Assembly: GCA_945905735.1 (NCBI GenBank)
Contig: CAMDQC010000041.1
Location: 1 to 35,136, forward strand
Length of the DNA stretch: 35,136 bases
Direction: 5' to 3'
Origin: Prosthecobacter debontii
GTDB lineage: Bacteria; Verrucomicrobiota; Verrucomicrobiia; Chthoniobacterales; Chthoniobacteraceae
This document shows, piece by piece, positions 1-35,136 of this stretch. Below the pieces are notes generated by a model. It worked only from the letters and a program-made list of their open reading frames with translations. It did not search any database and was not told the origin of the DNA. The position numbers and the translations under genes are program-made. Numbering within the stretch: the first letter of the stretch is position 1; every line of letters begins with the position of its first letter.

Positions 1-62
1 TCGAGCGGCAGGCAGGTGTAATCCCACCATTCGGCGGAGATGCTGGATGGACGGAGCTTCAT
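1..62 (-). CDS. 5' end of a leftward gene (partial), possibly glucosamine-6-phosphate deaminase-like
   Basis: Reading leftward from an ATG at 62-60, twenty codons stay open to the window edge. The peptide begins MKLRPSS and contains SAEWWDYT. That tryptophan-rich stretch reminds me of the N-terminus of glucosamine-6-phosphate deaminase/isomerase-like proteins of Planctomycetes and Verrucomicrobia, but twenty residues cannot establish a family. A GAAAGG ribosome-binding-like sequence lies about 8 bases upstream of the ATG, which supports a real start. The gene is divergent from the flavoprotein starting at 133, so the 70 bases between them should hold both promoters. Confidence 0.4.
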   Translation of the reverse strand, partial: MKLRPSSISAEWWDYTCLPL

Positions 63-132
63 GGCGCGAGCCTTTCAAAACGTGCGCGTGCATGTCGAGC
101 GTTGAAATATCCCGTGCGCCCGCCGATGCTGC

Positions 133-1314
133 GTGGCAGTGAGCAGTTCAAAAAACATCGCAATCATCGGCGGAGGTCCGGCGGGGCTTCGCGCGGCGGA
201 GGTCGCCGCCAGCGCTGGGGCCTCCGTGACGCTCTATGATGCGAAGCGATCTGTCGGCAGGAAATTTCTCGTCGCAGGGAAGAGCGGGCTGAATCTCACA
301 AACGACGCCGCGTTTGATGCGTTCGTTGCGCGCTACTCGGGAGGAAGCGTGGAGTTTTGGCGAGCGTGCCTCGCGGAGTTTGATGCGGCCGCGATGCGCG
401 AATGGGCTGCCAGTCTAGGCGTAGAGACGTTCGTGGCGTCTGGCGGGAAAGTTTTCCCCGTGATGAAAAAAGCCGCGCCGCTCCTGCGCCGTTGGGTCGA
501 GCGGCTACGCGGGCTGGGTGTGCGATTCGCCGTGAATCATCGCTGGACGGGCATCGACGCGGACTTGCGCGTTCACTTTGAAAACCAACCATCCGCCCAG
601 CACGACGCCATCATCCTCGCACTCGGTGGTGCATCGTGGCCGGAAACCGGGTCCGATGGCGGATGGGTTCCTCACTTAGCGCGACACGGCATCCGGGTGC
701 AGCCGCTCCGCTCCGCAAATTGCGGCTGGGAGGTCGCATGGACCGACGAAACTCGCGTGGCCGTCGAGGGCCAGCCGTTGCACAATCTCGACGTCCGCGC
801 CGGTGATGCAACGACGCACGGCGAGCTGATGCTCACGCGCTACGGCATCGAAGGGACGTGCATTTATCAGCTCGGGCGAGCCCTCCGCTCGATGCTCGTG
901 CCCGCGCTCACCATTGATTTCAAACCCACCTTCACTGTCGAAAAACTCGTCGCGAAAATGGAATCTGCGCGCCGCAACTTCCTCGCCGAGGCCCGCCTTC
1001 GCTGGAAACTCCCCGAGCCTGCCTGCGCGATTCTCGCGCAATTCCACGGGCCATTTTCCGACGCCGAAGCGCTCGCCCGGGCGGTGAAAGAATGCAGCAT
1101 CCCGCTCACCCGACCGCGCGCCATCGCCGAGGCGATCTCTAGCGCAGGCGGCGTCTGTTGGAGCGAGCTGGACGATACGCTGATGCTGCGCAAACTCCCC
1201 GGCGTGTATTGCTGCGGCGAGATGCTCGACTGGGAAGCCCCGACTGGCGGCTACCTCCTCCAAGGCTGCTTCGCCACCGCCACACTGGCGGGGATTCGTG
1301 CAGTCGGCACCTGA
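133..1314 (+). CDS. HI0933/TIGR03862-type NAD(P)/FAD-dependent flavoprotein
   Basis: This is a 393-residue flavoprotein of the HI0933 (BaiN-like) family, probably the TIGR03862 branch. The N-terminus carries a Rossmann dinucleotide-binding motif, [13 protein letters not shown] (about residues 11-23), followed by [16 protein letters not shown] (about 43-57), which is the family hallmark near the FAD site. The C-terminus ends with the FAD-closing motif [18 protein letters not shown] and a Gly-rich run, as in HI0933. The substrate of this branch is not known. Length matches the family. The start is taken as GTG at 133; another GTG lies six bases later. No strong Shine-Dalgarno sequence is seen. 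It stands alone and is divergent from the partial gene at the window edge. Confidence 0.88.
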
Positions 1315-1386
1315 TCAAAGTTCGCCGTAAAAATAAGCGATTCCGAGAAAAAGTCGCAGGTGTTTTTGAAAAATAAATACTTTCGA

Positions 1387-1530
1387 GATTTTGTAAGCGT
1401 TTTCCAGGAACACGACCGGAGTTGCAACCCTTACAACTTGAATCCGAGGCTTCGTAAGTGTTCCCGAGGAACACCGCTCAACTTGCAAGTCTTGCAAGCC
1501 GAAGCCTGGATTTTGTAAGTTTTCCAGAGA
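1387..1530. repeat. ~61-bp imperfect direct repeats upstream of the Fic gene
   Basis: Three related segments begin at 1387, 1448 and 1509, exactly 61 bases apart. The first two share about 20 of 27 positions, with a core of TTNGTAAGNGTT followed by AGGAACAC. The third keeps GATTTTGTAAG and TTTTCCAG and then diverges into AT-rich sequence. A weaker ancestor-like copy may lie near 1326. Inside the units are small palindromes: GTTGCAAC at 1421-1428 and two CTTGCAAG copies at 1482-1489 and 1491-1498. The block fills most of the 257-base gap between the flavoprotein and the Fic gene. Its function is unknown. Confidence 0.6.
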
Positions 1531-1571
1531 TTATTGTTGTTATTTTAGCAATTTTTAACTATTTAAGAGAA

Positions 1572-3101
1572 ATGCCGATCCCATTACCGCCGCCGAATGC
1601 ACGACCTGCGGGCTACACATACTTAGCTCAACAGTCTAATGAGCGATCACTCCCGAATCACATTGAATTTTACGTTTCCGATACTCACGTAAGGAAAGAT
1701 CAGACTGTGGACGGATTTCAACGGCGCATTATTCCCATCACACAATGGCCGGGAGACGATACTTACGCACAGCTCAAGTTCGCATTGCGCTACGAGGGGC
1801 TAAATATCGGTGTCCTGCGCGCCGTCATCCCGAAACTCGACCCGCTCCAACTCACTGCCGACATCCGAAGTGAGCCGCACGGCGCGTATGCAAGACGCAT
1901 CTGGTTCCTATACGAAAAACTGACTGGGCGTGAACTCGATTTACCGGACCTCGCCACAGGGAACTACCTCCCGCTTGCCGATCCCGAGATTTACTATACC
2001 GGACCCATCCGGCGAAGCCCTCGACACCGCATTCAGGCTAATTTGCTCGGCGATTTGTCGTTTTGTTTCATGATCCGGCGCACCGAAGAACTGACTGCTG
2101 CAGACGGGAAAAATTACGAACTCGCCTGTCGGGATCTCATGCAGGATTCTGAGCCCGAGATATTCCACCGCGCACTCGACTACCTTTACAAAAAGGAAAC
2201 GCGGTCTTCTTTTGCTATCGAGCGCGAGACTCCCGACCAGAGGCGCGCAGACGCATTTGTCCGCTTACTGAAGGAATCAGACCATCAGGACTATTTTCAA
2301 AAGGCGTCCCTCGTGGGTCTGCAAAATTCCATCGTGGACCCACGTTTTAGCAATTCTGGATGGAGGAATAGCATCACACCGCCCGAGCAAAATTTTGTTT
2401 CTGGCCGCAACGCCCCAAATCTTGAAGGCATTCATTTTATTCCACCACGCCCGCAGGAAATTGAGTCGCTCATGAACGGTTGGCTCGAAGCCTCGCGAAT
2501 CGCCCTAAACTCTGATGCACCCGCAGTTGTCGTTGCGGCAGCTATCGCGTGGGCCTTCGTATTTTTGCATCCATTTTCAGATGGGAATGGGCGCATCCAT
2601 CGGTTCCTCATTCATCATGTGCTGGCGAGGCGCGGCTTTGCTCCGCGGGGGCTCATTTTTCCGGTTTCGGCTGCGATGCAGCACGATCCTCGGGCTTACG
2701 ATGCCAGCCTAGAGGCATTCTCCCGCCCCCTCATGGAGCTGCTCGAATGGACTATGGACGATGACCGCAACCTCCAAGTCCAAGGGGATTCATCCGACTT
2801 CTACCGGGCTATTGATTACACGCCTATGGCGGCTGCGCTCTATCGTTTTGTCCAGCGCACGGTGGAGCATGACCTTCCTGACGAATTGGCCTATCTTCGC
2901 GGCTATGATACTGCACGAAAAGCCATGCGAGAGGTCGTTGATTTGCCCGATCCTGTGGCAGACCGCTTTATTCAATTTTGCAGACAGAACGACTGGAAAC
3001 TCTCCAGTGCGAAACGCAATACCGGGGGGCTGGACCGATTAACCGACGAGCAAGTAGCAGGCATTGAAGCGGTCCTTCGGAGCGCATTCGTCGCCCCTTA
3101 A
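1572..3101 (+). CDS. Fic-domain protein (putative AMP-transferase)
   Basis: This 509-residue protein contains the full Fic active-site motif HPFSDGNGRIHR (His at about residue 333). In this family the motif transfers a nucleotide moiety, usually AMP from ATP, to a hydroxyl side chain of a target protein. Upstream, around residue 212, the stretch SSFAIERE resembles the inhibitory-helix motif (S/T)xxxE(G/N) of self-inhibited Fic proteins, with Arg in place of Gly/Asn, so autoinhibition is possible but not certain. ATG 1572 is chosen as start because the protein-like sequence MPIPLPPPNARPAGY begins there. The reading frame extends to GTG 1458, but that extension only translates the repeat block. 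The gene looks less GC-rich than its neighbours, hinting at transfer. Target and antitoxin partner are not visible; it stands alone and is convergent with mcsB. Confidence 0.88.
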   Translation: MPIPLPPPNARPAGYTYLAQQSNERSLPNHIEFYVSDTHVRKDQTVDGFQRRIIPITQWPGDDTYAQLKFALRYEGLNIGVLRAVIPKLDPLQLTADIRSEPHGAYARRIWFLYEKLTGRELDLPDLATGNYLPLADPEIYYTGPIRRSPRHRIQANLLGDLSFCFMIRRTEELTAADGKNYELACRDLMQDSEPEIFHRALDYLYKKETRSSFAIERETPDQRRADAFVRLLKESDHQDYFQKASLVGLQNSIVDPRFSNSGWRNSITPPEQNFVSGRNAPNLEGIHFIPPRPQEIESLMNGWLEASRIALNSDAPAVVVAAAIAWAFVFLHPFSDGNGRIHRFLIHHVLARRGFAPRGLIFPVSAAMQHDPRAYDASLEAFSRPLMELLEWTMDDDRNLQVQGDSSDFYRAIDYTPMAAALYRFVQRTVEHDLPDELAYLRGYDTARKAMREVVDLPDPVADRFIQFCRQNDWKLSSAKRNTGGLDRLTDEQVAGIEAVLRSAFVAP

Positions 3102-3152
3102 AGCTACAGCCCTACAAACGGTGATCTTCTAGCGCAGGAGGCCTCTGCGGGC

Positions 3153-4250
3153 TTACTCCGCCATCGCCGGACCTTCGTTCTGCTTTGGCGTTGGGGCGGG
3201 CATTTTCTCTAGGCGGGCGCGGATGAGGGAGGCGCGTAAGGCGTCGCGTTCGTCGGCTTGGAGCTTTTGGGAGGTGCTTTTTTGAAGATGTGCGGGTTGG
3301 GTTTCGATGAAGAGTTCATCGATAGGGAGTTGGCAGGTTTCGGGAAAAAAGCCGAGGTCCACGCCGAGTTTGAGGTAACTCAAAAGATTCAGCGCCTCTT
3401 TGCTGGCCATGCTGTGGGCGTAGCGGAGGATGCCGAATGCGCGGCCTACGTTATCGAGCAGGGTGATGGGCTTTTTTTGCTGGAGGGATTGGCGGGCGTT
3501 GTTTTCGTGGAGGATGATTTGTTCGATGACTTTGTTCAGCCGGGCGATGATGTCTTCTTCCTTTTCGCCGAGGGTCGTCTGGTTTGAGATTTGGAAGAGA
3601 TTGCCCATCGCTTCGGTGCCTTCGCCGTAGAGGCCACGGACGGCGAGGCCGACTTTATTTACGGCTTGGATGACTTGGTTGACCTGCTCGCTGAGGACGA
3701 GCGCGGGGAGGTGCATCATGGCGCTGGCCCTCATCCCAGTGCCGACGTTCGTGGGGCAGGCGGTGAGGTAGCCGTATTGGTTGTGGAAGGCGAAATCGAG
3801 TTTGTCGCCGAGTTCGCTGTCCACTTTATCGATGAGCTTGAAGGCGTTCTTGAGCTGGAGGCCGGAGCGGATGGCCTGCATCCGGAGATGGTCCTCTTCG
3901 TTGATCATGATGGAGAGCGTCTGCCGTTTGTTCATGACGACGGCCGAGCCCATTCCCTTCGCGGCGTGGTCGCGGGAAATGAGGTGACGCTCGACTAGGA
4001 CTTGTTTCTCTAAGGCGCTGAGGTCTTGGGAGAAAACGGAGTGTGCCTCGGCCATTTCGGGGAGGGATTCGACGGCGGGCTTGATGCACTCCAGCACGGA
4101 CACTCGCTCGTTTTTCTTCGCATGGCCGGGGAAGGGGAAGCCGTTCAAATTGCGCGCGAGTCGGACGCGGCTGCTGATGACGATGTGGCTCTGCGGCCCG
4201 TCGCCTCGGAGCCACTCGCCTGCGGTGGAAAGGATGCTGTGGATTGGCAT
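3153..4250 (-). CDS. mcsB: McsB-type protein arginine kinase
   Basis: This is a 365-residue phosphagen-kinase-fold protein with all the hallmarks of McsB, which phosphorylates arginine in proteins and marks them for ClpCP degradation in Bacillus. Visible motifs in order are SSRVRLARN (26-34), NEEDH (117-121), the catalytic-cysteine motif ACPTNVGTGMRAS (Cys165), RGLYGEG (205-211) and ISNQTTLG (221-228). Near the C-terminus ERDALRASLIR resembles the phosphoarginine-binding RDxxRA motif of Bacillus McsB. Length matches the family. It is last in a leftward cluster after ilvE and an McsA-like gene, 55 bases behind the latter. Neither ctsR nor clpC is nearby. Its ATG is preceded not by a Shine-Dalgarno sequence but by a heptad-repeat leader at 4252-4291. 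Confidence 0.93.
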   Translation of the reverse strand: MPIHSILSTAGEWLRGDGPQSHIVISSRVRLARNLNGFPFPGHAKKNERVSVLECIKPAVESLPEMAEAHSVFSQDLSALEKQVLVERHLISRDHAAKGMGSAVVMNKRQTLSIMINEEDHLRMQAIRSGLQLKNAFKLIDKVDSELGDKLDFAFHNQYGYLTACPTNVGTGMRASAMMHLPALVLSEQVNQVIQAVNKVGLAVRGLYGEGTEAMGNLFQISNQTTLGEKEEDIIARLNKVIEQIILHENNARQSLQQKKPITLLDNVGRAFGILRYAHSMASKEALNLLSYLKLGVDLGFFPETCQLPIDELFIETQPAHLQKSTSQKLQADERDALRASLIRARLEKMPAPTPKQNEGPAMAE

Positions 4251-4251
4251 T

Positions 4252-4291
4252 TTGTTAGTTGAGGGTTGAGGGTTGAGAGCTGAGAGACTGA
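4252..4291 (-). repeat. Heptad (CTCAACC/T) repeat leader before mcsB
   Basis: Read on the minus strand, about five 7-base units of the form CTCAACC / CTCAGCT precede the mcsB start and end in CTCAACTAACAAA directly before the ATG. No Shine-Dalgarno sequence is present in this gap. A second copy with the same arrangement and the same CTCAACTAACAA ending lies before the gene at 33834-34583. It may influence translation, or it may simply be an intergenic simple repeat that spreads in this genome. Confidence 0.6.
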
Positions 4292-4305
4292 GGCCGGCGC
4301 ATCAG

Positions 4306-4803
4306 TTAAATGGCGGTTTGCCCTTCGGCTTCGAGGTGCTTGAGGCGGTCGCGCAGTTCGGCGGCGACTTCGTATTTTTCGTCGGCGACGGCTTTGCGCA
4401 GGTCGCGCTGGAGCTTCTTGAGCTCCTCGTCGCGTAGTTTTGCTTTGAGCAGGCGTGGGGGGACTTTGCCTTTGTGCTCAAGGCCTTTGTGCATCCCCTT
4501 TAGCATGTTCTCCAAGCCTTCGGCAAAGGCGTCGTAGCAGGCGGCGCAACCGAAGCGCCCGGTTTTTTTGAAGTCCGCTTGGCTAAAGCCACACGATGGG
4601 CAGCGTGAGGTGGTCGAGCCCTTTTCCATCTCCTGCGATGCGCCGAGGCCGAGGAGCAGGTCGGCGAGCGCGAAGCCCGTTGGGTCGGTGACGCCTTTTT
4701 CCTTCGAGCAGGTTTCGCAGAGGTTCACCTTCTGCATTTTGCCATCGACGATCTGCGTGAGGAAAACGGACGCGGATTTCTTTTTGCAAACGTCGCAGTT
4801 CAT
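4306..4803 (-). CDS. mcsA: McsA-like zinc-finger/UVR-motif protein
   Basis: This 165-residue protein has four CxxC pairs (Cys 3/6, 29/32, 68/71, 86/89) expected to bind two zinc ions, and a C-terminal UvrB/UvrC (UVR) motif at about 126-160 (DEELKKLQRDLRKAV...AAELRDRLK). That is the layout of McsA, the activator of the arginine kinase McsB in Firmicutes, and the next gene downstream is mcsB, so the assignment is supported by context. ATG 4803 is chosen because the first zinc pair (MNCDVC) begins there. The reading frame runs 77 codons further upstream, but those codons overlap ilvE in another frame. The gene starts 8 bases after the ilvE stop, suggesting co-transcription. Confidence 0.88.
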   Translation of the reverse strand: MNCDVCKKKSASVFLTQIVDGKMQKVNLCETCSKEKGVTDPTGFALADLLLGLGASQEMEKGSTTSRCPSCGFSQADFKKTGRFGCAACYDAFAEGLENMLKGMHKGLEHKGKVPPRLLKAKLRDEELKKLQRDLRKAVADEKYEVAAELRDRLKHLEAEGQTAI

Positions 4804-4811
4804 CGGGCTTT

Positions 4812-5696
4812 CTACGGGTAAATTGGCGTCCCGGTTGTCTGGGTGAGTTCCCGGAATTTCGTGATGATGCGCTGTGTGACCGCGCCGGGCTTCCCGTCGC
4901 CGATGATGCGCTGGTCGAGCTTCACGGCTGCGATGACTTCCGCCGCTGTGCCGGTGAGGAAGCATTCGTCGGCCACGAAAATGTCGTGCCGTGTCATTTC
5001 CTGTTCGCGGATGGGGATGCCGAGTTCCCGGCAAATCTCGAACACGACTTTGCGGGTGATGCCGTCGAGCGCCCCGGCGGAGATTGGCGGTGTCGTGACC
5101 GCGCCATCGCGCACGATGAAGACGTTATCGCCTGTGCATTCGGCGACGAGTCCTTGGTCGTTGAGCATGAGGCCTTCTTCCGCGCCGGCTTGGATCGCTT
5201 CTACTTTTGCCATCACGTTATTGAGGTAATTCAGCGACTTCACCGTGGGCGGCAAGATGTCATGGCGCGGGCGGCGCGTGGCGACGGTGGCCATCGTCAG
5301 CCCTGTCTGGTAGGCGCTTTCGGGGTAAAGTTGGATGCTCGCCGTGATGATGAAGACAGTCGCCTTCGGGCACCTGTAAGGCGAGAGACCCATCGGCCCT
5401 GTTCCGCGCGTGACGACACTCCGGATGTAGCCATCCTTGAGGCCGTTCGCTTTGATCGTATCGACCGTCGCCTGCATGAGTTCCTCCGGCGTGAGCGGGA
5501 TGTTGAGCAGGATGCTTTTCGCGCTGTCGAAGATGCGGCGCGTGTGCTCTTCGAGGCGAAAAACGCGCCCATTATAAAAGCGGATGCCCTCGAAAACGCC
5601 GTCGCCGTACAGAAGGCCGTGGTCGAAAACAGAGACCTTCGCCTGCGATTGCGGGACAATTTGGCCGTCGAGGTAGATGAGTAATTCTTGGTTCAT
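4812..5696 (-). CDS. ilvE: Branched-chain amino acid aminotransferase (class IV)
   Basis: This is a 294-residue fold-type IV PLP aminotransferase that interconverts branched-chain amino acids and their 2-oxo acids. Visible features are the N-terminal DHGLLYGDGVFEGIRFY (about 26-41), the PLP lysine in TVKSLNYLNNV (Lys153), the EGLMLNDQGLVAECTGDNVF segment (about 174-193) with its conserved Glu, and the cofactor phosphate-binding LTGTAAEV (248-255). Length fits IlvE-type transaminases; D-amino acid transaminase is a less likely alternative. The start at 5696 gives the usual N-terminus MNQELLIYLDG. Thirty-eight further in-frame codons upstream are unlikely to be used. It is first in the cluster with mcsA and mcsB and divergent from the TPR gene at 5796. 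Confidence 0.85.
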   Translation of the reverse strand: MNQELLIYLDGQIVPQSQAKVSVFDHGLLYGDGVFEGIRFYNGRVFRLEEHTRRIFDSAKSILLNIPLTPEELMQATVDTIKANGLKDGYIRSVVTRGTGPMGLSPYRCPKATVFIITASIQLYPESAYQTGLTMATVATRRPRHDILPPTVKSLNYLNNVMAKVEAIQAGAEEGLMLNDQGLVAECTGDNVFIVRDGAVTTPPISAGALDGITRKVVFEICRELGIPIREQEMTRHDIFVADECFLTGTAAEVIAAVKLDQRIIGDGKPGAVTQRIITKFRELTQTTGTPIYP

Positions 5697-5795
5697 TACG
5701 AAAGAGGGTTGAACGTGGCAGGCTTCCACCGCGGAGGCAAGAGCGCGCAATATATTCTCCGTTCCGGCCAAAAGTCTGCTATCTCCGACCGGCAC

Positions 5796-7499
5796 ATGAC
5801 GAGCAACCATCCATCAGCAGGCGATTTCTGGAAAAAACTGGGCATCCAGTTCACCGTGTTGATCGTCGCGTTTCTCCTTGTTCTGTGGGGAGCCGCAGCC
5901 AGCTATCAGTGGTGGAGGTCGCATAGCGCAGTAAAGGATGCGCACACGCTCTTTGCACAGGGGAATTTTCGAGCGGCCCACGGAGCCGCCGAACGCGCGC
6001 TTATTGACGATCCCGACTTACTGGAAGCCGCGCAAATCGCCGCCGAATCGCTGGATAAACTCAACAGCCCAGAAGCTGTGGAAGCGTGGTTCCGCGTTGG
6101 CCAAATACGCCACCAGACGGACGACGCCGTCCGCTGGGCGCGCTCCGCATTAGCTTGGAAGCGCGACTCCGTGGCCCTCGGTGCTCTCCACACCATTCCT
6201 GAGGATAAGCGGGCCAACGCTCCCTATCAGGCGCTCCTCGGTGATGTGCTCGTCTCACTGGAGCGCCATAATGAGGCAGCGCGCGCCTATCTTAAGGCAA
6301 TCGAACTATCCCCCGGCGATGCAACTTACCGATTGCGCCACGCCGTTCTGGTTGCCGGGCATTTCGATGATCCTGCAAAACTAGCCGCCGCCGAAACAGA
6401 CCTCCATAAGCTTGCAAAGACCGCTGAGCACGCGATCCCCGCCTTCCGCGCGCTCGCGGTGCTTAAAATCCGCCAGAAGGAATGGCCCGCAGCACTCGCA
6501 GCGAATGGGCGGCTTCTCGCAGGCCCGAACGTCACCATTGGCGATCGCGTTCAGCAACTCGAAATCCTTCGCCAATTGGGGGGAGCGGAGTTTTTACCGG
6601 CCCTTGCCGCAGCGCAGAAAAATGCGCGCGAAGCTGCGGACGCCGCCGCCATTTTCCACTGGATGAACCGAAACGGCATGACCGCCGAGGCTCTCCAATG
6701 GGCGGCTACTATGGAGCCCCGCCTCGCCCGCCACCCCGAACTCGCCCGCCGCCTCGCCGAAAGCCAACTCATCCTCAAAGATTGGCGCAACCTTCGCCGA
6801 CAATGCGACGATCTAGCAACGTGGGGCCCGATGGAGCATCTCCGCAATGCCTACGCTGCCCGCGCCCTGCGGCAGATGGACGACATCATTAACTCCGCGC
6901 ACCGCTGGACCGCCGCCGTCGGCATCGCCGGCACCTCCCGCGAAGCCACCGCAGATCTGCTCAAACTCGCCGGCGAATGGAACTGGCGCGAAGAGCTCCG
7001 AGACATCCTCTGGACCGCCGCCAACCGCGTGGACGCCCCATGGGCGCTCGCGAAGCTTGTAGAAATTTATACTGCCGAACGGTCCGTTGAGGGCCTTCTC
7101 CGTGCCTACACCCGAAAGACTGAACTCGATCCGAACGACGACACCTCCCGCAATCGAATGGTCCACTATTCCTTACTGCTCGACCGGGCCATCGAGAACA
7201 GCATCACTCAAGCTCGCGCCCTCGCCAAACGCCACCCCAGCGATGCCACGCACGCAGCCACTCTGGCGCTCGCCGAGCTCAAAGCCGGCAACGCAACAGC
7301 AGCAGCGGCAGCCTTCGCCGGAGTCCGTCCCGTAAACCTAGAATCCCCCGAACCCGCGTTCTACCACTCCCTCGCCCTTTACGCCGCCGGGCGGGAAAAG
7401 GAAGCCGCCACCGCATTCACCTTCGCGCAAAAACGCTCGCTCCTCCCCGAAGAACTCCGCCTCCTGCCGCCCTCCTTCCAGCTCGGCACGGCGAAGTGA
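5796..7499 (+). CDS. Membrane-anchored TPR-repeat protein
   Basis: This 567-residue protein has a short cytoplasmic N-terminus, one membrane segment at about residues 17-37 ([19 protein letters not shown]), and a long alpha-helical remainder rich in Ala, Arg and Leu with TPR-like pairs such as [30 protein letters not shown] and [32 protein letters not shown]. TPRs are protein-protein interaction scaffolds, and this one would face the periplasm or cell exterior. No catalytic motif is seen. ATG 5796 is preferred over an upstream in-frame start at 5688, because the 36 extra residues overlap ilvE and do not look protein-like. The partner is unknown. Confidence 0.8.
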
Positions 7500-7544
7500 G
7501 AGGAGTTCACCCAGAGCGAATTGCGAAGTCTTACTTTCCCGCTT

Positions 7545-7581
7545 CACGCCGCGCGAAAAACCCGGCATGAAGCGCGGCGTG
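7545..7581. promoter_or_regulatory. Perfect 10-bp inverted repeat spanning the ABC-gene start
   Basis: CACGCCGCGC at 7545-7554 and GCGCGGCGTG at 7572-7581 are perfect reverse complements separated by a 17-base loop. The loop holds the ATG at 7567, and the right arm holds the alternative GTG at 7579. In RNA this GC-only hairpin could hide the translation start. No direct evidence of regulation is available. Confidence 0.45.
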
Positions 7582-8367
7582 TCGCTTCTTGAAGTCCGCA
7601 ATCTCAAAACTTGGTTCCCTATTCGCACCGGCTTGCTCCGCAGCGTGACGGGGTATGTGAAGGCAGTGGATGATGTCAGTTTCACGGTGGAGGCAGGCAC
7701 GACCGTCGGGCTCGTGGGCGAGAGCGGGAGCGGGAAGACGACGATTGGGCGCACGATTTTGAAACTGAACCAAGCGACGGGCGGCGACGTTCTTTTTGAG
7801 GGGAAAAGCGTGCTGCCGCTGACGGAGGATGCGTTCCGCCCGTATCGCCGGCAGATGCAGATGATCTTCCAAGACCCGTTCGGCTCGCTGAATCCGCGCC
7901 TCTCGATCCTGCAAATCGTCGGCGAGGCGCTGGAGATTCATTTTCCTGAAATGACGCGCGAAGACCGACGGGCTCGCGTCGCGGAACTGATGAAGCAAGT
8001 CGGCCTGAAAGTGGACATGATGGAGCGGTATCCACATGAGTTTAGCGGCGGGCAGCGGCAGCGCATCGGCATCGCGCGGGCGCTGGCGGTGAAGCCGAAA
8101 TTCATCGTGTGCGACGAGCCTGTGAGCGCGCTGGATGTGAGTGTGCAGGCGCAAATCGTGAACCTTCTCCAAGACCTGCAAGACGAGCTGGGGCTCACGT
8201 ATCTCTTCATCGCGCACGACCTCGCGGTGGTGCAGCACATCAGCCACAAGGTGCTCGTGATGTATCACGGCAAGATCGTGGAAAGCGCCAGCGCGGAGGA
8301 GATTTACGAGAACCCGCAGCACGAATACACGCGCAAGCTGCTGGCGGCCGTGCCGGAAATCGCGTGA
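7567..8367 (+). CDS. Oligopeptide/dipeptide-type ABC transporter ATP-binding protein
   Basis: This is a 266-residue ABC ATPase of the OppF/DppF type, which powers peptide or nickel import. Features are Walker [10 protein letters not shown] (51-59), Q-loop [11 protein letters not shown] (101-111), signature [15 protein letters not shown] (159-173), Walker B FIVCDEP (179-185), H-loop His217, and the Opp-family C-terminus [11 protein letters not shown] (253-263). It lacks most of the C-terminal oligo-HPY extension and is shorter than usual OppF (about 320 residues). ATG 7567 or GTG 7579 could be the start; GTG gives the family-like [14 protein letters not shown]. No permease, binding protein or OppD lies beside it, so its partners must be encoded elsewhere or upstream of this window. 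Confidence 0.9.
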
Positions 8368-8398
8368 AAGATTCCTGTTCGTTGCGCGTTCTAGGAGC

Positions 8399-9541
8399 AT
8401 GACACCGTTTCTTCGTAGATTGATCGGCATGAACTGGCTGCTCGTCGCGGCGGTGGTGGTGATTTCGCTGGCGGGCGTCTTCTTTATCCAAGGTGCGACG
8501 GAGCACATCGCGGACGGCAAACCTTATTGGCAGGATCACGCGCGGTTCGTGGGCTTTGGGCTGCTGGTGTTCCTCGCGGTGTCGCTGATGGATTACCGAT
8601 GGGTGCGCTGGATCGCGATCCCGCTGTATGTGGTGAGCCTGATTTTGCTCGGGCTCACGTTCACCAGCATGGGTGTGGAGGTGCTCGGGGCGAAGTGCTG
8701 GTTGAAGCTGCCGGGGCTACCGATGTTCCAGCCGTCGCAAATCGCGATTGTTTCCGGCATCCTCGTGCTGGCCTTGTTTCTGAGCCAGTTCTCGGGGCTC
8801 CATGCGTTTTGGAAATTGTGCGGAACAGGAGTCATCGCGCTGCCCCCGATGGCGCTCACTCTTTTGGAAAAAGACAACGGCATGACGCTCGTGTGGGTGC
8901 CCACGGTGATGGCGGTTTTGTGGCTCGGCGGACTGCCGAAGCGGTGGCTGGCAGCGCTCATTTTAGTCGGGCTCACATTGCTGCCGATGGTGATTTGCTT
9001 CGGCTTAAAACCTTACGCTCGCGCCCGCATCGTGGCGTTTACGGACCCGGATATTGATCCGCAGAACGCGGGCTATGCCATCAACCAATCCCTCATCGCC
9101 ATAGGCTCCGCAGGGCTGAATGGCAAGCGCATGACGGACCAGACGACGCAACTAGAGCTTGGCCTGATCCCCTCAAACGTGGCTCACACGGACTACATTT
9201 TCACGACCATCGCCGAGCAGTGGGGCTTTCTTGGCGGGGCTGCGGTGATCGCGGCGTTCGGCACGCTGCTGCTCGCGTGTGTGCTTACGGCGCATCAGGC
9301 CCGAGATATGTTCGGGCTGCTCATTGTTGCGGGGATCACAGGGCAGATATTCTTTCACACATATCAGAACATCGGCATGACCATCGGGCTGATGCCGATC
9401 ACGGGTTTGCCGCTGCCGCTCGTGAGTTCCGGGGGGACGTTCGTGCTCATGCTCATGTTCGCATTCGGCCTGATCAACAGCGTGTGGGTCCACCGGAACG
9501 AACAAGTGGAGTCGGCAGATAAGGAGTTTTCGTTAGGGTAA
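8399..9541 (+). CDS. rodA: RodA-type SEDS peptidoglycan glycosyltransferase
   Basis: This 380-residue polytopic protein (about ten membrane segments) belongs to the SEDS family, which polymerises peptidoglycan glycan strands from lipid II, in RodA's case for cell elongation. Family motifs are clear: NVAHTDYIFTTIAEQWGFLG (about 260-280) and NIGMTIGLMPITGLPLPLVSSGG (about 323-345). RodA is favoured over FtsW because of length and the short N-terminus MTPFLRRLIGMNW. An AGGAG lies almost against ATG 8399; the in-frame ATG at 8429 is an alternative. No mreBCD or PBP2 gene is adjacent. Its 3' end overlaps the convergent gene by nine bases. Confidence 0.9.
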   Translation: MTPFLRRLIGMNWLLVAAVVVISLAGVFFIQGATEHIADGKPYWQDHARFVGFGLLVFLAVSLMDYRWVRWIAIPLYVVSLILLGLTFTSMGVEVLGAKCWLKLPGLPMFQPSQIAIVSGILVLALFLSQFSGLHAFWKLCGTGVIALPPMALTLLEKDNGMTLVWVPTVMAVLWLGGLPKRWLAALILVGLTLLPMVICFGLKPYARARIVAFTDPDIDPQNAGYAINQSLIAIGSAGLNGKRMTDQTTQLELGLIPSNVAHTDYIFTTIAEQWGFLGGAAVIAAFGTLLLACVLTAHQARDMFGLLIVAGITGQIFFHTYQNIGMTIGLMPITGLPLPLVSSGGTFVLMLMFAFGLINSVWVHRNEQVESADKEFSLG

Positions 9542-11209
9542 GTCAGACTTCAAACGCAGGCACGCCTCGGAGACGCGGGGGTTCTGCGGGTCGAGGCGGA
9601 GAGCTTCCTCGAGCTGGGCCTTGGCTTCAACGGTGCGCCCGAGTTTTTCCAGCATGAGGCCATAGCGGAAATGGGCCTGCATCATCGCTGGGTCGGCAGA
9701 GAGGACTTGCCGGAAGACGGCCTCGGCGGCGGCAGTGTCGCCGAGCGCGGCGAGGGCGATGGCGAAGTTGCACCGAGCAAACGCATCGTTCGGATCGAGT
9801 GCGACGGCGTTGCGGAAGTCGCGAGCGGCAAGCTTGTTTTCGCCGATGCGGAGATGGGTGGTGCCGAGCTCCTTCCAAGCGACGGCGTTTTCGGGGAAGA
9901 TAGCGAGAGACTCCTCCAGTTTTTGAATCGCTGAGTCCGTCTCTCCGGCACGGCGGAGGGCGTAGGCGAGATGCTCTAGCGCCATCGCATTTCCGTCCGT
10001 TACGGACGCTGCGTGTTGGAAGAGTTCGCGGCTGTCTTCCCACTTTGGCACTTGTGCGGCGGTAGCGACGAGCAGCGCAAAAAGCGGGGCGATGGCGGCA
10101 GCGATGCGGAGCCGCCGAGATGCGGGGAGGAGGGCATCTGCGAGCCAGACGACTGCGATGAAAAAGCCGACTTGCGCCAAGTACACGAAGCGATCCGCCC
10201 GTGCTTGCGAGCCGACTTGCACGAGGCCGAGATTCGGCACCAACATCCCGAGGAAAATGAGCCATCCGATCAGCACATACGGATGCCGCCGCCACTGCCA
10301 AAGGGCGACGCTTGTTATCATCAGCCCGCCCACAAGCAGAGTCAGTGCAGGAGCCCAGTGCGCGACGCCGGGGTGTGGGTAGAATACCGCGAGCCCACTC
10401 GGCCAGACGAGATCGCGGAGGTATGCGCCGTAGGAGCACAGGGCATTCGAAACACGCGCAGCGAGCGGCAGGTGGTCGAGGCTGAGGACGGAATTGCGCG
10501 AATGCGTCGCGCCCGTAGCGATGATGGATGCGGCGACCGAGAGCGCGAAAAACGGCACCTTTTCCCACAGCAATCGCCAGCCCGTTCGGCGCAACGGCCA
10601 CGCGTCGAGCAGCAGCAGGACGCATGGAAATGTGACCGCCATCGGCTTCGCCAAAAGCGCCGCCGCGAATGCGAGCAGTGCGAGCCACCAGGCACGCACG
10701 CTGCGTTCGAGAGCCCAGTGACTCCACGCAAGCAGCGCAGCCATGACGAAGAACGCGCACAGCACATTCTTGCGCTCGGAAATCCACGCGACGGATTCCA
10801 CATTAACCACGTGCAAGCCGAAGAGCGCCGCCACCATCGCCGATGGCCAAAGCCGCCCGGTGAGCCGCCGGAGGGCGAGGAAGAGGAGCACCGCAGCGCC
10901 CGCGTGCCAGAGCACATTCTCGATGTGCATGAGCCTCGGGTTCAGCCCGAAAAGCGAGACATCCGCCATGAACGACACCCTCGTGAGCGGCACCCACAAA
11001 CTCGCGTGCGGCTCGGAAAAGACCTCCTTAATTCCCGCCAGCGTAAGCCCGTCGAGGACCGTTTGATTTTCAAATACATGGCTCGTGTCATCGAGGTAGA
11101 TGAAGTCGCAATGCACTACGCCAGAATACGCCGCGAGGATCGCGACGAGTAACGACACGATGATGAGAGAGACGCTCCGGCGCTCCGGCATTGCGTGATT
11201 GGGCTGCAT
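9533..11209 (-). CDS. TMTC-like multi-span membrane protein with C-terminal TPRs
   Basis: This 558-residue protein resembles bacterial TMTC/DUF1736-like proteins, whose eukaryotic relatives are protein O-mannosyltransferases. The N-terminal two-thirds has many hydrophobic segments and a luminal-type acidic pair YLDD (Asp40/41) after the first membrane span, as in GT-C glycosyltransferases. The GLHVVNVESVAWISERKNVL and ADRFVYLAQVGF motifs also fit that family. From about residue 405 three to four TPRs follow (for example AWKELGTTHLRIGENKLAARDFRNAVALDPND). Transferase activity is inferred only. ATG 11209 gives a sensible N-terminal span; the frame is open further upstream but only through the palindromic repeat at 11245-11297. 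Confidence 0.8.
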   Translation of the reverse strand: MQPNHAMPERRSVSLIIVSLLVAILAAYSGVVHCDFIYLDDTSHVFENQTVLDGLTLAGIKEVFSEPHASLWVPLTRVSFMADVSLFGLNPRLMHIENVLWHAGAAVLLFLALRRLTGRLWPSAMVAALFGLHVVNVESVAWISERKNVLCAFFVMAALLAWSHWALERSVRAWWLALLAFAAALLAKPMAVTFPCVLLLLDAWPLRRTGWRLLWEKVPFFALSVAASIIATGATHSRNSVLSLDHLPLAARVSNALCSYGAYLRDLVWPSGLAVFYPHPGVAHWAPALTLLVGGLMITSVALWQWRRHPYVLIGWLIFLGMLVPNLGLVQVGSQARADRFVYLAQVGFFIAVVWLADALLPASRRLRIAAAIAPLFALLVATAAQVPKWEDSRELFQHAASVTDGNAMALEHLAYALRRAGETDSAIQKLEESLAIFPENAVAWKELGTTHLRIGENKLAARDFRNAVALDPNDAFARCNFAIALAALGDTAAAEAVFRQVLSADPAMMQAHFRYGLMLEKLGRTVEAKAQLEEALRLDPQNPRVSEACLRLKSDLP

Positions 11210-11244
11210 TTCGGGTGAGCGCAAAAGCAGCTTCGGAGCCACGG

Positions 11245-11297
11245 GGAAATGACGAATGACGAATGACGAAATTCGCGGTTCGTCATTCGTCATTTCC
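11245..11297. repeat. GACGAAT palindromic element, copy 1
   Basis: The left arm GGAAATGACGAATGACGAA (11245-11263) is a perfect 19-base reverse complement of the right arm at 11279-11297. The left side contains one extra TGACGAA unit at 11264-11270, so the element combines tandem 7-base repeats with a long palindrome. It sits between the divergent TMTC-like and epimerase genes. Translated, it gives false N-terminal extensions of the MTNDE...SSFVIRHF type. A second copy lies at 18182-18223. Confidence 0.85.
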
Positions 11298-11349
11298 GTT
11301 CCAATGCACTCCCTTGACGCAGCCCCCTCGCCCCCTACTGTCCGCCGCC

Positions 11350-12288
11350 GTGCCACAGCGACTCCACATCATAGACTCTCACACCGGCGGCGAACCTACA
11401 CGCGTAGTCCTCGACGGAATGCCCGAGCTCGGCGGCGGCAGCGTCGCGGAAAGGGCGCGGCGATTTGCCGAAGAGTTCGACCACTTTCGCACCGCCATCG
11501 TCTGCGAGCCTCGCGGGAACGATGTGCTCGTGGGCGCGCTGCTCGTGCCGCCGCTCGACGCAGCGTGCGCGGCAGGCGTCATCTTTTTCAACAACGTCGG
11601 GCTGCTCGGCATGTGTGGCCACGGCACCATCGGGCTGGCGGCGACGCTGGCGCATCTCGGGCGCATCGGCGAAGGCACGCATCGCATCGAAACAGTCGTG
11701 GGCGAGGTGACGGCGACGATTCACGGCGACGGGACGATCAGCGTCGAAAACGTGCCGAGCTATCGCAAAGTGAAAGCGGTCGTGGTGGACGTGCCGGGCC
11801 TCGGAAAAGTGACGGGCGATGTCGCTTGGGCGGGCAACTGGTTTTTCCTCGTAGCCGATCACGGCGAAGAGCTGGCGCTTGCGCGAACGGAGCGGCTGAC
11901 GGATGTCGCGTGGCGCATCCGAATGGCGGTGAACGCGCAAGGCTTCCCGGAAATTGATCACGTCGAACTCTTTGGTCCGGCAGCTTGCGGCGGGGATTCG
12001 CGCAACTTTGTCCTCTGCCCCGGCAAAGCCTACGACCGCTCGCCATGCGGCACAGGCACAAGCGCAAAGCTCGCCTGCCTCGCCGCTGATGGGAAACTAA
12101 AAGCCGGGCAACGCTGGACGCAGGAGAGCATCCTCGGGAGTAAATTCACCGGGCACTTTGAATGGCACGACGAAGCAAAGGGCATCATCCGCCCGACTAT
12201 TTGCGGCACCGCTTACGTGTGTGCAGAGGCGACGCTGATTCTCGACGAGCGCGATCCGTTTTGCTGGGGCGTATCAGCCACGGCTTAA
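11350..12288 (+). CDS. 4-hydroxyproline 2-epimerase (proline racemase family)
   Basis: This 312-residue enzyme of the proline racemase family interconverts 4-hydroxyproline epimers by two-base proton transfer. Both catalytic cysteines are present: Cys89 in GMCGHGTIG and Cys233 in YDRSPCGTGTSAK. This argues for an epimerase or racemase rather than trans-3-hydroxyproline dehydratase, in which the second cysteine is replaced. The wording CPGKAYDRSPCGTGTSAKLA is typical of hydroxyproline epimerases rather than proline racemase, though substrate remains an inference. GTG 11350 is chosen since homologous sequence begins at RLHIIDSHTGGEPTR; codons upstream run into the palindromic repeat. No hydroxyproline catabolic partners are adjacent. 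Confidence 0.88.
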   Translation: MPQRLHIIDSHTGGEPTRVVLDGMPELGGGSVAERARRFAEEFDHFRTAIVCEPRGNDVLVGALLVPPLDAACAAGVIFFNNVGLLGMCGHGTIGLAATLAHLGRIGEGTHRIETVVGEVTATIHGDGTISVENVPSYRKVKAVVVDVPGLGKVTGDVAWAGNWFFLVADHGEELALARTERLTDVAWRIRMAVNAQGFPEIDHVELFGPAACGGDSRNFVLCPGKAYDRSPCGTGTSAKLACLAADGKLKAGQRWTQESILGSKFTGHFEWHDEAKGIIRPTICGTAYVCAEATLILDERDPFCWGVSATA

Positions 12289-12362
12289 CGCTCAGTCCCT
12301 CACGCCGCCCATCACTCCACTAGCCATCGCCCGTTGATTCTGCCACGGTCCCGCGCATCGAC

Positions 12363-14129
12363 ATGATTCGCCTGCTGTTTTCCCTGCTTTTTTCGTTGGC
12401 CTTCGCGCTTTCTGCGCGGGGGGAGTTGATCGTCCGCAATCCTCTCGCGGGGTTTGCGGGGGCGTTTGTGCCGGAGCGGTTTAACCTCGTTTCGGTGGAG
12501 GTGCAGAACGTGGGGGCGCAGCCGTTTGAGGGTGTCATGTCGCTGGATGATGGCGGGTATGGCGGGGGCCGTGTTCCTTTTGAACAGTCGGTGTTTGTTT
12601 CTCCGGGGGCGACGCGGTGGGTGCAGTTTTATCCGTACGTGACGACGGGGTATCAGCGCTGGGAGCTGTCGTGGCGAGATAAGGCGGGGAAGGGCGACTC
12701 GATGCCGCTGCGGAGTGAGGACAATATGAAATCGAGTGGGCCGGTGACGGTGATTTTTGATTCGCCGGATTCGCCGCGCGGCCAGCAGTCGCGGTTGCGC
12801 CCGTTTTTGGAGAATCTTTTTCCCCCGTCGGTCGTCGGAACAGAGGGGCTGTATGGCGCGGTGCTGGACCATGTGCCGCGCTGGGATGCGCTGCGGCGGC
12901 AGGCGTTTCGGGATTGGGTATATCGCGGCGGGGTGGTGCATTTGCTGCCGGGGTTGGATGGGAAATACCCGGAGTTTGCCGATGAGCTGGCCGCTTTGAA
13001 CACGACGACGCCGAAGGCCGTCTTCGGGGCGGGGCGCATCGTGCAGCATAAGGAGACGCGGGCGGTGATTACGGAGGCGAACTTGGAGCGCGATCCGCAG
13101 CTACTGAGCGACGGGTCGGGATACATGCAGGATGCGTCGGGGATTGTGGTGAACAAGCTCTCGGACATCACGAGGCCGAACATCCCGTGGGGGCTGATCT
13201 ATTTACTGACGGTGGTGTATGTGGTGCTGATCGGGCCGGTGTTTTTCCTCCAGCGGAAGCGGGACTACCGAGTGATGCTCGGGGCTTTTTTGGGGATGGT
13301 GCTGTTGTTTGCGTGGCTGTTCACGGTGGTGGGGCGGCGCGGGTATGGGGAGAAACAGATCGTGCATTCGGTAGGCTACGCGGAATCGCTGGGCGGGACT
13401 CGGTATGTGGCGACGCAGTGGATGCACGCCTTCGCGACGAGCAGCGATAGTTACCGCTTTCAATTCCCCGGCCCCGGCCACGCTTACGCGGCGCTGGCGA
13501 GTTCGGGGACCGTGCGGGCGCGAGTGCGCTCCGGCGCGGATGCGGCGCTGGAGGCGGACATCCCGCTGTTCTCGGGGCGTCCGTTTATCCATAGCGGGAC
13601 GTTGACGGGGGATGATACGAGCGTGGAGGTGAAGGAGTGGAAGACGCGCCCCACTGGAGGCACTGATGCCGGGCGGCTGGAGACATTCCGGCTGAAGCCG
13701 AACGCGGATTTCCCGAAGGCGGTAGAGTGGATGTCGGTGCTGTATCGCGGGCGGGTGTATAAGATGACGCTGACCAACGGGGAATGGGTCGCAGAAGGCT
13801 CTCACTTTTCGACGGAACTGAACGCGTCATTTGCCGACAAGAAGATCGAGTATAACAGCTGGGGACGATACTCCGAGGAGCCACAGGCCGGGACGACGGA
13901 GCAGCGGCTGAAGGCCCGGCTGAACAATGCGGGCTGGCTGATGATGGCGAAGCTCACGGGCGCAAATGCCTACACGCGCCAGCGGGTGACGCAGCCCGAG
14001 GGCGATGCCGATACTGCGCAGCTTTTCATCTACGCACGCACGCCGGCATCCTTCTCGATGCCGGGGGAGAAGTTCCAGTTCGGCGGCGGCACCATTCTTT
14101 ACAAACAGACCCTGCACAAATCTCTATGA
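12363..14129 (+). CDS. Exported membrane-anchored protein of an ABC-2 exporter operon
   Basis: This 588-residue protein of unknown function begins with a signal peptide (MIRLLFSLLFSLAFALSARG). A mostly beta-type exported region of about 255 residues follows, then two membrane segments at about 275-297 (PWGLIYLLTVVYVVLIGPVFF) and 306-325, and a second large soluble region of about 260 residues. No enzyme motif is recognised. Its stop overlaps the start of the ABC ATPase gene by four bases (ATGA at 14126), so the two are translationally coupled. The layout, an extracytoplasmic protein followed by ATPase and permeases, recalls Gld/Nos-type ABC-2 systems with an extracytoplasmic partner. Specific role not known. 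Confidence 0.8.
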   Translation: MIRLLFSLLFSLAFALSARGELIVRNPLAGFAGAFVPERFNLVSVEVQNVGAQPFEGVMSLDDGGYGGGRVPFEQSVFVSPGATRWVQFYPYVTTGYQRWELSWRDKAGKGDSMPLRSEDNMKSSGPVTVIFDSPDSPRGQQSRLRPFLENLFPPSVVGTEGLYGAVLDHVPRWDALRRQAFRDWVYRGGVVHLLPGLDGKYPEFADELAALNTTTPKAVFGAGRIVQHKETRAVITEANLERDPQLLSDGSGYMQDASGIVVNKLSDITRPNIPWGLIYLLTVVYVVLIGPVFFLQRKRDYRVMLGAFLGMVLLFAWLFTVVGRRGYGEKQIVHSVGYAESLGGTRYVATQWMHAFATSSDSYRFQFPGPGHAYAALASSGTVRARVRSGADAALEADIPLFSGRPFIHSGTLTGDDTSVEVKEWKTRPTGGTDAGRLETFRLKPNADFPKAVEWMSVLYRGRVYKMTLTNGEWVAEGSHFSTELNASFADKKIEYNSWGRYSEEPQAGTTEQRLKARLNNAGWLMMAKLTGANAYTRQRVTQPEGDADTAQLFIYARTPASFSMPGEKFQFGGGTILYKQTLHKSL

Positions 14130-15082
14130 GCGATTCTCCAGCTATCGAAATCACCGGCCTCCGGCACGCCTACAAAACGCACGTCGCCGTCTCCGAAGTC
14201 ACCTTCACCGTCGCGCAAAAGAGCATCCACGGCTTCGTCGGCCCGAACGGTGCGGGCAAGACGACGACGCTGAAAGTGCTCGCCACTCTGCTCGCGCCGC
14301 AGACGGGCTCCGTCCACGTTTTTGGCAGCGACATCGTGAAGGACCGCAACTCGGTGCGGCGGCGCATCGGCTATATGCCGGACCATTTCTCGATGTATCG
14401 GCAGATGACCGTGTTTGAGTACCTCGACTTTTTCGGCGCAGCCTACGGGCTCAGCCAGAAGCAGCGCGACCAGACCATCGGCGACGTGCTGGCACTCACC
14501 GATATGGCGGGCCGGAAGAACGATTACATCCAAGGGCTCTCGCGCGGGATGCAGCAGCGCGTGAGCCTCGCCCGCGTGCTCGTCCACGACCCGGACTTGC
14601 TCCTGCTCGACGAACCCGCGAGTGGCCTCGACCCACGAGCGCGCATCGAGCTGATGGAGATTCTCCAAGAGCTGCGCTCGCTGGGGAAGACCATCTTCAT
14701 CTCCAGCCACATCCTCAGCGAACTCGCGACGCTCTGCGATAGCGTGACGATCCTCGACCGTGGCCATGTGAAATACACTGGCGCGATGCGCGGCCTCATC
14801 ACGGCGACCGAGGGCGACATCACCGGCTACATCCTCACCCTCGCTGCCGAACACGCCGCGCTCCTCGCCGCGCTCACCGCGCTGCCGGGCGTGACCTCCG
14901 TGCGGCAGGTGGAAGCCGGCCAGCCGCGATACGCCGTGCAGTTTGATAAAACGAAGCTCGCCCCGAATGCCTTGCTGCACGCCGCGCTCGCCTGCGAAGC
15001 GCCCATCGTCGCCTTCCAAGAAGATGTGAAGCATCTCAACGACGCCTTCATGGACCTCACGGATCCTGGCGTGCGGACATGA
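14126..15082 (+). CDS. ABC-2 type transporter ATP-binding protein
   Basis: This 318-residue ATPase subunit has Walker A GPNGAGKTT (39-47), a Q-loop-region segment IGYMPDHFSMYRQMTVFEYL, signature LSRGMQQRVSLAR (138-150), Walker B LLLLDEP (158-164), D-loop SGLDPRAR and H-loop SSHILSEL. The type matches exporters of the CcmA/GldA/NatA class. The last 90 residues form a C-terminal extension of the kind found in such exporters. It is coupled by four-base ATGA overlaps both to the gene before it and to the permease after it (15079-15082), so the operon is clearly a unit. Substrate unknown. Confidence 0.93.
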   Translation: MSDSPAIEITGLRHAYKTHVAVSEVTFTVAQKSIHGFVGPNGAGKTTTLKVLATLLAPQTGSVHVFGSDIVKDRNSVRRRIGYMPDHFSMYRQMTVFEYLDFFGAAYGLSQKQRDQTIGDVLALTDMAGRKNDYIQGLSRGMQQRVSLARVLVHDPDLLLLDEPASGLDPRARIELMEILQELRSLGKTIFISSHILSELATLCDSVTILDRGHVKYTGAMRGLITATEGDITGYILTLAAEHAALLAALTALPGVTSVRQVEAGQPRYAVQFDKTKLAPNALLHAALACEAPIVAFQEDVKHLNDAFMDLTDPGVRT

Positions 15083-16626
15083 TCGGCCCGACGTTTGCAC
15101 TCTTCATCCGCTCCCTTCGCGAGGACACGCGCGCGAAGTTCACGCCTATCGGGCGAGCGTCGCTTGTGCTGGTTGTGCTGTTCTTTATCGCTATCCAGCA
15201 GCGCAGTTTCGCCCGCCAGCCTGCGCCGGGATTGCAGGTGTTTTTCACCGTGATGATGGTGAATCTCTTCGGGCTCGTGCTCGGCGGCATCACGGCGTTT
15301 TGCTCCGCTATCACGGAGGAAAAAGAGGACGACACGCTCGGCCTGCTGCGCATGACGAACCTCAGCCCGCTGGCGATCCTGTTTGGCAAAGGGATCAGCC
15401 GACTCGTCAGCGGCGTGCTGCTCATCGTCTCGCAGCTCCCGTTCACCATGCTGTGCGTGACGCTCGGCGGCGTGTCGGCGGCGACGATTTGGAAAGGATA
15501 CGAGGTATTGCTCTGCACGCTCTTTTTCCTCTGCTGCCTCGGGCTGCTAACGTCCGTCATCGCAAAGCGCACGGGCGTCGCGGTGGCGATCACGGTTTTT
15601 GTGGGCGCGGTGCTCTATGTCGGTGTGCCGATAATCTACATGACCAACTTTGCGCGGAACCCTTGGAGCGGTGCCCCGACGCAGAGTCCCGTGCAAGAGG
15701 CACTGGGCTGGGTGATGGCGAACAATCCGCTCTACCAACTCACCATGCTGACCCAAGGCGGCGGGCGGGGATTCCTCCCTACCGCAGGCAGTCCGTGGCT
15801 TTTCCACGGCGTCGCGGGAGTCGTGTGCTTCCTCCTCGCGTGGGCGCTGTTTGGGCGCTTCTGCTCTGGCACCGCCGAGACTGCACCCAAGAAGAAGTCC
15901 GCGAAGCCTGGCAGCAAGAGCCTGCGCATCCCGCGCCCCGGCTCGCGCCCGCTCGTATGGAAAGATTTTTGGTTCCTCATCGGAGGTCGGCGCGGGCTCA
16001 TCTCGCGCTTCATCGGCTACGGCGTGCTCACCTTTGGGATCATCGCGTGGGCCATCGCCGAGAACAGCTACATGGAGTCGAAAGTCGTCGGGGAAATGAT
16101 GGTCGTATTCGCGGGATTCGGGCTCGGCGTGGAGCTGGTGATCGGCTCTGCCAGCATCTTCGGGCTGGAGAGGAAAGGGCTCACGCTCTCCTCGCTGCTC
16201 ACGCTGCCGGTCCCGCTCGGGCGCATCGTCCGCCACAAAATCCTCGGCGTGCTCGGCTCGTTCATCCCTGGGCTGTGCTTCGTCGGGCTGGGCATGGCGA
16301 TGACGCCGGAGAGTGTCGTGAGTTTCTTCGACGACGTGACGCGCAGGGACGCCGACACTGCCGTATTCATTTACATGCTTCTCCACCTCATCGCCGTCCC
16401 ACTGCTCACCTGTTGGCTCTCGCTGAAAATGCGACGCGGCGCTGTGGCGGCAGCGATTGCTATCGGGGTGATCTGGAATGTCCTTCTCGGAGTGATGGCG
16501 GATATTGCGGAGCGCGACGCCTTCGTCGGGCTGATCATCTTTGCCAGCGTGGCGCTCGTCGCTATCAGCATCATCTTTTTTGCTGCCATCGCGAGAGGCA
16601 TCCCCCGCGCAGGAGCCGTCGAGTAG
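15079..16626 (+). CDS. ABC-2 type permease, first of two paralogues
   Basis: This 515-residue protein has about twelve hydrophobic segments. Near the N-terminus it carries SAITEEKEDDTLGLLRMTNLSPLAILFGK, the ABC-2 (NosY/CcmB-like) coupling-helix region that contacts the ATPase. A soluble loop with TAPKKKSAKPGSKSL lies near mid-protein, and a second bundle of membrane segments follows. The next gene is the same length and shares the same motif, so they are duplicated subunits likely forming a heterodimeric channel. It starts inside the ATPase gene (ATGA) and ends three bases before the next ATG. Confidence 0.88.
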   Translation: MIGPTFALFIRSLREDTRAKFTPIGRASLVLVVLFFIAIQQRSFARQPAPGLQVFFTVMMVNLFGLVLGGITAFCSAITEEKEDDTLGLLRMTNLSPLAILFGKGISRLVSGVLLIVSQLPFTMLCVTLGGVSAATIWKGYEVLLCTLFFLCCLGLLTSVIAKRTGVAVAITVFVGAVLYVGVPIIYMTNFARNPWSGAPTQSPVQEALGWVMANNPLYQLTMLTQGGGRGFLPTAGSPWLFHGVAGVVCFLLAWALFGRFCSGTAETAPKKKSAKPGSKSLRIPRPGSRPLVWKDFWFLIGGRRGLISRFIGYGVLTFGIIAWAIAENSYMESKVVGEMMVVFAGFGLGVELVIGSASIFGLERKGLTLSSLLTLPVPLGRIVRHKILGVLGSFIPGLCFVGLGMAMTPESVVSFFDDVTRRDADTAVFIYMLLHLIAVPLLTCWLSLKMRRGAVAAAIAIGVIWNVLLGVMADIAERDAFVGLIIFASVALVAISIIFFAAIARGIPRAGAVE

Positions 16627-16629
16627 TTC

Positions 16630-18177
16630 ATGCACGGAATCCTCGCACTCTTCATCCGCGCCCTCCGCGAGCAAGTGCGAGGGGCCTCGTTTGCATGGAT
16701 GCGCGGCGGCATGGCGACCGTGGTGCTCATCACGCTCTTCTTCTACATGCAGTGGAGCTCCTTTGCCGGCGGCGCAGTCGGGATGGAGTTCTTTCAGCCC
16801 TTCGCCATCTACAACGCGATCATGATCGGCATCGCCGCGCTCAGCTATTTTGCCTCCGCCATCACCGAGGAAAAAGAGGAGCAAACTCTCGGCCTCCTCC
16901 GCATGACGGACCTCAGCGTGCTGGCGATCCTCTTTGGAAAAAGCACGAGCCGGATGCTGGGCGGGCTCGTCCTCCTCATCGTGCAATTCCCCTTCGCGCT
17001 GCTGGCCGTGACGCTCGGCGGCATGGCGTGGGAGCAAATCCTCATCGTCTATGCGCTCCTCTGCGCGTTCCTGTTCTTCGCCGCCAACGTCGGCCTCTTC
17101 GCCTCCGTGCTGGCAAAGAGCGGCGGCTACGCCGGGCTGCTCACGGCGATTTTCGGGAGCGTGTATCTGGGGAGCGGCGAACTCTTGGATGAGCTGTACC
17201 ACTGGCTGGAATACGACGTAGCATTTCCATGGGCGGCAAGTGTTTCGGAAGCGAGCATCGTGGTCAGTGCCCACTGTGGCCCGCAGGCTTTTTTTGAGGC
17301 GATCAGCATCGGCTGGGTCGGCGCACCGTGGAAGGAAACGGTCGTCACCTTCCTCGTCGCGGGCGTGGTGTTCTTCGCCCTCGCGTGGGCGAGCTTTGGA
17401 CGCTTCGCCCGCGACGAAGCTGTCGCCGGTCCCCGCCGGAAAACAGGCGGACGCCTCGCATGGCTGAAAGGCCGCGCCGGGCGTGCATGGCAAGACGGCA
17501 TCGCATGGAAAGACTTCCACTTCATCCACGGCGGCTGGCGGATATTTTGGCTCAAAGCCGTGCTCTACACGGGCTCCGCAGTCTGGCTCTATGTCGAAGA
17601 GTTCTCGGATGGGAGTTGGGAAAACCAGTATCGGAAGAACGCATTCATGGGATCGATCTTCGGCTTTTCCATCCTCTTCGGCCTCTGCGAACTCGCCGCC
17701 ATGTCCTCGCGCGCCTACCGCTTAGAGCAGCGCTTGCAGACGCTCGGTAGCATCTACCTCCTCCCGCAGGACCTCAAAAAACTCGCTCGCTCCAAGCGCC
17801 TCGCGTTGCTCCTCGCGCTGGTGCCTATCCTGTGCTTTTTCACCGTCTCGTTCCTGTGGCTGCTGCCCGACATGCTGGACAGCATGGACCACGGTGGTAA
17901 ATCGTTCTTCGCCGTGATGTATGTCATCTGGATCACCCCGCTCGAAATCATCTTCCACTACCGGCTCGTCGTCTGGTTTTCGCTCCGGCTGAGATGGGGC
18001 GGCCTCCCAGCCGCACTCGTCGTCAGCTTTTTCTCCCACCTCGTCACCCTCGGAATCCTCATCGGCGGCGCGCAAAGCGCGGCAGGCATCCCATTCATTC
18101 TCATCCTCTTCGTTATGAATGTCGTACTAAAAACCCGCATCACCCGACGCATCGAAGCTGGTGCGGCGGAGGGGTAG
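16630..18177 (+). CDS. ABC-2 type permease, second paralogue
   Basis: This 515-residue polytopic protein is parallel to the preceding one. It shares ALFIR(S/A)LRE at the N-terminus, SAITEEKE(D/E)xTLGLLRMT(N/D)LSxLAILFGK (about 77-105) and VTLGG at a matching position, and is otherwise strongly diverged. It also has about twelve membrane segments and a charged mid loop (DEAVAGPRRKTGGRLAWLKG). As the last gene of the operon, it is followed within five bases by a GACGAAT palindromic element that may act as a 3' border or transcription stop. The two permeases probably pair with the ATPase encoded at 14126. Confidence 0.88.
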   Translation: MHGILALFIRALREQVRGASFAWMRGGMATVVLITLFFYMQWSSFAGGAVGMEFFQPFAIYNAIMIGIAALSYFASAITEEKEEQTLGLLRMTDLSVLAILFGKSTSRMLGGLVLLIVQFPFALLAVTLGGMAWEQILIVYALLCAFLFFAANVGLFASVLAKSGGYAGLLTAIFGSVYLGSGELLDELYHWLEYDVAFPWAASVSEASIVVSAHCGPQAFFEAISIGWVGAPWKETVVTFLVAGVVFFALAWASFGRFARDEAVAGPRRKTGGRLAWLKGRAGRAWQDGIAWKDFHFIHGGWRIFWLKAVLYTGSAVWLYVEEFSDGSWENQYRKNAFMGSIFGFSILFGLCELAAMSSRAYRLEQRLQTLGSIYLLPQDLKKLARSKRLALLLALVPILCFFTVSFLWLLPDMLDSMDHGGKSFFAVMYVIWITPLEIIFHYRLVVWFSLRLRWGGLPAALVVSFFSHLVTLGILIGGAQSAAGIPFILILFVMNVVLKTRITRRIEAGAAEG

Positions 18178-18181
18178 GGGA

Positions 18182-18223
18182 AATGACGAATGACGAACTC
18201 GGCGAACTTCGTCATTCGTCATT
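18182..18223. repeat. GACGAAT palindromic element, copy 2
   Basis: The left arm AATGACGAATGACGAA (18182-18197) and the right arm at 18208-18223 are perfect 16-base reverse complements around the ten-base loop CTCGGCGAAC. The sequence matches copy 1 at 11245-11297 without its extra seven-base unit. It starts five bases after the stop of the ABC-2 operon. In RNA it would form a stable hairpin; with no T-run after it, it is more like a REP/BIME-type element than a classical terminator. Confidence 0.85.
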
Positions 18224-18259
18224 CCCATTCCCCCCGCTGCTCCGTAGGCTCCGCCCACC

Positions 18260-19141
18260 ATGAAAACATCTCGCCGAACATTTCTCACTACGTCCATGAC
18301 TGCTGCCGCTGCGCTGACTGCCCGGCTTTCCGCTGCCGATGAAGCTGCTGGGCTGAAAGGGCGCATCCATCACTCCGTCTGCAAATGGTGTTACCCGATG
18401 GTGCCGCTCGAAGACCTGTGCGTGGCGGGCAAGGCGATGGGGGTGACGAGTATTGACCTCGTGGAGCCGTCCGATTTCCCCACATTGAAAAAGCACGGGC
18501 TGACTTCTGCGATGACTTCCTTCCCCACCATCGCCGGGCCGAAGGGCGAGAAAATCGGCAGCATCCCGTACGGGTTTAATCGCCCCGAGCACCACGACCT
18601 GCTCATTAAAGCCTACGAGCCCTTCATCGCGGCGGTGGCAGATGCGGGGTTCACGAACCTCATTTGCTTTTCCGGCAATCGCAACGGGATGGACGACGAA
18701 ACCGGGCTAAAAAATTGCGCCGAAGGGCTCAAAAAACTGCTCCCCATCGCCGAGAAACGCGGGGTGACGCTGGTGATGGAACTGCTGAATAGTCGCGTGA
18801 ACCACCCGGATTATATGTGCGACCGTAGCGATTGGGGCATCGCACTTTGCAAAGCAATCGGGTCGGCGAACTTCAAGCTGCTCTTCGACATTTACCACAT
18901 GCAGATCATGGACGGAGACGTGATCGCGCGCATCCGCGCCGGGAAAGATTACTTCGCCCACTACCACACCGGCGGCGTGCCGGGCCGCAACGAAATTGAT
19001 GACACGCAAGAGCTGAACTACCCAGCAATCATGCGGGCCATCGTGGAGACGGGCTACAAGGGCCACGTTGCGCAAGAGTTCATCCCCAAGCGCGATCCGC
19101 TCGTGTCGCTGAAGCAAGCGGTGGGGATTTGTGACGTGTGA
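18260..19141 (+). CDS. Tat-exported TIM-barrel isomerase (hydroxypyruvate isomerase-like)
   Basis: This 293-residue protein has a twin-arginine signal SRRTFLTTSMTAAAALTARLSA (residues 4-25) with a cleavage-type end LSAAD, then an AP-endonuclease-2/xylose-isomerase-like TIM barrel. Putative metal or catalytic residues lie in VMELLN (Glu174), FDIYHMQ (Asp210, His213), AHYHTGGVPGRNEID (His236) and AQEFIP (Glu273). This matches hydroxypyruvate isomerase-like sugar isomerases. Export to the periplasm is unusual for classical Hyi but common for sugar-isomerase-like proteins of Planctomycetes and Verrucomicrobia. The actual substrate is unknown. Its stop overlaps the queG start (GTGA), suggesting co-transcription with no obvious functional link. 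Confidence 0.85.
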   Translation: MKTSRRTFLTTSMTAAAALTARLSAADEAAGLKGRIHHSVCKWCYPMVPLEDLCVAGKAMGVTSIDLVEPSDFPTLKKHGLTSAMTSFPTIAGPKGEKIGSIPYGFNRPEHHDLLIKAYEPFIAAVADAGFTNLICFSGNRNGMDDETGLKNCAEGLKKLLPIAEKRGVTLVMELLNSRVNHPDYMCDRSDWGIALCKAIGSANFKLLFDIYHMQIMDGDVIARIRAGKDYFAHYHTGGVPGRNEIDDTQELNYPAIMRAIVETGYKGHVAQEFIPKRDPLVSLKQAVGICDV

Positions 19142-20154
19142 CGGGGGCTGAGTTAAAATCCGCACTGCTCGCCGAGGCGCACGCGCTGGGCTTCGGCGAA
19201 TGCCGTATCGCTCCGGCGGGGGTGCCGCCGCACGCGGAGGCGTTTCGGGAGTGGCTGGCGGCGGGCGAGCATGGCGACATGGCTTGGCTGGAGCGCAATG
19301 TGGACCGGCGGACAAACCCGGACCTTGTGCTGCCAGGCGCGAAGTCCGTCATCGTGCTCGCTTTGAACTACTGGCAGCGCGGCGAGCCGTCGGGGATCGC
19401 GCGGTATGCGTGGGGCGATGATTACCACGACATCATTGACCCGAAGCTCGATGCGCTGGATGCGTGGCTGCAAACGCACGGCGGGCGACAGCGGCAGTAT
19501 GTGGATACCGGGCCGGTGCTGGAGCGGGATTTCGCGGCGCTCTCAGGGCTCGGCTGGCATGGCAAGAGCACGATGCTCATTCATGCGAAACTGGGGACGT
19601 GGTTCTTCTTGGCGGCGATTTTTACCACGCTGGAGCTGCCCGCCGACAAGCCTGCGCGGGACCATTGCGGGAGCTGCACGCGCTGCATGGTGGCGTGCCC
19701 GACGGGGGCGATCACCGCGCCGCAACATGTGGATGCGCGGCTGTGCATCAGCTACCTCACCATCGAAAACAAGGGCGCGATCCCGATAGAGTTGCGCGAG
19801 CAGATTGGGCACCGGATTTACGGGTGTGATGAGTGCCTCGATGCGTGCCCGTGGAACCGTTTCGCGCAGGAATCGCGGGAGGTGCGGTTCGCAGCGCGGG
19901 AGTTTGTGGGGATGCCGCTGAGGGACTTTCTCGCGCTAGACGATGAAGCGTTTCGCACGCTGTTCCGAGGGTCGCCGATCAAGCGAATCAAGCGCGCCCG
20001 TTTTCTGCGTAATGTGTGCGTGGCGCTCGGCAACGTGGGCACGGCGGAGGACTTGCCCGCTTTAGAAAAAGCCGCGCGCGACCCGGACCCGCTCATCGCC
20101 GAGCACGCAGCGTGGGGGAGGGCGCGGCTGCGAGACAGACTCTGTCTTTTATAA
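19138..20154 (+). CDS. queG: Epoxyqueuosine reductase QueG
   Basis: This 338-residue enzyme catalyses the last step of queuosine synthesis in tRNA, reducing epoxyqueuosine with cobalamin and two [4Fe-4S] clusters. Visible features are PVLERDFAALSGLGWHGKSTMLIH (about 126-149, with the proposed acid Asp131), the ferredoxin-type clusters CGSCTRCMVACP (177-188) and YGCDECLDACPWN (about 228-240), and a C-terminal HEAT-like stretch (LRNVCVALGNVGTAEDLPALEKAARDPDPLI). The start is GTG 19138, which overlaps the preceding stop by four bases. No other queuosine genes are visible here. Confidence 0.93.
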   Translation: MTGAELKSALLAEAHALGFGECRIAPAGVPPHAEAFREWLAAGEHGDMAWLERNVDRRTNPDLVLPGAKSVIVLALNYWQRGEPSGIARYAWGDDYHDIIDPKLDALDAWLQTHGGRQRQYVDTGPVLERDFAALSGLGWHGKSTMLIHAKLGTWFFLAAIFTTLELPADKPARDHCGSCTRCMVACPTGAITAPQHVDARLCISYLTIENKGAIPIELREQIGHRIYGCDECLDACPWNRFAQESREVRFAAREFVGMPLRDFLALDDEAFRTLFRGSPIKRIKRARFLRNVCVALGNVGTAEDLPALEKAARDPDPLIAEHAAWGRARLRDRLCLL

Positions 20155-20206
20155 AGGCCACAACGAGCAGTACCTGTTGGCACCGTGCGTGCTTTTCTCA
20201 GGTCGT

Positions 20207-21424
20207 ATGCTCTCATTTGCTTACCAAGCTCGCGACCAAGCCGGGAAAACGATCTCCGGCGTCCAAGAAGGTCTTAACGAAGAAAACGCGATCAACGCGC
20301 TGATGACGCGCGGCTTGATGGTTCTTACCATCCAGCAGAAGTCATCGGGGAAGATCGATCGCGGCCCGATCAAAGTGAGCGAGACGGACTTGGTGTTGTT
20401 CACCCGACAGCTTGCGACGATGGTCGATGCGGGCCTGCCGCTCGTAAGCGGGTTGACGGCGCTCTTTGAGCAGGCGGACCCACGCAAGCAGGCGGGACTC
20501 CGCCGGGTCATCGGGGAGGTGACCGCGCAGGTGCAGGATGGCGCGACGTTTTACGAGGCGATCATGAAGCATCCGACCGTGTTCAAGCGGCTTTACACCT
20601 CGATGGTAAAGGCGGGCGAATCTGGAGGTATGCTGGCCGAAGTGCTCGACCGACTGGCCGGGTTCCTTGAGTCGTCGGCACGGCTGACGAAGAAGGTGAA
20701 GTCGGCACTCACCTATCCGGTCATCGTTATTTGTATCGCGTTTGCGATTACTGCATTCCTCGTGATCAAAGTGGTGCCGGTGTTCGGGGGAATCTTTGCA
20801 GACTTTGGTGGCGAGCTCCCTGCGCCGACGCAGTTTCTCATCGATGTGTCGGATTTTATCCGGGCGTATTGGTATATCATCGTCGGCGTGATGGTCGGGA
20901 CTTTTTACGGCGTCCGGGCATGGGTGAACAGCCCGACTGGCGCAGATACTTGGGACCGCTGGAAGCTGAAGCTGCCAATCTTTGGCCCGCTTATTCACAA
21001 GATTTGTATGACGCGCTTTGCCCGCACGTTTGCTCAGCTCATCCGTTCCGGCGTCCCGATTCTGGAGGTCATGCAGATCGTCGGTGATACCTCCGGCAAC
21101 AGCGTGGTGACCAAGGCCCTTGTCGGCGTCTCCGTGGATGTGGAAAAAGGCGAGCCGTTGACAGCCGCGCTGAGCCGTCAGGCGATTTTCCCGCCGATGA
21201 TGCTCCGCATGGTCTCCGCTGGTGAGGCCACGGGTAAGATCGACGCGATGCTGGAGAAAATGGCGGACTTTTGGGACGAGGAAATCGAGGCGACGCTCTC
21301 GGCGCTCACTTCTCTCATGGAGCCGTTCTTGATCGTTTTCCTCGGCGTGATTGTCGGCGGCATCGTCATCGCGATGTTCCTGCCGATCTTCAAGCTGAAC
21401 GACGTCGTCTCATCGGGAAAGTAA
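20207..21424 (+). CDS. pilC: Type II secretion / type IV pilus inner-membrane protein PilC/GspF
   Basis: This 405-residue protein has the two T2SSF domains typical of GspF/PilC: LVLFTRQLATMVDAGLPLVSGL (about 62-83) and MTRFARTFAQLIRSGVPILEVM (about 268-289). Membrane segments lie at about 170-192, 222-240 and 374-396. It is the inner-membrane platform on which the assembly ATPase drives pilin or pseudopilin movement. ATG 20207 yields the usual N-terminus MLSFAYQARDQAGK; an upstream TTG would add ten residues. No pilB, pilT or pilin gene is adjacent. Its 3' end overlaps the convergent gene by 15 bases. Confidence 0.88.
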   Translation: MLSFAYQARDQAGKTISGVQEGLNEENAINALMTRGLMVLTIQQKSSGKIDRGPIKVSETDLVLFTRQLATMVDAGLPLVSGLTALFEQADPRKQAGLRRVIGEVTAQVQDGATFYEAIMKHPTVFKRLYTSMVKAGESGGMLAEVLDRLAGFLESSARLTKKVKSALTYPVIVICIAFAITAFLVIKVVPVFGGIFADFGGELPAPTQFLIDVSDFIRAYWYIIVGVMVGTFYGVRAWVNSPTGADTWDRWKLKLPIFGPLIHKICMTRFARTFAQLIRSGVPILEVMQIVGDTSGNSVVTKALVGVSVDVEKGEPLTAALSRQAIFPPMMLRMVSAGEATGKIDAMLEKMADFWDEEIEATLSALTSLMEPFLIVFLGVIVGGIVIAMFLPIFKLNDVVSSGK

Positions 21425-21961
21425 GCCGCCCACACAAAGAAGCACCCCATAGGCGAGCCCTGCGAAAGCTGTGGCTCGCCAACGCTTTTCCGAGGAGGTC
21501 ACCCACGAAATCTGGTCCCGGAGCGTGTAAGGCATCCCCACCCAAAACATCCCCGCGATGAGCCACACATAAGTCAACACCACGAGCAGAAGCCGTAGTT
21601 GCTCCTCCCGCATGAAGGCTGATTCCAACAGAGGTTCCGCAGCCATGAGCATCAGCCCGCCCAGCGCGCGCACGGCGAGAAATTCCTGCATGAATAGAAT
21701 CGCCAAGATCGCGGAAACGGGCGTCAAATACTGCACCAGACTGCGCCATTTATCGAACTCGCCGAGGTCGCTCACTTCCACGAGCCAGAAAAACCACGCA
21801 GCCAAAACTAAAGTGAGAATTACGCCGGAAGGCTTATGTCGGGGAAAGTTGCGAAGCCAACCCTTCACCGTGCCACCCTGGAGCATCGCGAAAAGATGCG
21901 AGGCGATGAGCAGCAGGCCGACCAGCAGCATCACGGATTTGAGCGTAAAGGAATAGATCAT
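21410..21961 (-). CDS. Small multi-span membrane protein of unknown function
   Basis: This 183-residue protein has five or six hydrophobic helices (about 8-27, 44-63, 79-97, 99-115, 122-143, 163-181) and short polar loops. No conserved catalytic motif is recognised. The segment FFWLVEVSDLGEFDKWRS between helices two and three is its longest polar region. ATG 21961 is preferred to a start 52 codons upstream, since those codons are not hydrophobic or protein-like. It is convergent with pilC, sharing 15 bases, and divergent from the gene at 22064. Function not known. Confidence 0.65.
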   Translation of the reverse strand: MIYSFTLKSVMLLVGLLLIASHLFAMLQGGTVKGWLRNFPRHKPSGVILTLVLAAWFFWLVEVSDLGEFDKWRSLVQYLTPVSAILAILFMQEFLAVRALGGLMLMAAEPLLESAFMREEQLRLLLVVLTYVWLIAGMFWVGMPYTLRDQISWVTSSEKRWRATAFAGLAYGVLLCVGGLLSR

Positions 21962-22063
21962 GAAAAAGGGGCGACATGCAACTTCCCCGGCCCCACTTGC
22001 GCAAGCACAACATTGCGCGAGCTTGCCAGCCGAGAGCGCCCGCATATGGTCCGCGCCCGCACG

Positions 22064-22564
22064 ATGTATAAAATGAACGAAATTTTCGCCAAGATGCCGG
22101 CAACCGTTGCCGCACAACTATTCGCCCACCTCGCAGAGAAGGAGCCCAATCTCCTCAAAGCCACGGTGACAACCCTTTGCGAGCAACACAAAATCCGCCC
22201 GGTCTTCTTCGAACGAAAGCCCCGCACCGAGCGCTACGCTTGGATTCGCGATGGGCTGGGCCGGAGTCGCAACGCCAACGTCGCAGCGCACATCCTGCAA
22301 ATCTGGCTCGTAGGCGCGCACAGCAAGTTGCTCTGCGATTTCCTCGACGGCCTCGGCATCTCCCACGACGAACACGGCACCATCGAGGAACTTCCTGCGG
22401 CGCCCGAGAAGGCGAAGATCGCCGAAGTCATCACCGACCTCGTTACCAAACACGACCCCGGCGTTGTGGCCGTGTATCTCCACGCATTTCAGGCAACCGA
22501 TGAAAATGGATGGAGCACTCTGGAAGAGCTTCTCGGCGAAGATGATCGGCTGAAGCTTGGTTAG
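22064..22564 (+). CDS. Small soluble protein of unknown function
   Basis: This 166-residue, mostly helical protein has segments such as AAQLFAHLAEKEPNLLKATVTTLCEQHKIRPVFFERK and NVAAHILQIWLVGAHSKLLCDFLDGLGISHDEHGTIEELP, giving an alpha-helical, weakly acidic chain. No known motif is recognised. ATG 22064 or ATG 22073 could be the start; the open frame begins further upstream but those codons lie in the divergent gene's region. No Shine-Dalgarno sequence is seen. It ends 13 bases before the convergent alpha-2-macroglobulin gene. Function not known. Confidence 0.65.
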   Translation: MYKMNEIFAKMPATVAAQLFAHLAEKEPNLLKATVTTLCEQHKIRPVFFERKPRTERYAWIRDGLGRSRNANVAAHILQIWLVGAHSKLLCDFLDGLGISHDEHGTIEELPAAPEKAKIAEVITDLVTKHDPGVVAVYLHAFQATDENGWSTLEELLGEDDRLKLG

Positions 22565-22579
22565 AACCCCGAAGGGTTC
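22564..22579. terminator. Short hairpin between convergent genes
   Basis: GAACCC (22564-22569), loop CGAA, GGGTTC (22574-22579) form a perfect six-base-pair stem with a stable tetraloop. It covers the last base of the rightward gene's stop codon and the stop region of the leftward alpha-2-macroglobulin gene. There is no real T-run on either side, so termination activity is uncertain. Confidence 0.3.
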
Positions 22580-25500
22580 AAAAGCCGGTCGCCTTCACCA
22601 CCGCAGAGTCGCCGAGGCCGAAGTGGGCGGGCTCGTACATTTCCTCCACCTTCGTCGGCGGGGCGGTGGCGGTGCCGGCGGCGCGGACTCTCGCGACGTA
22701 GCGCATCTGGTATTTCCCGCTGCTCCAAGTGTTCGTGAAATAGAGCACGCGGTCGGCGCGGATTTCGCGGTGGCTCCACCATGCGTTCGCGAGCTGGTCG
22801 CCTTGCGCGGCGGCGGTGCGAAACTCGGGGTTCACGGCCTCGAACGTCGCGGGGAGTGGGTCATCAATGACGACGTAGCGGCTGGCTTTGGGCACGGTGA
22901 TGTCAATGGTCACGAGCACGCGGTCGCCGACGCGCGGCTCGCCGATTGGGGCGAGCGTGGCGTCGTCGTTGATGCGCTGGTAGGTGCGCTCGATGGAATA
23001 GCCACGATCTTGCCGCTGGGTGACGAGCGTCTTCGGGCGGGAGGAAATCGTGACTTGGGTGAAGATGAGCCCTTTCCCCGAAAGCTGGAGCGGCGTCTTG
23101 CCGGCGAGGGGCATCTCCTTTTCAAAGAAGCCGCCCTTTGCGGGCAGCGTGAAGGGCGTGTTCGCCGCGCCATACGCGAAGGTGGCGGCGGTTTCTTTGC
23201 GGCCTGCCTCGGTCTTGCGCACGTATTCGGCGAAGCCCATGAGCGCCCACACATTGCTCTGCGTGCTGCCCCAGTGCCCGCGCTGGCGCAGGCTCAAGAG
23301 GGTGTCGGCGAGTTCGTCGCTGGCGGCGGATTTGCCGCTCAGCTTCGTCCAAGCGAGGAGCCGGATGCCCTGTGCGCGGGCGGTGCTGCCGAACCAATAG
23401 TCGGCCTCCACAGCCTTATCCTGCATCCGCATGAGCGAGTCGGCGGTCTTCTGCGGGCCTTTGCTTTCAAGGATCGCGAGGGCGAGTATAGCGCGGCTCT
23501 CTTGCGTGAGCAGGTCGCGTTTTTTGCTCAGGATTTCGTGGTACGCGGGCTCCGCGCGGCCCATGAGCGCGAGGGTGTAAGCGGCGAAGACGCGCTCGGA
23601 GAGCTGCCATTTATCCGCCGAGTCCGCCGCGCCACGTAGCGTCTTGCTGAGGTAGTCGCCGAGCTTTTTCACATCGGGCTCAGGCACGGAAAATCCCGCA
23701 CGCTGCGCCATCACGAGCCCCATGCCGCCGTAAGCGCTGGCCCATTGCTCGCTCCGGTTGCCGGGCCAGTAGCCGAGCCCGCCGTCACCATTCTGCATGG
23801 AAAGGATGCGCGCAATCGCCTTGTCCACGAGGTCGGTGATTTGCTCCTCGGTGCGGCCCATGCCGGGGAGCATCGGGCGAAATTCGCGCAGGGAAATCCA
23901 CGGCAACATGCCGGAGGTCGTCTGCTCGATGCAGCCGTACGGATAGTGCAGCAGCTCGTGGACGCCCTCGCTCAACTCAAAGATGCGCGAATTGGAAAAC
24001 CGCACGCGCACCGTGCCCGCGCCTTCGAGCAAGGCAGGGTCGGCGTTGGCGAGCAGGTTTCCTTCGCCTCGGCCTACGAGCACTTCGCCGAGCAAGGGCG
24101 TCGGCCACGTCACGTTCAGCTTCGATTCCGTGGCGTCGCGGAAAGCGCCCGCCGGGCTGGTGAAGTTCACCGTCCATATCCATTTCGCCTCGCCGGGCTC
24201 CACAAACTCCACGGGAAAATCCACGGCCAGCGATCCGCCCGCCGGGAGCTTCACCGTGCGCTGGTTCTCCGCAGCTTTCGTGTGTTCGTCGAAGAGCACG
24301 GCGACTTTCGCCTCGCCGTCTTCGGCGGTCGTATTGTGCAGCACGGCGCGGACCGTCATTGCGTCGCCGACGTTGGCGAAGCGCGGTGTGGACGGCTCGA
24401 TCATCACGGGCTTGTTGATCTCAAACGCGCTTTCTCCGCTGCCAAACTGATCGCGCAATGTCTGCGCCACGGCCATGAGCCGGTAGCGCGTGAGGCCGTC
24501 GGGCGCTTTGAAGGTCGTCGCGATATTTCCATCAGCATCCGTTTTCAGCGTGCCGTTCCAATACGCGGTGCCGAGGAAGTTCCGCCGCACATCGGCCTCG
24601 CCGCCTTTCAGCCCGCCTTTTGCCGCGCCGACGAGGTAGCCTTTGTTTTCAAACAGCGCGCCTTCCGGGTCGTCGGTGAGCATGTGCGAGAGCGAGATGC
24701 CAGTCGTCACGTCGAGCCGCAGCATTTGCAGAAAATACGCCAGCACGTCCGGCGTCTGGAAGCCCATGAGGCTCAGCACGCCTTCATCCGACGCCCATAG
24801 CGTGACCTCCGCGTTGCGCACGGGCTTGCCGTCGTTGTCGCGCACTTCGCACACGACGGAGACTTCATCGCCGGGACGATACGCGGGTTTGCCGGGGCGC
24901 AAGTTCACGTAAAGTTTCGCGTCGGGCCTCGCGATGGCGAGCTGCGTGTAGCCTGCGCGAAACTCGGGCGATTTGTATTTGCGCGGGCTGTCCTGCGCGC
25001 CGCGAACGATGATGACGGAGACGAAGACATTTGGCGCGTCGCCTTCCTCCACGGGGATGCGGATGCTCGGCGCATTGCCCTCCAACGTGGTGACGAAATG
25101 CCGCTTCACATTCTCGCGCTCGACCGTAACGAGCGCGCTGCCGCTGATGGGCGTCTTGATCAAAATCACCGCTTCCTGGCCGGGCCGATACTCCTTTTTA
25201 TCCGGCACCAGCTCGACCTGCGACTTGTTGCGGTAGTTCCAGGTGAGCGCGTCTTTTCCCCACACATGCACCGCTGTCGTGGTGATGACATTGCGGCCCG
25301 TCGCATCCGTGGCGACGGCGGAGAGCAAGTAAAGACCGGGCTTCGCGACGGTGAAGGTCGTGTCTTTCTTCGCATCGGCGGCGAGCACCCAGTCGCCCGC
25401 TTTCTCCACGAGCGGCTGTGTGCGCAACGTGGCTTGGCCGACGAACTGCATCACCGGCTCGCTGCGGAAGTTCTCCGCTTCATCGGCATCCTGCACGCGG

Positions 25501-28229
25501 TTCGTCTGCCACTCGACGCGGGTGAGTTTCACCGTCGTCTCGATGCTGTCCTTCATCGGCTTACCGTCGTTGCTCACGGCGATGACTTGCAGCGGCAGCG
25601 CGTCGCCTTCGCGCAAAACCTCGGGCATCGTGCGGATGCCGAGGTAGAACTCTGAGCTGTGCATCGTGAACGTCTGGCGCTCGGCGATGGTCTGCTGATT
25701 GAGGTCCGTGACTTCCGCCGTGAGTCGCACAAAACGCGGCTGCGGCATCGCGGTGTTCAGCGGCACCTGCGCCGTTATGGTCGCCGTCCCGCCCTCTGCC
25801 AGTGCGAGTTTGCCTTGGTCGGAGTAATCATTCTTGCCCGCGAATTTCTCGCGCAGCCGGTAATCATTCAGAGCTTCTGTGAAGTGGAAATCCTCAAACC
25901 CGGCGGGCTCGAATCGCTCGTCCTCCGAGCGCAGGGACCACGCGACCTGCGCCTTCGCCAGCGACTTGCCCATGTAATACTTCGCCGCCAGCGGGACGTT
26001 CAGCGGTGCGCCGAGCATCGGGGATTTCGGCATCGCGAGCTTCACTTCAAAAGCGTTCGGCTCGTATTCCTCCACGCGGAAAAAATGCTTCACGCCCGCC
26101 CACTCGTCGTCGCCCTCGCCTTCCTCCCCTTCAAACAAAAGCTGCGCGCGAAAACCGCCGACGCCGTTCTTCGGCAGCACGACATCCGCCGCCAGCGAGC
26201 CCATCGCGGAGAGCGTCACCTTTTGCGAAAAGACCTCACGGTTGTCCGGCGAGAAAACACGCAGCGTGCCCTTCTTCCCCGCCGGGATGTGCGGACGGTC
26301 GGGCGTGTAATCGCGGGCGACGACTTTGAGGTGAACCGTCTCACCGGGCTTGTACACAGGCCGGTCGCTGAACATCGTGCCGCGCATCTCGCCGCCTTCC
26401 TCGCCGCCAAAATCATAAACGTCCTCTTCGTCGCCCCACATATTGATGCGGAAGCGCCCGAACTCCATTTCATGCCGCTCGCCGCCAAACGGCACGAGTT
26501 GCTGGTCGTCGCCGGAAGTCACCGCCAGCCACTCCGCGTCCTCCACTTTGGGCAGACGCGCCGTGCCATCCGCCGCCGACGTTGCCGCCGCGAGCGACAC
26601 GCCTTTTTCATCGAGCAGCGCGAACTTTGCACCGGCTATGGGCTTGCCGCTATTCAACGAAAACGCCTGCGCGAATCCGCCCACGCTGCCCTTCCACACC
26701 ACGCCGACGTCAGTGACTTGCACGAGCGCCTGCGAGCCCACGCGCTTTACGTTTGGCGCGAGTTTGGTGGGCTGTTCGGCGGTGAGGAAGACGGTGCCCG
26801 TCTTGTCGGGGCCGAGGATGTCGTCCCACTTCACGGGGATGATAAATTGCTCGTCGGTCTTCTGCTCGGGCGTGAAGTCTTTCGTCCAGACGATCTCGCC
26901 CGGCATCGCCGTGTCCTCGACGCGCTGGAGCAGCTCGTCTTCATCCACGACCTCTTCGCGGTGATACTTACGATACGCCGCCAGCGCCGCCGCCGTCTGC
27001 TCGCGCGGCACGAGTCGCGCGGTTATGCGGAAATGCGCCGTGTTGATCCCCAGCACGCGAAACTCCCGCGTGCCCGTCCGCTGCTGATGCGTGGAGTATT
27101 CTTGGAAGTAGAGCCGCGACTTCACTGGGGCGAAACTGAACGCCTTGCTCCACGCCTCCATTTTCTGTCCGCCGACGGACTCGATTCCCGCTGCCACGGA
27201 AACGGTGTAGTCTTTGCCCAGCTCGAAATTGCCACTCACTGCCAGCGAGGCATCGCTCCATAACGAGGCATCCAGTGTAAGTTTCATCCCCGGCGGCTCG
27301 GGCGAAACTTTCACCCACTGTGCGATGTTTTCCTGCTTCACCGTCTTGGCGAATGGCTTGGAGAAATCGAGCGTGAGCAGCTTGCCGGAGTTGATGAGAT
27401 TCTCGGTCTTCACGCGCTCCACGGTGAACGGTTTCACTCGCCCGATCTTCACCTCGTAAGGCCCGGCGAGCTTGTAACCGTCAGCCGAGGCGGGCAGTCC
27501 CGTCCAAGCGATGAGCGTCCAGCCTTCGCCCGGCGGCAGCTCCGTGACGGGCTGCACGAAGACGTGGTTTTTCTGCGCCGCACGCAGTGCCTCGGCGAGG
27601 TCTTTTCCATCCGTCGCCGTCTCGTGCGCGACTCGGAACGCATCCTCCCAAGCGAGCGTGCTGCGGTCGTCGGAGCGGTATTCCGGGAAGACGGGTTCGC
27701 CGCCCTTTTTCGGCACCGCCTGCGTCACCTTTGCGGCGACCTTCAGCAGATTCGGGCCGAGAAACCAGATGTGCTCTTCGAGAGCCTTCGCGTCCACCGG
27801 CGCGCTGAAAAGAAGACTTACTGTGGGCGACGCCGGAGCGTTTTCGGTGTTGAGGCTCGCCAGCCAACCCTTCACGCGAAAAGGAGCCGTCGTCAGCGTC
27901 TCGCGAAACGGTCCCTTCACCGCCTTGCCCGCTGCATCTTTGACATCGCCCCGTAGCCCGAGCTGGATCGTCGCGCCCTGCGCCGGAGCCTCCGTGGGCG
28001 TAAAGAGCCCGCTCTGCGTGGAGAGCCACTTCCAGTTCCCGGCGACCTTGGGCTGGATGGTCAGCGGCGAGGCACCCTGCTTGCCGACGGCCTCCGCAGC
28101 GATCATCGGCTCGGGGAAGCGCACCTCGAAAGCCGAGTCCGCTCGCCAGACGCGGTCTTGATGAATGAGTGTGACCGGCGCGGCGACGACGGTGGCGGTG
28201 AGTAAAGAGAGAGCGGTGAGTATTTTCAT
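22578..28229 (-). CDS. Large secreted bacterial alpha-2-macroglobulin
   Basis: This 1,883-residue protein of the bacterial alpha-2-macroglobulin family traps proteases and guards the periplasm. It begins with a signal peptide MKILTALSLLTATVVAAPVT (likely cut after AA). No lipobox cysteine is seen, unlike the lipoprotein YfhM of E. coli. Macroglobulin (MG) domains fill the middle, including FSDRPVYKPGETVHLK typical of MG3/MG4 regions. The thioester motif YGCIEQTTSG (Cys1433 to Gln1436) is intact. After it comes the thioester-domain alpha barrel (GDGGLGYWPG, TLALMGRAEPAYHEIL) and a C-terminal receptor-binding-type domain (DRVLVTIDITVPKASRYVVIDDPLPA). The usual partner pbpC is absent. ATG 28229 is chosen over one 24 codons upstream because the signal peptide begins there. 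A metallopeptidase gene is divergent. Confidence 0.93.
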   Translation of the reverse strand: MKILTALSLLTATVVAAPVTLIHQDRVWRADSAFEVRFPEPMIAAEAVGKQGASPLTIQPKVAGNWKWLSTQSGLFTPTEAPAQGATIQLGLRGDVKDAAGKAVKGPFRETLTTAPFRVKGWLASLNTENAPASPTVSLLFSAPVDAKALEEHIWFLGPNLLKVAAKVTQAVPKKGGEPVFPEYRSDDRSTLAWEDAFRVAHETATDGKDLAEALRAAQKNHVFVQPVTELPPGEGWTLIAWTGLPASADGYKLAGPYEVKIGRVKPFTVERVKTENLINSGKLLTLDFSKPFAKTVKQENIAQWVKVSPEPPGMKLTLDASLWSDASLAVSGNFELGKDYTVSVAAGIESVGGQKMEAWSKAFSFAPVKSRLYFQEYSTHQQRTGTREFRVLGINTAHFRITARLVPREQTAAALAAYRKYHREEVVDEDELLQRVEDTAMPGEIVWTKDFTPEQKTDEQFIIPVKWDDILGPDKTGTVFLTAEQPTKLAPNVKRVGSQALVQVTDVGVVWKGSVGGFAQAFSLNSGKPIAGAKFALLDEKGVSLAAATSAADGTARLPKVEDAEWLAVTSGDDQQLVPFGGERHEMEFGRFRINMWGDEEDVYDFGGEEGGEMRGTMFSDRPVYKPGETVHLKVVARDYTPDRPHIPAGKKGTLRVFSPDNREVFSQKVTLSAMGSLAADVVLPKNGVGGFRAQLLFEGEEGEGDDEWAGVKHFFRVEEYEPNAFEVKLAMPKSPMLGAPLNVPLAAKYYMGKSLAKAQVAWSLRSEDERFEPAGFEDFHFTEALNDYRLREKFAGKNDYSDQGKLALAEGGTATITAQVPLNTAMPQPRFVRLTAEVTDLNQQTIAERQTFTMHSSEFYLGIRTMPEVLREGDALPLQVIAVSNDGKPMKDSIETTVKLTRVEWQTNRVQDADEAENFRSEPVMQFVGQATLRTQPLVEKAGDWVLAADAKKDTTFTVAKPGLYLLSAVATDATGRNVITTTAVHVWGKDALTWNYRNKSQVELVPDKKEYRPGQEAVILIKTPISGSALVTVERENVKRHFVTTLEGNAPSIRIPVEEGDAPNVFVSVIIVRGAQDSPRKYKSPEFRAGYTQLAIARPDAKLYVNLRPGKPAYRPGDEVSVVCEVRDNDGKPVRNAEVTLWASDEGVLSLMGFQTPDVLAYFLQMLRLDVTTGISLSHMLTDDPEGALFENKGYLVGAAKGGLKGGEADVRRNFLGTAYWNGTLKTDADGNIATTFKAPDGLTRYRLMAVAQTLRDQFGSGESAFEINKPVMIEPSTPRFANVGDAMTVRAVLHNTTAEDGEAKVAVLFDEHTKAAENQRTVKLPAGGSLAVDFPVEFVEPGEAKWIWTVNFTSPAGAFRDATESKLNVTWPTPLLGEVLVGRGEGNLLANADPALLEGAGTVRVRFSNSRIFELSEGVHELLHYPYGCIEQTTSGMLPWISLREFRPMLPGMGRTEEQITDLVDKAIARILSMQNGDGGLGYWPGNRSEQWASAYGGMGLVMAQRAGFSVPEPDVKKLGDYLSKTLRGAADSADKWQLSERVFAAYTLALMGRAEPAYHEILSKKRDLLTQESRAILALAILESKGPQKTADSLMRMQDKAVEADYWFGSTARAQGIRLLAWTKLSGKSAASDELADTLLSLRQRGHWGSTQSNVWALMGFAEYVRKTEAGRKETAATFAYGAANTPFTLPAKGGFFEKEMPLAGKTPLQLSGKGLIFTQVTISSRPKTLVTQRQDRGYSIERTYQRINDDATLAPIGEPRVGDRVLVTIDITVPKASRYVVIDDPLPATFEAVNPEFRTAAAQGDQLANAWWSHREIRADRVLYFTNTWSSGKYQMRYVARVRAAGTATAPPTKVEEMYEPAHFGLGDSAVVKATGF

Positions 28230-28390
28230 GGCGTTTTTACATACGGGGGTGACGCGCGGATCTTTCAGAAAATCTTTAGGGATAGCGAGATTCGTTTCCA
28301 CCGATTCGGGGGGATGCGCGGAGTTGCGGCGGAAATCAGTCGCGCAGGCCGGCGCTCCCGCATACGACGGCTCGACGCTCCTGCATCTTC

Positions 28391-29497
28391 ATGAACTACA
28401 TCTCCATCGCCGTATCACTTTTGGTGCTCTCCATTTTTGCCCGCGCGGAGGATAGGCCGAAACTTCAAATCATCAACGGGACCAAAGAGCCGGTTGAAGT
28501 CTTCTGGCTCAAATCGGACACCGAACGCGTGCCATCGGGTAGCGTTCGAGCCGGACGCGACTTGGAAATCACCACAACGCTCGGGCACAGCTTCGCTATC
28601 GTCCAAGGCAAGACCACCGTGACTGGGACGAGCCTCACCAAAGTCCAAGCCATCCGCTTCGACCCTCCCAATATAGACGGAGTGCCCGCATTTTACACCC
28701 AGACGGCGAGCGCGACCGGCTTTCCGATTGTAGCTTCCTCAAAAGTGAATCCGTATGCGCTTAAGGAAGCCGCTTTCCTCGTGGACATGCTCCTTTCCAA
28801 AAGGCCCGACGTGCGCAAAGCGATGATCCAAAGTGGGGCACGGCTCTGCATTATGGCGCACGACGAATACACCACAGACCTGCCCGAATTCGAGCGTATG
28901 GGGCGTACGGGCGAGTCTGAGTTCCCCGGCATTTCTGCGAAGGATTTCTGGGACGCGAGGGCTCGCGGCACGGGCGGCAGCCAGCACGACCCGTTTTGCA
29001 CCTGCGCGGAGGAAAACGTGCTCGGCTACAAAGGCGACCCATATTCGACAGAGTGCATCCTGATCCATGAATTCGCCCACAGCATCCACTTGCGCGGCCT
29101 CTCGAATGTGGACCCGACCTTTGATCCCCGGCTCAAAGAAACCTACGCCAAGGCGATGAAAGCGGGCCTCTGGCGCGGCAAATACGCCAGCGTTAATCAT
29201 CACGAATACTTCGCCGAAGGGGTGCAATCGTGGTTCGACAACAACCGAGAGAACGACCACGACCATAACCACGTCAACACGCGCGCCGAGCTGCTCGAAT
29301 ACGACCCCGGCCTCGCCGCGATGTGCCGCGAAGTCTTCGGCGACACGGAGGTGAAATACACCAAGCCCGCGACGCGCCTCACCGCCCACATGGCAGGCTA
29401 CGACCCCTCCAGCACGCCGACTTTTGCTTGGCCGGAACGGCTGAAAAAAGCGCAGAAGGCCATCCACAAAAAGGCGGTGGAGCGGAACCGCCAATGA
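28391..29497 (+). CDS. Secreted zinc metallopeptidase with N-terminal VHL-beta-like domain
   Basis: This 368-residue protein opens with a signal peptide (MNYISIAVSLLVLSIFARAED). Residues about 24-75 (LQIINGTKEPVEVFWL, then AGRDLEITTTLGHSFAIV) resemble the von Hippel-Lindau beta domain found in some secreted bacterial proteins. The C-terminal part holds a zinc-binding HEFAHSIH (His226-Glu227, His230), followed about 40 residues on by NHHEYFAEGVQSWFD, where a glutamate (Glu272 or Glu275) may be the third ligand, as in glutamate zincins. A paired CTC at 203-205 is also notable. The fold assignments come from motif resemblance only; the zinc motif is the firmer one. It is divergent from the alpha-2-macroglobulin gene with 161 bases between. 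Confidence 0.78.
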   Translation: MNYISIAVSLLVLSIFARAEDRPKLQIINGTKEPVEVFWLKSDTERVPSGSVRAGRDLEITTTLGHSFAIVQGKTTVTGTSLTKVQAIRFDPPNIDGVPAFYTQTASATGFPIVASSKVNPYALKEAAFLVDMLLSKRPDVRKAMIQSGARLCIMAHDEYTTDLPEFERMGRTGESEFPGISAKDFWDARARGTGGSQHDPFCTCAEENVLGYKGDPYSTECILIHEFAHSIHLRGLSNVDPTFDPRLKETYAKAMKAGLWRGKYASVNHHEYFAEGVQSWFDNNRENDHDHNHVNTRAELLEYDPGLAAMCREVFGDTEVKYTKPATRLTAHMAGYDPSSTPTFAWPERLKKAQKAIHKKAVERNRQ

Positions 29498-29548
29498 GAG
29501 GGGGAGCAGAGCTGCGTTGAGCCCGTTCGGCCTGTCGGGGCCGATGGT

Positions 29549-29860
29549 TTGATAAATTGCCTGCGGCCTACGCGCGGCGGAGTCGTGGATGTGCTCGCCG
29601 TGCTCGACGGCATCACCAGCGGCCACCTCGGCGGCTCCGGGATCGACGTATTGGAAACCGAACCGCCATCCCCCGACCACCCGCTCCTGCAAGCCTGGCG
29701 CGACCCCGCGCACCCCGCCCACGACCGCCTCATCCTCAATCCGCACTCCGCATTTTACAGCGAAGAAGGCCTCATGGATATGCGCATCAAAGGCAGCGAA
29801 AACTGCCGCCGCGCCCTGCTCGGGCAACCGGTGCGCAATTTGGTGAATGGAGCTGTTTAG
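29549..29860 (+). pseudogene. C-terminal fragment of a D-2-hydroxyacid dehydrogenase
   Basis: About 103 codons encode the C-terminal part of a CtBP/phosphoglycerate dehydrogenase-like enzyme: LINCLRPTRGGVVD, the helix LDGITSGHLGGSGIDVLETEPP, and RLILNPHSAFYSEEG with the catalytic-type His in NPHSAFYS. The N-terminal catalytic half and the Rossmann GxGxxG are absent; the preceding sequence is the end of the metallopeptidase gene. No proper start codon or ribosome-binding site is seen (the first possible is TTG). It looks like a gene remnant left by a deletion or rearrangement. Confidence 0.7.
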
Positions 29861-30086
29861 AACTGGTCCATCTGCCTGTCGCGTTATCCCAAAGGCGATG
29901 AAATGGAAAACATCCGGGTGCTTACTGGCTCTTCATTTCGTTTTTCTCGCCTGACTCGGTTTCCTTCCAAAGGGAAACAACGTAATGATGGCTGGAGGGC
30001 CTGGGCGGGAACTCTGTGAGGGAAGAATTGCTCAGGATTCCACGTCCTTCCTCACTCTTCGATATCACCTCACGTTCGCAGAAATG

Positions 30087-30121
30087 AAACGACCCGCTGG
30101 TGTGGGCCAGCGGGTCGTTTT
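30087..30121 (-). terminator. Rho-independent terminator of katG
   Basis: AAACGACCCGCTGG (30087-30100) and its perfect reverse complement (30107-30120) form a 14-bp stem with a six-base loop. It is placed 35 bases past the katG stop. A short T-rich stretch follows the stem on both strands, so the site may also stop transcription from the left. Confidence 0.85.
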
Positions 30122-30155
30122 GGATTTCCGTCCTTTGTCTGCCGAACGTGCAGCC

Positions 30156-32652
<2,497 letters not shown>

Positions 32653-32678
32653 CCAGAACTCATTTACGCTACCTATTG

Positions 32679-33632
32679 ATGAACTTCCGTGATCTCGAAT
32701 ACCTCGTAGCCGTGGCCGAGCTGGGCCACTTCGGTCAGGCCGCCGCGCGCTGCAACGTCAGCCAGAGCGCATTGAGCCTCCAATTGCAAAAGCTCGAGGC
32801 CGAACTTGGCGTGCAACTCATCGAACGCACCAGCCGCCGCGTGGTCGTATCGCCATCGGGCCGCCCGCTCGTGGAGCGCGCGCGCAGTATTCTGCAAGCG
32901 CGCCAGGAGTTGCTCGACGACGCCGCGGTGGAAATCGGACGGATGCCCGCAACGATCACCCTGGGCCTCATACCGACCATCGCGCCCTACCAGCTCGGGC
33001 CGATTCTGAAGTCCATGAGACAAACATATCCCGGCACCACGCTGCGCATCATCGAAGACATCACTCAAAATCTCGTGCAGGCCACAGCGCGCGGCGAGCT
33101 CGATGCGGCAATCATCGCCACGGCAACGAACGACTCGCTCATCGCCGAGACCGAGCTCGCGCACGATGAACTTCTGCTCACCGTGGACCGCAGGCATCCG
33201 CTCGCAAAGCAGGACCAGGTCGTGCCGAAGCAGCTTGAAAAAGAGACCATGCTCCTGCTCAAAGACGGCCATTGCCTCAGCGACCAGGCCATCGGCTTTT
33301 GCAACGCGAACAGCGCCGCCGTGGCCCCGGTCTCCATCGCTGCGAGCATTGATACCCTCAAAGCCATGGTCTGCGCCGGCATGGGCGTCACGCTCATCCC
33401 GCGCATGGCCGTGGATGCGTCTCCGCCGGACAAATGTCTCGTCTTCCTCCCGCTCAAGCCCGCCCCTTCGCGGACCATCCGTGTCATCACCCGCAAGACA
33501 TCACGACTCGGCCCCTTGCTCGCCGCAGCGCTGAAAAGCGCGATCGAAAGCGGCACCGCATGCTGTGTTCACAAGCCCGTGAAGGCGCGCAGGAAAGCCG
33601 GGGAAAAGCAGCCGGTGCAGATAAAACGCTGA
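32679..33632 (+). CDS. oxyR: Peroxide-sensing LysR-type regulator OxyR
   Basis: This 317-residue LysR-family regulator has an N-terminal helix-turn-helix (NFRDLEYLVAVAELGHFGQAAARCNVSQSALSLQLQKLE) and a periplasmic-binding-type sensor domain. The redox pair Cys199 and Cys208 in KDGHCLSDQAIGFC matches the E. coli OxyR positions and spacing exactly, so the protein should sense H2O2 by disulphide formation. The C-terminus adds a basic tail (KPVKARRKAGEKQ). ATG 32679 starts the conserved MNFRDLEYL; the frame stays open further upstream only through antisense katG sequence. It is divergent from katG, its expected target. Confidence 0.96.
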   Translation: MNFRDLEYLVAVAELGHFGQAAARCNVSQSALSLQLQKLEAELGVQLIERTSRRVVVSPSGRPLVERARSILQARQELLDDAAVEIGRMPATITLGLIPTIAPYQLGPILKSMRQTYPGTTLRIIEDITQNLVQATARGELDAAIIATATNDSLIAETELAHDELLLTVDRRHPLAKQDQVVPKQLEKETMLLLKDGHCLSDQAIGFCNANSAAVAPVSIAASIDTLKAMVCAGMGVTLIPRMAVDASPPDKCLVFLPLKPAPSRTIRVITRKTSRLGPLLAAALKSAIESGTACCVHKPVKARRKAGEKQPVQIKR

Positions 33633-33833
33633 ACCGGAAAACCCCTTCACCGCCGCACGGGTGGCCAACTCCGGCCCCACGGTTTCCCCGGCACTCTCCC
33701 TGCCATTACGGTCCGGACGGGGTCCGAACTCGGGGTGTGCCGGGTGCGAAACTTGGCAAGCTGTCAATTTTTTGGGGAAAATGGATGACTTCACTGTTGG
33801 TTAGATTCTTGGCAGCGCACGGTCTGGCCTCGA

Positions 33834-34583
33834 CTATGCAGTTGGTGGGGTGGGCGGTTGGTCTTCTTCGGTGGGGCCGTGGCCAGCGTCGATGACTTTG
33901 CGCACGCGCTTCCAGTCGGCGATGAAGGCGGCGACGGCTTCGGGCGAACGTCCCGGGATGCTCGGGGAGTTTGGTGCGGTGGGCTCCAGTTGGGCGACTA
34001 GGTCGTCCAAGTCCGTCAGTTGCTCCATCAAGTCGGCCACTCCGGTGACTAGTTCGCGGCGCTTTGTCGCGCTGCCGCCAATGCTCGTGCGGGGTTTGCG
34101 CTGGAGGTCGTCAAACAGCGCGATGGCAGCGGTGAGGGCGGTGATTTTTGCCATGGTGACTCCACGGCCCGCCGCGCCGCTCTCGTCGCGCGCTTGCATG
34201 GCGAGGTCGCGGATTTCGGTGCATTTTGTGATGAGTGCCTGGTCGCGCAGGCGGACGAGGGCGCGTTTTGGAAATGTCACTTTTGCGCGGTCACTGGTGT
34301 TGCCGGTTTTTTTGAAGTGGTTGCGCAGGGCGGCGGCGAGTTGGAGGGTGAGTTTCTCCAAGGCGTCCTCGGCGTCGGCTTTTGCGTCGGCATCTCCGGA
34401 ATTATCGGTATCCGCAGCGATGGCGAGGTCGCGCAGCCCGATATACGATTGCTTCATGCGGGCAAAATCGGCGGCAAAGTCCAAAGGCGGCTGCCCTTGC
34501 CAGATGATGATGCTCTCTGGTTTTTCAACCAGCGTGATACAGGCTTTCGCCATGTCTAGTTTGTTGGATGTGTTGTCGTTCAT
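33834..34583 (-). CDS. Helical protein of unknown function
   Basis: This 249-residue, largely alpha-helical, acidic protein has no recognised family, signal peptide or membrane span. Notable parts are WQGQPPLDFAADFARMKQSYIGLRDLAIAADTDNSG near residue 30, the conserved-looking RALVRLRDQALITKCTEIRDLAMQARDESGAAG around 110, and a Pro-rich C-terminus (EEDQPPTPPTA). ATG 34583 is the only good start and follows the heptad-repeat leader at 34584-34620 directly. To its right is a 21-bp repeat array. Function not known. Confidence 0.7.
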   Translation of the reverse strand: MNDNTSNKLDMAKACITLVEKPESIIIWQGQPPLDFAADFARMKQSYIGLRDLAIAADTDNSGDADAKADAEDALEKLTLQLAAALRNHFKKTGNTSDRAKVTFPKRALVRLRDQALITKCTEIRDLAMQARDESGAAGRGVTMAKITALTAAIALFDDLQRKPRTSIGGSATKRRELVTGVADLMEQLTDLDDLVAQLEPTAPNSPSIPGRSPEAVAAFIADWKRVRKVIDAGHGPTEEDQPPTPPTA

Positions 34584-34620
34584 TTGTTAGTTGAGAGTTG
34601 ATGGTTGAGAGTTGAGAGAG
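34584..34620 (-). repeat. Heptad repeat leader before the 249-residue gene
   Basis: Read on the minus strand, units CTCAACT / CATCAACT repeat about five times with a 7-base period and end in CTCAACTAACAA directly against the ATG at 34583. The arrangement and the ending equal the leader before mcsB (4252-4291). No Shine-Dalgarno sequence lies between the repeat and the start. Confidence 0.65.
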
Positions 34621-34712
34621 GGGGATGCGCGATGCCGGATGCGGGCGAAGCCGCGTGAGGCTGTCAGGCCTTTTACGCGGCAAAATTGTCGTAAGTCGTT
34701 GAAAACGCCGCA

Positions 34713-35136
34713 ATTGACAACGGAGGTGAGTCCATTGACAACTCCGATGGGTCGATTGACAGCGCCGATCCGCCCATTGACAAGGCGGAGACTCTCATTG
34801 CCAAGCCTTGCACTGTCATTGACAAGAGCGATTTGCCAATTGCCAGTCGCCTCAACCCTGTTGACAACCCGCTCATGGTCATAGACAGCCAGCGCACGTT
34901 CATTGACAGCGGCGCTCTGGCCATTTTCAGCCAGTCCACCCCCGTTGACAACGGCGATGACTGGATTGCCAAAGTCTTCAACCCCGAACACGGAGCCGAT
35001 AATCTCATTGCCAAGAGCCGCCAACGCGTTGCGACTTTGTGCGCACCGGGTTCGAAAACGGATGGCTGCGTTGCAAAAAAGTTCGCTGCCCTCCCACCGC
35101 CCGCAGGCCCCGTTTGCAAACCCAACCTGCTCATTG
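34713..35136. repeat. Phase-locked array of 21-bp repeats, continuing past the window
   Basis: From 34713 to the window end, 20 complete units of exactly 21 bases follow without a single insertion or deletion. Each begins with a nine-base block close to ATTGACAAC (variants ATTGCCAAG, GTTGACAAC, ATTGACAGC), followed by 12 variable bases. Units start at 34713, 34734, 34755 and onward every 21 bases to 35112, with the next beginning at 35133. Strict phasing suggests a heptapeptide repeat. Three frames stay open through most of the array: rightward (Ile/Val-Asp/Ala-Asn/Ser/Lys plus four), leftward Leu-Ser-Met plus four, and leftward Val-Asn plus five. Rightward the frame opens just after a TAA at 34692 and lacks an early ATG; its first ATG is at 34875. 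Which strand is coding, if any, cannot be decided from this window. Confidence 0.75.

What the first reader, a model, noticed from the sequence alone, without database searches (positions are those of the whole stretch)
34713..35136. Array of 20+ exact-period 21-bp repeats at the window edge
Nine conserved bases (near ATTGACAAC) alternate with 12 variable bases at a fixed 21-base period with no indels over 424 bases. The lack of indels is the strongest sign of heptapeptide coding, yet three frames on two strands remain open and none has an early good start. It could encode a heptad-repeat surface or coiled protein, or be a non-coding repeat with a strict 21-bp (two DNA turns) spacing suited to cooperative protein binding.
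Basis: partly seen in the sequence, partly recalled or inferred. Interest (0 to 1): 0.75.

Follow-up and report, generated by a model that had tools for sequence, protein, structure and literature searches.

The report
Gene paired with 21-base DNA array
The repeats at the window edge belong to a recurring two-part genetic unit: an uncharacterised gene with a long array of DNA repeats in front of it, whose sequence differs from site to site while its 21-base spacing, two turns of the DNA helix, stays fixed.

Summary
The array is real, but it is cut off by the contig end. It lies upstream of an uncharacterised gene, "X" (33834-34583, minus strand, 249 aa), with no consistent match in Pfam, NCBIfam, PHROGs, PADLOC or PDB sequences.

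X relatives occur patchily in the window's phylum and in Bacteroidota, with up to 25 matches per genome. Of 96 testable X genes, 65 have a 21/42-bp-periodic array within 900 bp upstream (65 of 108 if 12 partial hits count as misses). Downstream it is 2 of 85. Array sequences differ between loci; the period does not.

The arrays are not generally coding: 11 of 53 have stops in all six frames, only 3 of 41 spacing departures are multiples of three, and substitutions ignore codon phase. Array sequence co-diverges with X where the proteins are at least 40% identical. X plus array is 93-94% identical in two species but lies in different surroundings.

Best reading: a mobile-looking gene-plus-array unit whose helically phased sites are bound cooperatively, probably by X. 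Binding and function are inferred, not shown. A TIGR-like guide array is the main rival. My paper searches found no description of such a unit.

The parts
33834..34583 (-). Gene X, 249 aa, uncharacterised family
   Evidence: ORF; no family hit for this protein in Pfam or PADLOC at E<=1, no NCBIfam hit, one PHROG at E 0.2; relatives in the same genus, family, order, phylum and in Bacteroidota; 16 synonymous and 21 non-synonymous differing codons against G002, third positions 22 of 49 differences; low-confidence all-helical model
34584..34712 (.). Spacer between X and its array; 34585-34679 is not shared with G002, where other sequence with a 29-nt inverted repeat lies instead
34713..34985 (+). 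Array part 1: 13 units of 21 bp, 11 with intact core RTTGMCA, usually preceded by C; on the X strand the core reads TTGTCAATG
34986..35136 (+). Array part 2: units still in 21-bp phase, cores decayed in all but one of seven; runs off the contig end
   Evidence: continuation seen in L047 and L003
33779..35136 (.). Portion of the X-plus-array cassette present in the window; left edge of homology to G002 at 33779
   Evidence: 93% (33779-34584) and 94% (34680-35136) identity to G002 L047 5245-6678

Best explanation
The array is the cis half of a two-part unit: gene X and, upstream of it, an array of typically 9-20 DNA sites exactly two helical turns (21 bp) apart. SHOWN: X genes and 21-bp arrays go together in two phyla; the sequence is locus-specific while the period is the same; reading frame is not conserved; array sequence co-diverges with X; no other gene was seen to recur widely beside them; the unit lies in different surroundings in two close species. 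INFERRED: the sites lie on one face of the helix; X (or an X complex) recognises the core of its own array and polymerises cooperatively along it; the nucleoprotein array controls transcription of X and/or the behaviour of a mobile element. Works like (not a member of): iteron or centromere arrays with an adjacent cognate binding protein.
For: Upstream, 21 or 42 bp is the top period (of 7-60, self-match >=0.55) in 35 of 57, 13 of 13 and 17 of 26 testable X loci; downstream 2 of 59 and 0 of 26; Fisher p=1.9e-22. Spacings between cores in 68 arrays: 666 of 748 exactly 21, 34 at 42, 7 at 63 (the arrays were chosen for a 21/42 period, so these three numbers are partly by construction); the 41 departures are mostly 20, 22, 41, 43 or 10, 11, 32, with none at 18, 24, 39 or 45. 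Of the 37 array pairs whose X proteins are >=40% identical, same-strand similarity exceeds opposite-strand in 33. In some diverged arrays about 9 of 21 columns, roughly one turn, are conserved and 12 are near random (best 9-column block against rest: L171 0.80/0.48, L172 0.78/0.48, L174 0.84/0.54). Among 534 neighbouring ORFs of at least 90 codons in 74 loci no family joins more than 3 loci.
Against: X is not basic (median pI 7.1, 30 members) and no known DNA-binding domain recurs in it. Most cores are not palindromic (6 of 68 at p<=0.05, the window's among them). The conserved columns form one significant block in only 13 of 68 arrays. 31 of 96 X genes (43 of 108 with the partial hits) have no detected array (41, 46, 53). 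Arrays without X nearby exist in G004 and G007. Between G000 and G002 the core is not clearly more conserved than the rest over the whole length. For mobility the identity argument is mixed: a 2.1-kb stretch left of the window's LysR gene is 73% identical in G002, but the sulfatase beside the G002 cassette is 92% identical to its G000 copy.
Confidence: 0.5

Rival explanations
1. RNA-guide array of TIGR type: the array is transcribed, about 9-nt repeats flank about 12-nt spacers, the 42-bp super-period is a dual-repeat unit, and X is the RNA-binding effector.
For: TIGR arrays have alternating 8-12-nt repeats with 9-nt (up to 12) spacers, most often 5-15 units, beside one effector gene (PMC12045711). 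Here some diverged arrays show about 9 conserved and 12 variable bases, 42-bp similarity is often above 21 (top period 42 in 21 of 57 loci and 8 of 26), and the arrays lie beside one protein predicted helical at low confidence.
Against: The Nop model PF01798 matches nothing in G000, which has seven X hits, while it rings in 4 of 14 control genomes. No Nop match among 30 members in Pfam at E<=0.1. Several arrays are nearly identical throughout, variable part included (lag-21 self-match L215 0.96, L248 0.98, L266 0.98). The paper says TIGR spacer sizes vary across loci; here the period was 21 or 42 in nearly every array seen. No RNA-fold signal. X not found in viral contigs by two queries nor in the phage collection by one.
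Confidence: 0.17
2. Cis-regulatory array bound by a host factor other than X, for example a regulator that controls X.
For: Position upstream of the X start (median array end at -92); arrays without X nearby exist.
Against: One host factor would need to read about 20 arrays of mostly unlike sequence in one genome (G445); no other gene was seen to recur in the unit; array sequence follows X sequence.
Confidence: 0.15
3. Only curvature matters: any sequence repeated every 21 bp adds up its bends, giving a curved or superhelical DNA scaffold.
For: Period constant, sequence free.
Against: Predicted curvature is not significantly higher than in column-shuffled arrays with the same period (KS p 0.18 and 0.22; 9 and 6 of 53 at <=0.05, where about 3 are expected; wedge parameters recalled). 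A core block is conserved in some diverged arrays.
Confidence: 0.07
4. Heptapeptide-coding repeat (a coiled or surface protein).
For: 21 = 7 codons; at least one of six frames is open in 42 of 53 arrays and several in the window.
Against: Substitutions even over codon phases; 11 of 53 arrays closed in all six frames and no constant open frame; departures from 21 mostly break the frame (3 of 41 in frame, p=9e-5).
Confidence: 0.03
5. Neutral minisatellite that happens to sit near X.
For: Some arrays are homogenised, as slippage would make them.
Against: Upstream/downstream contrast 65 of 96 against 2 of 85, and the same period in two phyla where a free search over 7-60 could have found others.
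Confidence: 0.03

Closest known systems
TIGR arrays / Tas proteins (PMC12045711; abstract, section 4 and passages seen)
   Same: Array of short conserved and short variable stretches next to one effector gene; two alternating repeats; sequences locus-specific
   Different: 36-nt guide unit against 21/42 here; spacer sizes vary across loci there; no Nop match here; several arrays here have no spacer diversity; not found in the phage and viral sets by the few queries made
Iteron arrays of plasmid replicons (recalled)
   Same: Direct repeats about two helical turns apart beside the gene of a cognate protein
   Different: No Rep-family match; many copies on long contigs of one genome; median 15 units; no plasmid match in three queries
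Plasmid centromere arrays (parC/parS/tubC type, recalled)
   Same: Phased site arrays near the gene of the binding protein
   Different: No partner gene recurs beside X in more than 3 of 74 loci
BrickBuilt MITE of Porphyromonas gingivalis (PMC4596501; abstract and section list seen)
   Same: Tandem minisatellite in a mobile element of a Bacteroidota species, intergenic, 19 copies
   Different: 23-nt unit of one sequence, small inverted-repeat ends, no associated protein named in the abstract
TAACTGA heptamer repeats (PMC4679880; abstract and section list seen)
   Same: Intergenic direct repeats just upstream of genes; some in Bacteroidetes
   Different: One fixed 7-nt sequence before genes without a common function

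Membership tests
TIGR-Tas | Nop-domain effector gene beside the array | tested here: not met
   By sequence: PF01798 0 matches in G000, controls ring in 4 of 14; no Nop hit for 30 members. By fold it stays open: model pLDDT 56.6, no PDB match at E<=0.001
TIGR-Tas | Conserved repeats of 8-12 nt alternating with variable spacers of 9-12 nt | tested here: inconclusive
   Seen in some diverged arrays, absent in homogenised ones; one significant conserved block in 13 of 68 arrays
TIGR-Tas | Array transcribed and processed to 36-nt guides | not testable with these tools
   Needs RNA sequencing
Iteron replicon | Replication initiator (Rep) gene next to the iterons | tested here: not met
   No Rep initiator model among the Pfam and NCBIfam hits of X members; other neighbours only tested for recurrence
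Iteron replicon | Direct repeats spaced by whole helical turns | tested here: met
   666 of 748 spacings 21 bp
CRISPR-Cas | Repeats of about 23-50 bp with similar-sized unique spacers and cas genes (recalled) | tested here: not met
   Whole unit is 21 bp; no widely recurrent neighbour genes
Protein-coding heptapeptide repeat | One conserved open frame | tested here: not met
Insertion sequence or MITE | Terminal inverted repeats and target-site duplication | tested here: inconclusive
   No inverted repeat joins the two ends of L047 5200-6960; exact edges and an empty site were not resolved

The most novel reading that the evidence does not exclude
A previously undescribed, widely spread mobile genetic unit of Bacteroidota and the window's phylum: a helical protein family whose members each own a private upstream array of about 15 sites, held at exactly 21 bp by the geometry of the double helix while protein and site sequence drift together. 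It would amount to many mutually orthogonal protein/array pairs within one genome.
Probability: 0.5. Interest if true: 0.9.

Novelty: categorically new. Interest (0 to 1): 0.82.

Why it matters
A cis array defined by its period and not by its sequence escapes ordinary repeat and motif searches, which may be why it has gone unnoticed. It gives a function-blind handle (gene X plus lag-21 signal) on an unnamed protein family with up to 25 matches in one genome. If X binds its own array, the many pairs per genome make a natural experiment in protein-DNA (or protein-RNA) recognition and in helical phasing. It also explains some draft-assembly breaks: the window's contig and three contigs of G004 (C40, C67, C116) start or end inside such arrays.

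Tried and rejected
Coding, tested by substitution phase, stops and spacing: rejected as a general reading. Sigma-70 -35 box: the window core holds TTGACA, but arrays of other X genes mostly do not, so it is not general. Curvature, RNA folding, palindromic cores, array polarity and a conserved hairpin at the array end: no general signal. Rfam, searched for 33600-35136 only: nothing near a gathering score; one match at E 0.23 inside gene X. X in plasmids (three queries), phages (one) and viral contigs (two): none. PDB by sequence: best E 0.0004 with A2 (a stretch of a cytochrome fusion, no stretch passing on its own), not among the hits with A4 (best 0.065); read as chance between helical proteins. 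Family scans of 20-30 members gave weak hits in one member each, or in three for one PHROG (best E 0.0002, phrog_9758, one member). The fold model is too poor to use; its Foldseek list has nothing at E<=0.001. Papers: the listings and the passages of PMC6344855 show no such unit; only this open library was searched.

Counts and dropped rows. Repeats of one gene were merged, and 12 partial X hits were left out (L176/L209, L177/L208, L188/L214, L194, L195, L197, L199, L202, L218, L240, L247, L249). None showed 0.55 or more at lag 21 or 42, which print only the best three or four periods; counting them as misses gives 65 of 108. One row (G444:C192) was not fetched. Of the 62 rows, 12 are G445 again (one of them, C32:47519, new and untested), 27 were tested and 23 were not tested. 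In one search two loci (L298, L307) read as N upstream and count as misses. The 22 genomes were chosen because they hold the window's core pattern, so their X number is no estimate of prevalence; the 247 were drawn evenly from that phylum. The tallies include the centre genome itself. L067 was found by the pattern and is in the 53 and 68 arrays but not in the 65 of 96; L212 and L239 are in the 53 but not in the 68. Of 78 control segments, three reached 0.55 at any period: one holds the X array of L049, one in L003 is borderline (0.552, a tie of 42 and 48) and one has period 30.

Full report
WHAT IS THERE. Window 34713-35136 holds twenty whole 21-bp units without an indel. Lag-21 self-match is 0.469 against a surrogate maximum of 0.347 in 2000. 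The core RTTGMCA, usually preceded by C, is intact in 12 of 20 units, 11 of them among the first 13; afterwards it decays while the phase stays. The window is the entire contig G000:C41, so the array is truncated by the assembly. A same-genus genome, G002, holds a 94%-identical copy that goes on, by eye in phase to about unit 22-27, and contig C96 of the window's own genome holds a partial second copy.

THE GENE BESIDE IT. The array begins 130 bp upstream of a minus-strand gene, X (33834-34583, 249 aa). The window's X has no hit in Pfam, NCBIfam or PADLOC and one PHROG at E 0.2. Wider scans of 10-30 relatives gave weak hits in one member each, three for one PHROG. X relatives were found in 11 of 57 relatives, 9 of 40 family genomes, 6 of 387 sampled genomes of the phylum, the own genome included each time; in 6 of 22 genomes reached through loci, among them an uncultured Bacteroidales (G445) with 25 matches; and in 16 of 247 sampled genomes of that one's phylum, itself included.

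THE ASSOCIATION. For 60 X hits, 16 further hits of G445 and 27 hits of a sample drawn evenly from the Bacteroidota I took up to 900 bp on the upstream side and asked which period from 7 to 60 gives the best 105-bp self-match. Period 21 or 42 at >=0.55 is best in 35 of 57, 13 of 13 and 17 of 26 testable loci, together 65 of 96. Twelve partial hits outside the table showed none, which makes 65 of 108. Downstream it is 2 of 59 and 0 of 26; the two exceptions (L212, L239) have their array on the other side. Fisher p is 1.9e-22, treating loci as independent, which some are not. Of 78 control segments one reached 0.55 at period 42 because it holds an X array, and one is a borderline tie of 42 and 48. 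The 68 upstream arrays (L067, found by pattern, among them) have a median of 15 units and end a median of 92 bp before X.

SEQUENCE FREE, PERIOD FIXED. I see no sequence common to all arrays: TTGTCAATG in the window, TCTGGAAAT in G001, TTGGAAATG in G445, GAATGTGTTAAGCCCGCACTC in another G445 locus, and so on. Core-to-core spacings are 21 in 666, 42 in 34 and 63 in 7 of 748 cases; since arrays were picked for that period this is partly by construction. More telling, the free period search hardly found another, and the 41 departures are mostly 20, 22, 41, 43 or 10, 11, 32; only 3 are multiples of three and none is 18, 24, 39 or 45 (p=9e-5 against chance for frame). Single-base indels are common mutations, so this speaks against a reading frame more than it proves phasing. 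21 bp is two turns of B-DNA at 10.5 bp per turn (established knowledge). In some diverged arrays about nine columns are conserved and twelve are near random, but a single significant block is found in only 13 of 68.

NOT CODING. Between the three copies the substitutions fall evenly on the three codon phases (8/7/8, 9/11/6, 12/13/10). Of 53 arrays, 11 have stops in all six frames, and the open frame is not constant. This removes the heptapeptide reading as a general explanation.

CO-DIVERGENCE AND MOBILITY. Among 2278 array pairs, same-strand similarity rises clearly only where the X proteins are at least 40% identical: 33 of those 37 pairs exceed the opposite strand, and below 40% the similarity is nearly flat. 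No gene family joins more than three of 74 loci among 534 neighbouring ORFs of at least 90 codons. X plus array is 93-94% identical between G000 and G002. The surroundings differ: the window's left flank does not lie beside the G002 cassette (a 2.1-kb stretch of it matches G002 at 73% on another contig), and the sulfatase beside the G002 cassette lies on G000:C37, where no cassette match was found. Against a simple reading of recent transfer, that sulfatase is itself 92% identical. Exact ends and an empty site were not resolved, and no terminal inverted repeat was seen.

MECHANISM. The most economical model is that X recognises its own core and polymerises along one face of the array, regulating its own gene and perhaps the element. 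Shown: association, period, non-coding nature, co-divergence. Inferred: binding and function. Against it: X is not basic (median pI 7.1), has no recurring known DNA-binding domain, most cores are not palindromic, about a third of the X genes tested lack a detected array, and arrays without X nearby exist in G004 and G007. Curvature, RNA structure, polarity and end hairpins gave no general signal.

COMPARISON. Closest in look are TIGR arrays: alternating 8-12-nt repeats with 9-12-nt spacers beside a Nop-domain protein (PMC12045711). The defining Nop domain was sought by sequence and not found, several arrays here have no spacer diversity, and the period does not vary between loci; guide processing is untested. 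The fold model that could decide is poor (pLDDT 56.6 from two sequences; no PDB match at E<=0.001). Iteron and centromere arrays (recalled) share phased sites and an adjacent binding protein, but no Rep model hit X and no partner gene recurs. My paper searches listed no description of the unit.

VERDICT. Confidence in the association is very high, in DNA-level phasing good, and in binding by X moderate.

Noticed in passing
L045 (G004:C116) 1-190 and 597 onward: A 21-bp ATTGCCAA array at a contig end sits some 400 bp from a reverse transcriptase gene of the UG19 (DRT) type (PADLOC E 3.9e-132). It may be chance.
   Followed up: partly
L046 6300-6580, L042 6119-6280, L048 6430-6790: 21-bp arrays without an X gene found nearby (solo arrays) in G004 and G007; the one in L046 appears, by eye, to lie between convergent genes.
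   Followed up: partly
L047 6103-6173: A 29-nt near-perfect inverted repeat between X and array in G002, absent from the window copy; similar pieces hit several contigs of G000, so perhaps a REP-like dispersed element.
   Followed up: no
L061, L073, L085, L107 (Planctomycetaceae Ncb351_bin97): Several 21-bp arrays of the form GTTGACAATTNNNNAAAACCA on different contigs, with arrays on both strands in L073 and L107; no X gene in these loci or in that genome by the models used.
   Followed up: partly
L293, L305, L306, L310 (G621, G484): Open frames of 329-405 codons match only the middle of the X model (that of L305 twice), yet have 21/42-bp arrays upstream: the family may be wider than X.
   Followed up: partly
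G445 contigs C45, C46, C65: Three contigs end inside or just at an X gene (partial hits that stop 4-27 bases before the contig end); the reason was not examined.
   Followed up: no
L003 1-660: Partial second copy of the array in the window's own genome, without X, starting abruptly inside a unit.
   Followed up: partly
L003 about 16019-16168: A borderline 42/48-bp self-match (0.55) elsewhere on contig C96, not looked at further.
   Followed up: no
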